Positions 1 through 64,000 of a DNA stretch of 64,000 bases are shown piece by piece. The stretch's first letter is position 1. Each line of letters starts with the position of its first letter. Below the pieces are notes generated by a model, which saw only the letters and a program-made list of their open reading frames with translations, had not been told where the DNA came from and searched no databases. Origin of the DNA: Salinimicrobium sediminilitoris (GTDB lineage Bacteria; Bacteroidota; Bacteroidia; Flavobacteriales; Flavobacteriaceae); the NCBI RefSeq assembly GCF_020866905.1, contig NZ_JAIVCC010000005.1, positions 670,088-734,087 of the forward strand, in the 5' to 3' direction. The translations under genes were made by a program, and so were the position numbers.

Positions 1-1
1 T

Positions 2-1333
2 CCCGGCCCCAGGTATACCAGTTATCCCACGGTGCCGTACTGGAATGAAGCCGCATTTACGGTAGAACAATATAAAGAGACGCTAAAAAAGTCATTTTTG
101 GAGAGCAATAGCAAGGAGGGGATTAGTATTTACATTCACCTGCCTTTTTGCGAGAGCCTTTGTACTTTTTGCGGCTGCAACAAACGTATTACCAAACGCC
201 ATGAAGTGGAGTCGCCGTACATCGCTGCGGTGCTCGAGGAGTGGGACATGTATGTGAACCTGCTGGAGGAAAAGCCGGTGATTAAGGAGATACATCTGGG
301 TGGAGGAACACCCACGTTCTTTTCTCCCGCAAATCTTAAGATCCTTCTCGACGGACTTTTCGAAAAAGCTGTGCGGGCAGAGGAAACCGATTTTAGCTTT
401 GAAGGCCACCCCAACAACACCAAACAGGAGCACCTGCAGTTGCTTTATGACCTGGGCTTTGAGAGGGTGAGTTACGGGGTTCAGGATTATAATTTTGAGG
501 TGCAGCGGGCTATTCACAGGTTTCAGCCTTTTGTGAATGTGAAAAATGCTACTGAAGGGGCCCGCGAAATTGGCTACACTTCTGTGGGTCACGATCTTAT
601 TTTTGGTCTGCCTTTTCAAACCGTAGATCACATTCGGGAAACCATTGAAAAGACCAAAGAGCTGATGCCGGACAGGATCGCGTTTTACAGCTACGCCCAT
701 GTGCCCTGGATCAAAGGAAACGGGCAGCGCGGCTTTAAGGAGGAAGATCTGCCTTCGGCCGATGTGAAGCGGGAGATGTATGAAGTGGGGAAACAACTGC
801 TCGCCGAAGCCGGTTATGTGGAAGTGGGCATGGACCATTTTGCACTAAAGAGCGATACGCTTTATAAGGCCATGGAGAACCACAAGCTGCACCGTAACTT
901 TATGGGCTACACTTCTTCCAAGACCAAAGTGATGATAGGTTTGGGAGTTTCGGCTATTAGTGACAGCTGGAGCGGTTTCGCCCAGAATGTCAAGACCATT
1001 GAAGAATATTACGAGATCCTTGAAAAAGGAGAACTGCCTCTTTACCGCGGACATATTCTTACTGCGGAAGACGAGAAACTCCGCCAGCACATTCTAAATC
1101 TCATGTGCAACCTGGAAACTTCCTGGAAAGATGACGACATGAAATTCCCCGAACTTCCTGAAGTCCTCATCAACCTGAAAGAAATGGAAGCCGATGGTCT
1201 CCTGGAATTCGGGGATGAAAAATTGATCATCAAAGAATCGGGAAGACCTTTTGTTCGAAATATTTGTATGGCTTTTGACCTGTTGCTGCAAAGAAGCAAA
1301 CCGGAGACGAGATTGTTTTCTATGACGGTTTAG
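2..1333 (+). CDS. hemN: oxygen-independent coproporphyrinogen III oxidase, 5' end missing
   Basis: Radical-SAM enzyme that decarboxylates coproporphyrinogen III to protoporphyrinogen IX in anaerobic heme synthesis. The frame is open from the window edge and already reads PGPRYTSYPT before any start codon; this is the conserved N-terminal HemN signature, so the gene begins outside the window. The GTG at 32 is therefore an internal codon. The radical-SAM cluster is visible as PFCESLCTFCGC (CxxxCxxCxC), followed by HLGGGTPTFF for SAM binding. About 443 residues are visible, close to full length (about 455). Downstream is a convergent operon on the other strand, 22 bp away. Family assignment is certain; only the first few residues are missing. 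Confidence 0.95.
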   Translation, partial: PGPRYTSYPTVPYWNEAAFTVEQYKETLKKSFLESNSKEGISIYIHLPFCESLCTFCGCNKRITKRHEVESPYIAAVLEEWDMYVNLLEEKPVIKEIHLGGGTPTFFSPANLKILLDGLFEKAVRAEETDFSFEGHPNNTKQEHLQLLYDLGFERVSYGVQDYNFEVQRAIHRFQPFVNVKNATEGAREIGYTSVGHDLIFGLPFQTVDHIRETIEKTKELMPDRIAFYSYAHVPWIKGNGQRGFKEEDLPSADVKREMYEVGKQLLAEAGYVEVGMDHFALKSDTLYKAMENHKLHRNFMGYTSSKTKVMIGLGVSAISDSWSGFAQNVKTIEEYYEILEKGELPLYRGHILTAEDEKLRQHILNLMCNLETSWKDDDMKFPELPEVLINLKEMEADGLLEFGDEKLIIKESGRPFVRNICMAFDLLLQRSKPETRLFSMTV

Positions 1334-1355
1334 GAAAGGGATTTAAGGTTGTAAT

Positions 1356-1670
1356 TCAGGATTGAAGACTAGAAAATTGGGATAAAAAGGTACTCAAACT
1401 GCGAGGATCGGTTGCATTCTCATGGGTTAAAGAAAACCTTTGGAATTCATACCAATCTGAAAAGTAAAGGTTTCCCGAATGTTCTGGAAAACGAGAAATT
1501 TGATTTTCTGATGGATAGAAGAACTCCGAATCAATAAGTTTTTTACGTAAAATTTCCTCTGCTTGTTGGGGAGTTAGACCTTTATTATTTTCAAATATTA
1601 CTTCTCCAAAGATCTTGTAATTTCCCTCATCACGGTGTAAGTATTGGAATGAAATATTTTTCTTCTGCAT
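1356..1670 (-). CDS. small protein of unknown function, last gene of the helicase operon
   Basis: A 104-residue soluble protein that I do not recognise. It starts at an ATG (1670) 52 bp after the preceding 82-residue gene on the same strand. The N-terminal half reads YLHRDEGNYKIFGEVIF, a pattern of aromatic residues with a GNYK.FGE core, followed by a charged helix (LTPQQAEEILRKKL). The C-terminal quarter is Ser/Thr rich. There is no signal peptide, membrane segment or metal-binding motif. Its place at the end of a Nudix-helicase-HNH operon suggests a linked or regulatory role, but this is inference from position only. It ends 22 bp from the convergent hemN stop. Confidence 0.6.
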   Translation of the reverse strand: MQKKNISFQYLHRDEGNYKIFGEVIFENNKGLTPQQAEEILRKKLIDSEFFYPSENQISRFPEHSGNLYFSDWYEFQRFSLTHENATDPRSLSTFLSQFSSLQS

Positions 1671-1722
1671 AACCTGTTTTTCCTGAAAAGTTACCAGGAA
1701 TTTTTTATACTAGGTTAAAGAA

Positions 1723-1971
1723 TTAGAATATTTGATATTGGTTGGTGAGAAATTCATCTAATTCTCTCTCAGAATAAAATTCGAATTGTGGCTCCTTGTT
1801 TTGTTGGAAAAATGAATTTAAAGCTATTTCACTTTCAAATAATCTGAAATGATATCCTTCGTAATTATATACAAAGCAAATAGATGTTTTAAGATAATCT
1901 GTAATGTCAATTTTTTCAATCGTTCTTGACGAACTAAGATATTGCACATCAGGTTGCTTTAAAATATTCAT
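1723..1971 (-). CDS. small protein of unknown function in the helicase operon
   Basis: An 82-residue acidic protein with no family I recognise. It begins at an ATG (1971) only 9 bp after the stop of the HNH endonuclease gene, so it is very probably co-transcribed and translationally linked. The sequence is rich in Phe/Tyr and Glu, with a central YNYEGYHFRLFES stretch and a C-terminal amphipathic helix (SERELDEFLTNQY). It has no signal peptide or membrane span. It could be an inhibitor, immunity or accessory factor for the nuclease/helicase module, but nothing in the sequence itself shows that. Confidence 0.55.
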   Translation of the reverse strand: MNILKQPDVQYLSSSRTIEKIDITDYLKTSICFVYNYEGYHFRLFESEIALNSFFQQNKEPQFEFYSERELDEFLTNQYQIF

Positions 1972-1980
1972 AGTATTCTT

Positions 1981-2961
1981 TTAAAGCAGAAAAACTTCTT
2001 TATTGTGCCAGCTCAAGGATTCCTGTGAAGGGTAATACTTTTCCTTTTCAGGGAGAATTATTTGCTTTCCTTCAAATTGTGAAAGAGTAAATCTCGATTC
2101 TTCTTCTTGAATAGATGGAGAAACCCTCACCAAAAAATTTGAATTTATCGTCAGCAGGCCCCTATCAAAAGCGCGATGCATGGTAGGTGATAGTGCAATA
2201 CCATTTGTGACGGTATCATCTCCAGATAAACTAAAAGAGTAAATATGACAAGCATCTATCATTTGAAGGTTATGTGAAGATTTAATTTTCATTCCTGTGA
2301 TACAGCAGGTGTGGCTATAAATTTTAGGAATGGTTTTTTTAAATAATCCCCCACGAACAAATAATTCCTCTTCATACTCATCTTCTTCCAAAGTTTCTTG
2401 CAGGCTCTGGATGTAACTTTGATATGCCTCTTTCGGCTCATTCAGGATTTGGTTTTCGATATTTTCTTCTTCATAGCTTCTGTCCAGTCTGGAATATAAA
2501 TTTTTGGTTGTTGAGAAGTAATTGTCCAAAATGACCTGTTCAAACCACAATTGGTTCGGTGTCTCCTGAAGAAGTAAGAACAATTCCCTGTCGATTTCAG
2601 CATAGGCAATAGATTCTTTTAAATTTTTGAAGCTTTTTATACTTTTTGAACTGGTAGTGACAATCTCTTTTCCTGGCTTCGCTACCAAATACCAAAAAGC
2701 TTCGGATCGCAAATGAAAAAAAGGAAGTGAAAAATTCCGCTTGTGATCAGTGATTACTAATTGATTCCAGATTTGCTTAAAAGTCAGCAAGAGGTCTGAA
2801 GTAATGAATATTCGATTATTAGTAATTGCTCCACGAGAAATTAGCTGGATTATAGAAAGCAATAAAATTGGTTTATGAGGAGCTTTGCCCATATCCTTGA
2901 CATAGGCGCACCTCAATTTCTTGAATTGAGAAGAATATTTTAGAATTGCTTCTTCTGTCAT
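1981..2961 (-). CDS. HNH endonuclease of the restriction-like type
   Basis: Predicted DNA endonuclease of 326 residues. The C-terminal third holds an HNH domain of the HNH_2 type: CCITGMKI, then DACHIYSFSLSG and SPTMHRAFDRGLLT, supplying the central His and the metal-site His/Asn/Asp positions (roughly residues 218-272). The N-terminal half (APHKPILLLSIIQLI) resembles the N-terminal part of predicted restriction endonucleases with a C-terminal HNH. I chose the ATG at 2961; the frame also allows a GTG at 2964, which overlaps by one base the TAG stop (2966-2964) of the helicase gene. Either start makes it tightly coupled to the helicase. Likely role: nuclease component of a defence operon (inference). 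Confidence 0.85.
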   Translation of the reverse strand: MTEEAILKYSSQFKKLRCAYVKDMGKAPHKPILLLSIIQLISRGAITNNRIFITSDLLLTFKQIWNQLVITDHKRNFSLPFFHLRSEAFWYLVAKPGKEIVTTSSKSIKSFKNLKESIAYAEIDRELFLLLQETPNQLWFEQVILDNYFSTTKNLYSRLDRSYEEENIENQILNEPKEAYQSYIQSLQETLEEDEYEEELFVRGGLFKKTIPKIYSHTCCITGMKIKSSHNLQMIDACHIYSFSLSGDDTVTNGIALSPTMHRAFDRGLLTINSNFLVRVSPSIQEEESRFTLSQFEGKQIILPEKEKYYPSQESLSWHNKEVFLL

Positions 2962-2963
2962 CA

Positions 2964-5900
2964 CTAACCAACTGCTAATTTCTGACTTTCTTTCAAAATA
3001 TAAGAAGGCATAGGTTCAAGAAGCCTCCACTCTACACTCATTGGTTTTTCGCCTTTTGATTTTATAAACTCTGTCTCACCCAAAAAGGTGTACGACATTG
3101 TGAATCCATATTCATCAACATTTTGCTCTCTTACAAAAAGTAAGATCTTTTTACCCAAATCTTTATGTTTGATATAAGATTCTCCCTTGGGTGAATTCGG
3201 GGAAATGCTATTCTGACTTTGCCAGTGAAATAGTGTTTTATTAACGGCGTAGTCCTCATACATCGTTGTTGGAGAATATTCCTTTTCGGTCTTTTTAAGA
3301 GTTACGAACAACGCTTCCACGTTTAGCTCCTTGTTATAAGCAGATCCCTCACGGTTAGAGGATTTTTTACTGAAGGTACTCATGCCGATTGCGGCTAAAA
3401 TTTCTTCTCTATTATATCTACTGTGGAGCTTTAAAGGGAAAGGAAAATCTAAACGAATATCTTTTTCAACAAATTCTATTTTTTCTATTTGATGTTCAAT
3501 AAACTCTTGCAACTCTTGAAGCATGACCTTGTTGTTTCTCAACAAAGTCATACTGTCTTTTATATCTGAAAAATCCAGTTTTATCCCTGCCTCCTGCCAA
3601 ACATCGTAATGGAACATTAGCAGCATTTTTTCTTCCTCCTGAGTGAGCAAATCTAGGTTTGTATTTTCAGAAATTACTTTCTGAATAAACTGCAGATAGC
3701 TTAAAGAGTTACACTGGATGAGTTTCTTCTGCATACAAGTCGTCAGTTCTTTTTCCTGGGGCTCGTTAAAATCTGGAATTACCTTTGCATCTGCACACAG
3801 TCTTTTCCAGCTTCCTTTCCTATAAATTTGTCGAATCTCGAGATGATGAAACTCTAAGAAATTATTCAGGGAAAGTGGCAGGGTCGAATGGTTCTTAAAC
3901 TGCTGAATTTTGGTTAGTAGCTGTGGTCTCCTAAATTCAGTTGCCTCTCGAATGTTTCTTAGAATAACTTCCTTAGCTTTTTTCTCCAGTACGATAGAAC
4001 AACCTAAAGGTAAATGAGGAAATTCATCTTCTATTTCTTTTATGATTGAGGTGTGTGTTTTGCCTACCAAGGCTCTGAATTTATGTTCAAAATCGTATTC
4101 TGGACGGGCGTTACCCACAAAGTCCAAAACAGTTAAACAATCTTTATTTTCAGCAAGTCTGAGACCACGTCCTAATTGCTGAAGAAAAACGGTTAAACTT
4201 TCTGTAGGTCTTAGAAAAAGGACCGTGTCAATATTTGGAATATCTACACCTTCATTAAAAATGTCTACTACGAAGAGATAATTAATTTCTTTTTTCAGGA
4301 GTTGATTTCTCAAAAACTCCCTCTCCGAGCTATTACTACTAACTAAATAATTGGCTTTTAATTTAGCTATTGTAAATTTTTCGGCCATGTATCGGGCATG
4401 CTCTTGACTCACACAAAATCCTATAGCTTGTACATCATGAACATCTGTCAAATATTCCTCACAATTACGGATGATATCTGATACGCGTCTGTCATTTTCT
4501 GTATAAAGCTTTGTCAGTTCTTTTACCTCATACTTCCCATTCCTCCAATTTACTGTTGATAAATCAATAGCATCAGAAAGAGCGAAGTATTGGAAGGGAC
4601 TTAAAAGCTTACGATTTAGAGCTTCTGGTAGTCGAATTTCTGCAGCAATCTTGTTGTGGAAATCTTCTGTTATGTCTCCTCCATCCATTCTTTCTGGAGT
4701 TGCTGTTAAGCCTAAAAGGATTTTGGGCTCAAATCTTTTAAGAATTGGACGATAGCTATCGGCCTTGATGTGATGCACTTCATCAACTATTATGTAATCA
4801 TAAAAATCAAGTCCCAAATGGATGGTCTTTAAGCGATTGTTCAAAGTCTGAACCGATGCGAAAAGTTGAGTATATTTTTCTGGTTCATTTCCATCTACCC
4901 AAAGTTCTCCAAAATTCGAATCACGCAAGACATGCTGAAATGTTATCTGAGCCTGTTGTAAAATCTCTTTCCGGTGAGCAACAAACAAGAAATTTGCATT
5001 TGGATTTTCCAAATAGAACCTCCTAAAATCAAAAGCTGAGATTACGGTTTTTCCAGTTCCCGTGGCTGCCACCAGTAAATTTTTATTTCTATTATGGACT
5101 TCTCTTTCAGATTGTAACTTAGACAGAATTTCCTCTTGATAGGGATATGGTTTTAAATCGAAAAAGGTGGTAATTTGATTTGATCCGTAGGAACTTTGTT
5201 TCTTAAGAGCGCTGCTGAGTTTTTCCTTATCTCTTCCTTTTTCGTATGGTTCAAATTCGGGATCTTCCCAGTAAGTTTCGAAAGTCTTTTGAAACTTATT
5301 GATGATATGACCAATTTCCTGAGTTGTTACTTTCAGATTCCATTCTAAGCCATTAGTTAAAGCAGATCTGGAAAGATTTGAAGAGCCAATATACCCAGTA
5401 TGAAAGCCAGAATTTCTTAGAAAGAGGTAAGCTTTGGCATGCAGGCGTTCATGTTCGGAATTGTATGAAACCTTTATTTCTGTATTGGGTAAAGAAGATA
5501 AATATTCAATGGCTTTTACATCTGTAGCTCCCATATAGGAAGTGGTAATAATTTTTAGGCTTTTACCACTGTTCGTAAATTCTTCTAATTCCTTCTTGAA
5601 AATTCTGATTCCGGAGTACTTTATAAAAGACACTAACCAGTAGATTTCATCGGCAGAAAGAATTTCTTTCCTCAATTCACTTTCCAATGAAATCCCAACG
5701 TTGTTTCCGGTGAAAAGTTCACTCTGGCTCATTCGAGTATAAGGAGTTATCTCCTTCAGTCGCGTTTCTAAACTTGAAAAGGGAAAATTGAGTTTCGAAA
5801 AAACAGCTTGCAAAATTTTACCCTCGCTTTCCAATAAGTTGTCGGATAATTCAACGTCCCCTAATTCTGAGACTAAGAGTTGTATTATCTTATTGGAGAG

Positions 5901-6110
5901 CTCAATTTGTTTTAGTGGCCGATCTTTTTCTTTGATCTCATTAAGAGCATACTTTATTGTTTCTGCTAGGTAAAGACTTAAATATTGCGAAGCTTCTTCT
6001 TTGTCCAAAGTCGTTTCGCTAATGTGAAATTTTTCAGAATCAACAGATTCTAATTTATTGGCGACCAGTTTGTTTATTAGCTGTTCGTAAAGTCCTGTTT
6101 CGAGGTTCAT
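2964..6110 (-). CDS. PLD nuclease-SF2 helicase-DUF3427 fusion protein
   Basis: A 1048-residue multidomain protein. Domains in order: an N-terminal region of unknown function (1-140); a phospholipase D-type nuclease domain with one HKD-like motif (RLHAKAYLF and GYIGSSNLS, about residues 222-247); an SF2 helicase core with Walker A ATGTGKT (349-355), DEVH box (443-446), TATPER (469-474) and motif VI QQLGRGLRL (644-652); and a C-terminal DUF3427-type region (about 720-1040). A single HKD motif implies a dimeric active site. I start it at ATG 6110 (MNLETGLYEQ), which overlaps the Nudix stop as ATGA, rather than at the upstream codon 6161 inside that gene. Proteins of this architecture are typical of defence islands; ATP-driven DNA processing coupled to nuclease attack is the likely activity. 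Confidence 0.92.
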   Translation of the reverse strand: MNLETGLYEQLINKLVANKLESVDSEKFHISETTLDKEEASQYLSLYLAETIKYALNEIKEKDRPLKQIELSNKIIQLLVSELGDVELSDNLLESEGKILQAVFSKLNFPFSSLETRLKEITPYTRMSQSELFTGNNVGISLESELRKEILSADEIYWLVSFIKYSGIRIFKKELEEFTNSGKSLKIITTSYMGATDVKAIEYLSSLPNTEIKVSYNSEHERLHAKAYLFLRNSGFHTGYIGSSNLSRSALTNGLEWNLKVTTQEIGHIINKFQKTFETYWEDPEFEPYEKGRDKEKLSSALKKQSSYGSNQITTFFDLKPYPYQEEILSKLQSEREVHNRNKNLLVAATGTGKTVISAFDFRRFYLENPNANFLFVAHRKEILQQAQITFQHVLRDSNFGELWVDGNEPEKYTQLFASVQTLNNRLKTIHLGLDFYDYIIVDEVHHIKADSYRPILKRFEPKILLGLTATPERMDGGDITEDFHNKIAAEIRLPEALNRKLLSPFQYFALSDAIDLSTVNWRNGKYEVKELTKLYTENDRRVSDIIRNCEEYLTDVHDVQAIGFCVSQEHARYMAEKFTIAKLKANYLVSSNSSEREFLRNQLLKKEINYLFVVDIFNEGVDIPNIDTVLFLRPTESLTVFLQQLGRGLRLAENKDCLTVLDFVGNARPEYDFEHKFRALVGKTHTSIIKEIEDEFPHLPLGCSIVLEKKAKEVILRNIREATEFRRPQLLTKIQQFKNHSTLPLSLNNFLEFHHLEIRQIYRKGSWKRLCADAKVIPDFNEPQEKELTTCMQKKLIQCNSLSYLQFIQKVISENTNLDLLTQEEEKMLLMFHYDVWQEAGIKLDFSDIKDSMTLLRNNKVMLQELQEFIEHQIEKIEFVEKDIRLDFPFPLKLHSRYNREEILAAIGMSTFSKKSSNREGSAYNKELNVEALFVTLKKTEKEYSPTTMYEDYAVNKTLFHWQSQNSISPNSPKGESYIKHKDLGKKILLFVREQNVDEYGFTMSYTFLGETEFIKSKGEKPMSVEWRLLEPMPSYILKESQKLAVG

Positions 6111-6496
6111 TGGATACTTTGAATATAATTTTGAACAATAGGTATGTCGGCTTCTGCCCAATCGTACTGTGACAAATCAGCAGGGAATACCCACTCAACC
6201 TTTAGATGTTCTTTTAAATCAATTTCAAATGTCTGTAGGGAACAGCGAAATGGAATTAGTTTGATTACTTTTTTATTTGAATAGGAGTGTGTATTAAAAG
6301 GTAAACGTTCATTGACTTTGATTTCTACACCTAATTCTTCTTTTATTTCTCTTTTTAAGCAGCTTTCCAGATCTTCAGCTTCTTCAACTTTGCCTCCGGG
6401 AAATTCCCACTTGAGCGGGAGGCTCATCTTTTCACTTCTTTGTGCACAGAGAACCTTTCCATCGTGTTCTATTATGGCACATGTTACTAAAATCAC
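6107..6496 (-). CDS. Nudix hydrolase, MutT-like
   Basis: A 129-residue (deoxy)nucleoside triphosphate pyrophosphohydrolase-type protein. A complete Nudix box is visible, GKVEEAE-N7-REIKEELGV, matching Gx5Ex7REUxEExGU about residues 35-57, and PLKWEFPGG precedes it as in MutT. No ATG is available: the frame is open upstream to a TAA at 6532-6530 without one, so GTG at 6496 is the most likely start. Its TGA overlaps the ATG of the helicase gene (ATGA), so it is the promoter-proximal gene of the operon. It may clean up or produce a nucleotide signal for the helicase/nuclease partners, or simply sanitise nucleotides; the sequence does not decide. Confidence 0.92.
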   Translation of the reverse strand: MILVTCAIIEHDGKVLCAQRSEKMSLPLKWEFPGGKVEEAEDLESCLKREIKEELGVEIKVNERLPFNTHSYSNKKVIKLIPFRCSLQTFEIDLKEHLKVEWVFPADLSQYDWAEADIPIVQNYIQSIQ

Positions 6497-6586
6497 CTTT
6501 TGGGAATATTTTTTAATAAAAATAAGGAATTACTCAAGAAGAGTAGCAGCCTATTGTGATTTCTATTGTTAGCAAATTCAAGTTTG

Positions 6587-6634
6587 CTTTTTGGCACCCC
6601 TGTCTGTTCGCAAGATCCCCAAGATAGAGCCAAG
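6587..6634 (+). pseudogene. relic fragment of a second dinB
   Basis: 48 bases that align with 7989-8037 inside the intact dinB with about seven differences, including one missing base. The shared runs include CTTTTTGGCACC, CTGTCTGT and AAGATCC. The translated relic (FLAPLSVRKIP) corresponds to FLAPLSVRKIP of DinB, about residues 173-183. Flanking bases on both sides do not match dinB. It lies in the same orientation as dinB, 840 bp upstream of its start codon. Confidence 0.75.
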
Positions 6635-6684
6635 CTTTGCCGGTTCAAAATTTCAATAATATTTATTCGGAAAAGCTAATTTCG

Positions 6685-6692
6685 TATCTTTG
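6685..6692 (+). promoter_or_regulatory. -7 element of the first toxin-antitoxin operon
   Basis: TATCTTTG fits the Bacteroidota -7 consensus TAnnTTTG and lies 18 bases before the ATG at 6710. No TTG -33 element is seen at the usual distance. Confidence 0.5.
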
Positions 6693-6709
6693 ATAAAAGC
6701 TTGATGACT

Positions 6710-6949
6710 ATGGATTTAGAAATAAGAAAAAAAGAATTTGTGCGGGAATTTCTGAAAGTTCAGAATGAAGAGATAATTATTCAACTTGAGAATATTCTTT
6801 GGAAGGAAAATAAATCTGTTCAGGATAAGGCCGAACCCATGAGTGTGGAAGAATTTAATTTAAGAATTGACAAATCCATGGATGATTCCCGAAGCGGGAA
6901 ACTCGTAGAGGCATCCGACTTAAAAGCCAGAATGAAAAAGTGGAGTTAG
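6710..6949 (+). CDS. antitoxin of a ParE-type pair
   Basis: A 79-residue (from ATG 6710) charged, helical protein (MDLEIRKKEFVREFLKVQNE...) ending SDLKARMKKWS. It has the usual shape of the small antitoxins found before RelE/ParE toxins in Bacteroidota: an N-terminal helical region and a C-terminal toxin-wrapping tail with the MSVEEFNLRIDKSMDDS type motif. ATG codons at 6704 and 6710 are both possible; I prefer 6710 because of its distance from the -7 element. Its stop overlaps the toxin start by 10 bases. It should neutralise the toxin and repress the operon. Homology to a named antitoxin family is not certain. Confidence 0.75.
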   Translation: MDLEIRKKEFVREFLKVQNEEIIIQLENILWKENKSVQDKAEPMSVEEFNLRIDKSMDDSRSGKLVEASDLKARMKKWS

Positions 6950-7257
6950 GCATCTATTGGACTGAATTCGCAGTTAGAGAATTTGAAAATATCTTTGAAT
7001 ATTATTCCGAAAAAGCAAGTCCTCAGGTTGCCCGAAAATTGACAAACGGAATCTATAATGAAACTCTTAAATTAAAATCACAGCCTGAAATTGGTCAAAT
7101 CGAGGAGTTACTTAGAGAACGCTCTGGGGAATTCCGTTATTTGATTTATAAAAGCTATAAAATTATTTATTTGCTCAACTATCAGAAAGACCGGATTGAA
7201 ATACTGGATGTTTTTGATACCCGACAAAATCCACGAAAAATAAAAAGAACTGAATAG
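6940..7257 (+). CDS. ParE/RelE-family toxin
   Basis: A 105-residue type II toxin. The fold signature is visible: IYWTEFAVREFENIFEYYSEKASPQ at the N terminus, then FRYLIYKSYKIIYLL and IEILDVFDTRQNPRK at the C terminus, the last being typical of ParE/RelE proteins (DTRQNP). It begins at GTG 6940, overlapping the antitoxin end in another frame, the usual coupling of such pairs. All core segments are present, so it looks functional. The target (gyrase or ribosome-bound mRNA) cannot be told from sequence alone; ParE-like proteins usually poison gyrase. Confidence 0.88.
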   Translation: MELGIYWTEFAVREFENIFEYYSEKASPQVARKLTNGIYNETLKLKSQPEIGQIEELLRERSGEFRYLIYKSYKIIYLLNYQKDRIEILDVFDTRQNPRKIKRTE

Positions 7258-7432
7258 AGAAATTGTCTATTCCGGTGAAATTCTTTTTTCTCTCCTTATC
7301 TTTCTCTACTATAATTTTTTGTAGATAACCTTCCTCTCCTTAAAGAAGCTGGTTTTTTATTGTCTAAATTCAATTACAAGAATTTTTCCCCTTTTTAACA
7401 GCTTCCTTTATTCTTCTTATTCTAATTATTTC

Positions 7433-7440
7433 TAATTTTG
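7433..7440 (+). promoter_or_regulatory. -7 element of dinB
   Basis: TAATTTTG fits TAnnTTTG. Transcription would start near 7446, giving a short leader before the ATG at 7474. No clear TTG -33 box is present. Confidence 0.45.
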
Positions 7441-7469
7441 GAAATATTCCAATTAATAGGAAATTATCC
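7438..7469 (+). promoter_or_regulatory. tandem inverted repeats over the dinB start, candidate operator
   Basis: TTGGAA-ATA-TTCCAA (7438-7452) is a perfect 6-bp-arm inverted repeat overlapping the -7 element and the expected transcription start. A second, slightly imperfect copy GGAAATTATCC (7459-7469) follows 19 bp later, about two helical turns. This is where a repressor of an SOS-type gene would bind. No repressor gene is nearby. Confidence 0.5.
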
Positions 7470-7473
7470 AATA

Positions 7474-8694
7474 ATGGAGAAGAATAAAGCTATTTTACAT
7501 CTCGACCTGGACACTTTTTTCGTGTCTGTAGAGCGCAGGTTGCATCCCGAGCTTAATAACCGTCCGGTGCTGGTGGGTGGTTTGGGAGATCGCGGGGTGG
7601 TGGCGGCATGTAGTTATGAAACGCGCCGCTATGGAGTACACTCGGGCATGGCGATGAAGGTGGCCCGGCAGCTGTGTCCCGCCGCCACTATTATCAAGGG
7701 AGAAACCACCACTTACAGTAAATATTCCAACGAGGTAACCGAGATCATACAAAATAAAGTACCCGCTTTTGAAAAAGCGAGTATCGACGAATTCTATGCC
7801 GACCTTACAGGTATGGACAAGTTCTTTGGCACCTACCAGTTTGCCACCGAGTTGCGAAAGGAGATCATCCGGGAAAGCGGCCTTCCTATTTCCTTTGGCC
7901 TCTCCCGCAATAAAGTGGTGTCAAAGATCGCCACGGGCGAGGCCAAGCCTAATAATCAAATCCTCATAGAAACCGGGGGCGAAAGGTCCTTTTTGGCACC
8001 GCTGTCTGTGCGTAAGATCCCTATGATAGGAGCTAAGACCTTTCAGACGTTGCTGGGGCTGGGCGTGCGGGAGATAAAGACCATACAGGAAATGCCGGTG
8101 GAGATGATGGAAAGTGTGCTGGGCAAGAACGGGCGCACCATTTGGAAACGAGCACATGGGATCGATGAGGTGCCTATCATTCCGTTTCACGAGCGCAAAT
8201 CCATCTCGGCCGAACGTACTTTTCACCGGGACACCATTGATATGGTACAGTTAAATGCCACCCTCACTGCCATGACCGAGAGCCTGGCGTATCAGCTGCG
8301 GCGCGGGGATAAGCTTACGTCGAATATAAGTGTGAAGATTAGGTATTCAGATTTTAATACCTATACCAAACAGGCGACCATTCCCTACACCAGCGCCGAT
8401 CATATTTTGATCCCAAAGATCGAGGCACTCTTTAGGCAGCTGTACAACCGGCGGTTGTTGATAAGACTCGTGGGAGTGAAGTTTGGCGGACTCGTAGGCG
8501 GGCATTACCAGATCAATCTTTTTGATGACAGCGAAGAGATGCTGGACCTGTACAACTCCATCGACCGCATTAGGAACAGGTTTGGGGAGAACAGCGTGAT
8601 GCGGGCATCGACCATTGGCGGTACCAGCATAGGCGGAAGACAGAATTCCTTTGACGGCGCTCCACCTATGTTGTATGCGCACAGGCAAAATTAA
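7474..8694 (+). CDS. dinB: DNA polymerase IV (Y-family translesion polymerase)
   Basis: Error-prone Y-family DNA polymerase of 406 residues. Catalytic acidic residues are in HLDLDTFFVSVERR at the N terminus and in KASIDEFYADL; helix-hairpin-helix (KIPMIGAKTFQTLLGLG) and little-finger regions follow. I start it at ATG 7474 (MEKNKAI): the TTG at 7438 would add 12 residues but lies within the -7 element. It is followed, after a 650-bp repeat-filled gap, by a short dnaE. Neighbouring dinB and dnaE resemble the inducible mutagenesis cassettes of other bacteria. The usual LexA-like regulator gene is missing next to it. The gene is visibly more GC-rich than the defence operon to its left. Confidence 0.93.
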   Translation: MEKNKAILHLDLDTFFVSVERRLHPELNNRPVLVGGLGDRGVVAACSYETRRYGVHSGMAMKVARQLCPAATIIKGETTTYSKYSNEVTEIIQNKVPAFEKASIDEFYADLTGMDKFFGTYQFATELRKEIIRESGLPISFGLSRNKVVSKIATGEAKPNNQILIETGGERSFLAPLSVRKIPMIGAKTFQTLLGLGVREIKTIQEMPVEMMESVLGKNGRTIWKRAHGIDEVPIIPFHERKSISAERTFHRDTIDMVQLNATLTAMTESLAYQLRRGDKLTSNISVKIRYSDFNTYTKQATIPYTSADHILIPKIEALFRQLYNRRLLIRLVGVKFGGLVGGHYQINLFDDSEEMLDLYNSIDRIRNRFGENSVMRASTIGGTSIGGRQNSFDGAPPMLYAHRQN

Positions 8695-8861
8695 TCTTCG
8701 CCCTTTGGGCGGTTCAAGGTTTAAAGTTCAAGGTTGGTTCAATGATCAATAAACAATTAGCAATAAACTAATTTCTTTGCGGGCTTTGCGAAAGCTTGGC
8801 GGCTTTTGCGTGAAAAAGATTTGAGAATGTGATGATTTGAAAATTTGAAGATGAGATGTCT

Positions 8862-8995
8862 CCGTCAGTTCGAGTGAATTGGAGACTGCGAAAGCAGGAT
8901 ACAATTTATATCGAGAACAAGGGGCTGAGTACCCGGCCTTCTTCTCGATACAATTTTCCCTCGCTGCCGCTCAGAAAAATCACTCGAAGTGACGG
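8862..8995. repeat. 134-bp palindromic element, copy A
   Basis: Ends are a 16-bp inverted repeat, CCGTCAGTTCGAGTGA and TCACTCGAAGTGACGG, with one mismatch. The interior carries a CTTCTCGATACAATTTTCCC segment shared with copies B and C. It has no coding content, and is probably a small non-autonomous or REP-like element. Confidence 0.75.
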
Positions 8996-9066
8996 CCATG
9001 GAAAAGTGGACAGTGTTCGGTGATCAGTGATCAGAAGTGCGCAGTTCGCAGTTCTTTTTCAACTCC

Positions 9067-9200
9067 CCGTCAGTTCGAGGGAATCTGGAACTGCGTGAGC
9101 AGGGACAGATTTGTATCGGGAACAAGGGAGTGACTGCCCGGCCTTCTTCTCGATACAATTTTCCCTCGCTCGCGCTCAGAAAAATCACTCGAAGTGACGG
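9067..9200. repeat. 134-bp palindromic element, copy B
   Basis: Same length and same ends as the copy at 8862-8995 (CCGTCAGTTCGAGGGA and TCACTCGAAGTGACGG), with scattered substitutions inside. It has the same orientation. Confidence 0.75.
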
Positions 9201-9351
9201 CCAGGAGAAAAAAGTGCTCAGTGTTCGGTAATCAGGGATCAGAAGTGCGCAGTAGGCAGTTCTTTTTCAGCTCCCTTTAGGGTTGGGGTAACTGAAAAAG
9301 AACACCCTAAAATTGGAATTTGGAATTTGACAAATTGGAATTTAAAACAGC

Positions 9352-12300
9352 ATGTTTTTAAACAACCACACATACTACTCTCTCCGCTACGGGACTTTCC
9401 CGGAGAAGGAACTGTGTGAGCTGGCGGAAGAGAATGGAGCGACTGCGGTGGCGGTGACCGATATCAATAACACCTCGGCCTGCCTCAGCTTTTTGAAGAC
9501 GGCTCAAAAATATGATTTTAAGACCCTCATTGGGATCGACTTCCGGAATGGGGTGCAGCAGCAATACGTGGGCCTGGCGCGGAACAATGAGGGGTTTAAA
9601 AATCTCAATGATCACCTTTCGGAACATTTGCATGTGGAAAAGGAATTCGCTGCTGAAGCTCCGCTGCTGGAGGATTGCTGGTTTATTTATCCGCTGGAGC
9701 AGGTGATGAGGTGTCAAAAACGGCATTTTAGAGATGATGAGTTTATAGGTGTTTCCGTGGAAAGTCTGCGCAAGCTGAAATTCTCCAAATATCTTGAACT
9801 TCGCGATAAACTGGTGCTGCTGCAAACGGTAAGCTTCCGGAATAAAAGAGATTACAATGCTCACCGCCTGCTGCGGGCCATTGATAAGAACATTTTGTTA
9901 AGTCAGCTGCCCGAAGTAGAACAGGGTTCTCCCACTCATAAAATGTTACCCGAAAATTCCCTTTTTGAAGCCTTTGCAGATTATCCTTTTATCCCAGAAA
10001 ATACGCAGCGCCTTATCGATGGTTGCGAGGTCAACTTTGGTTTTGACAGCGCCCGCCAAAACCGAAACCTGCAGATCTTTGGCAACAGCAAAGAGGAAGA
10101 TGCTGAAGTGCTAAGGGCACTTTGCTATAAAAAACTGCCGCGCCGTTATCCCAACGCTAATTCCGAAACTCTGGCGCGGGTAGAGAAGGAGCTGGACGCG
10201 ATCATTAGCCTGGGTTTTGTGTCTTACTTTTTGATCAACCACGATATCGTGGAGTATGCCAAATCGAAGAATTACCCGTTCATTGGCCGGGGCAGCGGGG
10301 CGAATTCGGTGGTGGCTTACATCATTGGCATTACCAATGTAGATCCCATTGAACTCAATCTTTATTTTGAGCGCTTTATCAATGCGAGCCGTCACTCGCC
10401 GCCCGACTTTGATATCGACTTCTCCTGGAAAGACCGGCAGGATGTGACCAATTATATTTTCCGAAGATATAAGAATACTGCGTTGCTCGCTACTTATGTT
10501 ACTTTTAAGCGGCGGGCTGTAATAAGGGAGCTGGGGAAAGTTTTCGGGTTACCCAAAGCAGAGATCGACAAGCTTTCTTCAGGCTATTTTGATCCTAAAG
10601 ATATTGATGAGATGGAAAAGCTGGTGTTCCGCTACAGTGGATTGATCGCCGGATTTCCTAATTACCTGAGCGTTCATGCCGGCGGAATTGCCATTTTACA
10701 GGCTCCAATCCATCAATATGCCGCCACTTTTTTGCCGCCCAAGGGCTTTGCGACCATTCAGTTTGATATGAATATCGCCGAAGACGTGGGCATTTTTAAA
10801 TTTGATATCCTCGCCCAGCGTGGCCTCTCCAAGATCACCGATGCCATTGAGATCATTAGGGAGAATCAGCCAGATGCTGTGGTCGAAGACATGGAGAATG
10901 TTTCAGCTTTCAAATATGATCCCAACATTAACAACCTGCTGCGCACGGGCGATTGCATGGGCGTATTTTACGTGGAATCCCCTGCCATGCGCGGATTATT
11001 TCAGAAGTTACAGACCGATGATTACCTGGGGCTGGTAGCGGCGAGTTCTATTATTCGGCCAGGAGTTTCCAACGGCGGGATGAAGGAGGAGTATATTAAA
11101 CGCCACCGCGATCCCAACCGGCGCAAACAGGCGCATCCTGTTTTAGCTGAGATCCTTCATGAAACCTACGGCGTCATGGTCTACCAGGAAGATGTGCTCA
11201 AGATCGCCCACTATTTTGCCGGGCTCTCCCTCGAGGAAGCCGATATCCTGCGCCGCGGCATGAGCGGGAAAAAACGGAATGAGGTAGATTTTCGAAAGCT
11301 GGAGGATAAATTCCGCAACAACTGCAGGGAGAAGGGATATTCCGAAGAACTTATTGAAGAGGTGTGGACCCAGATCATGTCCTTTGCCGGCTACGCTTTT
11401 CCGAAGGGACATTCGGCCTCCTATGCCGTGGAGAGTTACCAGAGCCTTTACCTGAAATTTTACTTTCCGCTTGAGTTCATGGTGGCCTGCCTCAATAACG
11501 GCGGGGGCTTTTATGATGTGGAGACTTATATTCAGGAGATAAGGAAGTGCGGCGGCAAAGTGCATCCGCCATGTATTAACCAAAGCGATCACCACACGGT
11601 GATCTATGGAAAAGATATCTACCTGGGGCTGGGTTACATCAAGGAGCTGGAGATAAAGGTAGTGCAGCGTATTTTGGAGGATCGCAATTTCTTCGGAAGT
11701 TATAAGTCTTTTGATGATTTTATCGACCGGGTGCCTATTTCCATAGAGCAGCTGAGTATCCTGCTGAAGATCGATGCTTTCCGCTTTACCGGCGTAGATA
11801 AGCACCACCTGCTGTGGAAGGCTTATTTTAAGCTGAACCGTTCCCGCACCCGCAGCGGGCAAACCCTGTTGTTCCGTCCGCCGCACCGCGATTTCAACCT
11901 GCCGGAATTATCGCATTCCATGCTGATTGATGCCTATGACCAGATGGAGCTGCTGGGTTTTTCCCTGCACGACCACTTCAAACTCCTCAAACCCGAAAAC
12001 TACCGCAACCTGCAGCGGCCCGGAGTGGTGATGGCCAAAAACCTGAAGCAGCATCTAGGTAAGACCATAGAGATCTACGGCCACCTTATTACCGCCAAAC
12101 GCACGCCAACTGTCAACCGGCAGTATATGTGCTTTGGGACTTTCTACGACCGCGCGGGTGATATTTTCGACACGGTACAATTCCCCCGTGCGGCAGAGCG
12201 GTTTCCGCTGCACAGCAAGGGGATCTATCTATGTAAAGGAAAGGTAGTGGAGGAGCTGGATTATATATGCATCAACATAGAATGGCTTGAAAGACAGGAA

Positions 12301-12384
12301 ACAGTAGGAGATCCAAGATATATAAGCAGCACCCGCATGAAGATCTCTTTTAGGGAAGATGGGAAGGGGATGATAATTAAGTGA
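9352..12384 (+). CDS. dnaE: DNA polymerase III alpha subunit, short error-prone type
   Basis: C-family DNA polymerase of 1010 residues, shorter than replicative DnaE (about 1160) and close to the DnaE2/ImuC class that works with Y-family partners in damage tolerance. An N-terminal PHP domain (from NNHTYYSLRYG), palm catalytic PPDFDIDFSW (about residue 350), a third catalytic Asp in FKFDILAQRGLSKI (about 484), and the conserved FPKGHSASYAVESYQSLYLKF segment (about 684) are all visible. An OB-fold-like region is at the C terminus (IEIYGHLITAKRTPTV). ATG 9352 is the only sensible start. It sits downstream of dinB and is flanked by repeats. A 52-bp relic of another dnaE lies beyond the next genes at 13647. 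Confidence 0.92.
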   Translation: MFLNNHTYYSLRYGTFPEKELCELAEENGATAVAVTDINNTSACLSFLKTAQKYDFKTLIGIDFRNGVQQQYVGLARNNEGFKNLNDHLSEHLHVEKEFAAEAPLLEDCWFIYPLEQVMRCQKRHFRDDEFIGVSVESLRKLKFSKYLELRDKLVLLQTVSFRNKRDYNAHRLLRAIDKNILLSQLPEVEQGSPTHKMLPENSLFEAFADYPFIPENTQRLIDGCEVNFGFDSARQNRNLQIFGNSKEEDAEVLRALCYKKLPRRYPNANSETLARVEKELDAIISLGFVSYFLINHDIVEYAKSKNYPFIGRGSGANSVVAYIIGITNVDPIELNLYFERFINASRHSPPDFDIDFSWKDRQDVTNYIFRRYKNTALLATYVTFKRRAVIRELGKVFGLPKAEIDKLSSGYFDPKDIDEMEKLVFRYSGLIAGFPNYLSVHAGGIAILQAPIHQYAATFLPPKGFATIQFDMNIAEDVGIFKFDILAQRGLSKITDAIEIIRENQPDAVVEDMENVSAFKYDPNINNLLRTGDCMGVFYVESPAMRGLFQKLQTDDYLGLVAASSIIRPGVSNGGMKEEYIKRHRDPNRRKQAHPVLAEILHETYGVMVYQEDVLKIAHYFAGLSLEEADILRRGMSGKKRNEVDFRKLEDKFRNNCREKGYSEELIEEVWTQIMSFAGYAFPKGHSASYAVESYQSLYLKFYFPLEFMVACLNNGGGFYDVETYIQEIRKCGGKVHPPCINQSDHHTVIYGKDIYLGLGYIKELEIKVVQRILEDRNFFGSYKSFDDFIDRVPISIEQLSILLKIDAFRFTGVDKHHLLWKAYFKLNRSRTRSGQTLLFRPPHRDFNLPELSHSMLIDAYDQMELLGFSLHDHFKLLKPENYRNLQRPGVVMAKNLKQHLGKTIEIYGHLITAKRTPTVNRQYMCFGTFYDRAGDIFDTVQFPRAAERFPLHSKGIYLCKGKVVEELDYICINIEWLERQETVGDPRYISSTRMKISFREDGKGMIIK

Positions 12385-12465
12385 TCAGTGCTCAGTGATC
12401 AGTGGGCAGTAAAGTTAGATTTACGAAATAAGAAGTACGAGGTTCAGGACCCGTGATAAGGGCAG

Positions 12466-12523
12466 GGTTGTCATTTCGACAGAGCCTTTTCTTTTGAGAA
12501 AAAGAAGAGGCGACGAGAAATCT
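12466..12523. repeat. 58-bp hairpin repeat, copy 1
   Basis: Runs from GGTTGTCATTTCGACAGAGCC to GACGAGAAATCT, with an internal hairpin whose stem is made of complementary CTTCTT-type and AAGAAGAGG arms. It matches 13593-13650 at nearly every base. Confidence 0.75.
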
Positions 12524-12539
12524 CATCTTGCTATGTACA

Positions 12540-12627
12540 AGTATTGAGACAAGAGACTAAGTGCCCAGCCTTCTTCTCGATACGATTTTCCCTCGCTCCC
12601 GCTCAAAAAAATCACTCGAAGTGACGG
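12540..12627. repeat. partial copy C of the 134-bp palindromic element
   Basis: Shares the right-hand two thirds of copies A and B, including CTTCTCGATACGATTTTCCC and the terminal arm TCACTCGAAGTGACGG. The left arm is missing and the element abuts a 58-bp hairpin repeat. Confidence 0.65.
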
Positions 12628-12803
12628 CCATGAAATTTGAGAATGTGATGATTTGAAAATGAGGTTAAAAAAAGGAATCAGTGTCGGTGATCAGTGGTCA
12701 TTACCTCCCCCACTTTTGAGCGGGACTACCGTACATTATGATTTTTTTGAAGATTTATTTGGAGCAGCAAAAGAAAGCCCCAGAGGTGCGAAATATCTGT
12801 AGT

Positions 12804-12821
12804 CCGGGGTTTTAACCCCGG
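12804..12821. repeat. GC-rich palindrome
   Basis: CCGGGGTTTTAACCCCGG, with 8-bp arms around TT. It resembles a REP half. No transposase lies next to it. Confidence 0.5.
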
Positions 12822-12910
12822 GTTTAGGTGGACCTCTATGACAAATGCCTAATTAAGAATGAAGCGTATCAGGGCAGTTTTAAGGAAAAGTAGTAAAATT
12901 ATAAATTCAT

Positions 12911-12918
12911 TATCTTTA
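12911..12918 (+). promoter_or_regulatory. -7-like element of the second toxin-antitoxin operon
   Basis: TATCTTTA is one base off TAnnTTTG and lies 15 bases before the preferred ATG at 12934. Confidence 0.4.
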
Positions 12919-12933
12919 ATAAAAAGCTCAGAA

Positions 12934-13185
12934 ATGGAAGCAACAGAATTAAAGCGGCGGTTGATTGATTACATAAATAATGCAGATGAGGAAGTGCTAA
13001 AGAATATCCAGGCCCTGGTGGAGAATCATGAAAAGGATCAGGTAGTTGCATATACTGTTGAGGGAAAACCTCTAAACAAACAGGAATTTCAAAAGGAAAT
13101 TGCGGAAGCTGAAGCAGAATATGAAAAGGGAAACTTCAAAACCCATGAACAACTGAAAAAGGAAGTAAAAACTTGGAAAAAATAA
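12934..13185 (+). CDS. antitoxin-like protein, second pair
   Basis: An 83-residue charged helical protein (MEATELKRRLIDYINNADEE) ending KKEVKTWKK. The shape and the C-terminal tail with KPLNKQEFQKEIAEAEAEYEKG are those of antitoxins paired with ParE/RelE toxins. I prefer ATG 12934; the frame extends to 12859 but the extra 25 residues would start before the promoter-like element. It overlaps the start of a toxin gene that is now frameshifted, so this antitoxin may be an orphan. Confidence 0.72.
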   Translation: MEATELKRRLIDYINNADEEVLKNIQALVENHEKDQVVAYTVEGKPLNKQEFQKEIAEAEAEYEKGNFKTHEQLKKEVKTWKK

Positions 13186-13452
13186 TTTGGACAGATAAAG
13201 CTAAAACTTCTCTGCACCATATCTGGAAATTTTATGCTGAAGTTAATCCGGAATTAGGTGATAAAATAGTTAATGAAATTCTTCAGGGTGTAGCAGGGAT
13301 GATCTTTTTGGAACAGTATCAATTGGGGGAAGCGCTATCGCAGAATTATTGTGAGACACTTTAAAATTATTTATCGCCCTATCGAGAATGGTATACTGGT
13401 ATTACAGGTTATTGATACCCGGCAAAATCCTGAAAAACTTAAAATAGAATAA
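13173..13452 (+). pseudogene. frameshifted ParE/RelE-family toxin
   Basis: The first part reads EKIIWTDKAKTSLHHIWKFYAEVNPELGDKI and stops at 13364. From about 13337 the next frame continues as a perfect toxin C terminus, RYRRIIVRHFKIIYRPI and then VLQVIDTRQNPEKLKIE, ending in TAA at 13452. One extra base near 13333-13338 (GAAGCGCTATCGC) explains the break. Intact, it would be a toxin of about 93 residues. As read, the product lacks the C-terminal strands and should be inactive, unless the base is a sequencing error. Confidence 0.8.
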
Positions 13453-13592
13453 TTGTGTGTTTTGATCAAAAGTGTGCAGTAGTTAATTTTCTCTGCACTC
13501 CTTTGCGTTTGATCTTTGCGGTCTCTGGGAGAAATGATTTGAAGATGAGGTGAAAAAAATGATCAGTTTTCGGTGATCAGGGAAGTTCAGCA

Positions 13593-13650
13593 GGTTGTCA
13601 TTTCGACAGAGCCTCTTCTTTTGAGAAAAAGAAGAGGCGACGAGAAATCT
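13593..13650. repeat. 58-bp hairpin repeat, copy 2
   Basis: Near-identical to 12466-12523. The stem CCTCTTCTT / AAGAAGAGG is perfect here. Its last bases (ATCT) overlap the start of the dnaE relic. Confidence 0.75.
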
Positions 13651-13698
13651 ATGGCCACCTTATCATCACCAAACGCACCTCAACTGTCAACCGGCAGT
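13647..13698 (+). pseudogene. relic fragment of a second dnaE
   Basis: 52 bases that align without gaps to 12073-12124 inside dnaE. Shared runs include GGCCACCTTAT, CCAAACGCAC and CAACTGTCAACCGGCAGT. The relic reads IYGHLIITKRTSTVNRQ against IYGHLITAKRTPTVNRQ of DnaE. The differences are partly synonymous or conservative, so it comes from a different dnaE allele rather than a recent copy of the local one. Confidence 0.85.
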
Positions 13699-13767
13699 CA
13701 TATTTCATCAGTAATATATTCGGTTTATTGAAAAATAACTGCGCACTAAAGCACTGCTAATTGCCTA

Positions 13768-13995
13768 CTAAATTTCCTCTTTCCCAATGGGGTGATCTTC
13801 GTACCAGTCGTCGAAGGTTTTATCTGTAGAATAATTGTCGGTGATGACTTTATAAACGGTAAGAAGCCACCAGGCCTGTCCGGCGATTACGGTATAGAAC
13901 ACTATATCATAAGAAACATTATAGAATACCATTACCGCTACCGATACCAGTAGCAGAGTCGCAACAATAACATAAAAGTGGGCCGAAATTCTCAT
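13768..13995 (-). CDS. small two-span membrane protein
   Basis: A 75-residue protein with two hydrophobic segments (about 8-25 and 30-47) and an acidic C-terminal tail (FDDWYEDHPIGKEEI). The ATG at 13995 is clear. It lies 51 bp downstream of the heme-copper-like membrane protein gene on the same strand, as the last member of the ric-norB cluster, so it may be a small partner of a membrane enzyme. I recognise no family. Confidence 0.65.
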   Translation of the reverse strand: MRISAHFYVIVATLLLVSVAVMVFYNVSYDIVFYTVIAGQAWWLLTVYKVITDNYSTDKTFDDWYEDHPIGKEEI

Positions 13996-14046
13996 ATCCT
14001 TAAGATAGCAAAGAACAGCGCCACAATGAGTTAACGGACTAATAAA

Positions 14047-15267
14047 TCAATCCATTTTAGCAGAAGTTTGACTTTTTGTTAAGATATTCCTTAAGAGCAG
14101 TAAACCGGCAGTTAGTGGCAGGAAAATGCTGCTGTAAGCGAGCAGGCGAAAGTAATCTTCAAAAAGCGGAAGTTCCAGCCAGGTCACCGTTCCTTTGTAG
14201 AAAATAAGGGCTTCGGTCATAAGAAAGGCTGCAAAATAGAGCCAGAAAATCCATTTTGGAAGTTGCAGGAGCCTGGTGTGAGAGAGAAAAGCAAGTAGAG
14301 TAATGGTCACCACACCAAGAAAAACCCAGTGCAGGTATCCTATTACAAAATCGGGAAAGCTAAAAGCGAGATTCGCGAACCATGGAATAGCCGATAGTAG
14401 TTGTAACAGGAGCTTAAAGATGAGCACAATCCCTGCTATGCTTAGCAGGAGTTTTAAAAATGAGGAAAAACGAAGTTGTTTCCAAAAAGGGGAAACGATC
14501 TTCAAAAACTTCACAAATGCAGTGATTTGCAGGATTGCTCCCAAACCACCTAATATGTAGTAGATCCAGTGCGGCTCTGTCCAGAGAACAGATAGGAAAA
14601 ATCCAAGAACCACTGCGGCATTGAGTTGCCAGAAGAAGCTTTTAAAATCCTCTTTTTGAGGCTTCAGGTTTTGCTGTTCCATGAAGTAAAAAAAGATCCC
14701 GAGGAGCGCAAGGATAAACCATGCGTTGTATTGAAAATGCAGGTAGAAATATATCGACAAATTGTACCAGATGCTGGTATTACCCAAAGTGGCCATAACG
14801 CCACCTATGGCCCAGGGACCAATACTGGAGACCACCATATACCACAGGGATGCTTTAATGAGTTTAAAGGAATAGGTGTTCTTGTAGGGTGGCGGAGTCT
14901 TCTTCAGGATAAACCAGGCCATAAAATAGGAGGCAATGAGAAAGAGCGTGGAAAATATGATCGAAAAAAGAGCATATCCTGTGAAGGGAAATGTGACCAG
15001 CATTCCTATTAAGGTGATCTGTGTAAACCAGAAAATACGTTTGTAGATCCTTCCGAAGCCGGCTTCAGAAAAATACATTTTATAGATAAGCGTGGTAAGA
15101 GCAATGTAAACCCAGCCCAGCAATGCGATATGTGAATGGGAATGCACTACATACCGAAAATTAGCAGGAATGGGAATAACAAAAAAGAACCGGAGGAACA
15201 CTCCCAGCAGCCCTACAAGGAAGAAATATCCAAGAGCAATGTTAGCGTGCTTTTTAAGATCGATCAT
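14047..15267 (-). CDS. multi-pass membrane protein resembling heme-copper oxidase subunit I
   Basis: A 406-residue integral membrane protein with about 12 hydrophobic segments. Conserved-looking histidines lie in or next to the membrane: VHSHSHIALLGW near residue 43, YFYLHFQYNAWF near 178, TEPHW near 233 and YLHWVFLG near 313. The HxH...LGW motif recalls the heme-ligand helix of cytochrome oxidase subunit I and NnrS-type proteins. It follows norB with a 102-bp gap that contains a long inverted repeat. A role linked to NO or heme metabolism is inferred from context; it lacks the full set of ligands seen in the neighbouring NorB. Confidence 0.75.
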   Translation of the reverse strand: MIDLKKHANIALGYFFLVGLLGVFLRFFFVIPIPANFRYVVHSHSHIALLGWVYIALTTLIYKMYFSEAGFGRIYKRIFWFTQITLIGMLVTFPFTGYALFSIIFSTLFLIASYFMAWFILKKTPPPYKNTYSFKLIKASLWYMVVSSIGPWAIGGVMATLGNTSIWYNLSIYFYLHFQYNAWFILALLGIFFYFMEQQNLKPQKEDFKSFFWQLNAAVVLGFFLSVLWTEPHWIYYILGGLGAILQITAFVKFLKIVSPFWKQLRFSSFLKLLLSIAGIVLIFKLLLQLLSAIPWFANLAFSFPDFVIGYLHWVFLGVVTITLLAFLSHTRLLQLPKWIFWLYFAAFLMTEALIFYKGTVTWLELPLFEDYFRLLAYSSIFLPLTAGLLLLRNILTKSQTSAKMD

Positions 15268-15288
15268 GTTTTAAAAGTAGGAAAAAGA

Positions 15289-15356
15289 GAGGAGGCAAAA
15301 AACCGCATTTTTGACACCCCAAAAAATGGGATAGAAAAACAGCTTTTTGCCTCCTC
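15289..15356 (-). terminator. long-loop inverted repeat between norB and the next gene
   Basis: Perfect 13-bp arms (GAGGAGGCAAAAA and TTTTTGCCTCCTC) enclose 42 bases that contain an inner CCC/GGG hairpin. On the minus strand the second arm is followed by TCTTTTTCC. It could be a terminator with read-through or an RNA-processing/stability element between the two cistrons. Confidence 0.55.
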
Positions 15357-15369
15357 AGTAAATTTGAGT

Positions 15370-17652
15370 TTATACTTCTACGGGTTCTTCTTTCCGTAAT
15401 TTTTCTTTTTTAGATGCCGGCAACTTCTTGCGGCTGTCAAGAGTAAATACAAACCATACAAAGGCAAACAGGCCTACTGCAAAAATTGTATCTCCAATTG
15501 CCCTCATCCAGCGCAGCGTATCCATTCCCGGTTGCTGCATAAATTCGGCAGAACGGGCATACCACATTCCTTCATTTACACTGGCTACTGTTTGTAGCAG
15601 GCCTATTGGAAGGACACTGAGCAGTACCATAAGAATAAGACCTATATTAATAGACCAGAAGGAGAAACTCAGCAGTTTATCATTCCATACCTGTACTCTG
15701 TACAAACTTCTAAGTACAAACAGCATGAGGCCGATTCCAAGGAAACCATATACTCCAAAGAGAGCGGTGTGTGCATGAACTGCAGTGGTGTTTAGTCCCT
15801 GCATGTAGTAAAGGGCGATTGGAGGATTGATAATAAATCCAAAGATCCCTGCTCCCAAGAAGTTCCAGAAGGCTACGGCTATAAGGCAGTAAATAGGCCA
15901 TTTGTAATCCTTAAGCCATTCTGTAGCTTTAGACAGTTTGTAGTTTTCATAAACTTCATAACCTATCAATACCAGCGGTACTACTTCCAGGGCGCTAAAG
16001 GTCGCTCCTAAAGCCATTACGGCTGTTGGGGTACCACTAAAATAGAGGTGGTGAAATGTTCCCAGAATACCTCCCGAGAGGAAGATCACGGTAGCCAACA
16101 GCACACTTAAAGTTGCTGTTTTGGTACGTAGCAAGCCAAGTCTTACGAAAAGGAAGGCAGAAACTACTGTGGCAAATACTTCAAAGAAGCCTTCTACCCA
16201 CAGGTGCACTACCCACCAGCGCCAGTATTCGGCAATCGCGAGATTTGTTTGTCTTCCCCACATAAGTCCTGCTCCATAGAACAAAGCAATGGCTGCGGAA
16301 GAAACAAGGAACATGATAAGCAGGTTTCTTTCTGAAGTTCTTTGACGTATTACCGGTATAAGTGGTCTCACCATAAGCGCGAGCCATACAAAGAGCCCTA
16401 CAAACAGGAATATTTGCCAGAATCTTCCCAGGTCCACGTATTCATAACCCTGGTGTCCAAACCAGAAGTTCTCTGCCAGTCCCAGTTTTTGCATGATTCC
16501 CATCCATTGTCCGGCCATAGAACCAAACACAATTATCAAAAGGCACACAAATAAGAAGTTAACTCCAAATTTCTGAAACTTAGGATCTTTTCCTGAAACT
16601 GCAGGCGCGATATAAAGTCCTGTGCCCAGCCAGGCAGTAGCGATCCAGAGGATTCCAAGTTGTACGTGCCAGGTACGGGATATTGAATAGGGGAGAATTT
16701 CGGCGAGGTCAAGACCATAGAAACCGTCTCCTTCAACTCCGTAATGTGCAGTTACTACTCCAAAGGTTACCTGGATAAGAATGAGAACACATACTATCCA
16801 AATGTACTTTTTCACCGCCAGCATAGAAGGCGTAATGGTTTGGTCCATTAATGGATCTTTCACCGGTCTTTCCAGCTCTTCCTCTTCTTTCATTCGGGCG
16901 TGGTAAAATACCATTAGACCAATTCCAACCAGAAGAAGAATAATACTAAATCCAGTCCAGATTAAAAGATCTCCGGTTGCCTTGTTGCCTACCAAATCAT
17001 CTGGGGGCCAGTTATGGGTGTAGGAGACATCACTGCCGGGACGTTCTGTAACAGTTGCCCAGGTGGCCCAGAAAAAGAAGCCGGCCATTTGGTGCATCCT
17101 TCCCTCGTCCTTTATGGAATTGGGAGGAATGGCGTAGTAATCCCTCAATTCATCCAGTTCGGGGTTCTCCATGAAGAGTCCGCGGTAATAGTCACTAAGA
17201 TATACTACGGCTTTTGCTCTCATAGGAGAGATGGTTATGGTGTTATCGGTTTCATTATAGGTGTTCTTTCTCAACTCCAGTTGTAACCTTCTTTCAAGGA
17301 GCGCCTGTTTTTCACTTTCCAGTTCCTCGTAAGTTTGACCATAATCTTCCTGTGACCATTCACCCAGTATAAACAATGCCTCCCGGTGGAGCCAGTCTGC
17401 GGTCCAGTCGGGGGCCTGGTATGCGCCGTGGCCCCATATGGAGCCAACTTCCTGCCCCCCCATACTTTGCCAAACGTTCTGCCCGTCTTTAATATCCTGA
17501 CCTTCGAAGACGATCTCTCCTTCGGTAGTGACTACTTTATCGGGCATTGGAGGCGCTTTTTGATAGATCTCAAAGCCATAGTAACCAAGGATGGCAAAGG
17601 ATGCGGTCACTACCAAAAGGAAAACGATCCATAATTTTCTTTCTTTACTCAT
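15370..17652 (-). CDS. norB: quinol-dependent nitric oxide reductase
   Basis: Single-subunit qNOR of 760 residues that reduces two NO to N2O with electrons from quinol, in the inner membrane. The N-terminal extension typical of qNOR is present (KVVTTEGEIVFEGQDIKDGQNVW, WGHGAYQAPDW), followed by about 14 membrane spans. Active-site features are visible: HLWVEGFFEVFATVV (His and catalytic Glu), HHLYFSGTP and VHAHTALFGVYG (heme and non-heme iron ligands). Full length, ATG at 17652. It lies 99 bp downstream of ric; the gap holds a terminator-like inverted repeat. Given the lack of other denitrification genes here, NO detoxification is the likely role. Confidence 0.95.
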   Translation of the reverse strand: MSKERKLWIVFLLVVTASFAILGYYGFEIYQKAPPMPDKVVTTEGEIVFEGQDIKDGQNVWQSMGGQEVGSIWGHGAYQAPDWTADWLHREALFILGEWSQEDYGQTYEELESEKQALLERRLQLELRKNTYNETDNTITISPMRAKAVVYLSDYYRGLFMENPELDELRDYYAIPPNSIKDEGRMHQMAGFFFWATWATVTERPGSDVSYTHNWPPDDLVGNKATGDLLIWTGFSIILLLVGIGLMVFYHARMKEEEELERPVKDPLMDQTITPSMLAVKKYIWIVCVLILIQVTFGVVTAHYGVEGDGFYGLDLAEILPYSISRTWHVQLGILWIATAWLGTGLYIAPAVSGKDPKFQKFGVNFLFVCLLIIVFGSMAGQWMGIMQKLGLAENFWFGHQGYEYVDLGRFWQIFLFVGLFVWLALMVRPLIPVIRQRTSERNLLIMFLVSSAAIALFYGAGLMWGRQTNLAIAEYWRWWVVHLWVEGFFEVFATVVSAFLFVRLGLLRTKTATLSVLLATVIFLSGGILGTFHHLYFSGTPTAVMALGATFSALEVVPLVLIGYEVYENYKLSKATEWLKDYKWPIYCLIAVAFWNFLGAGIFGFIINPPIALYYMQGLNTTAVHAHTALFGVYGFLGIGLMLFVLRSLYRVQVWNDKLLSFSFWSINIGLILMVLLSVLPIGLLQTVASVNEGMWYARSAEFMQQPGMDTLRWMRAIGDTIFAVGLFAFVWFVFTLDSRKKLPASKKEKLRKEEPVEV

Positions 17653-17668
17653 TCGTACTTAATTAAAA

Positions 17669-17718
17669 GCCGAAAAAGAATTTGAAACCTGTGACTTACA
17701 GACTTTGTCTTTTTCGGC
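17669..17718 (-). terminator. terminator-like inverted repeat between ric and norB
   Basis: Perfect 11-bp arms GCCGAAAAAGA and TCTTTTTCGGC enclose 28 bases, with an inner CTGT/ACAG hairpin. On the minus strand the second arm is followed by TTTTAATTAA. It probably makes norB expression lower than, or separately controlled from, ric. Confidence 0.55.
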
Positions 17719-17751
17719 GGGTTGGGGATTTAATTCAATGATCTGCCGGTA

Positions 17752-18480
17752 TTATGAACGGAGTTCTTTTTCAAGGTTAAGAGCCTTTGGGAAAAGAATA
17801 TTGTTCTCAAGATGCACATGTTGGTGTAGGTCCTGCTCAAATTCTTCCAGTTTGGCGTAGAATGCTCTGTAGGTGTTACAGGCGCCTTGAGGCGGAGTAT
17901 AATTGCTGCTTAATTCGGAAATTCTTCTAAGTAGTTCCCCGGCATCTTCGTGCTCGATCTCCATCATCTTAATGGGATTGTCCACGGTGCCAAAATTTGC
18001 TGCAGGCAATTCCATATTCTCTTTTTTTGCCTGGACCATCTTTTTAATGAACGGGAACAGGATTAACTCTTCTTTTTTAAGGTGAGCGCTTAATTCCCCG
18101 GCTACCTGCTTTACAAGATCTTTTATCTCCAGCAGTTCGTGGTAATGTCCTCCATGAACCTGTGCAACTCTCTCGGAATACTGGAGTAGGAGTGGGATAT
18201 TTTCTTCAACATAGCTGTGATGAACATTGATGATGTGATCTGTAAGGAAATCAAGCTCCCATCTATTGTAATTGGTTGCTTTTGATGTGTCCTGGTCTAC
18301 ATTGAGAAGGTCCCGGCTCAACAGGTTATAGTCTACTTTGTATTTTTCACATGCCTTTTCAAGGCTAATGCCGCCGCCGCAACAAAAATCGATGCCGTAT
18401 CTTTTAAAGATGTGTGCAGTTTTGATGTTCTCTGTCACCATTTCTGCGACTGTTTTTGTTTGTAAGTTTTCCATGATCAT
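17752..18480 (-). CDS. ric: iron-sulfur cluster repair di-iron protein (RIC/ScdA/YtfE type)
   Basis: A 242-residue cytoplasmic protein that repairs iron-sulfur clusters damaged by NO or oxidants. The N-terminal ScdA_N/DUF542 domain carries GIDFCCGGG with the paired Cys. The rest is a hemerythrin-like four-helix domain with His/Glu ligands (HHSYVEENIPLLL, HGGHYHELLEIKD, HLKKEELILFPF, EIEHEDAGELL, HQHVHLENNILFP). ATG codons exist at 18480 and 18474. It is the first gene of the ric-norB series. Upstream sits a CRP/FNR-type palindrome correctly placed for activation. Confidence 0.95.
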   Translation of the reverse strand: MIMENLQTKTVAEMVTENIKTAHIFKRYGIDFCCGGGISLEKACEKYKVDYNLLSRDLLNVDQDTSKATNYNRWELDFLTDHIINVHHSYVEENIPLLLQYSERVAQVHGGHYHELLEIKDLVKQVAGELSAHLKKEELILFPFIKKMVQAKKENMELPAANFGTVDNPIKMMEIEHEDAGELLRRISELSSNYTPPQGACNTYRAFYAKLEEFEQDLHQHVHLENNILFPKALNLEKELRS

Positions 18481-18515
18481 ATGTTTTAGATTAACAGAAG
18501 TTTAATTTTCGGGTA

Positions 18516-18523
18516 CAAAGATC
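18516..18523 (-). promoter_or_regulatory. -7 element of ric
   Basis: On the minus strand GATCTTTG, one base off TAnnTTTG. The edge of the box is 29.5 bp from the centre of the palindrome at 18543-18562, the same distance as in the usp promoter at 19501. Confidence 0.5.
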
Positions 18524-18542
18524 AAAGATTGGCAGGGGCTGG

Positions 18543-18562
18543 TTTATGAGTCGGGTCATAAA
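18543..18562 (-). promoter_or_regulatory. CRP/FNR-type operator upstream of ric
   Basis: Perfect inverted repeat TTTATGA-N6-TCATAAA, i.e. a TGA-N6-TCA core. Its centre (18552.5) would be near -41.5 from a start around 18511, the class II activator position. Confidence 0.6.
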
Positions 18563-18563
18563 A

Positions 18564-18575
18564 GACAAATTTGTC
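18564..18575. promoter_or_regulatory. second palindrome upstream of ric
   Basis: GACAAATTTGTC is a perfect 12-bp palindrome one base beyond the TGA-N6-TCA site, farther from ric. It could be a site for another regulator or a second dimer. Confidence 0.4.
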
Positions 18576-18593
18576 CGAGTTATTTTAAGGGAA

Positions 18594-18623
18594 TAAAAAA
18601 ACGCCCCCGGGATTGGAGGCGTC
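18594..18623 (-). terminator. intrinsic terminator of the usp gene
   Basis: On the minus strand a GACGCC ... GGGCGT hairpin is followed by seven T, 44 bp after the usp stop codon. Confidence 0.75.
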
Positions 18624-18666
18624 AACTTTAAAAAACAATCTAATAACACTAAACTAAAACAACCTA

Positions 18667-19479
18667 TTAACCATGTAAAACCAGTAATGGCAGCTGATTT
18701 ATAAACGGAATATTTTCATTCTCTTCGTTACGCAGAAATTTTTGGCACAAGTTGAGGTTCTTTGCAGCCAATACGATCATGTCTACATCGCGGTTGGCAA
18801 TAAGTATTTTCTTGGGACTTTGATCCTTGTAGGTGTAGTAGGTTTGTAGAACTGGAATTCTAGGGGAAAAAGAATCCTGCAGGAAATCACGGTTCTTAAT
18901 TTGTTCGGTCGAGGGTTCCTTATCATTGTTGAAAATCTCCAGGATCTTGACATTGGCCTTTGAAAGGGAAGCGAGATTGAGGAGAGTACGCAAAACCTTA
19001 CTCCCGTAATGGATCTTATAATCTGTAGGGAAAAGGATCTTTTTGTGTTCTTTAAAAGAAGCGTGTTCCGAAATGGCAAGCACGGGACATTTGACTTTCA
19101 TCATAACGTCTGAAGTGTTTTTGCCTATAACGACACCTTCATTATTGGTTTTTCCTTTGGTGCCCATAAGGATTAGATCTATCTGTTTTTCCTGTACCTT
19201 GGCTCTTACGGCATTGATTAGGTAATCTGCCTTAAAACAAATATTGAAAGTATGCTCTGGATTAGTACGTATACTTTTAAGCCAGTCAAGCAACCTGTCG
19301 AAATTTGACTGTACTTCCTGGGACATTGACATATATCCAGTCGCCATTTTATTTACCGGAACCGGGAAAACATGTAGCAAATGAAAATTGCAGGGAGTGT
19401 CCTTAAAGAACTGCAGCGCGTATGCTGCGGCATTCCTGCTATTTTCAGAAAAATCTGTGGGCAATAAGATATTCATCAT
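18667..19479 (-). CDS. universal stress protein, two Usp domains
   Basis: A 270-residue cytoplasmic protein with tandem Usp folds. The first domain (1-140) is well conserved: NILLPTDFSENSRNAAAYAL at the start and GTKGKTNNEGVVIGKNTSDV, an ATP-binding loop of the Gx2Gx9G type. The second domain (from KKILFPTDYKIHYGS) lacks that loop and may not bind nucleotide. ATG codons at 19479 and 19476. It is transcribed alone, with a terminator downstream and a promoter upstream that carries a TGA-N6-TCA operator. Usp genes of this kind in low-oxygen regulons respond to FNR-like activators, which fits the CRP-like gene next to it. Confidence 0.9.
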   Translation of the reverse strand: MMNILLPTDFSENSRNAAAYALQFFKDTPCNFHLLHVFPVPVNKMATGYMSMSQEVQSNFDRLLDWLKSIRTNPEHTFNICFKADYLINAVRAKVQEKQIDLILMGTKGKTNNEGVVIGKNTSDVMMKVKCPVLAISEHASFKEHKKILFPTDYKIHYGSKVLRTLLNLASLSKANVKILEIFNNDKEPSTEQIKNRDFLQDSFSPRIPVLQTYYTYKDQSPKKILIANRDVDMIVLAAKNLNLCQKFLRNEENENIPFINQLPLLVLHG

Positions 19480-19500
19480 CTGTCACATCTATTTACCCCG

Positions 19501-19508
19501 CAAAAATA
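19501..19508 (-). promoter_or_regulatory. -7 element of the usp gene
   Basis: On the minus strand TATTTTTG, a full match to TAnnTTTG, 22 bases before the start codon. Confidence 0.6.
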
Positions 19509-19531
19509 TGCAGGATGCATAGTGGAAAAAA

Positions 19532-19543
19532 TGATGAACATCA
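19532..19543 (-). promoter_or_regulatory. FNR/CRP-type operator upstream of usp
   Basis: TGATGAACATCA: TGAT-N4-ATCA, the core of FNR-type sites and also TGA-N6-TCA. Its centre (19537.5) is 29.5 bp from the -7 box edge, i.e. near -41.5 of the expected start. Confidence 0.6.
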
Positions 19544-19574
19544 GTTATTGAACTATTCTAAATAATAAGGAGGA

Positions 19575-20627
19575 TCAACTAATTTTTTTAAGTGCTTCCA
19601 CATTGAGAAGCTTGATATTGCGGCCTTCTATTTCCAGCAGACCTTCTTTCTTAAAATCTGATAAAGTACGAATAAGGGTTTCTGAAGCCATTCCTGCCAC
19701 ACTGGCAAGGTCGCTCCTCGAGATCCTGATGCTCTGGGTTGGATGCCTTCTTATTTTTTGAGAGAATAACAAAATGGTACGTGCTGCCTTTTTTCGAACC
19801 GACCCATAGGCCATTTCCAGGAGTTGCCCTTTAATACCTGCAAGGTTATCACCCAGTACATCTATTAACTCAAGGGTGATGTTGCTGTTATTCATGAGGA
19901 TGTGCTTCAGCTCCTCTTTGGAAACAGCATATACCCTTGTTTCCTCCATAGCGGTAGCATATTCGGTATAGGTGTCACTCTTTTTAAAAGAAGTATTTCC
20001 GAAGAAATCTCCTTCCTTATATAGGGAGGTAATAAGTTCTTTTCCATATTCATCCATACGGTGACTCTTGACCACTCCTTTATCAATGAAGAAAAAATGG
20101 TTTCCCAGCTTCCCTTCCTCGTAGATGGTTTCACCTGCCTTAAAAGTTTGCTGTTCGTATTTCTTAACTTCCTCCCTTAGTTCCTGCAGGGAATTGATCT
20201 TTTGCTGGGCATCTTCCTGTGCAGGAGGATTGTTGGTTTCCTGAATTTTACTAAGGATCGCAACTTTTGCCAGGCGGCTTTCTATGGCGCTTATTAGTTC
20301 TTCTTCTTCGAAAGGTTTGGTGAGGTAATCATCTGCCCCCAGATCCATTCCGCGACGAATATCTTTATGTTCTGTTTTTGCTGAAAGAAAGATAAATGGG
20401 ATGTGGCGTGTTTGAGGGTCTTCAGAAAGAGCCTGAAGTACCCCATAGCCGTCCATCTCGGGCATCATAATATCACAGATTATAATGTTTGGCAATTCCT
20501 GTCGTGCCACCTCCAGGCCGGAGCGGCCATTGGCTGCCGTGATAACGTTATATTCTGCAAGCTCAAGTAGTTCGGCTGTGTTTTCCCGTACTACGGTATC
20601 ATCTTCTATAAAAAGTACTTTTTTCAT
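19575..20627 (-). CDS. response regulator fused to a CRP/FNR-family transcription factor
   Basis: A 350-residue hybrid. Residues 3-120 form a receiver domain with the acidic pocket D9/D10, phospho-acceptor D52 (IICDIMMPEMDG) and K104 (YLTKPF). Residues about 150-265 are a cyclic-nucleotide-binding-type beta-roll, and about 275-345 a Crp-type helix-turn-helix with recognition helix SETLIRTL, which keeps the Glu and Arg that read the TGA half-site in CRP and FNR. There is only one Cys, so it is not an Fe-S sensor like FNR. Its ATG overlaps the kinase stop (ATGA), so the two are a cognate pair. Predicted to activate ric and usp on phosphorylation (inference from sites). Confidence 0.92.
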   Translation of the reverse strand: MKKVLFIEDDTVVRENTAELLELAEYNVITAANGRSGLEVARQELPNIIICDIMMPEMDGYGVLQALSEDPQTRHIPFIFLSAKTEHKDIRRGMDLGADDYLTKPFEEEELISAIESRLAKVAILSKIQETNNPPAQEDAQQKINSLQELREEVKKYEQQTFKAGETIYEEGKLGNHFFFIDKGVVKSHRMDEYGKELITSLYKEGDFFGNTSFKKSDTYTEYATAMEETRVYAVSKEELKHILMNNSNITLELIDVLGDNLAGIKGQLLEMAYGSVRKKAARTILLFSQKIRRHPTQSIRISRSDLASVAGMASETLIRTLSDFKKEGLLEIEGRNIKLLNVEALKKIS

Positions 20628-21895
20628 TCTTTAACTATAGGTAGTTCTACAATAAACTGGGTTCCCGCATTTTCTTTACTGCTAAAGCTTATGGTTCCTC
20701 CCAGGTTCTCCAAATGCACTTTGGCTATGTTAAGACCTATTCCTGTGCCCTGGTTTAAAAGAGCATTTTCGGCCCTGAAATATCTTTCAAAGATATGTTT
20801 TTGATCTTTCTCGGGGATTCCCATTCCCTCATCTGTTACCTTAAACCGGATTATTTTTCCCTCCACCTCAATTTCAAATCTAATTAAAGTGTCTTCCGGG
20901 GAATATTTTATTGCGTTGTTCAATAGATTGGACAGGACCAGTTCAAGAATCTTTTCATCCTGCTGAAGTACGATATTTTCAATGTCACGGGTATATTTGA
21001 TGTTTTGCCCGCTCTTAAGAGTGACATTGGCGTTATATACTACTTCATTGATCAGTTTACTAAGGTTGAAACTGGTGAATTTATAAGTAACCCTACCGCT
21101 TTCAAGCCTTTCAATAGATAAAAAGTCATTAAGGATGTTGTCCAGATAATGAACCTTGCTCTTGATTGTATTAAGGTGTTTTTCCCTTTTTTCCTGGTGC
21201 TCTTCAAGTTTGTACTTTCCGGCAAGAACCACCGAGGTCAGTATTCCGCTTAGAGGAGTTTTAAATTCATGCGATACAAGGGAAAGAAATTTGGTTTTTA
21301 ATTCATTGAGTTCTTTCTCTTTTTGAAGGGCAGTTTTGATCCGGTTCTCGGCCTCTTTACGGCGTTTTACCTCCAGCTCCAGATTTTTGTTAGCTTTCTG
21401 AAGCTTTTCAATGCTTTCCTCCAGCTCTTTTGTCCTTACCTTGATCTTATCTTCAAGTTCATTATTTAAATCAGTGATTTGACGTTGCGCCTCCTTCCTG
21501 ACCGAGATGTCAATTATGAGAGACATTACAAACTGCTCTTCCCCAATTTTGAAAGGGTTCAAACCGGCTTCTACAGGAAACTCATCGCCATTCTTTTTCA
21601 CTCCATACAGGTCACGCCCATGGCCCATTTGCCTTTTTTCACTGTCTTTCAAAAACCCCTTAAAATGAGCAGGATGTGCAGAACGGTATTTTGGAGGTAT
21701 CAGGAGATTAAGAGGCTTGTTTTTAAGTTCACCTTTTTCGTACCCAAACATTCTATCTGCGGCGAGGTTACTGCTTATAATGTTCTGATTTTTATCAACT
21801 ACAATAATACCTTCTGAAGCTGCTTCAAAAAGTACATTGAAAACATTCTGGTCTTTTTCAAATATTTCCAGGTGCTTATCTGCGGCGGTACTCAA
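20624..21895 (-). CDS. PAS-domain sensor histidine kinase with FixL-like features
   Basis: Sensor kinase partner of the CRP-fusion regulator. Order: PAS domain, coiled coil, HisKA with LVSHEFKTPLSG (the phosphorylated His), and HATPase with N box NLLNNAIKYSPED, G1 DEGMGIPEKDQ, F box and G2 GTGIGLNIAK. There is no membrane span, so it is cytosolic. The PAS has PPKYRSAHPAHF and GHGRDLYGVKKNG, aligned with the proximal heme His and distal Arg of FixL. The start is uncertain: the TTG at 21922 lies inside a perfect -7-like box (TAAATTTG on the minus strand, 21927-21920), so I use the TTG at 21895, which gives 423 residues. Confidence 0.88.
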   Translation of the reverse strand: MSTAADKHLEIFEKDQNVFNVLFEAASEGIIVVDKNQNIISSNLAADRMFGYEKGELKNKPLNLLIPPKYRSAHPAHFKGFLKDSEKRQMGHGRDLYGVKKNGDEFPVEAGLNPFKIGEEQFVMSLIIDISVRKEAQRQITDLNNELEDKIKVRTKELEESIEKLQKANKNLELEVKRRKEAENRIKTALQKEKELNELKTKFLSLVSHEFKTPLSGILTSVVLAGKYKLEEHQEKREKHLNTIKSKVHYLDNILNDFLSIERLESGRVTYKFTSFNLSKLINEVVYNANVTLKSGQNIKYTRDIENIVLQQDEKILELVLSNLLNNAIKYSPEDTLIRFEIEVEGKIIRFKVTDEGMGIPEKDQKHIFERYFRAENALLNQGTGIGLNIAKVHLENLGGTISFSSKENAGTQFIVELPIVKE

Positions 21896-21922
21896 TACTG
21901 AATTTTTTGGAGTGAAGGTCAA

Positions 21923-22290
21923 ATTTAAACAATTTAGAATAACTGAGGTTTAAATGAGAATGTTGTACGGAAAAAGAAATTCCGCTATAAATTCAGAGTT
22001 GTTTGTTCCCCGGCGCTCACAGGACTTCAGCGTAACTTATATGAGAATGAAATTTTTTATTTTTTGGAGACGATGAGCCCTTGGATTTTCTTCTTATACC
22101 TGATGAAGAAACTATATTGATTTTCCCAGAGGGCTATGGTCATTTAAAGGTTAGTCGAAAATGCCTTTTTTTGAAGGGGGAGTAAATATAAAAGATCCGG
22201 AGAGAAAGAATTTTTCTATCCGGATCCTTTTGTTGTAGCTCTACAGTATTCAAACTTTCACGTTCTCTCCAGCACCTGTAAAAACTACAA
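21923..22290. other. gap upstream of the sensor kinase
   Basis: Contains the kinase promoter region (-7-like box 21920-21927, minus strand) and the terminator at 22190-22231. I see no gene; a 71-codon open frame on the minus strand reading through the terminator is not credible. Confidence 0.6.
22190..22231 (-). terminator. terminator hairpin downstream of the small membrane protein
   Basis: Arms GATCCGGA and TCCGGATC, extended by AGAAA/TTTCT, with A-run and T-run on both sides, so it could work in both directions. Confidence 0.65.
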
Positions 22291-22503
22291 CTATGACGCC
22301 TGCTCGTCTTCGGGCGAGACATAATCTTTATCTGCCGGTAAAAGTCGGCTTGCAAGTTTTGTCACTCCCATTGCTATAAGCACAGCAGTGATAACAAAAA
22401 GCAAAAATTTTACCATAAGATTATCCTCCAGCACATTGCTGTAAAAAGTGAGAATGATCTCTATAGCCAAAAATGCTAATTGAAAACTTGCTTTTAATAC
22501 CAT
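22291..22503 (-). CDS. small membrane protein of unknown function
   Basis: A 70-residue protein with two hydrophobic stretches (about 5-22 and 29-50) and a polar acidic tail (DKDYVSPEDEQAS). ATG 22503, with a TAAATTTG -7-like element on the minus strand at 22579-22572 and a terminator hairpin after it, so it looks like a real single-gene transcript. No family recognised. Confidence 0.6.
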   Translation of the reverse strand: MVLKASFQLAFLAIEIILTFYSNVLEDNLMVKFLLFVITAVLIAMGVTKLASRLLPADKDYVSPEDEQAS

Positions 22504-22841
22504 ATAAGTAAAATATGGGATAAAGATACGTCTGTGGTAAATTTAATTGACGTGTTTTTTCAGCTTTGACTCAAATTTAACTTATGACTTTCAATTGCTT
22601 AACTTAACCGGTACAACCTTCAAAAGGTTTTCAAAATGCCATTATTCGGGAGGAATAAGGAGTAGCTGGGAGTTGCAACAGGAGCCTGTTACTTCGTATC
22701 CCGATGTTTAGTTTCCTTAAATTATCCTAAAGAATCTTCAGAAGAAAAATTCGAGGATCCTCTTCTGTTTTTCCAATGAAATCTAACATTGTTTCCACTT
22801 CTTTGGAAATTCTTTTTTTTGGAAAACAATGGTTTAAAAAG
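22504..22841. other. gap between small membrane protein and usp
   Basis: No gene seen. It holds the -7-like box CAAATTTA (22572-22579, minus-strand promoter) and a GAGGATCCTC palindrome (22753-22762) followed on the minus strand by a T-run, possibly the terminator of the usp gene at 22842. Confidence 0.5.
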
Positions 22842-23678
22842 CTATTTTTCGAGTTTAAAAGTAATGACCGGACTATTTGCGTGATTCACCAGGTCTTCGC
22901 TTATGCTGCCATTAAAAAAATGTGATAATCCTTTGCGTCCATGGGTGGCGATGCCCATTACATCTGCATTGACCTTCTTAGAGAAATTTAATATTCCCTC
23001 TTCTACGGTATCATCGTTAAAGACGTGGAACTCATAATTGTTGAAATCTGATCCCTCCATGTACTTTTTCAGCTTTTTATCGCAGTCAATCGTGGTCAAA
23101 AATTCATTGGCGGTATTTATATAGACCAAATGTAGTTTTGCCTCAAAGGTTTCGGCCAGGGCCACCACCTTTGCCAGGGTCTTTCTCCCGGTGGTTTCCA
23201 GGTTGGTAGCAAAAATGAAATTTTTGATATCAAAGGCGGGATGGTCATTTTTAACGACAAGCACCGGCACTTCTGATGTTCTCACAACCTTTTCGGTATT
23301 TGAACCTATGAACATTTCTTTTAAGCCGGAAGCTCCCTGGGAACCCATAACAATAAAGTCGCAGTCGTGTTTTTCGCTGGCTTCCAGGATGCCGTCGAAT
23401 GCCTTATTGATCTCCACAATATCATGCACCGCAAGACCTTTTAGGTAAGGGCGTGAAAGCAGGTCGTCGAACCTCTTTTTTGCCAGCTTCATAAAGAAAA
23501 TAGCCTCGGGTAAATCGTTGGTACGTGTTTCTCCCACAGGGTTCACCATATCTGCAGGTAATTCTATCAAATGCAAAAGATAAATTTCTGCATTAAATTT
23601 TTTCGCGAGTTGAGCGGCTACTTTGAGGGCGTTTTCTGCCTTCTCCGAAAAGTCGGTCGGCACAAGGATTTTTTTCAT
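22842..23678 (-). CDS. universal stress protein, two Usp domains
   Basis: A 278-residue tandem Usp protein. Both halves keep the nucleotide-binding loop: GSQGASGLKEMFIGSNTEKV in the first and GIATHGRKGLSHFFNGSISE in the second, so unlike the paralogue at 18667 both domains may bind ATP. It starts KKILVPTDFSEKAENALKVA at ATG 23678. It is divergent from the rimP operon. No TGA-N6-TCA site is found in its upstream region, so it is probably outside the local CRP-like regulon. Confidence 0.9.
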   Translation of the reverse strand: MKKILVPTDFSEKAENALKVAAQLAKKFNAEIYLLHLIELPADMVNPVGETRTNDLPEAIFFMKLAKKRFDDLLSRPYLKGLAVHDIVEINKAFDGILEASEKHDCDFIVMGSQGASGLKEMFIGSNTEKVVRTSEVPVLVVKNDHPAFDIKNFIFATNLETTGRKTLAKVVALAETFEAKLHLVYINTANEFLTTIDCDKKLKKYMEGSDFNNYEFHVFNDDTVEEGILNFSKKVNADVMGIATHGRKGLSHFFNGSISEDLVNHANSPVITFKLEK

Positions 23679-23743
23679 AGGTAATTGTAAATAGGTAAGG
23701 TTGATTTAGTTATAAAACTACAAATATTTTTTCATTCAAAATC

Positions 23744-23777
23744 TTGTTTTCGTTCTACAAAAATATTACTATATTTG
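23744..23777 (+). promoter_or_regulatory. promoter of the rimP-nusA-infB operon
   Basis: -33 TTG at 23744-23746 and -7 TATATTTG at 23770-23777, spacing 23 bp. Transcription would begin near 23783, some 60 bases before rimP. Confidence 0.6.
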
Positions 23778-23803
23778 CACCGTTGAAGCGAAAAAAGAAC
23801 AAC

Positions 23804-23830
23804 GAGGGGACAGAAAGTCCCCTCTTTTTA
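23804..23830 (+). terminator. terminator-like hairpin in the rimP leader
   Basis: GAGGGGAC-AGAAA-GTCCCCTC followed by TTTTTA: a perfect 8-bp GC-rich stem, 5-base loop and U-run, oriented with the operon and lying between its promoter and the first gene. This is the layout of an attenuator. Confidence 0.7.
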
Positions 23831-23845
23831 TAGCCAGACCCGGGA

Positions 23846-24310
23846 ATGTTACAGGAGAAAGTAGAAAAATTACTGCAGGAAGCTTTCGAAGAAAATAATT
23901 CATTATTTTTAATTGAGCTCAACGTCAACGAGGCGAACCATATTGCTGTCATTATTGACGGTGATGAAGGGGTGTCTGTAAATGACTGTATTGCGGTAAG
24001 CCGCAAAATAGAACATAATCTTGATCGCGAAGAGGAAGATTTTTCGCTTGATGTATCCTCGGTAGGTGTTTCAAGTCCCCTGGAAATGCCGCGGCAGTAC
24101 AAAAAAAATATTGGTAGAACTCTTGCAGTTACCACTGTTGATGGAGAGAAGGTCGAAGGGAAACTCACTTCTTTTGAGGATGAAAAGATTACTCTTAAGT
24201 GGAAGGCCCGGGAGCCTAAGCCTGTAGGTAAAGGAAAGGTGACTGTAAATAAAGAAGCTGTCTTGCCTTTAGAGGATGTGAAAGAGGCAAAGGTGATAAT
24301 AACATTTTAA
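23846..24310 (+). CDS. rimP: ribosome maturation factor RimP
   Basis: A 154-residue protein for 30S subunit maturation. The N-terminal domain (LFLIELNVNEANHIAVIIDGDEGVSVNDCIAVSRKIEHNLD) and the segment LDVSSVGVSSPLEMPRQYKKNIGRTLAV are typical of RimP (usual form DVSSPGLDRPL). ATG 23846. First gene of rimP-nusA-infB; nusA starts 12 bp after its stop. Its leader carries a terminator-like hairpin. Confidence 0.95.
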   Translation: MLQEKVEKLLQEAFEENNSLFLIELNVNEANHIAVIIDGDEGVSVNDCIAVSRKIEHNLDREEEDFSLDVSSVGVSSPLEMPRQYKKNIGRTLAVTTVDGEKVEGKLTSFEDEKITLKWKAREPKPVGKGKVTVNKEAVLPLEDVKEAKVIITF

Positions 24311-24321
24311 TAGAATAAGAT

Positions 24322-25566
24322 ATGGAAAATATCGCGTTGATAGATTCGTTTTCAGAATTTAAGGATGATAAGTCTATAGACAAGCCAACTTTAATGGCGA
24401 TCCTTGAAGAGGTGCTGCGAAGCGCGCTTAAAAAGAAGTACGGAGAAGACGACAACTTTGACATCATTGTAAACCCCGATAAAGGGGATCTTGAGATTTG
24501 GAGAAACAGGGTGGTGGTAGCCGATGGAGAAGTGGAAGATCCTAACCAGGAGATTTCCCTTACCGAAGCCCGTAAGATCGAGCCTGATTTCGAGGTTGGT
24601 GAAGATGTTTCTGAAGAAGTTAAATTGATCGACCTTGGACGTCGCTCAATTCTTTCTTTACGTCAAAATCTTATTTCAAAGGTACACGAACACGATAATA
24701 CAAATATCTACAAGCACTTTAAGGAGCTTGAAGGAGAAATATATACTGCCGAAGTTCACCACATTCGCCACCGTGCGATTATCTTACTGGATGATGATGG
24801 TAACGAGATCATCCTTCCAAAGGACAGGCAGATACCGTCAGATTTCTTCCGTAAAGGAGAGAATGTAAGGGGAATCATTGAAAGTGTTGAATTAAAAGGA
24901 AATAAGCCTGTCATTATTCTGTCAAGAACTTCTCCCTTATTTTTGGAGAAACTTTTTGAGCAGGAAATTCCTGAAGTTTTCGATGGTTTGATCAATGTGA
25001 AGAAAGTAGTGAGAATACCTGGTGAAAAAGCGAAAGTAGCCGTAGATTCTTATGACGATCGTATAGATCCTGTTGGTGCCTGTGTGGGTATGAAAGGATC
25101 AAGGATTCACAGTATCGTTCGCGAACTGGGGAATGAGAATATTGATGTGATTAATTTCACCACCAATAACCAGTTGTTGATCACAAGGGCCCTTAGTCCT
25201 GCAAAGATCACCTCTCTTAAAATAGATGAGGAGAATAAGCGGGCAGAAGTGATGTTAAAGCCCGAAGAAGTGTCGAAAGCCATTGGTCGTGGAGGTCATA
25301 ATATAAGATTGGCAGGACAATTGACGGGTTATGAAATAGATGTCTTTAGAGAAGGCGTTGAGGAAGATGTTGAATTGAGAGAATTTGCAGATGAGATCGA
25401 TGACTGGGTTATCGCAGAATTTGCCAAAATTGGTCTTGATACAGCAAAAAGTATATTAGAGCAGGACGTAGAGGATCTTGTCAAGAGAACAGATCTTGAG
25501 GAAGAGACCGTACGCGATGTTATGAGAGTTCTTAGAGAAGAATTTGAAGAAGAGAACAACAGTTAA
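24322..25566 (+). CDS. nusA: transcription termination/antitermination factor NusA
   Basis: A 414-residue RNA polymerase-binding factor. An N-terminal RNAP-binding domain (MENIALIDSFSEFKDDK), an S1 domain near residues 130-195 and two KH domains (GACVGMKGSRIHSIVRELGNENIDVI; EVSKAIGRGGHNIRLAGQLTGYEI) are visible. The C terminus is a short acidic tail, without the two acidic repeats of the E. coli protein, as usual in this phylum. Middle gene of the operon; being a termination factor, it may act on the hairpin in its own leader. Confidence 0.96.
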   Translation: MENIALIDSFSEFKDDKSIDKPTLMAILEEVLRSALKKKYGEDDNFDIIVNPDKGDLEIWRNRVVVADGEVEDPNQEISLTEARKIEPDFEVGEDVSEEVKLIDLGRRSILSLRQNLISKVHEHDNTNIYKHFKELEGEIYTAEVHHIRHRAIILLDDDGNEIILPKDRQIPSDFFRKGENVRGIIESVELKGNKPVIILSRTSPLFLEKLFEQEIPEVFDGLINVKKVVRIPGEKAKVAVDSYDDRIDPVGACVGMKGSRIHSIVRELGNENIDVINFTTNNQLLITRALSPAKITSLKIDEENKRAEVMLKPEEVSKAIGRGGHNIRLAGQLTGYEIDVFREGVEEDVELREFADEIDDWVIAEFAKIGLDTAKSILEQDVEDLVKRTDLEEETVRDVMRVLREEFEEENNS

Positions 25567-25597
25567 GAATAAAAGAGGTTAATTTAGAGGGCAATTT

Positions 25598-28459
25598 ATG
25601 GCTGAAGCGAAGACAATGCGATTAAATAAGGTGTTACGCGAATTCAACATTTCGTTGGATCGTGCCGTGGAATTTCTCAATTCCAAGGGCCACGAAATAG
25701 AGGCGCGTCCCACCACAAAAATTTCGGGGGAAATTTATCAGGTGCTTTCTGATGAATTCCAGACCGATAAGAGTAAGAAGGTAGAGGCGAAGGAAGTTGG
25801 AGAAGAAAAGCGCAAGGAGAAAGAAAGCCTACGACTTGAAAGAGAGAAGGAGCAGGAAGAAAAGCGCAAACATGAGGAGAAGCAGGAGGTCATTAGAGCT
25901 AAGTCTAACCTGGAAGGCCCAAAACAGGTAGGCAAGATCGATCTGGACAAGCCAAAAACAGCTTCACCGGAAAAACCTAAAGCTCCGGCAGAAGAAACTA
26001 AAGCGCCTGAACAGCCACAGGCCAAAGCTCCTGAAGCCGCAGAACAGGAAACGCCTAAAGCTGATGCTCCAAAAGCAGAAGCCCCAAAAGCAGAAGCTTC
26101 CAAAACTGAAACTCCAAAAGCCGAAACTCCAAAAGCCGAAACGCCAAAAGCGGAGGCTCCAAAAGAAGAAGCTTCAAAAGCTGAAACTTCAAAACCTGAA
26201 GTGAAAGCACCGGAGACTCCCAAGCCTAAGGCCGAAGAGTCTAAAGAGGAAAAACCTAAAGAGGGAAAAGCAGCCGAAGGTTCTGAGAATAAAGAAGAAT
26301 CCTCTACTGTTGCTACAAAATATCAAAAGCTTAGCGGCCCTAATTTTACCGGAGAGAAAATTGATCTTTCCCAGTTTAAAAAGCCTGTTAAGAAGAAGGA
26401 CGAAAAAGACAAAAAAGCTGAAGAAGAGAAGGAGAAGCGTAAAAAACGTCGTCGTCGTATAAGTAAAGATGTTAAAGGTGCACCGGGACAAGGTGGTGGT
26501 GGTTCAAGATCTAACAAACCAGCCGGGAAACGTACTCGTCCTGTAACAAAAGAAGAGCCTAGCGAAGAAGAAGTTCAAAAGCAGGTGCGTGAGACCCTTG
26601 AGAAATTACAGGGTAAATCCAGCAAAGGTCGTGGTGCCAAATACCGTAAGACCAAGCGTGATACTCACCGTCAAAGAACCGAAGATGCACAGCTTGAAGA
26701 AGAAAACAAGATCTTAAAGGTTACCGAATTTGTTACCGTGAGCGAAGTTGCCACGATGATGGATGTGCCGGTAACTCAAATCATCTCTGCATGTATGTCT
26801 CTTGGAATGATGGTAACGATGAATCAGCGTCTTGATGCTGAAACACTTTCTATCGTTGCCGAAGAGTTTGACTATGAAGTTGAATTTGTTACTGCAGATA
26901 TTGATGAACCAAAAGAAGTAGTTCCCGAAAATCCTGAAGATCTAAGCCCACGTGCTCCAATCGTTACAGTAATGGGACACGTAGATCATGGTAAAACATC
27001 TTTACTGGATTATATTCGGAAAGAAAATGTAATTGCCGGGGAGAGCGGTGGAATCACGCAGCACATTGGTGCCTACGGAGTAAAACTGGAAAACGGTCAG
27101 AAAATAACATTTTTGGATACTCCGGGTCACGAGGCCTTTACGGCCATGCGTGCAAGGGGTGCCCAGGTAACCGACCTTGCTATTATTGTTGTAGCGGCCG
27201 ATGATGATGTGATGCCTCAAACAAAAGAGGCTATCTCCCACGCACAGGCTGCAGGAGTTCCTATTGTATTTGCAATTAATAAGGTGGACTTGCCGGCGGC
27301 AAATCCCGAAAAGATAAAAGAGAAACTTGCCTCTATGAACCTTCTTGTAGAAGATTGGGGAGGTAAAGTTCAATCTCATGATATTTCTGCCAAAACAGGA
27401 GTAGGGGTTAAGGAATTACTTGAAAAAGTGCTTCTTGAAGCCGAGATCCTGGAGTTACAGGCTAACCCGGATAAACTTGCTACAGGTACTGTGGTGGAAG
27501 CTTACCTGGATAAAGGAAGAGGATATGTTTCTACGATTCTTGTACAAACAGGTACACTTAAGATAGGAGATTTTGTTCTTGCAGGTAGACACAGTGGTAA
27601 GGTGAAGGCAATGCAGGATGAGCGTGGAAAAGACGTGAAAGAAGCAGGTCCTTCAACACCGGTATCTATTCTTGGTCTTGATGGTGCCCCACAGGCGGGT
27701 GATAAGTTCAAGGTCATGACAGATGAGCGTGAAGCTAAAGATATCGCTGCCAAACGTACACAGTTGCAGCGCGAGCAATCGGTAAGAACTCAGCGTCATA
27801 TTACGCTTGATGAGATTGGACGTCGTATTGCACTGGGTGACTTTAAAGAACTTAACATTATTCTTAAAGGTGACGTGGATGGTTCTGTGGAAGCGCTTAC
27901 AGATTCATTCCAGAAGTTGTCTACTGAAGAAATTCAGGTGAACATTATCCATAAAGGAGTAGGTGCGATCACTGAGAGTGATGTGTTGCTGGCTTCAGCA
28001 TCAGATGCGATTATCATCGGATTTAACGTAAGACCTGCAGGAAATGCCCGAATGGTTGCCGAGAAAGAAGAAATCGACATTAGAACTTATTCCATCATTT
28101 ATGATGCAATAAACGATCTAAAAGATGCGATGGAAGGAATGCTTTCTCCTGTAATGAAGGAGGAGATCACCGGTAACGCAGAGATCAGAGAGATCTTTAA
28201 AGTGTCTAAAATTGGATCTATTGCCGGTTGTATGGTTACAGATGGTAAGATCTACAGAAATTCACGTATAAGATTGATTCGCGACGGAGTTGTGGTTTAC
28301 ACAGGTGAACTTTCCTCTCTAAAACGATTCAAGGATGACGTGAAGGAAGTTTCTAAAGGTTATGACTGTGGATTGCAAATCAAGAACTACAATGACATCC
28401 AGGAGGGTGATGTAGTTGAAGCATTCCAGGAAGTTGCCGTGAAGAAAAAGTTGAAATAG
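25598..28459 (+). CDS. infB: translation initiation factor IF-2
   Basis: A 953-residue GTPase that places initiator tRNA on the ribosome. G domain: [25 protein letters not shown] (about residues 455-610), followed by domains II-IV. The N-terminal third is low complexity; residues about 125-210 are a degenerate repeat of KAExPKAE type units, coded by near-identical GCTCCAAAAGCAGAA-like units, so its length may vary between strains. The repeat region is linker, not catalytic. ATG 25598, 31 bp after nusA. A strong terminator follows. Confidence 0.96.
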
Positions 28460-28477
28460 TACCTAATAGTATAAATA

Positions 28478-28508
28478 GAAAAAGGGACGCAAATTGCGTC
28501 CCTTTTTT
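28478..28508 (+). terminator. terminator of the rimP-nusA-infB operon
   Basis: GGGACGCAA / TTGCGTCCC stem followed by TTTTTT, 25 bp after the infB stop. Confidence 0.85.
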
Positions 28509-28815
28509 ATTGGGATTTTACGAAATAGATCTTACCTGTTCTGTATTATATAATTGGGAATTTTGTGAAACAAACCTGTCCTAATGTGATTAAAGAAATT
28601 TAATCTGAACAAATACCTGCCAAAAAGGGCATTTTCAGCTCTTCATTTTCCGAAGTGAACTTTTGAGAGTTGAATAAATGAAAGACCAACAAAAAAATAT
28701 CTCCGGAATTTATTTCAGATTAATTATATTACTGCTGGTCCAACAGGTTACAATATTCAGGATTGTTTTGATGCGCTCTTCAGCTTAAATATCAAAATCA
28801 CCTGTTGCTTTTTTA
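28509..28815. other. gap between infB and the SPOR protein gene
   Basis: No gene I can support. A 36-codon ATG frame at 28678-28788 exists but has no convincing start signal. A distant inverted repeat CAACAGGT/ACCTGTTG (28740-28807) runs into the end of the SPOR gene region. Confidence 0.45.
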
Positions 28816-29202
28816 TTATCTCTTCTCCGGTTTGAATCTAAAAGCTGCCGGGAAGGATTTCTTGATCTCCAGCAGAGCTCTGTCGGCCTCAAGGCTGTTC
28901 CTGAAGTTCCCAACCCACACCTTGTAATTTGGAGTTTCAAAAACTATTGTAGATGACCATTCTGGGAAGAGGGATCTATATTCTTTAATGACTTTACTGG
29001 CTTGGTTGTTATCTCCCGAGAATAATTGTACCCTATAACGCTCGCCAATAACCCCATCTTTTACCATTTCCGATTTTTGTTCCAGGAGTTCTGGTATTAT
29101 TTCATCCTGATGGATAGTTACCTGTCCTTCCTGCGCTTTAGACACTGTAATGGTTCCAATTACAATAAAAGTAGCCAGGGTTAATTTGCTTTTTCTCAAC
29201 AT
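28816..29202 (-). CDS. exported SPOR-domain protein
   Basis: A 128-residue protein with an N-terminal signal peptide (KLTLATFIVIGTITVSKAQ) and a C-terminal SPOR domain, visible from ERYRVQLFSGDNNQASKVIKEY to YKVWVGNFRNSLEADRALLEIKK. SPOR domains bind denuded peptidoglycan, so it probably acts in the periplasm at division or growth sites. ATG 29202, with TACTTTTG on the minus strand (29232-29225) as -7 element and a leader of roughly 17 bases. Single-gene transcript. Confidence 0.88.
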   Translation of the reverse strand: MLRKSKLTLATFIVIGTITVSKAQEGQVTIHQDEIIPELLEQKSEMVKDGVIGERYRVQLFSGDNNQASKVIKEYRSLFPEWSSTIVFETPNYKVWVGNFRNSLEADRALLEIKKSFPAAFRFKPEKR

Positions 29203-29318
29203 TTCTTCTTAATTTTCTGAAATACAAAAGTATAACTTTACCGATAATTTCTGTCGTTAACAGTTATTTAGAACTGTTATAAATTAATTGGCTATCCTCT
29301 TAAATCGAACTTAAGTAT

Positions 29319-29326
29319 TACTTTTG
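29319..29326 (+). promoter_or_regulatory. -7 element of the alternative complex III operon
   Basis: TACTTTTG fits TAnnTTTG, about 93 bases before actA. No TTG at the standard distance. Confidence 0.45.
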
Positions 29327-29418
29327 TCGGTAAATTTTTAGGTGCTAAAACATGATTTTTGTCACGTTTTAATTCTACTAAAAATCGTACCAAATAAGAC
29401 GTTAATTCAACTTATAAT

Positions 29419-30795
29419 ATGAAAAAGGTGAAATACCGCCATTCAGCAGCTCGAATAGTATTTTTCAGTGTATCCCTGTTTTTCTCTTTTAATGCCCTTC
29501 TTTTAGCGCAGGAGCCCGATGATTCTCCGCTTTCTGAAGACGAAGCAGACAGGCAGGAAACTGTTCAGGGGCCTCAGGAATCGAATGTAGAGGCAGAAAC
29601 CTCCGGTGGGGATGAAGCCGCCGGGAAAGAACTTTTCAACACCCTGTGTGCTGCCTGTCATAAATTAGATGGGAATTCTATTGGGCCGCCATTGAGAGGT
29701 GTGGGTGATAGGAGAGAGGTCGAATGGCTGCACAGCTGGATTAGAAATTCCCAGGCGATGATCGCCGCGGGAGATGAGCAGGCGGTTGAGATCTACAATG
29801 AATACAATCAGGTGGCAATGCCTCCTTTTCCACAGTTGAGCGATAGCGATATCGATAACATTCTTGCTTATGTAAATGCGCCTAAGGCTGTGCCTCAGGA
29901 AAAGCAGCCGGGAGCAGAAGCTGCCGGGGCCGGTGCGCAGGGTGGCGGCGGAATCTCTACAGATATTTTGCTTGGGATACTTGCCTTTGTGCTTTTAATG
30001 CTGCTTGTGATCCTCTACCTGGTAAATAAAACTCTTAGAAGATTTGCGGCTGCCAGCGGTGTGGAACTACCGGTAAAAGAAAAGAGAGGGAAGCCTATAT
30101 GGAAATCCTTTGTTGAAAATCAATTCCTGGTAATAGTTACTTCAGTTGTGCTTGTACTTGTTGGATCTTACTTTGCTTATGGATGGATGATGCAGGTAGG
30201 AGTTGATCAGGGCTACCAGCCAATTCAGCCAATTCACTTCTCACACAGAATTCACGCAGGAGATAACCAGATCGAGTGTAAATTTTGTCACAGTTCTGCC
30301 AGGGTGTCTAAAACCTCGGGTATTCCATCTTTGAATGTGTGTATGAACTGTCACAAATCAATAAGCGAAGTTGCTGAAGGAACAGCGACAGAAGAATATT
30401 CAAAAGAATTCTATGACGGGGAAATTGCGAAGTTATACGACGCAGTTGGATGGGATGTATCTCAACAGGCATACACCGGAGAAACTGAACCTGTTAAATG
30501 GATTAGGATTCACAATCTGCCCGATTTTGCATATTTCAACCACTCGCAGCACGTAGAAGTTGGAGGGATTGCCTGTCAAACCTGTCATGGCCCTGTTCAG
30601 GAAATGGAAATTATGTACCAGAATGCTCCTCTTACGATGGGCTGGTGTATAAACTGTCACCGCGAAACCAATGTTCGTACCGCTGGAAACGAATATTATG
30701 AAAAAGTTCATGAAGAGCTTTCAAGAAAATATGAGGTTGAAGAATTAACTGTTGCCCAAATGGGCGGGATTGAATGTGCCAAGTGCCATTATTAA
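29419..30795 (+). CDS. actA: alternative complex III multiheme cytochrome c subunit
   Basis: A 458-residue membrane-anchored cytochrome. N-terminal signal segment to LLLAQ, then a class I cytochrome c domain (heme motif LCAACHK near residue 77), two hydrophobic spans (about 180-203 and 232-257), and a C-terminal domain with five more CxxCH motifs: CKFCH, CMNCH, CQTCH, CINCH, CAKCH. That is six hemes in total; the basic ActA is pentaheme. It passes electrons within the quinol:cytochrome c/oxygen route. First gene of actABCDEF-coxBA. Confidence 0.93.
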   Translation: MKKVKYRHSAARIVFFSVSLFFSFNALLLAQEPDDSPLSEDEADRQETVQGPQESNVEAETSGGDEAAGKELFNTLCAACHKLDGNSIGPPLRGVGDRREVEWLHSWIRNSQAMIAAGDEQAVEIYNEYNQVAMPPFPQLSDSDIDNILAYVNAPKAVPQEKQPGAEAAGAGAQGGGGISTDILLGILAFVLLMLLVILYLVNKTLRRFAAASGVELPVKEKRGKPIWKSFVENQFLVIVTSVVLVLVGSYFAYGWMMQVGVDQGYQPIQPIHFSHRIHAGDNQIECKFCHSSARVSKTSGIPSLNVCMNCHKSISEVAEGTATEEYSKEFYDGEIAKLYDAVGWDVSQQAYTGETEPVKWIRIHNLPDFAYFNHSQHVEVGGIACQTCHGPVQEMEIMYQNAPLTMGWCINCHRETNVRTAGNEYYEKVHEELSRKYEVEELTVAQMGGIECAKCHY

Positions 30796-30818
30796 TTTAA
30801 AAAGTAGAAAGTAAGCAT

Positions 30819-33800
30819 ATGTCATCAAACAAGAAATACTGGAAAAGTGTTGAAGAGCTGAATGAAACCAGCTCAATTGTTGAGACGCACAGCCAAAAGG
30901 AGTTTGTAGAGGAGATCCCTACAGATGAATTTTTAGGCAACAAGGAGACTCTCGAAACATCGACCACTTCAAGAAGGGACTTTTTGAAGTACGTTGGTTT
31001 TAGTACCGCAGCGGCTTCTTTGGCTGCCTGTGAAGGTCCTGTAATGAAGTCTATTCCTTATGTGGTGCAGCCCGAAAGGATTGTTCCCGGAGTAGCGAAT
31101 TACTATGCTACCACTATGGCCGATGGATTTGATTTTTCAAGTGTTCTTGTTAAGACACGTGAAGGTCGTCCTATAAAAATTGAACAAAACACGATGGGGA
31201 CTACGGGTGCCAATGCAAGGGTGCATGCATCGGTTCTTTCTCTTTATGATAATAAAAGACTTCAAAGGCCTCTGGCTAACGGTGAAGTAACTTCATGGGA
31301 GCAGTTTGATCGTGAGGTAAAGGAAAAGCTAAACAATGTTGATGGAGAGATTGTTCTGCTCACGCAAACTTTCGCCAGTCCTTCTACCGCAAAACTTATC
31401 AATGAATTTTCTGAAAAATTTGGAAATGTTCGTCACGTTGTTTATGACACTGTTTCTGAAGACCACATGTTGGATGCTTTTGAGAACCGTTACGGAAGAA
31501 GGGCTTTGCCATCTTACGAATTCTCGACAGCTGAAGTTATAGTTTCCATTGGAGCCGATTTCCTTGGAGACTGGGCCGGTGGTGGTCATGATGCAGGTTA
31601 TGCAAAAGGACGTATTCCTGAAAATGGAAAGATGTCACGCCACGTGCAGTTCGAATCGAATTTTTCTCTTACCGGTGCCAATGCCGACAGGAGAATAACC
31701 CTTACACTTTCTCAGCAAAAAGCTGCCATCGCAGCTCTTCACGGTTATGTTACCGGAGGTGCTTCGACGAGTAATCTTCCGGCGCATATTGATGATGCTC
31801 TTATAAAAGCTGCACGACAACTCCGTGAGGCGGGAAGTAAGGCTGTAGTAGTTACAGGTATTCCCGATGTTGAGGCACAGTCTCTTGCGTTATCCATTAA
31901 CGAAGCTCTTGGAAGTACTGTGATGAACACTGCAACACCAAGAATGCTGCGCCAGGGAAGTACTGCTGCGGTAAGGCAATTAGTTGCAGATATGCAGGCA
32001 GGGCAGGTTGGTGCTATTCTTATTGTAGGAGTTAATCCTGTTTATAGTTTACCATTTGCCGATGAATTTGTGGAAGGATTGGCTAAAGTGGACCTTAAAG
32101 TGACGTTCTCCATGAAGAATGATGAGACCGCACTTCTTTCCAACTATGTCGCAGCCACTCCTCATTATCTTGAGAGCTGGGGAGATGTAGAATTTACAAC
32201 ACAGAAATTTGGGTTGATGCAGCCTACGATCAGGCCTCTTTTTGATACAAGCCAGTTTCAGGATGTACTTCTAAGATGGACTGATAAAAATATATCTTAC
32301 GCAGATTACCTGAAGCAAACCTGGGAAGGATCAATGGGATCCAGCTCATGGGTTGATGCCCTTCACGACGGGGTGTTCGAAGGAACTTCTCCTGTAAGTG
32401 CGCAGGTTGGAGCCGATCAGGTTACCTCTGCATCCACATCATTTGATGAAAGTGCAGCGGTGAGAAATCTTTCTGCAGCGCAGGGAGAAGGATTAGAGCT
32501 GGAGCTTTATACCTCTGTAGCTATGGGAGCCGGAAATCAGGCCAATAACCCATGGTTGCAGGAATTGCCAGATCCTATTACCCGTGCCTCATGGGATAAC
32601 TATCTTAAAATATCCAGAGCCGATGCTGAAGCGCTGGGTCTTGAAAATGAGCACGTTTCTAACGGGGCTTTAAATGGTAATTATGTAAACCTTAAGGTTG
32701 GAGATACTGTTCTTGAAAGAGTTCCCGTATTTATTCAGCCGGGCCAGGCGAGAGGAGTAGTTTCTCTGGCATTGGGTTATGGTAAAAGAGAAGGGATTCA
32801 GCGTGAAATGCAGGTAGGTGTAAATGCTTATCCTCTGTATAAGGATTTCCGTGCTCACCAGAATGTTATTATAGAAAAAGCTGCAGGCGTTCATGAATTT
32901 GCATGTTTGCAGTTGCATACTACTCTAATGGGTAGGAATGATATTATAAAAGAAACCACCCTGGAGATCTTCAATACAAAAGATGTCCACGTGTGGAATG
33001 AAATGCCCCAAGTTTCTCTAAACCACGTAGAGACACCGGTTACTTCACCAGATGTAGATCTTTGGGATGGGTTTGACCGTTCTGTAGGTCACCATTTTAA
33101 AATGTCTATTGATCTTAATGCCTGTACAGGTTGTGGTGCATGTGTGATCGCCTGTCACGCCGAAAACAACGTGCCGGTAGTAGGCAAGGAAGAAGTGAGA
33201 AAGTATCGTGATATGCACTGGTTGCGTATTGACCGTTACTACTCTTCTGAGGAAACATTTGAACAGGATGTAGAGAAGAAAGAAAATATGAGTGGTCTTG
33301 GCGATTCCCTCTCCCAGTTTGGAGAAATGGAAGTGGCTTCAGATAATCCTCAGGTTGTATTTCAGCCAATGTTATGTCAGCACTGTAACCATGCTCCATG
33401 TGAGACGGTATGTCCTGTTGCTGCCACTATGCACGGGCGCCAGGGTCAAAACCAAATGATCTACAATAGATGTGTTGGTACCCGTTACTGTGCGAACAAC
33501 TGTCCTTATAAAGTGAGAAGGTTCAACTGGTTCCTTTATAACAAGAATGAGGAATTTGATTATAATATGAACAACGACCTTGGGCGTATGGTGTTGAACC
33601 CCGATGTTACTGTAAGGTCAAGGGGAGTTATGGAGAAATGTTCTTTCTGTATCCAGCGTACACAAAAGACCATTCTGGATGCTAAACGTGAAGGCAGGGC
33701 CATTGAAGATGGAGAGTTCCAGACTGCATGTTCTGCAGCCTGTGACAAAGGAGCTATTGTTTTTGGGGATGTGAATGATGAAGCAAGCAAAATAGCAGCT

Positions 33801-33899
33801 TTAAGTGAGGATGATAGGATGTATCACGCCCTGGAATACATTGGTACAAAACCAAACGTAATGTATCAGACTAAAGTCCGCAATACATCTGAAGCATAA
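30819..33899 (+). CDS. actB: alternative complex III iron-sulfur/molybdopterin-like subunit
   Basis: A 1026-residue periplasm-facing subunit. It has a Tat-type motif set back from the N terminus (TSRRDFLKYVG, about residues 51-61) followed by a lipobox-like SLAAC, a large molybdopterin-oxidoreductase-like region without obvious cofactor residues, and a C-terminal ferredoxin-like domain with Cys clusters CTGCGACVIAC, CQHCNHAPCETVC, CANNC and CSFC for four Fe-S clusters. The odd Tat position is typical of this family. 23 bp after actA. Confidence 0.94.
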   Translation: MSSNKKYWKSVEELNETSSIVETHSQKEFVEEIPTDEFLGNKETLETSTTSRRDFLKYVGFSTAAASLAACEGPVMKSIPYVVQPERIVPGVANYYATTMADGFDFSSVLVKTREGRPIKIEQNTMGTTGANARVHASVLSLYDNKRLQRPLANGEVTSWEQFDREVKEKLNNVDGEIVLLTQTFASPSTAKLINEFSEKFGNVRHVVYDTVSEDHMLDAFENRYGRRALPSYEFSTAEVIVSIGADFLGDWAGGGHDAGYAKGRIPENGKMSRHVQFESNFSLTGANADRRITLTLSQQKAAIAALHGYVTGGASTSNLPAHIDDALIKAARQLREAGSKAVVVTGIPDVEAQSLALSINEALGSTVMNTATPRMLRQGSTAAVRQLVADMQAGQVGAILIVGVNPVYSLPFADEFVEGLAKVDLKVTFSMKNDETALLSNYVAATPHYLESWGDVEFTTQKFGLMQPTIRPLFDTSQFQDVLLRWTDKNISYADYLKQTWEGSMGSSSWVDALHDGVFEGTSPVSAQVGADQVTSASTSFDESAAVRNLSAAQGEGLELELYTSVAMGAGNQANNPWLQELPDPITRASWDNYLKISRADAEALGLENEHVSNGALNGNYVNLKVGDTVLERVPVFIQPGQARGVVSLALGYGKREGIQREMQVGVNAYPLYKDFRAHQNVIIEKAAGVHEFACLQLHTTLMGRNDIIKETTLEIFNTKDVHVWNEMPQVSLNHVETPVTSPDVDLWDGFDRSVGHHFKMSIDLNACTGCGACVIACHAENNVPVVGKEEVRKYRDMHWLRIDRYYSSEETFEQDVEKKENMSGLGDSLSQFGEMEVASDNPQVVFQPMLCQHCNHAPCETVCPVAATMHGRQGQNQMIYNRCVGTRYCANNCPYKVRRFNWFLYNKNEEFDYNMNNDLGRMVLNPDVTVRSRGVMEKCSFCIQRTQKTILDAKREGRAIEDGEFQTACSAACDKGAIVFGDVNDEASKIAALSEDDRMYHALEYIGTKPNVMYQTKVRNTSEA

Positions 33900-33933
33900 A
33901 TTAAACAGTTAAAGAATTAATTATAAAAAGCAT

Positions 33934-35721
33934 ATGTCTCATTACGAAGCACCTATTCGAAAGCCTTTAGTACTCGGCGATAAGACCTATCATGATGTTA
34001 CGGTAGATGTTGCTGCTCCTGTTGAAGGACGGGCCAACAAATCATGGTGGATAGTTTTCTCTATTGCACTTGTGGCTTTTCTATGGGGATTGGGTTGTAT
34101 TATTTATACAGTTTCTACAGGAATTGGTACCTGGGGATTAAACAGGACCGTTGGTTGGGCCTGGGACATCACCAACTTTGTTTGGTGGGTAGGTATTGGT
34201 CACGCCGGTACACTTATTTCGGCGGTACTATTACTCTTCCGTCAAAAATGGAGAATGGCTATTAACCGTTCGGCAGAAGCCATGACGATTTTCTCGGTCG
34301 TGCAGGCGGGATTATTCCCAATCATTCACATGGGACGTCCATGGCTTGCTTATTGGGTACTTCCAATTCCTAACCAGTTCGGTTCCCTTTGGGTAAACTT
34401 TAATTCACCACTGCTTTGGGACGTATTTGCGATCTCTACTTATTTGTCGGTTTCTTTGGTATTCTGGTGGACAGGTTTATTACCAGATTTCGCGATGATA
34501 AGAGACCGTGCAGTAAAGCCTTTTCAGAAACACATTTACGGAATCCTGAGTTTCGGGTGGAGTGGCCGTGCAAAGGACTGGCAACGATTTGAAGAAGTGT
34601 CCCTTGTTTTGGCAGGTTTGGCTACGCCTCTTGTACTTTCTGTACACACTATTGTATCCTTTGACTTTGCTACTTCTGTTATTCCTGGGTGGCATACAAC
34701 GATCTTTCCTCCCTACTTCGTGGCTGGAGCGATCTTCTCGGGATTTGCGATGGTAAACACTCTTCTTATTATCATGAGAAAGGTGTCTAATCTTGAAGAC
34801 TATATTACTATCCAGCATATCGAACTAATGAACATCGTGATCATGATCACTGGTTCTATAGTTGGGGTTGCCTATATTACAGAATTATTCATGGCCTGGT
34901 ACTCGGGAGTTGAATACGAACAGTACGCTTTCCTTAACAGGGCCACAGGGCCTTACTGGTGGGCTTACTGGTCTATGATGGCCTGTAATGTGTTCTCACC
35001 ACAGTTCATGTGGTTCAAGAAACTTCGTACCAGCATCATGTTCTCTTTCTTTATTTCTATTGTTGTAAACGTAGGGATGTGGTTCGAGCGATTCGTAATT
35101 ATTGTGACTTCCCTGCACAGGGATTACCTGCCTTCGTCCTGGACGATGTTCTCTCCAACTTTTGTGGATATAGGAATATTTATTGGAACGATTGGATTCT
35201 TCTTTGTGTTGTTCCTGCTTTATGCCCGTAGCTTTCCTGTTATTGCACAGGCCGAGGTGAAGACAATTCTAAAAGCATCTGGAGACAGATATAAAAAGTT
35301 GCGTGCAGAGCATGGAGATCATGCAGATCACACGAATACTATTGTTAGAGAACCGGTTTCAAATGTTGAAGGTGGCTGGATAAAGAGAGGGGATCATACT
35401 TCTAAGAAGGAGCATGAGCCGACTACTCATACCGAAAGTTTGACAACGTCTGAATTAGACCGTGATAAAATTGATGAAATGCTGCACAGGATTGGAGTTT
35501 TTGATCCTGCGACACACTCTGAAGATGATCTTCAAAAACTAAATGGTGTAGGTCCTTTAATGGAACAGAAATTACACCAGACTGGAATTTATACCTATGA
35601 GCAGGTAAGCAACCTTACCTTTGAAGACTATACATTACTGGATAGGGTAATAGAAAACTTCCCTACTGCCGATAATCGCGGTGACTGGAACGACCAGGCA
35701 AACCAACTAAAAAGTAAATAA
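33934..35721 (+). CDS. actC: alternative complex III NrfD-like membrane subunit
   Basis: A 595-residue integral membrane protein of the NrfD/PsrC type with about ten spans, part of the quinol-binding membrane core. Motifs such as WWVGIGHAGTLISAVLLLF and HTIVSFDFA are visible. After the last span (about residue 430) it has a long soluble tail; residues about 524-570 (LQKLNGVGPLMEQKLHQTGI) look like a helix-hairpin-helix domain, unusual for a respiratory subunit. It is followed by actD 2 bp after its stop. Confidence 0.93.
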   Translation: MSHYEAPIRKPLVLGDKTYHDVTVDVAAPVEGRANKSWWIVFSIALVAFLWGLGCIIYTVSTGIGTWGLNRTVGWAWDITNFVWWVGIGHAGTLISAVLLLFRQKWRMAINRSAEAMTIFSVVQAGLFPIIHMGRPWLAYWVLPIPNQFGSLWVNFNSPLLWDVFAISTYLSVSLVFWWTGLLPDFAMIRDRAVKPFQKHIYGILSFGWSGRAKDWQRFEEVSLVLAGLATPLVLSVHTIVSFDFATSVIPGWHTTIFPPYFVAGAIFSGFAMVNTLLIIMRKVSNLEDYITIQHIELMNIVIMITGSIVGVAYITELFMAWYSGVEYEQYAFLNRATGPYWWAYWSMMACNVFSPQFMWFKKLRTSIMFSFFISIVVNVGMWFERFVIIVTSLHRDYLPSSWTMFSPTFVDIGIFIGTIGFFFVLFLLYARSFPVIAQAEVKTILKASGDRYKKLRAEHGDHADHTNTIVREPVSNVEGGWIKRGDHTSKKEHEPTTHTESLTTSELDRDKIDEMLHRIGVFDPATHSEDDLQKLNGVGPLMEQKLHQTGIYTYEQVSNLTFEDYTLLDRVIENFPTADNRGDWNDQANQLKSK

Positions 35722-35723
35722 GA

Positions 35724-36251
35724 ATGGCATCTAAAGTTATACACGCTCTTTATACAGATGACGACTTGCTTTTACAGGCTGTAAGGCAAGTTAAGGAGGC
35801 CCGCTATAGCATTGGGCAAATCTATACTCCTTTCCCGGTCCACGGGCTGGACAAGGCTATGGGGCTCGCACCAACAAGGCTTGCAATAACCTCATTTATT
35901 TATGGGATTATAGGTTTGTTGGTAGCAGTAGCTATGATGAATTTTATTATGATCGAAGACTGGCCAATGGATATTGGAGGAAAACCAAGTTTTAGCTTTA
36001 TCCAGAATATGCCTGCTTTCGTTCCTATTATGTTTGAGCTTACGGTATTTTTTGCTGCCCACCTTATGGTTTTTACTTTCTTCATGAGAAGTAAATTATG
36101 GCCGTTCAAAAAAGCTGAGAACCCTGACGTTAGAACCACAGATGATCATTTCCTAATGGAAGTAGTGGTGGGGAATCATAATATGGAGGAGCTTACCGAC
36201 TTTTTGTTCAATACCGGTGCTTCTGAAATTAAATTAATAGATAACAAATAA
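35724..36251 (+). CDS. actD: alternative complex III subunit ActD (DUF3341)
   Basis: A 175-residue protein with a soluble N-terminal part (YTDDDLLLQAVRQVKEARYSIGQIYTPFPVHGLD) and two membrane spans (about 54-75 and 92-115). The PFPVHGLDKAMG motif is typical of DUF3341/ActD proteins. Start ATG 35724 just after actC, so translationally coupled. Confidence 0.93.
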   Translation: MASKVIHALYTDDDLLLQAVRQVKEARYSIGQIYTPFPVHGLDKAMGLAPTRLAITSFIYGIIGLLVAVAMMNFIMIEDWPMDIGGKPSFSFIQNMPAFVPIMFELTVFFAAHLMVFTFFMRSKLWPFKKAENPDVRTTDDHFLMEVVVGNHNMEELTDFLFNTGASEIKLIDNK

Positions 36252-36256
36252 ACCCG

Positions 36257-36952
36257 ATGAAAAGTTTATTTAGAAAAACCATATTTTTCATTTTAGCACT
36301 TAGTGCAGTTTCCTGTGTGGAAAACTCTAAGCCAAATTACCAGTATATGCCAAATATGTACGAGACGGTAAGCTATGAACCTTATGGAGCATACGAAGTT
36401 TTTGTTAATGAGCAGGAGGCTAAGTTGCCGGTGGAGGGAACAGTTTCCAGAGGATGGAAACCTTATGAGTATGAGAATTCCCCCGATGGATTTGCGACTG
36501 CCAAGGCAGAGTTGCAAAACCCTCTTCCTTATACCGAAGACAATCTTGCTGAAGGAAAAGCACTTTATACAATTTATTGTGCAGTTTGTCATGGGGACAA
36601 AGGAGATGGTAAGGGAATCCTGGTGGAGCGTGAAAAGTTCCTTGGAATTCCAAGTTATTCAGATGCGGGAAGGGCGATTACAGAAGGGAGTGTTTATCAC
36701 GTAATGTACTATGGTCTTAACGCAATGGGTTCTTATGCTTCGCAAACTTCAATCGATGAGCGTTGGAAAATTGATCACTATGTAATGTATTTGAAAGGCC
36801 AGCTTGAAGGGGCTCCAGAGAGGGAATTTGAGGCGGAAGGAACAGAAACTGAGGATATAAATGAGAAAGAGGAAAACCTTATGCCACCCGTAAATGCCGA
36901 ACAGACTATGGAGGTGAAGCAAAGTGAACCTGAAGGCGAACCAATCGAATAA
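36257..36952 (+). CDS. actE: alternative complex III monoheme cytochrome c lipoprotein
   Basis: A 231-residue lipoprotein: a signal peptide ending in the lipobox SAVSC, PNYQYMPNMYE after it as in ActE proteins, and one heme motif YCAVCHGDKGDG near residue 115. The C-terminal 45 residues are acidic and probably disordered. 5 bp after actD. Confidence 0.92.
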   Translation: MKSLFRKTIFFILALSAVSCVENSKPNYQYMPNMYETVSYEPYGAYEVFVNEQEAKLPVEGTVSRGWKPYEYENSPDGFATAKAELQNPLPYTEDNLAEGKALYTIYCAVCHGDKGDGKGILVEREKFLGIPSYSDAGRAITEGSVYHVMYYGLNAMGSYASQTSIDERWKIDHYVMYLKGQLEGAPEREFEAEGTETEDINEKEENLMPPVNAEQTMEVKQSEPEGEPIE

Positions 36953-36987
36953 AATCAAGAATAACAGCACATTAGATATTATACAAT

Positions 36988-38379
36988 ATGTACACGCTAT
37001 CCAGTAAATTAAAATTATTTTCTATCATCCTCATGGTAGTAGGTCTGTTAGGTTTGATCTACGGATTCATTGCCGTGCCTGCAAATATTGAAGAGGTTAA
37101 AGAGCTAATAGCACATGATGATCACGGGGAAGTGGTGGAAATGCCTTTACCCGGTCAAACCGAGGATGAATTGGAAGATGATGCCGAAGGTTTTGATTTT
37201 GTTCCTTCGGAACATGAAGTAATTACCGAGCGTACAGATGAGAAGGTTCACAAAATGGCTGAAGATGCCCAATTGGTGCACCTCGAACATGTTTTTCATC
37301 AATTACAGAATAAACCATGGGCAGCTGTATATGTTGCAGCTTTCTTTTTCTTTATGATTTCACTGGGAGTGCTTGCTTTTTATGCAGTACAGTTTGCTGC
37401 GCAGGCAGGATGGTCCCCTGTTCTTTTCAGAGTAATGGAAGGTATTACGGCTTACTTGCTCCCCGGTGGTATTATTATGTTCGTGCTGTTGGCACTTTCT
37501 GGTTTCCACCTCAACCATCTGTTTGTGTGGATGGATCCCGAAGTAGTGGCTCATGATGAAATCATTCAAAATAAACAGTCTTATCTCAATGTGCCGTTTT
37601 TCCTTATAAGAGCAGCTATCTATATTGCGGGTTGGGCATTATTCAGATATTACCTGACGAGAAACTCAAGACGCCAGGATAATGCAACAGATATTAACTG
37701 GTATAAAAAGAATTTCAAGTTGTCTGCAGGATTCCTTGTATTCTTTATCGTAACCGAATCTATGATGTCATGGGACTGGATCATGAGTTTGGATCCACAC
37801 TGGTTTAGTACCCTTTTTGGATGGTATGTATTCTCCAGTATGTTTGTTTCTGGTATTACCGTGATTGCGTTGGTGACTATTTATCTCAAATCACGTAACT
37901 ATTTACCATTTGTAAATGATAGTCATATACATGATCTTGCCAAGTTCATGTTTGGGATCAGTATTTTCTGGACTTACCTTTGGTTCTCACAGTTTATGCT
38001 TATCTGGTACTCGAACATTCCTGAAGAAGTAACCTATTTTGTAGCCCGTATAGAAGATTATGGGTTGGTATTCTTTGGAATGGTTGCACTTAATTTTATC
38101 TTTCCGCTTTTATTATTAATGAATAGCGACTTTAAAAGGGTGAACTGGTTTGTGGTAATGACAGGAATAATCATTCTATTAGGTCATTATCTTGATGTTT
38201 ATGTGATGGTAATGCCTGCAACTGTTGGGGAATCATGGTTTATTGGTATCCCGGAATTGAGTGCCCTGGCATTTTTCGGAGGATTATTTATTTTTATAAT
38301 ATTCAACTCCCTAACCAAAGCCCCACTACATGCAAAGGGTAATCCTTTCATGAAGGAGAGTGAACATTATCATTATTAA
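36988..38379 (+). CDS. actF: alternative complex III membrane subunit ActF
   Basis: A 463-residue integral membrane protein with about ten spans, the second NrfD-like core subunit of the complex. An N-terminal span is followed by an acidic insert (residues 45-85), then the membrane domain with MSWDWIMSLDPHWFSTLFGWY, a conserved segment of this family. It is the last act gene; coxB starts 26 bp later. Confidence 0.92.
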   Translation: MYTLSSKLKLFSIILMVVGLLGLIYGFIAVPANIEEVKELIAHDDHGEVVEMPLPGQTEDELEDDAEGFDFVPSEHEVITERTDEKVHKMAEDAQLVHLEHVFHQLQNKPWAAVYVAAFFFFMISLGVLAFYAVQFAAQAGWSPVLFRVMEGITAYLLPGGIIMFVLLALSGFHLNHLFVWMDPEVVAHDEIIQNKQSYLNVPFFLIRAAIYIAGWALFRYYLTRNSRRQDNATDINWYKKNFKLSAGFLVFFIVTESMMSWDWIMSLDPHWFSTLFGWYVFSSMFVSGITVIALVTIYLKSRNYLPFVNDSHIHDLAKFMFGISIFWTYLWFSQFMLIWYSNIPEEVTYFVARIEDYGLVFFGMVALNFIFPLLLLMNSDFKRVNWFVVMTGIIILLGHYLDVYVMVMPATVGESWFIGIPELSALAFFGGLFIFIIFNSLTKAPLHAKGNPFMKESEHYHY

Positions 38380-38405
38380 AAGATTTTTTAAAGAGAAATT
38401 ATAAA

Positions 38406-39533
38406 ATGACAGTATTTTTAATCATAATAGTAGTAGCATTATTTGCGATAACTATTTGGCAGCTTACCAGGATCTTCCAATTATCAAGGAGTTCAGACTC
38501 CGTTGATTCTTCAGAGATCGCCAATGACAAGGATAACAAGACGCAGGGTAATTTAATGCTTGCTTTTGGAATCGCGTTTTATATTTTCATGCTTTACAAC
38601 TTCTGGAATTTTGGGAACAGGGCTTTACCTGCCGCTTCTTCAGAACATGGTGCAGAGTATGATAATTTGCTTTTGATCACAATGGCTGTGATCATGTTTG
38701 TACAGGTTATAACTCAGGGATTGCTTCACTACTTTGCCTTTAAATACAAGGGTAAAAAAGGACAGAAGGCTCTATTCTTTGCAGATAACGATAAACTTGA
38801 ATTCGTATGGACGGTTATTCCAGTTATCGTACTTGCAGGATTGATTATTTACGGGTTGTTTACCTGGAGTGATATTATGGACATTGATGAGGAAGAAGAC
38901 CCTATTGTTATTGAGCTTTATGCCAAGCAATTCAGCTGGCAGGCACGCTATGCAGGAAAAGACAATGTTCTTGGAAAGGCTAATGTTCGTTTTATTGAAG
39001 GAGCAAATACCATGGGTGTTGACGAAAGTGATCCATATGCCATGGATGACGTTATCACTGCAGAGATCCACCTTCCTGTGAACAGACCAGTACTTTTCAA
39101 GATGAGATCACAGGATGTACTTCACTCTGCCTACTTCCCGCATTTTAGAGCACAAATGAATGTGGTGCCTGGAATGATCACTCAGTTTTCCTTTACACCT
39201 ACTGTCACGACAGATGCGATAAATGAGACCGAATATATGAGGGATAAAGTTGCGTACATTAATGAAATTAGAAGAGAGAAAAGTGAAGAACTCGCTGCAT
39301 TGGGTGAAGAGCCTTTGGCAGAATATGAAAACTTCGAATATTACCTGTTATGTAATAAAATTTGTGGGGTAGCACACTACAACATGCAAATGAAAGTAGT
39401 TGTGGAAAGTGAAGAGGAGTTCAACGCCTGGATGGCAGAACAAAATGAGTATTCCGAAACTCTGGAATCTGCAACTGCAGCCAAAGAGGTTAAGAAGACC
39501 AATGGAGATGAAATAGCACAGGTAGAAAATTAA
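38406..39533 (+). CDS. coxB: cytochrome c oxidase subunit II
   Basis: A 375-residue inner-membrane protein with the CuA electron-entry site. Two or three N-terminal spans are followed by a periplasmic cupredoxin domain; CuA ligands are in DVLHSAYFPHFRAQ and CNKICGVAHYNM (Cys-x3-Cys-x3-His-x2-Met). Residues 280-300 form a charged insert. The C terminus is acidic/lysine-rich. It lies directly behind the alternative complex III genes, so the two complexes are probably made together and may associate. Confidence 0.95.
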   Translation: MTVFLIIIVVALFAITIWQLTRIFQLSRSSDSVDSSEIANDKDNKTQGNLMLAFGIAFYIFMLYNFWNFGNRALPAASSEHGAEYDNLLLITMAVIMFVQVITQGLLHYFAFKYKGKKGQKALFFADNDKLEFVWTVIPVIVLAGLIIYGLFTWSDIMDIDEEEDPIVIELYAKQFSWQARYAGKDNVLGKANVRFIEGANTMGVDESDPYAMDDVITAEIHLPVNRPVLFKMRSQDVLHSAYFPHFRAQMNVVPGMITQFSFTPTVTTDAINETEYMRDKVAYINEIRREKSEELAALGEEPLAEYENFEYYLLCNKICGVAHYNMQMKVVVESEEEFNAWMAEQNEYSETLESATAAKEVKKTNGDEIAQVEN

Positions 39534-39554
39534 TTAAGCTAAGAATAAAGAAAT

Positions 39555-41372
39555 ATGTCAGCAGTAGGACACGTACCGGTTAATGAACACGCTCATGATG
39601 ATCACCATGATGAGGGTAATTTCTTTACGAAATATATATTCAGCATGGATCATAAGGTTATTGCTAAGCAATACCTTTTTACGGCGCTTTTCATGGGGAT
39701 CATTGGGATCGCCATGTCTATTTTCTTCCGTATGCAGCTCGCATGGCCATCAGAATCATTTAAGATCTTTGAGATCTTCCTTGGAAAATGGGCTCCGGGA
39801 GGAGTAATGAGCCAGGAAGTTTATTTAGCACTTGTAACAATTCACGGTACCATCATGGTTTTCTTTGTGCTTACACAGGGACTGAGTGGTACCTTTAGTA
39901 ACCTTCTTATTCCGCTTCAAATTGGTGCACGGGATATGGCTTCAGGATTTATGAACATGCTTTCTTACTGGCTGTTCTTCATCTCCTGTGTGATCATGCT
40001 TGGTTCCCTTTTTGTTGAGTCAGGACCTGCTTCTGCCGGTTGGACTATCTATCCGCCACTTAGTGCCTTGCCACAGGCTATTGGTGGATCTGGATTGGGA
40101 ATGACGCTTTGGCTTGTTTCTATGGCCATTTTCATTGCTTCCTCTTTACTTGGTTCCCTTAACTATATTGTTACAGTGATCAACCTAAGAACAACAGGAT
40201 TGTCCATGACACGTTTGCCTTTGACAATCTGGGCACTTTTTGTTACCGCTATTATTGGTGTTGTTTCTTTCCCTGTTCTTTTATCGGCAGCTTTAATGCT
40301 GATTATGGATAGAAGCTTCGGAACTTCATTCTTCCTGAGTGATATTTACATTGGAGGAGAAGTGCTGCACTATCAGGGAGGTTCTCCAATTCTTTTTGAG
40401 CACCTTTTCTGGTTCCTTGGTCACCCGGAAGTATATATTGTAATCCTTCCTGCCATGGGTATCGCTTCAGAGATCCTGGCAACCAACGCGAGAAAACCTA
40501 TTTTTGGATACCGTGCGATGATCGCATCGATCCTTGGTATTGCCTTCCTTTCTACGATCGTTTGGGGACACCACATGTTCGTATCCGGTATGAACCCGTT
40601 CCTTGGTTCGGTATTTACCTTTACAACCCTCTTGATCGCGATTCCTTCCGCAGTAAAAGCATTTAACTGGATCACGACCATCTGGAAGGGTAACCTGCAA
40701 ATGAACCCATCCATGCTGTTCTCCATTGGGTTTGTCTCAACTTTCATTACCGGAGGTTTGACAGGTCTTGTTCTTGGGGACAGTACACTGGATATTAACG
40801 TACACGATACCTACTTCGTTGTTGCTCACTTCCACCTTGTAATGGGTATTTCTGCTCTTTACGGAATGTTCGCAGGAATCTACCACTGGTTCCCTAAGAT
40901 GTTTGGACGTATGATGAACAAGAACCTGGGATATATCCACTTCTGGATTACAATTATAGGTGCCTACGGAGTATTCTTCCCGATGCATTTTGTTGGAATG
41001 GCCGGTCTTCCCCGTAGATATTATGACAACACTGCTTTTCCTTACTTTGACGATCTTTTGGAGATCAATGTATTGATCACCGTTTTTGCTATAATAACTG
41101 CGCTGGTGCAGTTGGTATTCCTTTACAATTTTATCCATTCAATGGTTGCAGGGAAAAAAGCGACAGCAAACCCATGGAATTCGAACTCCCTTGAATGGAC
41201 TACTCCGGTAGAACCTATTCATGGAAACTGGCCGGGACCAATCCCTCACGTTTACCGTTGGCCTTATGACTACAGTAAAACGAATGAGAACGGAGAGTAC
41301 GTGATCGCAGGCCAGGATTTTGCGCCACAGAACGTTCCGCTACAAAAGGGCGAAGAAGAGCTAAATCATTAA
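39555..41372 (+). CDS. coxA: cytochrome c oxidase subunit I
   Basis: A 605-residue heme-copper oxidase catalytic subunit with 12 or more spans. Seen: HGTIMVFFVLTQGLSG (heme a ligand region), FLGHPEVYIVILPAMG (CuB His and cross-linked Tyr), WGHHMFVSGMNP (CuB His pair), DTYFVVAHFHLVMG (heme ligands). It pumps protons while reducing oxygen. No subunit III gene follows, so that subunit must lie elsewhere. A terminator comes 24 bp later. Confidence 0.96.
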   Translation: MSAVGHVPVNEHAHDDHHDEGNFFTKYIFSMDHKVIAKQYLFTALFMGIIGIAMSIFFRMQLAWPSESFKIFEIFLGKWAPGGVMSQEVYLALVTIHGTIMVFFVLTQGLSGTFSNLLIPLQIGARDMASGFMNMLSYWLFFISCVIMLGSLFVESGPASAGWTIYPPLSALPQAIGGSGLGMTLWLVSMAIFIASSLLGSLNYIVTVINLRTTGLSMTRLPLTIWALFVTAIIGVVSFPVLLSAALMLIMDRSFGTSFFLSDIYIGGEVLHYQGGSPILFEHLFWFLGHPEVYIVILPAMGIASEILATNARKPIFGYRAMIASILGIAFLSTIVWGHHMFVSGMNPFLGSVFTFTTLLIAIPSAVKAFNWITTIWKGNLQMNPSMLFSIGFVSTFITGGLTGLVLGDSTLDINVHDTYFVVAHFHLVMGISALYGMFAGIYHWFPKMFGRMMNKNLGYIHFWITIIGAYGVFFPMHFVGMAGLPRRYYDNTAFPYFDDLLEINVLITVFAIITALVQLVFLYNFIHSMVAGKKATANPWNSNSLEWTTPVEPIHGNWPGPIPHVYRWPYDYSKTNENGEYVIAGQDFAPQNVPLQKGEEELNH

Positions 41373-41395
41373 AGCTTTTGAACACAATAGTATAA

Positions 41396-41430
41396 AGCCT
41401 TTTCATCCACATGAAAAGGCTTTTTCTTTT
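41396..41430 (+). terminator. terminator after coxA
   Basis: AGCCTTTTCAT / ATGAAAAGGCT stem followed by TTTTTCTTTT. Its 3' end touches the -7 element of ruvB. Confidence 0.8.
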
Positions 41431-41437
41431 ATCTTTG
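41430..41437 (+). promoter_or_regulatory. -7 element of ruvB
   Basis: TATCTTTG, a full match to TAnnTTTG, 19 bases before the ruvB ATG. The -33 region would lie in the terminator stem of coxA. Confidence 0.55.
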
Positions 41438-41456
41438 TTTCTTTAATTTCCTTAAT

Positions 41457-42479
41457 ATGAACGAAAACCTTGATCCCACCGGGGAAAATTTTTCCTCGGA
41501 AGAACTTGACATCGAAAGAGCTTTACGGCCTCTCGAATTTTATGATTTTGCAGGCCAGGATCAGGTATTGGATAATCTGAAGGTTTTTGTTGAGGCCGCC
41601 AATCAGCGCGGGGAGGCTCTTGATCATACCCTGTTTCACGGTCCTCCGGGACTTGGTAAGACCACTTTGGCCCATATCCTGGCTAATGAACTTGGGGTGG
41701 GAATTAAGGTGACCTCAGGGCCTGTTTTGGATAAACCTGGCGATCTTGCCGGTCTGCTTACTAACCTCGACGAAAGGGATGTATTGTTTATTGACGAGAT
41801 CCACCGCCTTAGTGCCGTAGTAGAAGAGTATCTCTATTCGGCCATGGAGGATTATAAGATCGATATTATGATCGAGACAGGACCCAATGCCCGTTCGGTC
41901 CAGATAAATCTGAATCCTTTTACTCTCATAGGAGCAACCACCCGCAGCGGATTACTCACCGCACCTATGCGTGCCCGTTTTGGAATTTCCAGCCGACTCC
42001 AATATTATACTACCGAACTACTTTCAGATATTGTACAACGTAGTGCGCAAATCCTAAAAGTGCCAATCAACATGGAGGCAGCTATTGAGATCGCAGGACG
42101 TAGCCGCGGGACACCGCGTATTGCAAATGCCCTTTTACGAAGGGTAAGGGATTTTGCACAGATTAAAGGCAATGGGAAAATAGACATTGAGATCGCGAAG
42201 TATAGTTTGAAAGCTCTTAATGTTGATGCTCATGGTTTGGATGAGATGGATAATAAGATCCTTACTACGATCATTGATAAATTTAAAGGCGGCCCGGTAG
42301 GTATTACCACTCTGGCCACTGCTGTAAGCGAAAGTGCAGAGACCATTGAAGAAGTCTATGAACCTTTCCTTATCCAGCAGGGTTTTATACAAAGAACACC
42401 ACGGGGGCGCGAAGTTACAGAAGCAGCCTACAAGCATCTTGGGCGTACCAAAGGCGGTATCCAGAGTGGATTGTTTTAA
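41457..42479 (+). CDS. ruvB: Holliday junction branch migration ATPase RuvB
   Basis: A 340-residue AAA+ motor that works as a hexamer with RuvA. Walker [11 protein letters not shown], Walker [10 protein letters not shown], sensor GATTRSGLL and the C-terminal winged helix ([20 protein letters not shown]) are all present. Full length. ruvA is encoded separately, 8.4 kb downstream at 50909. Followed by a REP palindrome. Confidence 0.96.
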
Positions 42480-42483
42480 CAAC

Positions 42484-42516
42484 AAACCTACCAGGTCTAT
42501 AAGACCTGTTAGGTTT
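42484..42516. repeat. left REP palindrome of the RAYT element
   Basis: Arms AAACCTACCAGGTCT and AGACCTGTTAGGTTT, 15 bp with one mismatch, around ATA. It is an inverted copy of the palindrome at 43105-43137. Confidence 0.8.
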
Positions 42517-42528
42517 TGATATGTACCT

Positions 42529-43112
42529 ATGAAGCAGGATGTTTTAGAACCCGGGGCAACCTACCATGTTTTCAATCGGGGAAATAATAAAGAGGACATT
42601 TTTAAGGAGGAAGAAAACTATTTTTATTTTTTAAAATTAATCCGGATTCATTTATTGCCTGTTTGTGATATCTATGCTTATAGTTTATTTGGAAACCATT
42701 TTCACTTACTTCTAAAGATCAAGGAAAGGGAGGAATTATCTTCTATCCACCAGGATAAGACTCATCTTCCATTCTCTAACTTCTTTAATGCGTATACAAA
42801 AGGAATAAATAAAAAGTACAACAGGACCGGCAGCCTCTTTCAGGAACATTTCAAAAGATCAAGGTGAGGGATGAGAAGTATCTTGTTCAATTAATTGCCT
42901 ATATTCATCTGAATCCTGTAAAACATGGTTTTGTTGAAGATCACAGAAATTATAGATTTTCTTCTTTTCAGACATATGTCCATACCAAACCGACCAAAAT
43001 AGAAACCAATTATATATTTTCTCTTATTGACACTGAAACTTTTCAGCAATGGCATAATGAAAGAAGATTAAACACGAAATACTTAAGTGATTTCCTACAG
43101 GACCAGACCTAA
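42529..43112 (+). pseudogene. REP-associated tyrosine transposase, frameshifted
   Basis: A Y1/RAYT transposase split into two frames. The first part (from ATG 42529) contains YHVFNRGNNKEDIF and the HUH motif in SLFGNHFHLLLKI (HFHLL), and stops at 42867. Homology continues in the next frame from about 42855: KIKVRDEKYLVQLIAYIHLNPVKHGFV, with the YIHLNPV region that carries the catalytic Tyr. A one-base change in the AAAA run at 42853-42856 explains it. The product would be about 194 residues. Its TAA stop is formed by the right REP. It is either inactive or made by a -1 shift; I favour inactive. Confidence 0.85.
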
Positions 43113-43137
43113 CAGGTCATAAAGACCTGGTAGGTCT
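43105..43137. repeat. right REP palindrome of the RAYT element
   Basis: Arms AGACCTAACAGGTC and GACCTGGTAGGTCT around ATAAA. It is the mirror of the left palindrome, so the transposase sits between inverted REPs. Confidence 0.8.
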
Positions 43138-43165
43138 AAAAAAAACAAAAAGGATAAAGAGACGA

Positions 43166-44500
43166 ATGAAAGAAATCAAAGGCATACCAACAGTTTCAGT
43201 TTTTAAATTCTACAGGAATGCCCGTAGGATTTTAAAAAACCCCCTGCCGTTTCACCGCGAGAATTTTACAGAACTTGGGGATACCTGGAGGTTAAATCTG
43301 GCCGTTCGTGAAGCTGTGATTTTTTCCCGCAATCCCGATTTTGCAAAATATGTTCTTCAGAAGAATCAGAAGAACTATAGAAAAACCACTATCCAAACCG
43401 TAGATATTGCCAAATATCTTGGGCAGGGCCTGCTCACCGCAGAGGGTGAACTTTGGAAAAAACAGCGAAAAATGCTGCAGCCGGCTTTTCACAAGAAGCA
43501 GCTGGTAAACCTGTTGGACACTATAAAAACAGCCATCGATACCGAACTTGACAAAATAGAAACAGGAAGGCCATTCGATATTTTCCCCATTTATAATGAT
43601 CTCGCTTTTCAAACTGTAGTGAAGAGCCTTTTTAGCGGTGCTGCGACCAAAGAAGAAATTGCGAGGTTACAATATATTACAGAAGCCGCCCAGAAAATGG
43701 TAGTCCGGGAACTGCGGCAGCCTTATCTAAACTGGTGGTTCAGGATGCGTGGAGAAATTCAAAAGCACCTCGATCTTACTCAGGAGGCAAGAGGCATCCT
43801 GGCGAGAATTGTGGAAGAGCGACAAGAGAGTGGTGTTCGGCATAACGATCTTCTTGATATGATGCTCGATGCCCGCTATGAAGATGGGGAGCCTATGCCG
43901 CGCGAACAGCTTCTTGATGAGATCCTCATCCTGTTTACCGCAGGACATGAGACAACTTCAAATGCGCTTACCTTTACTTCTCAATTGTTGGCAAACAATC
44001 CAGAATATCAGGATAAGATCTTTCACGAGGTTCAAAAAGCCGAAAAAGAAAGCTCCTCTTTGATGGAATTTATTCAGGCTCTAAAATTCACCCAACATGT
44101 AGTGGAGGAATCTATGCGGCTTTACCCGCCCGCTTATTTTATCGACAGGAGGAATATAGAAGAAGATGAATTTGAAGGTATAAAGATACCCAAAGACACC
44201 GATGTACTTTTTTCTGTTTATGAAATTCACAGGCATAAGGACTACTGGGATAACCCCGACAAATTCTTCCCCGAAAGATTTGAACGGGCTGATGCTTCTG
44301 AATTTTCCTCACATTATTTTCCTTTTGGCGCCGGCCCAAGAAAGTGCATTGGTAATAATTTTGCCATGTATGAAATGATAATGGCTGTTGCCGAAGTGGT
44401 TAAAAGATACAGGATTGAAGCTCTGGATCCCGAAATCCAGATCCAGCCGCTCATTACTTTAAAGCCGAAAAATGCAATTCTTCAATTTAACTTCAGATAA
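43166..44500 (+). CDS. cytochrome P450
   Basis: A 444-residue heme-thiolate monooxygenase. I-helix oxygen-binding motif AGHETTSN (about residue 260), K-helix ExxR in EESMRLYPP (about 313), and the heme-binding loop FPFGAGPRKCIGNN with the axial Cys (about 393). It looks like the E-class, CYP4/102-related bacterial P450s that hydroxylate fatty acids or similar lipids, but the substrate cannot be told. No ferredoxin or reductase gene lies nearby, so it uses partners from elsewhere. ATG 43166. Confidence 0.93.
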   Translation: MKEIKGIPTVSVFKFYRNARRILKNPLPFHRENFTELGDTWRLNLAVREAVIFSRNPDFAKYVLQKNQKNYRKTTIQTVDIAKYLGQGLLTAEGELWKKQRKMLQPAFHKKQLVNLLDTIKTAIDTELDKIETGRPFDIFPIYNDLAFQTVVKSLFSGAATKEEIARLQYITEAAQKMVVRELRQPYLNWWFRMRGEIQKHLDLTQEARGILARIVEERQESGVRHNDLLDMMLDARYEDGEPMPREQLLDEILILFTAGHETTSNALTFTSQLLANNPEYQDKIFHEVQKAEKESSSLMEFIQALKFTQHVVEESMRLYPPAYFIDRRNIEEDEFEGIKIPKDTDVLFSVYEIHRHKDYWDNPDKFFPERFERADASEFSSHYFPFGAGPRKCIGNNFAMYEMIMAVAEVVKRYRIEALDPEIQIQPLITLKPKNAILQFNFR

Positions 44501-44652
44501 TTCAATATCCTCTTCTGAAATAACTTTATTGAACAGATCAGAAAAAATTACAACCCGCAGAATTTCTGTTGAATTAATCAGAATATTGATCCTGGTGATT
44601 AATAGATAATTTCCTGTTCTGGAGTAATATTTGTGCAATAATTGCAATAGTT

Positions 44653-45588
44653 TTGCCTGTAAGTGTGGATTTAAGATCGAAATATTCAAACCTCATAAAA
44701 ACCGAAGCAAAACGCCTCGGTTTTTTGTCATGCGGAATTTCCAAAGCCGAATTTCTTGAAGAGGAAGCGCCACGGCTTGAAGAATACCTGCACAATCAAA
44801 GGCATGGAAAAATGTCATTTTTGGAGAATTATTTCGACAAGCGTCTTGATCCCACAAAACTTATGGAAGGCTCTAAAAGTGTTATTTCCCTGCTCCTGAA
44901 TTACTATCCTGAGGATACTCAGCGGGAAGATTCCTATAAGATCAGTAAATATGCATACGGTACAGATTACCACTTTGTGATCAAGGATAAGCTCAAGAGT
45001 TTGTTGCAGTACATTAAGCAGGAAATAGGAGAAGTGGAGGGCAGGGCTTTTGTAGATTCTGCACCGGTAATGGATAAGGCCTGGGCTGCAAAGGCAGGCC
45101 TGGGCTGGGTTGGAAAACACACCCTTTTATTGTCAAAGCAGAAAGGCTCCTTCTTTTTTGTAGCCGAATTGATCGTGGATCTTGACCTGGAGTATGACGC
45201 GCCGGTTACAGATCATTGTGGGAGCTGCACTGCATGTATTGATGCCTGCCCCACAAATGCAATTGTGGAACCCTATAAGGTTGACGGTAGCAAATGTATT
45301 TCCTACTTTACGATTGAGCTAAAAGAGGAATTGCCTAATGAAATGAAAGGTAAATTTGACGACTGGGCATTTGGTTGTGATATTTGCCAGGATGTATGTC
45401 CCTGGAACCGCTTTTCAAAACCTCATAATGAACCTTTGTTCAATCCGCACCCCGAGCTGCTTAGTATGAGCAAAAAGGACTGGGAGGAGATCACCGAAGA
45501 AACTTTTAGAAAAGTCTTTAAAAAATCGGCGGTAAAACGCACCAAGTACAGCGGACTTACGCGCAACATCAGGTTTTTAAAAGATTAG
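44653..45588 (+). CDS. queG: epoxyqueuosine reductase
   Basis: Cobalamin- and Fe-S-dependent enzyme that makes the last step to queuosine in tRNA. 311 residues; [27 protein letters not shown] is the signature of QueG, with two 4Fe-4S motifs [16 protein letters not shown] and [11 protein letters not shown]. It lacks the C-terminal HEAT-repeat extension of longer members. No ATG near the start: TTG 44653 or GTG 44665 must be used. Its 3' end overlaps by 12 bp the end of the convergent gene. Confidence 0.94.
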
Positions 45589-46398
45589 ACTCCCTGCAAA
45601 TTCAGTTTTGACAGGATTTCCCTGCTCATCTTTGGCGGGGCTGTTGAATTTCAAATTTTCGAGGACTTCTTTAACTATTTGATTTGCCCGTTTTCCCGGA
45701 GCAACTGCGATTACGTTAAGGCTTTTTCCTTCCTTGTTTACTTCAAAAAAATATTTTATTTCTGTACCCGATTTGATCTTTGCTCTTCCTTTTTGAAGAT
45801 GCGCTCGCAGTCTTTCGTTTGTTACTTTACGAAAGCATTCTTTGTTATCGGGCATGGAGACACATTCCTGATATTCCGGAGGAAATTTTAGTTCTTCAAA
45901 TTTAATAACTCCCAGCCGCTCTGTTTCCTGCCTGCCCAGGCTCTTTTCGATGTTTTTTTGGAAATCTTCAGAACTCAGAAATTCCTCCATGCTGTTATGA
46001 TTTACGGTTCTAAAGGTGATCGGCAAAGAATGCAACACAGCTACCTTTTCGCCATTAAGGGTTGCAGGTTCTTTGATCTTAAGCATCTTAATTACCCTTT
46101 TTGCTTCTTTCCTATGCTTACTATCCTCTGCGCGCACCTTTACATCCTGCACCTGCCCATCTGCCGAAACTTTGAATTGAACATAAGCCTTCCCTGTGGC
46201 ATGTAAGGTTTTCCTAATATCAAGATTGGCTTGAATGTGATCGCTTAGCTTATCATTAAAGCAATCTTTAGTATCTTTAGAATCATCGCACTCCCCAATA
46301 ACAGGTGCGGTATCAACAGCAGGCATAAGGTAAGCGTCCTGTGAAAATGGATTATTACTGAAAAAGAATAGAAATAGGAATAAGTAAAGATATTTCAT
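45577..46398 (-). CDS. exported protein with two TonB-C-like domains
   Basis: A 273-residue protein with a signal peptide ([18 protein letters not shown]) and two copies of a TonB-C-type module: residues about 30-130 ([13 protein letters not shown] ... [20 protein letters not shown] ... [11 protein letters not shown]) and about 170-270 ([13 protein letters not shown] ... [20 protein letters not shown]). It has no membrane anchor or proline spacer, so it is not an energy transducer. Each module has a Cys pair, eight residues apart, that could form a disulfide. The same module occurs in three other genes of the window (59518, 60457, 61298). Function unknown. Its ATG overlaps the ATG of the divergent trehalase gene. 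Confidence 0.8.
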
Positions 46399-48355
46399 GA
46401 GGTTATTTTTTTTAAATATAAAAGTTTTTAAGCAGTTTCTCCTGATCCTGTGTTTCTTCGGAATTTCCCATCAGCTTTTTGCGCAAACTGAAACCTTTGA
46501 ACTTAAGGTTGATTCGACCTTCGAGAGGCTAATTGCTGTGGCCGATACCGATGGTGACAAAAAGATCACCATAGAAGATGAGCAAAAAATGCCATTTTTG
46601 ATACCCCGTACCGCTGGAGATTCAGTGGCCATTGAAGAAATTTATTATTTATCAAATTTACTTCAGGAGCTCGCCATGGCCCGGGCAGATGACAGGGATA
46701 CGCTTCAGATTTCTCTACAGGAGATCAAGGAAGAACCAACTAAGCGAATTTCCCGAAGAATTAAGGAGCAGTTTTGGGATGATCTCACCCGTACCATTGA
46801 TCGTAAAGGCCTGCGAAAGATCTTGCGGGATACAAAAGCTTCAGATGGTGTTCAGCGGCTATATGTGCCGGCGACAGACACTACAGGAATAAATTACTAT
46901 ACAGAGCTTCAGCAGGAATTAAGTGGTTTTGAGGTGGTGATTCTTCCGCATGAGATAAGTCCGCAGTATGTAAAATCTATAAATAATCAACCCGGACTGC
47001 TGGCATTAAAAATAGAAGATGATCGCGGGGTTCCATTCGTGGTTCCGGGCGGCAGGTTCAATGAAATGTATGGCTGGGATAGCTATTTTGAAGGAGTAGG
47101 GCTACTCGTTGACGGCAGGATAGATCTGGCCAAAGCCATGGTAGATAATTTTATCTACCAGATCAATCACTATGGAAAGATCCTAAATGCCAACCGCTCT
47201 TATTATCTAACTCGCACTCAGCCGCCGTTCATGTCCTCTTTTGTTCGGGAGGTTTATGAAGCCATGGAAGAAGAGGATAAGGCCTGGCTGCGGAAAGCAT
47301 TGGAAGCAGCCATAAAAGAATATGAACAGGTGTGGATGGTAGAGGGGGAACGACTCACTTCCAATGGTCTCAATAGATATTTCGCCCAGGGTATAGGTAT
47401 TCCGCCTGAGACTGAAAAAGGGCATTTTAACGAGGTGCTTCAGGAGTTTGCATCAAAGCATGATTTAGAAGTTTCAGAATTTGTAGAGAAATATCAATCG
47501 GGAGCAATAGAAGATTCCGAAGTAGATGAGTATTTCAGGCATGACAGGACCCTTCGGGAGAGCGGGCATGATACGTCGTGGCGTTTGGAGAACAGGGCGG
47601 CAAATTTAAACACTGTTGATCTCAACTCGCTGCTCTATAAATATGAGAAGGACTTTGAATACCTCATTGATGAATATTTTGATGACAGCTTCACAACTTC
47701 AGCCGGAAAAACTTATACAGATGACTACTGGAAAGATAAAGCTGAAAAACGCAAAGAGCTAATGAACCGTTATTTGTGGAGTGAGGAGAAGGGCAGCTTT
47801 TTCGATTATAATTTCAAAACAGGAGAGCAAACCGGGTATATTTCAGCTACGAATTTTTACCCTTTGTGGAGCGGACTGGCTTCAGAAGAACAGTCTGAAA
47901 GAATGGTTCCTCAGTTAATGCAGGACCTCAAGGCGCAGGGCGGGATCCTTTCCAGCGCAAAGGCTTCCGTAGAAGAAACAGCGACAAACGAGGTGCAAAG
48001 GCAGTGGGATTACCCTTATGGTTGGGCCCCGCATCAAATGCTCCTGTGGCAGGGCTTGTTAAGCTATGGTTACGAGGAACAGGCGCATGAGCTTATTTAC
48101 AGGTGGCTCTGGATGATCACTAAAAATGCCGTGGATTACAACGGTACTATTCCGGAAAAATACGATGTTGTGGATGCCACTCATAAAGTCTATGCCGAAT
48201 ACGGGAATGTTGGAACAGAATTCGATTATATCACCACCTCGGGTTTTGGCTGGATGAACGCATCCTATCAACTGGGACTGGAGTTGCTGCCGAAAAAATA
48301 CCATGAAAAGCTTGACGGCCTGGTGCCGCCAGGGAAGTTAAACTTCGAACAATAA
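46397..48355 (+). CDS. secreted alpha,alpha-trehalase, GH37
   Basis: A 652-residue hydrolase that splits trehalose into two glucoses. Signal peptide to LFAQ (residue 30) for export. Both family signatures are present: PGGRFNEMYGWDSY (about 220) and QWDYPYGWAP (about 538). Before the catalytic domain, residues 50-61 read DTDGDKKITIED, an EF-hand-like calcium loop like the one in fungal neutral trehalases. The ATG at 46397 is the only start that gives the signal peptide, and it overlaps the start codon of the divergent gene. It is longer than E. coli TreA (about 565) because of this N-terminal region. Confidence 0.93.
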   Translation: MRLFFLNIKVFKQFLLILCFFGISHQLFAQTETFELKVDSTFERLIAVADTDGDKKITIEDEQKMPFLIPRTAGDSVAIEEIYYLSNLLQELAMARADDRDTLQISLQEIKEEPTKRISRRIKEQFWDDLTRTIDRKGLRKILRDTKASDGVQRLYVPATDTTGINYYTELQQELSGFEVVILPHEISPQYVKSINNQPGLLALKIEDDRGVPFVVPGGRFNEMYGWDSYFEGVGLLVDGRIDLAKAMVDNFIYQINHYGKILNANRSYYLTRTQPPFMSSFVREVYEAMEEEDKAWLRKALEAAIKEYEQVWMVEGERLTSNGLNRYFAQGIGIPPETEKGHFNEVLQEFASKHDLEVSEFVEKYQSGAIEDSEVDEYFRHDRTLRESGHDTSWRLENRAANLNTVDLNSLLYKYEKDFEYLIDEYFDDSFTTSAGKTYTDDYWKDKAEKRKELMNRYLWSEEKGSFFDYNFKTGEQTGYISATNFYPLWSGLASEEQSERMVPQLMQDLKAQGGILSSAKASVEETATNEVQRQWDYPYGWAPHQMLLWQGLLSYGYEEQAHELIYRWLWMITKNAVDYNGTIPEKYDVVDATHKVYAEYGNVGTEFDYITTSGFGWMNASYQLGLELLPKKYHEKLDGLVPPGKLNFEQ

Positions 48356-48426
48356 TGCTGTTTTAGGCATCTCTCTGCCTGCAGGAAAAAATGACCCACA
48401 TCATTAAGCTGTAAATACTAAACCCT

Positions 48427-48434
48427 TACCTTTG
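48427..48434 (+). promoter_or_regulatory. -7 element of maeB
   Basis: TACCTTTG fits TAnnTTTG, 25 bases before ATG 48459. It includes the TTG at 48432, which therefore is not the start codon. Confidence 0.5.
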
Positions 48435-48458
48435 TTCCGCCTGAATAAACAGGGAATT

Positions 48459-50750
48459 ATGAGGAACGAACGCAAAAGACGTGAAGCTTTAATTTATCAC
48501 GCAAAACCGCACCCCGGTAAAATACAGGTGGTGCCTACCAAAAAATATTCTACCCAACGCGATCTTTCACTGGCTTACTCTCCCGGGGTTGCAGAGCCTT
48601 GCCTGGAGATCCATAAAAATGTAGAGAACGTATATAAATACACCACCAAAGGAAACCTTGTGGCGGTAATTTCTAACGGTACCGCCGTACTTGGCCTTGG
48701 TGACATAGGTCCCGAAGCTTCAAAACCCGTAATGGAAGGTAAAGGCTTGCTCTTTAAAATTTTCGCAGATATTGATGTTTTTGACATTGAAGTGGACACT
48801 AAAAATGTGGATGCTTTTGTGGAGACCGTCAAGAATATTGCGCCTACTTTTGGCGGAATTAACCTGGAAGATATAGCAGCGCCCGAAGCTTTTGAGATCG
48901 AAAGAAGGTTAAAGGCAGAACTTGATATTCCGGTAATGCATGATGACCAGCACGGTACGGCTATTATTTCTTCGGCTGCCCTGCTTAATGCCCTTGATCT
49001 TGCAAAAAAGAAAATAGGTAAAGTGAAAGTGGTGATCTCGGGGGCGGGATCGGCTGCAATTGCCTGTGCCAATCTTTATGTTTCCCTCGGGGTGAAGGTG
49101 GAAAACATCGTGATGTTTGATGTAAAAGGAGTGCTGCACAAAGACCGGAAAGACCTTTCTGATCTTCAGAAGAGATTTGCGGTAAAAAAGGAATATAAGA
49201 ACTTGTCGGCCGCTATGGAAGGGGCCGATGTGTTTTTAGGATTATCGGTTGGAAATATTGTAAAACCCGACATGCTGGAGAAAATGGCCAAACGGCCTAT
49301 TGTTTTCGCCATGGCCAACCCAGAACCTGAAATAGATTACGACCTGGCCGTTGCCACCAGAAAAGATATTATTATGGCGACTGGTCGTAGTGATCATCCT
49401 AATCAGGTGAACAATGTGCTTGGTTTTCCTTTCATTTTTAGGGGCGCTCTTGATGTGAGGGCAACCAAGATCAATGAAGAAATGAAGATGGCAGCCGTAA
49501 AAGCCCTTGCTGCACTGGCTAAGGAGCCGGTGCCCGAGCAGGTGAATATTGCCTACGGGGAAACCAAACTTCTCTTTGGGAAAGATTATATTATCCCTAA
49601 GCCTTTTGATCCCAGGTTGATCACACAGGTTCCTCCGGCAGTGGCTAAGGCCGCAATGGAAAGCGGAGTTGCCAAAAATCCTATTCAGGATTGGGCACGT
49701 TATGAAGATGAGCTGCTGGAAAGGATGGGGAATGACAATAAGATCACCCGTTTGCTTATGAACAGGGCGAAAATGAATCCTAAGAAAGTTGTTTTTGCCG
49801 AAGCCGATCACCTGGATGTGCTTAAAGCAGCACAGATTGCACACGACGAAGGTATTGCACAACCTATCTTGCTGGGCCGCAGAGATGTGATTGAAGAACT
49901 AATGAAGGAGATCGATTTTCATGCAGATGATGTTGTAATAATCGATTCCAAAAGTGATGTTGAAGACGAACGTCGCAACCGGTATGCAGAGGTTTACTGG
50001 GAAACCCGAAAACGAAAGGGAGTTACCCGCTATGATGCCCGCTTATTAATGCGTCAACGTAATTACTTTGCGGCTATGATGGTGAACTCGGGAGATGCAG
50101 ATGCTTTGATTTCAGGATATTCCAGGTCTTATCCTACAGTACTTAAACCTATGCTTGAGTTAATAGGTAAAGCTGCGGGCGTTTCTAAAGTTGCAGCGAC
50201 GAACCTTATGAATACCTCCCGTGGGCCACTTTTTATTAGTGATACTTCGGTAAATATTGATCCCACTGCCAAGGAACTCGGAAAGATTGCTCAAATGACC
50301 GCCAGGACCGTGAGACTGTTTGGAATGGAGCCGGTGATGGCGATGATCTCCTACGGGAATTTTGGATCCTCACAGAATGAAAAAGCCGAAAAAGTAAGGG
50401 AAGCGGTAGATTATCTACATCGCTTTTACCCGGACCTTATTGTCGATGGGGAAATGCAGACCGACTTTGCGCTTAACAATGAAATGTTGCAAAAGAAATT
50501 TCCATTTTCAAAACTTGCGGGTCGTAAAGTGAACACTCTTATATTTCCTAATCTCGATTCGGGTAACAGTACCTATAAGCTGCTAAAAGAGCTTAACAAA
50601 ACCGAATCTGTTGGGCCAATCCTAATGGGGATGAATAAACCTGTACACGTGCTTCAACTTGGTGCAAGTGTAGAGGAAATAGTGAACATGACTGCTGTAG
50701 CAGTGGTAGATGCCCAGGAAAAGGAGCGAAAAGCTAAACGTGAACAATAA
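48459..50750 (+). CDS. maeB: NADP-dependent malic enzyme with phosphotransacetylase-like domain
   Basis: A 763-residue two-domain enzyme. The first 430 residues are malic enzyme (malate to pyruvate and CO2): SLAYSPGVAEPC, LGLGDIGPEASKPVMEGK, DDQHGTAI, and the nucleotide-binding GAGSAAIACANL. The rest is a phosphotransacetylase-like domain (from KVVFAEADHLDVLKAA; TSRGPLFISDTSVNIDP) that is usually regulatory, sensing acetyl-CoA. ATG 48459 chosen because the upstream TTG is part of the promoter. Confidence 0.95.
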   Translation: MRNERKRREALIYHAKPHPGKIQVVPTKKYSTQRDLSLAYSPGVAEPCLEIHKNVENVYKYTTKGNLVAVISNGTAVLGLGDIGPEASKPVMEGKGLLFKIFADIDVFDIEVDTKNVDAFVETVKNIAPTFGGINLEDIAAPEAFEIERRLKAELDIPVMHDDQHGTAIISSAALLNALDLAKKKIGKVKVVISGAGSAAIACANLYVSLGVKVENIVMFDVKGVLHKDRKDLSDLQKRFAVKKEYKNLSAAMEGADVFLGLSVGNIVKPDMLEKMAKRPIVFAMANPEPEIDYDLAVATRKDIIMATGRSDHPNQVNNVLGFPFIFRGALDVRATKINEEMKMAAVKALAALAKEPVPEQVNIAYGETKLLFGKDYIIPKPFDPRLITQVPPAVAKAAMESGVAKNPIQDWARYEDELLERMGNDNKITRLLMNRAKMNPKKVVFAEADHLDVLKAAQIAHDEGIAQPILLGRRDVIEELMKEIDFHADDVVIIDSKSDVEDERRNRYAEVYWETRKRKGVTRYDARLLMRQRNYFAAMMVNSGDADALISGYSRSYPTVLKPMLELIGKAAGVSKVAATNLMNTSRGPLFISDTSVNIDPTAKELGKIAQMTARTVRLFGMEPVMAMISYGNFGSSQNEKAEKVREAVDYLHRFYPDLIVDGEMQTDFALNNEMLQKKFPFSKLAGRKVNTLIFPNLDSGNSTYKLLKELNKTESVGPILMGMNKPVHVLQLGASVEEIVNMTAVAVVDAQEKERKAKREQ

Positions 50751-50908
50751 ATAAAAAAGTGAAGGTGTCAAAAAATACATTTTCCTCTTGTTTTTTTTAA
50801 AGAATTATATCGGGTAAAGGCCATTTTAAAAGCTAAGAGCAGCAGGTAATTGCTGTTTCCCTATCCTTTCAATTTTATTACATTTGACGCTACAAATATC
50901 TACTTTCC

Positions 50909-51490
50909 ATGATCTACAGCATTAAAGGCCGGCTTGTTGAAAAGAATCCTACTAATGTGGTGATCGATTGCAACGGAGTCGGATATTTTATCCACATTTC
51001 CCTACATACTTTTTCTTTAATCCCTTCGCAGGAACAACTGCAGTTATATACCCACTTACAGGTAAAAGAAGATTCGCATACCCTTTTTGGTTTTTGGGAA
51101 AAATCTGAGCGGGAGATCTTTAGGCTGTTAATTTCTGTTTCGGGAGTTGGCGCGAGTACAGCCCGTAGTATGTTGTCTTCCCTTGAGCCAGGACAAATAA
51201 CGGAAGCAATTGCCGCAGGCGATGTGGCGACCATTCAGGGAATAAAAGGAATTGGAGCCAAGACGGCGCAGCGGGTGATCATTGATCTTAAAGACAAAAT
51301 TGTAAAAGTCTTTGGTATTGATGAAGTTTCAGCGCCTCAAAGCAATACAAGCCGTGAAGAAGCGTTATCTGCATTAGAGACCCTTGGGTACACACGAAAG
51401 CAGTCTGAAAAAGTGGTAGAGAGAATTGTGAAGGAAGAACCTGATGCTTCAGTGGAATCTCTTATTAAGCAGGCACTAAAAAAATTATAA
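50909..51490 (+). CDS. ruvA: Holliday junction DNA helicase subunit RuvA
   Basis: A 193-residue tetrameric junction-binding protein. OB-fold (MIYSIKGRLVEKNPTNVVIDCNGVGYFIHIS), helix-hairpin-helix pair (LLISVSGVGASTARSML; IQGIKGIGAKTAQRVIIDLKDK) and C-terminal RuvB-binding domain are all visible. TACATTTG at 50879-50886 is a likely -7 box. sprA follows 5 bp after the stop, so the two are co-transcribed. Confidence 0.96.
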   Translation: MIYSIKGRLVEKNPTNVVIDCNGVGYFIHISLHTFSLIPSQEQLQLYTHLQVKEDSHTLFGFWEKSEREIFRLLISVSGVGASTARSMLSSLEPGQITEAIAAGDVATIQGIKGIGAKTAQRVIIDLKDKIVKVFGIDEVSAPQSNTSREEALSALETLGYTRKQSEKVVERIVKEEPDASVESLIKQALKKL

Positions 51491-51495
51491 CTCCT

Positions 51496-54400
51496 TTGGA
51501 GCAGAACTACAATTTCAGGTTTTGGCTTTCAAATTCCTTTGCACTTCTTTGTGTTCTGGTACTCTCTTCGCCAACCCTGGCGCAGGATACCATCGTTGAA
51601 CAGGATACCGTAAAAACAGGTCATTCACTGGGAAAATTGAGGTTATCTAATCCGAACAGTATAGTTGCCGCTTACACCTATGATCCCGTCCTTGACCGTT
51701 ATGTCTATAGAGAAACTTTAGGAAAGTTAAATATTACCGCTCCCCTTATCCTTACTCCCGAAGAATACCAGGAGTTGGTGATCCAGGAAGAAATGAAAAA
51801 TTACTTTCAGGAAAAATCTGATGCGCTTTCGGGAAGAAAAGAAGGTACAGAGGAAGATCAGCGGGACCTGCTTCCCGGGTTTTATGTGAATTCCGATTTC
51901 TTTCAGAATATATTTGGTGGTGGTGATATTGAATTTATTCCGCAGGGATCTGTCGCACTGGATTTGGGAATTCTTTATTCAAAAAGAGATAATCCTGCTT
52001 TCTCACCCCGAAACCGAAGTACGTTTACTTTTGATTTTGACCAGCGAATCCAGCTGAGTCTCCTCGGAAATGTGGGTGAGCGCCTAAAAGTAACGGCAAA
52101 CTACGATACCGAGTCTACTTTTGATTTTCAAAACCAGCTGAAACTGGAGTATACTCCTACCGAAGATGATATCATTCAAAAGATCGAGGTGGGTAATATC
52201 AATATGCCACTTAATTCGGCTTTGATCCAGGGCGCGCAAAGTTTATTTGGGGTAAAGACTCAGCTTCAGTTTGGAAAGACCACGATAACCGGGGTTTTTT
52301 CTGAACAGAAAAGTGAACGGCGAACGGTAAATGTTGAAGGCGGGGCAACCGTCCAGGAATTCGACAAATTTGCAATTGAATACGACGAGAACAGGCACTT
52401 TTTCCTGGCACATTACTTTCGTGACCATTACGATGAAGCACTGGAAAATTATCCTTTTATAAATTCCAACATACAGATCACCCGGGTACAGGTATGGGTG
52501 ACCAACAGGACAAATAACGTACAAAATCTCACCGATACCCGAAATATTGTTGCGATTCAGGATCTTGGGGAGTCCCCGGTACCGGGAAATATAGGTTTGG
52601 TAAATCCGCCGGCAGGTTTTTTCAATCAGCCGGAAGGTGCCTTTGCCGATAACCGCAATAATGATCTAAACCCTTTTGGGATAACCGGGCCGTTTGAATC
52701 TGTGCTTACTCCCGCAATTAGAGATGTGGCAAGGGTGGAAAGCGGGTTTGGTGGCCTGCAGGTTTCAGAAGGAAGGGATTACGTGAAACTGGAAAATGCC
52801 AGGCAGTTAAAACCTTCAGAATACCGCTTGAACTCCAGTCTTGGATATATTTCCCTGAATCAAAGACTGGCAAGTGATGAAATTCTTGCTGTCGCTTTTC
52901 AGTATACTGTTGGAGGAGAGGTCTATCAGGTAGGGGAATTTGCAAGTGACGGGATCGATGCCTCGGGTGGTACGGGAGAGGAATCTTCAATTTCTCAAAA
53001 CCTGGTAGTGAAGATGCTTAAGAGTTCGGTCACCAATGTTGATGAACCGGTATGGGACCTTATGATGAAGAACATCTACAACCTGGGGGCTTTTAATCTG
53101 GAGAGAGATGATTTTCGAATGAACATCGTGTACACAGATCCTCAACCCCTTAATTACATTACAGGAGTTGAAGGCGTGCCTTTACCCGAAGATGTGGAGC
53201 AAACAACCCTTTTAAGGGTATTTAACCTCGATAATCTCAATGTTTCGGGGGATCCAATAGTAGGCGGAGACGGGTTTTTTGATTTTGTGCCGGGAATTAC
53301 AATTAATCCCGAAACAGGGAATATAATATTCACCTCTGTAGAGCCATTTGGAAATTACCTTTTCAACAAACTGGATCCCAATCCTAATGCAGGTTCAGAA
53401 ATTTATGAGCTTCCCGAAACCTGGAATGCCAATCAGCAAAAATACGTTTTCCGGGCGCTTTATAATACTACCAAAACTCAGGCAGAGCAGGAGCAGGCCG
53501 AAAAGAACAAGTTCCAGCTTCGCGGGCGCTACAAATCCTCTAATGTTGAAGGTATTCCGATTGGTGCTTTTAATGTGCCACAGGGATCGGTAACAGTTAC
53601 CGCGGGAGGAAGAGTGTTGCAGGAAGGGGTTGACTATGTGGTGAACTACCAGTTTGGACGGGTGCAGATCCTGGATGAGGCTTTATTGGCTTCAAATATT
53701 CCCATCCAGGTATCAACAGAGAATAATGCCCTTTTCGGGCAGCAAACAAAACGGTTTACCGGGATTAATGTCGAGCATCTTTTTAATGAAAATTTCCTGG
53801 TGGGTGCCACTTATCTTAACCTTAATGAACGCCCGCTCACACAAAAATCCAATTACAGCTACGAACCCATCAATAATACTATCCTTGGGCTCAACCTGAA
53901 TTATTCAACCGAATTGCCATTTTTGACACGCTGGGTCAATAAACTTCCCAATATTGATACAGATGTGTTCTCCAATCTTTCCCTGCGCGGTGAAGTGGCG
54001 TATTTGTTGCCGGGTGCGCCAAAAGGAAGTGAATTCGAAGGTCGTGCCACCACTTATGTGGATGATTTTGAGGCAGCGCAAACCTCTATTGCTATTGACA
54101 ATCCGCTGGGATGGGAACTTTCCAGCGTTCCTCTTGGTTTTGGCGGCGAACTGGCTAACGGAAATCTCGCTACCAATTACAAAAGGGCGAAACTTGCCTG
54201 GTACAGCATAGATCCTATTTTCTACGGAAGCAGCAGACCTTCGGGAGTTACAGACTCAGATCTTTCCAGTTACGCGACCCGAAGGGTTTTTCTCAATGAG
54301 ATCTTTCCGAATGTAGATGTAGTGCAGGGCCAGTCACAGGTGCTATACACTCTTGACCTGGCTTATTATCCGGGAATAAGAGGGGCTTACAATTTTAATC

Positions 54401-57400
54401 CTGCAGCTGCCGGTGGCAATAACCTGCCAAACCCTGCAGAGAATTTTGGGGGTATATCCCGGGCGATTAACTCGACCAACTTTGAGCAGAGTAACGTGGA
54501 ATACATAGAGTTTTGGATGATGGATCCTTTCCTGTATTCAGAAAATGCGGGAAATCCCGGAGGGAAGCTGGTCTTTAACCTGGGAAACATTTCTGAAGAT
54601 GTTTTAAAAGACGGGCGGAAGCAATACGAAAACGGGCTTCCTGTAGATGGCGGTGTGCAGAATACGACCCTTACAGAATTTGGTAAAGTGCCTTCCAACC
54701 AGTCACTAATTTACGCTTTCAATACTGAAGGGCAGGAAAGACTAAACCAGGATACTGGATACGACGGACTTTCTGATGCAGAAGAAGCTTCTCAATTCCC
54801 TGCTTTTGGAAACCTTCCCGATCCTGCAGCCGATAATTATGATTATTTCCTGAATGCTTCAGGAGGAATTCTGGATCGCTATTTTGACTATAATGGTATT
54901 GAAGGTAATTCCCCACCAGATGTTACCAATACCAACCGCGGCAACACCACTTTACCTACAGTTGAAGATCTAAACCGTGATAATACCATGAACACGGTTG
55001 ATAGCTATTTCGAATATGAGGTTCCTGTTTTTCCGAATATGAGCATAGACAATAGCCGCTATGTCACAGATGTCAAAGAATTTTCAATTGATTTGCCTAA
55101 CGGGCAGGAGTTACCTGTGAGATGGTTGCAGTTTAAGGTGCCAATTTATGAGCCAACCGCTGCTCGCGGAGGAATTGGAGATTTCAGGTCTATAAGATTT
55201 ATGAGGATGTATCTTACCGGCTTTGAAGATCCCACGGTACTCAGGTTTGGAACTATGGACCTGGTGCGGGGGGATTACCGTAGATATACCCAAAGTTTGG
55301 ATCCCGATAAATCTGATCCTACCAATGAAAGCACCACTTTTACTGTCGCTTCAGTAAGTATTGAGGAGAATGAAAACCGCCAGCCTATCCCTTATGTCTT
55401 GCCACCCGGTGTGGATCGTGAGGAATTGATGAATAATAATACCAGGGTGAGACAGAACGAGCAGTCGCTTGCCGTGACAGTTTGTGATCTCGAGCCGCAG
55501 GATTCCCGCGGAGTATATAAGAACTTCCAGTTGGATATGAGGCAGTACAAGAATCTTGAGCTGTTCATTCATGCCGAACCTTTGGTAAACAGGCTAAAAT
55601 GGCAGGATGGTGAGTTGGTGGCCTTTGTGCGGATTGGTACAGATTTTACCGATAACTTCTACCAGATAGAGATCCCGCTAAAACCAACCGAATTTGGTGC
55701 AGCGTCTGCTTCGGAAATTTGGCCCGTGGAAAACCGCATGAACCTGGCATTGGAATTACTGCAGGAGGTGAAAGCAAAAGTGATTGGAAATCCCGATTTG
55801 GTGTCTACGGAACTCAATTTCTTTAATGAAACAGGAGAGCAGGTTGCAGCGGAAGCACCTTACGAGGTGGGCCAGTTAAGAATAGGGATCAAAGGAAATC
55901 CCAGCTTTGGGAATGTAAGGATGCTCATGTTAGGTGTCAAAAATGGCCTTTCTGAAGCCACTTCCAGAAACCTTTGCGGGGAGGTATGGTTCAATGAACT
56001 TCGTTTGTCTGAACTGGATAATGAAGGAGGCTGGGCAGCGATCGTGAATATGGACGCCAACGTGGCCGATTTTGCGAATCTTTCGGCTACCGGAAGAAGG
56101 AGTACTGTTGGTTTTGGTTCTTTGGAACAGGGACCAAACCAAAGAAGCAGAGAAGACTTTTTACAATATGATGTGGTGAGTAATCTCAATATGGGGCAGC
56201 TTTTACCACCCTCCTGGGGCGTGAAAATCCCTGTGAGCTACAGCTATGGCGAAGAATTAATTACTCCAAAATATGATCCCGAATATCTTGATCTGGAACT
56301 GGAAACTGTGCTGGATAATGCCGCAACAGACGAAATTAGGGATGACCTTAGGGAAAGGGCCGAGGACTTTACCCGGCGTCAGAGTATAAATGTAATAGGA
56401 CTTCGTAAGGAAAGATTGGGAGAGGACAAACCTATGCCTTACGATATTGAAAACCTTAGCGTTTCCGGAAGTTATAATCAGGTGGATCACCGGGATTTTG
56501 AAATAGAAGATGCCTTTGATCAAAATGTGCGGGTAGGAGCTACTTATGACTATACTTTTGCACCTGTGAATATTGAGCCTTTGAGAAATGTAAAGGCCTT
56601 GGACAGCAGTGCGTATTATGCCCTTTTAAGGGATTTTAATTTCAACGTGTTTCCATCAAACGTAACTGCAACCTCTACTATATTCAGACAATATAATGAG
56701 CAGAAATTTAGGGAGATCAATTTGCCTCCCGGTTTTATTAATGGGATTCCAACGCTTTACCAGAGAAACTTTTTGTTTGACTGGCAGTATACTATTAATT
56801 ATAACTTCACTAAAAGCCTGCGGCTGAATTTTGATTCCTCAACCAACAGAATTGTTCGCAACTACCTTGATGAAGATAACAACCCCGATACTACTACAGA
56901 TATTTGGGACGGCTTTTTCAATGTAGGTATTCCAAATCAACATTACCAGTCCTTACAACTCAATTACGATTTGCCCCTGGCAAAGGTTCCTGTACTTGAA
57001 TTTGTGAAGGCGACCTATTCGTACACAGGAAATTTTCAATGGGAGCGGGGCTCAGAAATTTATCAAACTCTGGAAGACGTGCCCGATCTTGGAAATAGTG
57101 TTCAAAATTCCAATGTACACCAGGTAAGCGCAAATATGGAAATGCAGACCTTGTATGATTACTTTGGTCTAAAGAAAAGGACACGACCGGGAGGAGCCCA
57201 AACAATAGAAGAGCGCAGCAGAGCAGTGCCTACTTTAGACGGGGATCAACCAAAAGCTCCAGCCCCGGCAGATATTGCCCGGCTAAGTGCAGGGGATAGA
57301 ACCTACAACACTTTTGTGGGGCTTCTAACTTCCATTCGAAGGATACAGGTAAATTACCAGGAGAACAACGGGACCTTCCTTCCCGGTTATACCAATGACA

Positions 57401-58641
57401 TAGGATTTATGGGTACCTGGAATCCAACCTTCGGCTTTACACTGGGAAGTCAGGAAGAGGTGAGATATATGGCAGCCCGTAAAGGCTGGCTTACTTTATA
57501 TCAGCAATTTAATCAGCAGTACACGCAGGTCGAAAATGAACAACTGGGGATCAATGCTGATATTTCCCTGTTGCCAGATTTAACCGTTCAGCTTACCGCA
57601 GGCAGGTTATATTCAGAAACATTTCAGGAAAATTACAGGGTAATAGGAGGTCAATATGTGCCGCTTACCCCATTAACTTTTGGGAACTTCAACATTTCTA
57701 CCATTCTTCTTAAAACTGCTTTCAATCAAAGTACGGCTGAATCTTCGGCGACTTTTCAGGATTTCAGGGAGAACAGGCTGGCAGTGGCAAGAAGACTGGC
57801 TATAGAAAATGGCCTTGATCCAAATGAGACAGATGAATTTGGCTATCCTGTAGGCTACGGAAAAAATAATCAGGATGTATTGCTACCGGCATTTTTAGCT
57901 GCTTATTCGGGTTCAGATCCCGATGATGTGGCGCTGGGAGCATTCAGGGATTTCCCTCTTCCCAACTGGAACCTGAAATATACCGGCTTTATGCGCCTGC
58001 CGTGGTTCAAAAAGAATTTCAAAAGATTTTCTGTTAATCATGGTTATACTGCAGGATATACTCTTAACCAATTCCAGACCAATTTAGATTATGATCCTGC
58101 CAATCCCCGCGATGTAGACCAGGCAGGGAACTACAAGAGTGAGTTGCTTTTTTCCAATGTTAATCTTACTGAACAGTTTAGCCCTCTTGTTCGGGTGGAT
58201 ATGGAAATGGCAAATTCTATCAAAATTTTAGCCGATATTCAAAAAGACAGGGCGTTGTCATTAAGTTTTGACAATAACCTTCTTACCGAAATAAACGGGA
58301 ACCAATATACTCTCGGTTTAGGATACCGTATCAAAGATCTAAAGATCGACACCAAGATTGGGGGGCGTCAAAGAATTCTTAGCAGTGACCTCAATTTTAA
58401 GGCAGATGTTTCATACCGTCACAACGAAACCGTTATTCGATATCTGGACATAGACAATAGTCAGGTTACTGCGGGACAGGATATCTGGGCCATCAATTTT
58501 ACGGCAGATTATGCCCTTTCAAAGAACCTTACCGCGCTGGTTTACTACGATCACAGTTTCTCGGAATACGCAATTTCAACAGCTTTTCCCCAGACTACAA
58601 TCAGGTCTGGAGTGACTTTGAGATATAACTTCGGAAATTAG
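51496..58641 (+). CDS. sprA: gliding motility / type IX secretion translocon SprA
   Basis: A 2381-residue outer-membrane protein that forms the giant beta-barrel translocon of the type IX secretion system and is required for gliding in flavobacteria. Signal peptide (LLCVLVLSSPTLAQ), then repeated barrel/strand segments such as PGFYVNSDFFQNIFGGGDIEFIPQGSVALDLG and FDFDQRIQLSLLGNVGERLKVTANYDT, typical of SprA; the protein ends with a strand in Phe-Gly-Asn (LRYNFGN). The start is a TTG at 51496, six bases after the ruvA stop; no ATG is available before the signal peptide. Confidence 0.95.
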   Translation: MEQNYNFRFWLSNSFALLCVLVLSSPTLAQDTIVEQDTVKTGHSLGKLRLSNPNSIVAAYTYDPVLDRYVYRETLGKLNITAPLILTPEEYQELVIQEEMKNYFQEKSDALSGRKEGTEEDQRDLLPGFYVNSDFFQNIFGGGDIEFIPQGSVALDLGILYSKRDNPAFSPRNRSTFTFDFDQRIQLSLLGNVGERLKVTANYDTESTFDFQNQLKLEYTPTEDDIIQKIEVGNINMPLNSALIQGAQSLFGVKTQLQFGKTTITGVFSEQKSERRTVNVEGGATVQEFDKFAIEYDENRHFFLAHYFRDHYDEALENYPFINSNIQITRVQVWVTNRTNNVQNLTDTRNIVAIQDLGESPVPGNIGLVNPPAGFFNQPEGAFADNRNNDLNPFGITGPFESVLTPAIRDVARVESGFGGLQVSEGRDYVKLENARQLKPSEYRLNSSLGYISLNQRLASDEILAVAFQYTVGGEVYQVGEFASDGIDASGGTGEESSISQNLVVKMLKSSVTNVDEPVWDLMMKNIYNLGAFNLERDDFRMNIVYTDPQPLNYITGVEGVPLPEDVEQTTLLRVFNLDNLNVSGDPIVGGDGFFDFVPGITINPETGNIIFTSVEPFGNYLFNKLDPNPNAGSEIYELPETWNANQQKYVFRALYNTTKTQAEQEQAEKNKFQLRGRYKSSNVEGIPIGAFNVPQGSVTVTAGGRVLQEGVDYVVNYQFGRVQILDEALLASNIPIQVSTENNALFGQQTKRFTGINVEHLFNENFLVGATYLNLNERPLTQKSNYSYEPINNTILGLNLNYSTELPFLTRWVNKLPNIDTDVFSNLSLRGEVAYLLPGAPKGSEFEGRATTYVDDFEAAQTSIAIDNPLGWELSSVPLGFGGELANGNLATNYKRAKLAWYSIDPIFYGSSRPSGVTDSDLSSYATRRVFLNEIFPNVDVVQGQSQVLYTLDLAYYPGIRGAYNFNPAAAGGNNLPNPAENFGGISRAINSTNFEQSNVEYIEFWMMDPFLYSENAGNPGGKLVFNLGNISEDVLKDGRKQYENGLPVDGGVQNTTLTEFGKVPSNQSLIYAFNTEGQERLNQDTGYDGLSDAEEASQFPAFGNLPDPAADNYDYFLNASGGILDRYFDYNGIEGNSPPDVTNTNRGNTTLPTVEDLNRDNTMNTVDSYFEYEVPVFPNMSIDNSRYVTDVKEFSIDLPNGQELPVRWLQFKVPIYEPTAARGGIGDFRSIRFMRMYLTGFEDPTVLRFGTMDLVRGDYRRYTQSLDPDKSDPTNESTTFTVASVSIEENENRQPIPYVLPPGVDREELMNNNTRVRQNEQSLAVTVCDLEPQDSRGVYKNFQLDMRQYKNLELFIHAEPLVNRLKWQDGELVAFVRIGTDFTDNFYQIEIPLKPTEFGAASASEIWPVENRMNLALELLQEVKAKVIGNPDLVSTELNFFNETGEQVAAEAPYEVGQLRIGIKGNPSFGNVRMLMLGVKNGLSEATSRNLCGEVWFNELRLSELDNEGGWAAIVNMDANVADFANLSATGRRSTVGFGSLEQGPNQRSREDFLQYDVVSNLNMGQLLPPSWGVKIPVSYSYGEELITPKYDPEYLDLELETVLDNAATDEIRDDLRERAEDFTRRQSINVIGLRKERLGEDKPMPYDIENLSVSGSYNQVDHRDFEIEDAFDQNVRVGATYDYTFAPVNIEPLRNVKALDSSAYYALLRDFNFNVFPSNVTATSTIFRQYNEQKFREINLPPGFINGIPTLYQRNFLFDWQYTINYNFTKSLRLNFDSSTNRIVRNYLDEDNNPDTTTDIWDGFFNVGIPNQHYQSLQLNYDLPLAKVPVLEFVKATYSYTGNFQWERGSEIYQTLEDVPDLGNSVQNSNVHQVSANMEMQTLYDYFGLKKRTRPGGAQTIEERSRAVPTLDGDQPKAPAPADIARLSAGDRTYNTFVGLLTSIRRIQVNYQENNGTFLPGYTNDIGFMGTWNPTFGFTLGSQEEVRYMAARKGWLTLYQQFNQQYTQVENEQLGINADISLLPDLTVQLTAGRLYSETFQENYRVIGGQYVPLTPLTFGNFNISTILLKTAFNQSTAESSATFQDFRENRLAVARRLAIENGLDPNETDEFGYPVGYGKNNQDVLLPAFLAAYSGSDPDDVALGAFRDFPLPNWNLKYTGFMRLPWFKKNFKRFSVNHGYTAGYTLNQFQTNLDYDPANPRDVDQAGNYKSELLFSNVNLTEQFSPLVRVDMEMANSIKILADIQKDRALSLSFDNNLLTEINGNQYTLGLGYRIKDLKIDTKIGGRQRILSSDLNFKADVSYRHNETVIRYLDIDNSQVTAGQDIWAINFTADYALSKNLTALVYYDHSFSEYAISTAFPQTTIRSGVTLRYNFGN

Positions 58642-58651
58642 CGCAGGGGGC

Positions 58652-58681
58652 TTGACTAAAAGGATTAAAAAATTAACTTTG
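58652..58681 (+). promoter_or_regulatory. promoter of gcvH
   Basis: TTG (58652-58654), 19-bp spacer, TAACTTTG (58674-58681); the full Bacteroidota form, 19 bases before the ATG. Confidence 0.7.
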
Positions 58682-58700
58682 TTATATTAAAAAACTAACC

Positions 58701-59081
58701 ATGAAGATTCCAAAAGACTTAAAGTACACCAATGATCACGAATGGGTGAGAATTGAAGGGGATGTTGCCACTGTAGGTATTACCGATTTTGCTCAGGGTG
58801 AGCTGGGAGATATCGTTTATGTAGAAGTTGAAACTGTAGATGAAACTCTGGATAGAGAAGAAGTGTTTGGTACTGTTGAAGCAGTAAAAACAGTTTCAGA
58901 TCTGTTTGCACCGCTTTCGGGTGAGATCATTGAATTCAATGAGAGCCTGGAGGACGAGCCGGAGAAAGTTAATTCAGATCCTTATGGAGAGGGTTGGATG
59001 GTAAAGATTCGTTTTACCGATGCTTCGCAGATCGATGATCTTTTAAGTGCCGAAGAATACACTGAAGTTGTTGAAGGTTAA
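58701..59081 (+). CDS. gcvH: glycine cleavage system H protein
   Basis: A 126-residue lipoyl carrier that shuttles the aminomethyl group between P and T proteins. Motif [18 protein letters not shown] contains the lipoylated Lys. Full length, ATG 58701. Its 3' end overlaps the start of the VanZ-like gene. Confidence 0.96.
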
Positions 59082-59484
59082 ACTTCTTTTTCTTCTAACT
59101 GCAGTATCTTATACGATTCTAATACTATACCTGTCTCTCATTAATCTTGCAGATACCCCGGTTAAAGAACTTGGGGTGAGTGATAAGGTTATGCACGGCG
59201 GGGCCTATTTTGGTCTTGGACTGCTGTGGATGTTGTTTGTGCTCTTTTCTTTTAAGGAAAACAAGCTTTTTAAGAAAATTCTTATTATTTCTGTAAGTTC
59301 AATAGCCTTTGGCATTTTTATTGAGGTTCTGCAGGATACATTGACGAGTTATCGACAATTGGATCTATATGATATTTTTGCTAACACTCTGGGTGTTGTT
59401 CTTGCAGGAATTGTTGTGTGGACCTTAAGGAAATATCTAATCAGGTTAAAAGCCAAGATTAATTTAGATTTAATGAAAAATTAA
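59047..59484 (+). CDS. VanZ-like membrane protein
   Basis: A 145-residue (if started at GTG 59047) membrane protein with four spans. Typical VanZ-family pattern: [62 protein letters not shown] codons at 59068/59071 would shorten the overlap with gcvH and are equally possible. The role of VanZ-like proteins outside glycopeptide resistance is unknown. Confidence 0.85.
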
Positions 59485-59517
59485 TTATTTTAGCCAACCT
59501 ATAATTAAAACGGAATT

Positions 59518-60243
59518 ATGAAACCCAAAAAAAATCCAAAAGCTGATTTATCCAGGAGAAGCGTTTTGTTCTTCCAGATTGGAATGATCGTGATGCTTTT
59601 CATTACCTGGAGGGCGATTGAGTGGAAAACCTATGATAAGGAAGCGATTGATACCGGGATGGTTGATATGGATGCCTTTGAAGAGGAAGATGTGCCAATC
59701 ACCGAATTGAATACACCACCGCCACCACCACCGCCACCACCGCCACCAGCACCCGAGGTTATCGAGATCGTAGAAGATGAAGAAGAAGTTGAAGAGACGG
59801 TGATCGAATCTACCGAAACTAACCAGGAAGAGATCGTGGAAGTTGAAGAGGTAGAGGTTGTTGAGGAAGAAGAAGAAATTGGGGACGTTCCGTTTGCTGT
59901 TATTGAAGATGTACCTGTTTTTCCCGGATGTGAAAACGAGAAAAACAACCAGGCCCGTAAGGACTGTATGAGTGAAAAGATCAATGACTTCGTGAACCGA
60001 AGATTTGATACAGGTTTAGGTAGTGATCTTGGACTTTCTGGAATCAACAGGATCTATGTGCAGTTTAGGATCGAGAAGAATGGTAATATAACCGTTCTTG
60101 GAGCGAGGGCTCCACATCCACGTCTACAGCAGGAAGCAGAAAGAGTAGTGAACATGCTACCTAAGATGCAGCCAGGGAAACAACGTGGTCAACCGGTTGG
60201 GGTGCTTTATTCCCTTCCTATTACTTTTAGAGTACAGGACTAA
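59518..60243 (+). CDS. TonB-type energy transducer, paralogue 1
   Basis: A 241-residue protein: short cytoplasmic N terminus (KADLSRRSVLFFQIG), one membrane span (about 18-36), a periplasmic linker with eleven prolines in a row followed by a long acidic Glu/Val tract (residues 64-125), and a TonB-C-like domain from VPVFPGC to LYSLPITFRVQD. It contains a Cys pair eleven residues apart. Transfers proton-motive energy to TonB-dependent receptors with ExbBD partners, none encoded here. The proline run is coded by CCA/CCG repeats that could vary in length. Confidence 0.88.
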   Translation: MKPKKNPKADLSRRSVLFFQIGMIVMLFITWRAIEWKTYDKEAIDTGMVDMDAFEEEDVPITELNTPPPPPPPPPPPAPEVIEIVEDEEEVEETVIESTETNQEEIVEVEEVEVVEEEEEIGDVPFAVIEDVPVFPGCENEKNNQARKDCMSEKINDFVNRRFDTGLGSDLGLSGINRIYVQFRIEKNGNITVLGARAPHPRLQQEAERVVNMLPKMQPGKQRGQPVGVLYSLPITFRVQD

Positions 60244-60266
60244 CTTAGTCGTTTAATATATTTTTG

Positions 60267-60296
60267 AAAATCCCGCACTTGTTGCGGGATTTTTTA
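60267..60296 (+). terminator. terminator after TonB paralogue 1
   Basis: AATCCCGCA / TGCGGGATT stem with a 5-base loop and TTTTT. Confidence 0.8.
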
Positions 60297-60456
60297 TTTC
60301 CGATCATTTGGTGTAGGAAGATTTAATTTCTGTAGGATATTTTAATGAAGTTTCTGCTATTTGGCTTAATTATTGAAGTTGTGCTAATTGATTAACTAAA
60401 AAGATGTTTTTAGTTTCTCCTTTTGGCCTCAGGAATCATTAATCTTTATATATATT

Positions 60457-61173
60457 ATGGAAAATAAGAAAAACACTAAAGTAGATCTCGCAAAAAGGAG
60501 CATTTTATTTTTTCAGCTGGGCCTTATTCTTGCTCTTTTATTGGTCTTTCAGTTAATCGAATTCAGAGTCGAAGCGGAGCCGGTTTCTAAGGAGGAGCTT
60601 GTAATGGCAGATCCTTTTGAAGATGAGATGGTGCCCGTGACCAAAGTCGAGGAGGCAAAACCGCCGGAACCACCAAAAGAAATTGCGGAAGTAGTTGATG
60701 TAATTGATGATGATGTTGATAAAAAAGAAGATATAATCGCCTCAACAGAGAGTGAGGAAAAGATCCTGGAGGTAGCCGAAGTAGATTTCATTGAAAAAGA
60801 AGAGCCTGTTGAGGAGTACAATATTAACTCGGTAGAAGAAGTTCCTGTTTTTCCCGGCTGTGAAGGTCTGGAAGATAACACCTCCCGTAAACAGTGTTTT
60901 AGTGAAAAGGTGAATAGATTGGTTGGCCGCACTTTTGATACCAGCCTTGGAAGTGAGCTGGGGCTATCTGGTCTTCATCGTATTTATGTGAGCTTTAAAG
61001 TACAAAAAGATGGAAGTGTGAAGGTCATTGGTGTTCGTGCTCCTCACCCCAAGCTTGAGGAAGAAGCCAGGAGAGTTATACTACAATTTCCCGAATTAAT
61101 TCCGGGTAAACAGGGAGGAATACCGGTAGGGGTAACATATTCACTGCCTATCACTTTTAGAATACAGGAATAA
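60457..61173 (+). CDS. TonB-type energy transducer, paralogue 2
   Basis: A 238-residue protein clearly paralogous to its left neighbour: KVDLAKRSILFFQLGLI at the N terminus, acidic linker, then VPVFPGCEGLEDN ... GLSGLHRIYVSFKV ... VTYSLPITFRIQE. The proline run is reduced to PPEPPKE. The Cys pair and the whole C-terminal domain are retained. ATG 60457. It is followed by a terminator with the same stem as that of paralogue 1, so gene and terminator were duplicated together. Confidence 0.88.
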   Translation: MENKKNTKVDLAKRSILFFQLGLILALLLVFQLIEFRVEAEPVSKEELVMADPFEDEMVPVTKVEEAKPPEPPKEIAEVVDVIDDDVDKKEDIIASTESEEKILEVAEVDFIEKEEPVEEYNINSVEEVPVFPGCEGLEDNTSRKQCFSEKVNRLVGRTFDTSLGSELGLSGLHRIYVSFKVQKDGSVKVIGVRAPHPKLEEEARRVILQFPELIPGKQGGIPVGVTYSLPITFRIQE

Positions 61174-61194
61174 AATGTTTTGAAAATGCCATTT

Positions 61195-61224
61195 TTAATC
61201 CCGCACCTGGTTGCGGGATTTTTG
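61195..61224 (+). terminator. terminator after TonB paralogue 2
   Basis: AATCCCGCA / TGCGGGATT stem with a 6-base loop and TTTTT, same stem as the terminator at 60267. Confidence 0.8.
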
Positions 61225-61297
61225 ATTGTATGAAAATACTTCAAGTTTTTAAAATAATGTATCTTTCCGCAGTAATCTATTGAGCATTGTGCAGGCT

Positions 61298-63409
61298 ATG
61301 ACAAAAATTTACACGCTCTTCCTTATATTTCTTCCGTTACTTGCCTTTTCCCAGACCTTTAAAGGAGATCCTGAAAGATTTCCCCGTTTTTCTGAATGTG
61401 AAAATGTGGAGTTTGAACAGGAGGAAAGTTGTTTCAGAAAGATTTTAAAACAAAAGATAAGCAGGGAATTTCAATTGCCACAAATAATTTCTGAAGACGA
61501 TTATAGAGGAGAAGTAATAGTGCTTTTTGAGGTCACCCGTGATGGAGACTTTGAAATAATCTTTATCGATGCAGCTTATTCCGAATTAAAGGAGGAGATA
61601 AATCGCATTTTTAAGACCCTTCCGAAGATCTCTCCTGCTACCTACAACAGCAGGCCAATTAATATGCAGTTCCGTATGCCGGTTAAAATTCCTTTTGAAC
61701 AAGAGGAAGCTGTGTCACCCACATATAACGAGGAATTAGAAGTTGTAAAGGCCGAAGTAGCAGCTCCTGTTGTACGAAAAGAAGTGACAGAAGAGTATGA
61801 TGAAATCAAATCATTGGACATTGGTAATCCACGGTTTGAAAGTGAGATCAATATTCCTCTATCGCACGAACTTTACAGTAGGTTTGAAGATGAGGTGAAC
61901 AGGGTAGGGACTAATTTTCACACTTCCTCCAAGCCTTTTCTCTATTCGGAAGTACAGCCTTATTACAATTTTGAGGCTAAGCTTGCCGCGCTTCAAAAGC
62001 CTGTAGACTCTTGGGTCGGGAGAAAAATTTGGAATGAGCATCTTTTTAGATTTCAAGGTGAAGATTACTGGTTCACAGTAGATTTTGCTCTTGACCTGCA
62101 GGTGGGGAAAGACTTTGACAGTGAATTGGATGTTACCTACAATAATACAAGGGCTGCCATTTTTCAGGGTGGACTCGGTAAAAATTTTAGCTTTTATTCT
62201 GTAGTTTATGAGAACCAGGGAAGATTTGCAGATTATTTTAATCATTATGCCGAATCAATAAGACCTGGTTCTGAAGGTGCGGCTATTATTCCCGGGCGTG
62301 GAATTGCCAAGCCATTCATGGGGCAGGCCTATGACTATCCTGTCGCCGAGGGTTATCTTTCCTACAGCCCCGGCAAATTCTTTAATTTGCAGTTTGGCCA
62401 TGGCAAAAATTTTATTGGGGACGGTTATAGGTCACTATTGTTGAGTGATAATGCATCTCCATATCCTTTTTTTAAGCTCAACACCACTTTCTGGAAGATA
62501 AAATACACTAACACGTGGATGTCTTTGCGTGATGTACGGCCCGAAGTTACGGGAGAGGACTCCTACCGCACAAAATTTATGGCCAACCATTACCTGAGTT
62601 ACAATGTGACAAAGAGACTTAATATTGGCTTTTTTGAATCTGTAATGTGGGAGAATGACAACAACCGCGGCTTTGATCTCAATTACCTAAACCCGGTGAT
62701 CTTCTACCGTGCTATTGAATTTTCGACCGGGGGACAGGCTGGAAATGCCATTATCGGCCTTACCGGGAAGTATAAGTGGAATAACAGTTTCCTTACTTAT
62801 GGCCAGTGGCTTATTGATGAATTTTCTTCCAGTGATGTTTTTGGGGGAGAGGGAAGCTGGAAGAATAAACATGGATTTCAGTTAGGGACAAAATATTTTA
62901 ACGCTTTTAATGTAGAGAACCTTCACCTGCAGCTGGAATACAATCAGGTGCGGCCTTACACCTATTCTCACAACACTATTACGCTCAATTATGGTCATAC
63001 AAACCAATCCATGGCGCATTTATGGGGAGCTAATTTTAGGGAGCTTGTGGCTATTGCCCGATATAAAAGCGGAAGGTATTATGGTCATGTGAAGGCGATA
63101 TACGGGGAACGTGGTTTTGACTTTTCAGAAAATGGTGATTATTACGGCGGAAATATCTACCGCAGTGAGGAGGAACGCCCTCTGGAAACAGGCGTAAGGA
63201 TTGGTCAGGGAAATAATACAGATTCATTCTTTGCTCAAACTGAAATTGGCTACATTATAAATCCTGCCACAAATCTTAAATTTTTCGGCAGCTTTATTTA
63301 CCGCAATTTTGATCCTGAAATTAATACTGTAGAGCACTCTGATAATACCACATACTGGGTAAATATTGGGCTTCGGACAGATATTTTTAACTGGTACTTT
63401 GATATGTAA
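61298..63409 (+). CDS. RemB-like outer-membrane barrel protein with N-terminal TonB-C-like domain
   Basis: A 703-residue exported protein. Signal peptide to AFSQ (residue 19); a TonB-C-like module with the Cys pair C34/C45 (FPRFSECENVEFEQEESCF) to about residue 140; a linker; then a beta-barrel from about 190 to the end, with GDGYRSLLLSDNASPYPFFK, a segment typical of RemB gliding-motility proteins and related to Wzi-type capsule barrels. The C terminus ends in aromatic residues (FNWYFDM) as in outer-membrane barrels. ATG 61298 gives the proper signal peptide; the TTG at 61280 is too early. TATCTTTC at 61260-61267 is a weak -7 box. The RemB assignment is probable, not certain. Confidence 0.78.
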   Translation: MTKIYTLFLIFLPLLAFSQTFKGDPERFPRFSECENVEFEQEESCFRKILKQKISREFQLPQIISEDDYRGEVIVLFEVTRDGDFEIIFIDAAYSELKEEINRIFKTLPKISPATYNSRPINMQFRMPVKIPFEQEEAVSPTYNEELEVVKAEVAAPVVRKEVTEEYDEIKSLDIGNPRFESEINIPLSHELYSRFEDEVNRVGTNFHTSSKPFLYSEVQPYYNFEAKLAALQKPVDSWVGRKIWNEHLFRFQGEDYWFTVDFALDLQVGKDFDSELDVTYNNTRAAIFQGGLGKNFSFYSVVYENQGRFADYFNHYAESIRPGSEGAAIIPGRGIAKPFMGQAYDYPVAEGYLSYSPGKFFNLQFGHGKNFIGDGYRSLLLSDNASPYPFFKLNTTFWKIKYTNTWMSLRDVRPEVTGEDSYRTKFMANHYLSYNVTKRLNIGFFESVMWENDNNRGFDLNYLNPVIFYRAIEFSTGGQAGNAIIGLTGKYKWNNSFLTYGQWLIDEFSSSDVFGGEGSWKNKHGFQLGTKYFNAFNVENLHLQLEYNQVRPYTYSHNTITLNYGHTNQSMAHLWGANFRELVAIARYKSGRYYGHVKAIYGERGFDFSENGDYYGGNIYRSEEERPLETGVRIGQGNNTDSFFAQTEIGYIINPATNLKFFGSFIYRNFDPEINTVEHSDNTTYWVNIGLRTDIFNWYFDM

Positions 63410-63477
63410 GTTCTATAATGGATTGAGAATCAATAGCTATATTTTTTTGGGATTATTAATTTAACGTCTTCGTGGAC

Positions 63478-63507
63478 TTGGTAGAAAACAATTAAGAAGT
63501 ATCTTTG
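63478..63507 (+). promoter_or_regulatory. promoter of the heme O synthase gene
   Basis: TTG (63478-63480), 19-bp spacer, TATCTTTG (63500-63507). The predicted start is only about 12 bases before the first possible start codon. Confidence 0.65.
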
Positions 63508-63524
63508 CGCCAAAATTCCCTTTT

Positions 63525-64000
63525 TTGGAAAACACCCAAGTACATAGTCCTGCAATTTCTCTGGTAAGCGATCTAAAGGAGGTTACCAAGATGAGACTGG
63601 CAATAAGTGTAGTCTTTTCTTCGGTTGCCGGTTATTTTTTAGGAGCAGAATCTGTTGATCTCCTCACAGTGATCATGTTGTCGATTGGAGGGTATTGCCT
63701 CGTTGGAGCCTCAAATGCCTATAACCAGATCCTTGAAAAGGATCTTGACTCTTTAATGAAGAGGACCAGTAACCGTCCTGTTCCTTCAGGAAGAATGTCG
63801 GTTAATACTGCTTTCATTATTGCAAGTTCCCTCACGGTACTGGGGCTGGTAATTCTATATCTTATCAATCCCAGAACAGCAATGTTTGGGGCGATCAGTA
63901 TTTTTCTTTATGTAAGTGTTTATACACCTCTTAAGACCAAGACCCCACTATCTGTATTTGTGGGTGCCTTTCCGGGTGCCATCCCTTTTATGTTAGGATG
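63525..64000 (+). CDS. ctaB: protoheme IX farnesyltransferase (heme O synthase), 3' end cut off
   Basis: The frame is open from TTG 63525 to the window end (158 codons) and reads MENTQVHSPAISLVSDLKEV at the start. The prenyltransferase motif NAYNQILEKDLDSLMKRTSNRP (N-x3-D-type with the RTxxRP box) identifies a UbiA-family heme O synthase. It has membrane spans around VVFSSVAGYFLGAES, LLTVIMLSIGGYCL and FIIASSLTVLGLVILYLI. It converts heme B to heme O, needed for heme-copper oxidases such as the CoxAB encoded upstream in the window. Start could also be ATG 63591, but that would lose the conserved N terminus. Confidence 0.9.
   Translation, partial: MENTQVHSPAISLVSDLKEVTKMRLAISVVFSSVAGYFLGAESVDLLTVIMLSIGGYCLVGASNAYNQILEKDLDSLMKRTSNRPVPSGRMSVNTAFIIASSLTVLGLVILYLINPRTAMFGAISIFLYVSVYTPLKTKTPLSVFVGAFPGAIPFMLG

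Follow-up and report, generated by a model that had tools for sequence, protein, structure and literature searches.

The TGA-N6-TCA operators and TAnnTTTG boxes that precede ric and usp in Salinimicrobium sediminilitoris belong to a genome-wide and class-wide regulon, with about fifty candidate promoters in this genome alone. Many of these candidates precede predicted low-oxygen genes, and the gene set as a whole resembles that of FNR and FixK. We consider it fairly probable that the chief circuit of this low-oxygen/NO regulon is the pair encoded next to usp, namely a PAS histidine kinase and a response regulator in which a receiver domain is fused to a CRP/FNR-type output. The features on which the argument draws, all from the window (the whole 64,000-nucleotide stretch of DNA that was analysed), are as follows.

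1..1333, plus strand: hemN (TIGR00538, 8.4e-117), the start of which lies before the window.
15370..17652, minus strand: norB-type nitric oxide reductase gene, 3′ of ric (Pfam NorB_cytochrome_c-like and COX1).
17752..18480, minus strand: ric, a YtfE/ScdA/Ric iron-sulfur cluster repair di-iron protein (TIGR03652, 2.8e-73; ScdA_N and Hemerythrin).
18516..18523, minus strand: ric -7 box GATCTTTG, that is TAnnTTTG with first base G.
18543..18562, minus strand: ric operator TTTATGACCCGACTCATAAA, read from the sequence, with its TGA-N6-TCA core at 18547-18558.
18667..19479, minus strand: usp, a universal stress protein (Pfam Usp), whose start codon lies 21 nt downstream of the box.
19501..19508, minus strand: usp -7 box TATTTTTG, a perfect TAnnTTTG.
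19532..19543, minus strand: usp operator TGATGTTCATCA, in the context aacTGATGTTCATCAtttttt.
19575..20627, minus strand: response regulator with CRP/FNR output (REC 4-116, cNMP fold 160-247, HTH_Crp_2 282-349).
20624..21922, minus strand: PAS histidine kinase, partner of the response regulator (FixL/DosP-like PAS; TTG start assumed).
48392-48403, plus strand: maeB operator TGACCCACATCA.
48427-48434, plus strand: maeB -7 box TACCTTTG, from the box scan.
48459..50750, plus strand: maeB, a malic enzyme-phosphotransacetylase fusion, with its ATG 24 nt after the box.

At ric and usp alike, 23 bp separate TCA from the box and the operator centre lies 29.5 bp from the box edge; a preliminary description of this DNA had reported this equal distance, as well as the perfect box at usp, and both observations hold. 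The maeB promoter, absent from that description, is a third case with the same spacing of 23, and these three are the only operator-box pairings in the window when spacings of 18-28 are scanned with the first or second base of TAnnTTTG left free. Just 5′ of the window start, hemN has a site at C10:669995-670037, again with spacing 23. Class II sites for CRP and FNR have their activator position at -41.5, measured to the centre of the site. Start-site mapping in F. psychrophilum, as given in part of PMC9723704, places TAnnTTTG at -12 to -5, so the operators of the window would be centred at -41.5, which bears out the class II position first proposed for them. Together with the enrichment of spacing 23 described below, that is of a fixed distance to the core promoter, this box position leads us to predict that sites of the ric and usp type are class II operators on the Bacteroidia TAnnTTTG promoter.

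The scan of the window found no operator-box pair upstream of its second usp gene (22842-23678), and no site upstream of the kinase-regulator operon of S. sediminilitoris; predicted sites before such kinases do occur in other genomes. Two further sequences of the window are of note. At window positions 29353-29364 lies TGATTTTTGTCA, 54 bp 5′ of a multiheme cytochrome gene that is the first of an operon resembling alternative complex III, with no box at spacings 18-28. Just 5′ of the ric operator, at 18564-18575, lies the perfect 12-bp palindrome GACAAATTTGTC, which is unchanged in the nearest relative (L116) and incompletely kept in others.

The spacing of 23 bp stands out well beyond chance. 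When TGA-N6-TCA was paired with TAnnTTTG throughout the S. sediminilitoris genome, 46 matches were found over 21 spacings (13-33 bp), 16 of them at spacing 23, compared with 1.5 per spacing on average over the other 20 (Poisson P for spacing 23 = 7.7e-12); genome-wide enrichment of the geometry was a check that the preliminary description had itself named, and its outcome is positive. The sharpened form TGAYNNNNRTCA-N23-TANNTTTG, with at most one mismatch, matches 51 times in this genome and its reversed control 6 times; the ric site, with two departures from this form, lies outside the set of 51. Across 119 Bacteroidia genomes, strict matches number 441 at spacing 23, 30 at a decoy spacing of 19 and 11 for the backward control. 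The layout is thus spread over genome and class, and the idea of a local regulon has to be given up. Among 177 sites of a looser set collected near homologues of the regulator, the base preceding TGA is C in 54%, A in 23% and T in 17%, and the base following TCA is T in 93%, not A.

Genes downstream of the 51 sites are in keeping with a response to low oxygen and NO. An ORF starts 2-36 nt past the box at 34 of the 51 (with automatic start choice), and a Pfam family was found in 28 of the 30 downstream ORFs examined; some of the 51, lying inside genes or before doubtful ORFs, will be false. The respiratory and anaerobic targets named by Pfam include ccoNO, a ccoI-like P-type ATPase with a metal-binding N-terminus, POR, a PFL-like glycyl radical enzyme and a NapC/NrfH-type cytochrome. 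Pfam further names formate-tetrahydrofolate ligase, a ferredoxin-like protein, an Rrf2 regulator, two hemerythrin proteins, citrate synthase, Glu/Leu dehydrogenase, DeoC, YceI and two MFS transporters. Five Usp proteins, with the usp of the window, make six, and hemN (TIGR00538) and maeB are targets outside the Pfam run. Other targets have no evident tie to oxygen (HlyD-type, thioredoxin-type, TauE, peptidase U32 and ferric-reductase-like proteins). Many of the candidate promoters therefore precede predicted low-oxygen genes, including the core targets of FNR and FixK regulons (cco, ccoI/fixI, hemN and usp), and the theme of NO and low oxygen read earlier from two promoters is carried further by ccoNO, hemN, ric-norB, PFL, POR, the NrfH-like cytochrome and the hemerythrins. 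In F. psychrophilum, cbb3 is induced under oxygen limitation, according to part of PMC9723704; a word search of the main text of that paper found no occurrence of Fnr, Crp or response regulator.

Two of the sites in this gene set have other kinds of neighbour. At G000:C14:102185-102227 (L082), a perfect site and box are followed closely by only a 43-codon ORF, and the low-oxygen regulon may here include a small RNA or a small protein. At G000:C14:160316-160358 (L083), a perfect site precedes an Rrf2-family regulator gene and then a nadA-like gene; a nadA-like gene carries a site in genome G101 too (L321; nadA named by eye in both cases).

Conservation of the ric and usp promoters supports the sites while also setting the two promoters apart. 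The ric site, at spacing 23 and with its half-sites, is kept in all six of the ric homologues that the fetched neighbourhoods contain (L116, with a ric 97% identical, is hardly an independent case), and the usp site is present in the six closest usp homologues of these neighbourhoods; the operator-to-box spacers of the homologues have diverged while the sites were kept. Among 60 rows taken from 111 usp matches, 27 have both site and box, each at spacing 23. Salinimicrobium sp. TH3 is close to this genome: its L116 locus shows 100% identity along the 210 residues that were compared, and the figures are 97% for ric and 98.5% for usp. A broader sample of the family has ric in 54 of 120 genomes. 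Thirty ric loci were fetched, of which 11 went unread because the CCGG anchor failed; with a scan that required A as the second box base, the site at spacing 23 was found in 8 of the 19 readable loci, S. sediminilitoris included, and was absent in 11. All eight site-bearing loci, S. sediminilitoris again included, have the weak box [GC]AnnTTTG, which indicates that ric and usp promoters differ in kind. We found no own site before norB in any of four orthologues of the fetched neighbourhoods (0/4), so that ric and norB probably form one transcription unit with ric first.

This difference raises an alternative that we regard as unlikely, yet the best placed of those considered: ric-norB may be under a separate NO-sensing CRP/FNR regulator of the same geometry, so that the ric and usp promoters would answer different signals. 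Beyond the conserved weak box, the sites of ric in Salinimicrobium and near relatives are extended to a TTATGA-N6-TCATAA-like form, and a hemerythrin-like gene at C14:166969 repeats the ric form exactly (TTATGACCGACCTCATAA-N23-CATCTTTG). In other Bacteroidia, however, the promoter-proximal operators found next to the fused regulator also include variants of the form TGAY....CTCA, and at L318 a site precedes ric in a genome where the fused regulator is present and an FNR-like one absent. A genome scan for the ric-type TTATGA-N6-TCATAA with at most one mismatch was too noisy to help, giving 46 sites and 23 in the control. Three ric-type sites are perfect, those at ric, C14:166969 and C16:81449; the second has the promoter geometry, and no such box was seen near the third. 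The promoter at G000:C14:166969-166986 (L229) consists of the two elements 23 bp apart and lies before a gene for a hemerythrin-like protein of 209 aa (named by eye).

We return to the kinase and the fused regulator as the principal circuit. An ORF matching the kinase is directly upstream of the regulator in 76 of 80 loci (the best 80 of at least 568), and the column of the FixL heme ligand holds His in 76 of 77 kinase rows, the exception (L175) being a gap, in an alignment in which six rows look misaligned (L167, L183, L186, L188, L192 and L194). In a second alignment, of 36 PAS domains chosen from the 77 rows, the heme-ligand His is invariant (36/36), and the domain is in this respect of the FixL type. 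All 14 PDB sequence matches of kinase residues 1-150 are FixL, DosP/EcDOS or 10jx, the last a heme-binding PAS according to its Foldseek listing. A model of the kinase PAS (mean pLDDT 85.5) has heme PAS domains at Foldseek ranks 1-22, and the first LOV domain appears at rank 23. The distal Arg of FixL, which we take to be R220 in BjFixL, is present in the window kinase; over the same 77 rows, with their six apparently misaligned members, its column holds R in 34, L in 18, M in 13, other residues in 11 and a gap in one. From sequence and model together, it is likely that the kinase PAS binds heme.

Homologues of the regulator (E ≤ 1e-40) occur in 63 of the 119 Bacteroidia genomes, and the great majority of these matches are full-length. 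The REC domain is clear (Response_reg, 1e-28), with its phosphoacceptor Asp52 invariant in all 23 regulators aligned from 30 loci; Glu and Arg of the recognition helix (ASETLIR) are likewise invariant in these 23. The preliminary description had named a CRP/FNR-type protein with these residues in its helix, and the Glu and Arg are indeed there, but the protein is a two-component response regulator beside a PAS kinase and not a plain CRP or FNR. Nor do the two residues suffice to name it as the reader of the sites: by eye, both are kept in six of the nine CRP-family proteins found in the S. sediminilitoris genome, so they do not single out the window regulator, and a paralogue on contig C16 is equally linked to sites. 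The regulator has one cysteine by eye, within REC, and thus lacks the N-terminal cysteine cluster of Fe-S FNR. Arg82-Ser83 of CRP, presumably the pair that binds the cAMP phosphate, is not kept (a gap stands opposite Arg in a profile alignment to E. coli CRP), in keeping with a protein controlled through its receiver and not through cAMP. A second receiver-CRP paralogue lies at G000:C11:454411-455433 (L085) and is followed by an Hsp20-like and three usp-like genes (names by eye), the first of which carries a site.

The location of the operators links them to the fused regulator. Within the neighbourhoods of the best 80 of at least 568 regulator loci (1.47 Mb, leaning to Flavobacteriaceae), 81 strict sites occur at spacing 23, spread over 48 of the 80 loci; the remaining 32 spacings account for 24 in all, none of them for more than 6. 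In 20 genomes that have the regulator and no FNR-like paralogue, eight sites lie near the regulator and 0.57 are expected (14-fold; P = 1.6e-7), a figure from genomes hand-picked out of 53 for long contigs, several of them site-rich and some clipped by contig ends, with the expected value taken from the same 20. This density suggests that the regulator probably reads the predicted sites. The mean number of sites per genome is 4.72 with the regulator only (53 genomes), 4.25 with an FNR-like protein only (8), 7.2 with both (10) and 1.77 with neither (48); regulator-only genomes exceed those with neither at a one-sided P of 1.8e-6, kinship being ignored. Genomes with neither protein still have 1.77 sites at spacing 23 against 0.23 at spacing 19, and it follows that other CRP/FNR proteins use the layout too.

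In the looser set near the regulator, 66 of the 177 sites, in 42 loci, precede Usp genes (named by eye and borne out by a BLAST count). Other clusters, also recognised by eye, are TerB-like genes (15 sites), HPF/RaiA-like genes (13), ccoN (12) and FixL-like PAS kinases (6). The HPF/RaiA genes are of the ribosome hibernation kind and, like the TerB genes, follow sites in loci L116-L195, which suggests translation shut-down as a part of the response. In regulator-only genomes more widely, the genes that follow sites include ccoN, ric, one usp and those for a ccoI-like ATPase and a PAS kinase (by eye, in 30 of the 63 matches).

We infer the working of this circuit as follows. The kinase would autophosphorylate once oxygen, the presumed signal, leaves its heme, and would hand the phosphate to the receiver of the 19575-20627 protein. 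Through its CRP/FNR part, the phosphorylated regulator would then form a dimer on TGAYNNNNRTCA at -41.5, contact RNA polymerase and activate transcription, so that a single regulatory protein of the pair would cover the work of both FixJ and FixK.

A second alternative concerns which protein does most of the reading. It is improbable, slightly more so than a separate regulator for ric, that an FNR-like paralogue (C16:101636-102226) reads most of the operators and the receiver-CRP protein only a few, or others. This paralogue has the same Glu and Arg in its recognition helix and shares contig C16 with the ccoN and ccoI-like sites; by eye it contains no cysteine, and so lacks the cysteine cluster of Fe-S FNR. 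Without the fused regulator, five sites lie near FNR-like homologues and 0.27 are expected (19-fold; 12 regions of 8 genomes), and in such FNR-only genomes sites precede ccoN, hemN and YceI-like genes (by eye, in 30 of the 51 matches). Against this, the 53 of 119 genomes that have the fused regulator and are without the FNR-like paralogue still keep their average of 4.72 sites, and the sites near the fused regulator so often precede usp-like genes (the 66 of 177 above). These genome classes rest on an FNR-like search from which 6 of 24 genomes were dropped, five because the match lay inside the receiver-CRP gene (G009, G051, G074, G088 and G115) and one because it was weak (G066). Both proteins probably control some of the same genes, ric perhaps among them. 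That FnrN and FixK share one operator is a recognised obstacle in Alphaproteobacteria, as part of PMC4999443 notes.

Two ways of telling the proteins apart by their sites were tried and given up. Away from the regulator locus, usp offers no contrast, with 1 of 30 regulator-only and 0 of 31 FNR-only sites. The idea of two clean operator classes distinguished by their flanks was likewise dropped, the ric-type observation excepted: in 30 loci each, from 51 FNR-like and 63 regulator matches, there was no usable difference, the base before TGA being A in 14 and C in 9 of 31 FNR-only sites and A in 10 and C in 8 of 30 regulator-only sites. A smaller comparison of flanks (16 and 7 sites) had at first hinted at a difference. 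The three readings discussed so far, with the kinase and fused regulator as chief circuit, the FNR-like protein as main reader or ric under its own regulator, overlap, and so do the likelihoods that we attach to them. Very improbable by comparison is that a repressor binds the operators, or that base composition in AT-rich promoters accounts for the spacing: both TGA and TCA are short, and sites overlapping promoters can repress too, but the peak is a single bp wide in S. sediminilitoris and around the 80 loci, with neighbouring spacings near background, the reversed control gives 11 against 441, and a centre at -41.5 is where class II sites activate.

The circuit of kinase and fused regulator may extend well beyond this family. 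Around the regulator, 35 of the 177 sites (22 of 80 loci) are tandem: the operator at -41.5 is preceded, at a distance of exactly 22 bp, by another TGAYNNNNRTCA operator, with at most two cases at any other of the distances tested, 13 to 79. All of these tandem loci are among the more distant L160-L190; several of the tandem sites precede ccoN and usp, and many of the promoter-proximal partners read TGAY....CTCA, like ric. We give even chances to the proposal that much of the Bacteroidia runs its low-oxygen response by a one-step version of FixL-FixJ-FixK, in which a heme-PAS kinase would phosphorylate a receiver fused to a FixK-like activator bound 23 bp 5′ of TAnnTTTG, with a second copy 22 bp (two helical turns) upstream in several lineages outside Flavobacteriaceae.

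Set beside known systems, the parts of this circuit are of familiar kinds. The regulator has the fold of E. coli CRP and, in its recognition helix, the same Glu and Arg; it differs in a site that lacks the outer TG of TGTGA, in the fused receiver and in the absence of the Arg-Ser pair that contacts cAMP in CRP. The alphaproteobacterial FNR/FixK proteins (FnrL of Rhodobacter sphaeroides, FixK) have a gene set in common with the Bacteroidia sites, the FNR core regulon of Alphaproteobacteria comprising a P-type ATPase, cytochrome oxidase, UspA and hemN, according to part of PMC2908626. Their operator core, TGAT/C-N4-A/GTCA within TTGAT-N4-ATCAA, is alike as well, whereas our 177 sites do not follow the full palindrome: their first half-site lacks its outer T, having mostly C there, and on the side of the promoter the flank reads TCAT. 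The promoter itself is TAnnTTTG here, and a receiver domain is part of the candidate regulator.

Among the matches listed by our literature search, the scope of which left most subscription journals outside, we found neither an oxygen-sensing regulon with such an operator nor a FixL-like kinase or receiver-CRP fusion for Bacteroidota, which is weak evidence of absence; within that literature, it is the fusion of a receiver to a FixK-like protein behind a predicted heme-PAS kinase, together with the rigid promoter rule across the class, that we did not meet. The rule itself (TGAYNNNNRTCA, 23 bp, TAnnTTTG) can be used to predict candidates for low-oxygen genes in the Bacteroidia, a class of central importance in soils, the sea and the gut.

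A further likeness is to FixL-FixJ-FixK, which, as described in part of PMC4999443, likewise joins a heme-PAS kinase (predicted here), a phosphoreceiver and a CRP/FNR output to cco and hemN targets. The same part of that source describes hFixL-FxkR-FixKf as another way of connecting a kinase, a response regulator and FixK, which has two separate proteins after the kinase, unlike the fused regulator here. At our locus there are no separate fixJ and fixK genes, and one fused gene lies beside the kinase: a single receiver-CRP protein stands in place of FixK and of FixJ, the latter a receiver with an HTH of its own, and the step of fixK transcription falls away. The fusion of a receiver to a FixK-like activator offers a natural test of how a regulatory cascade gets shortened.
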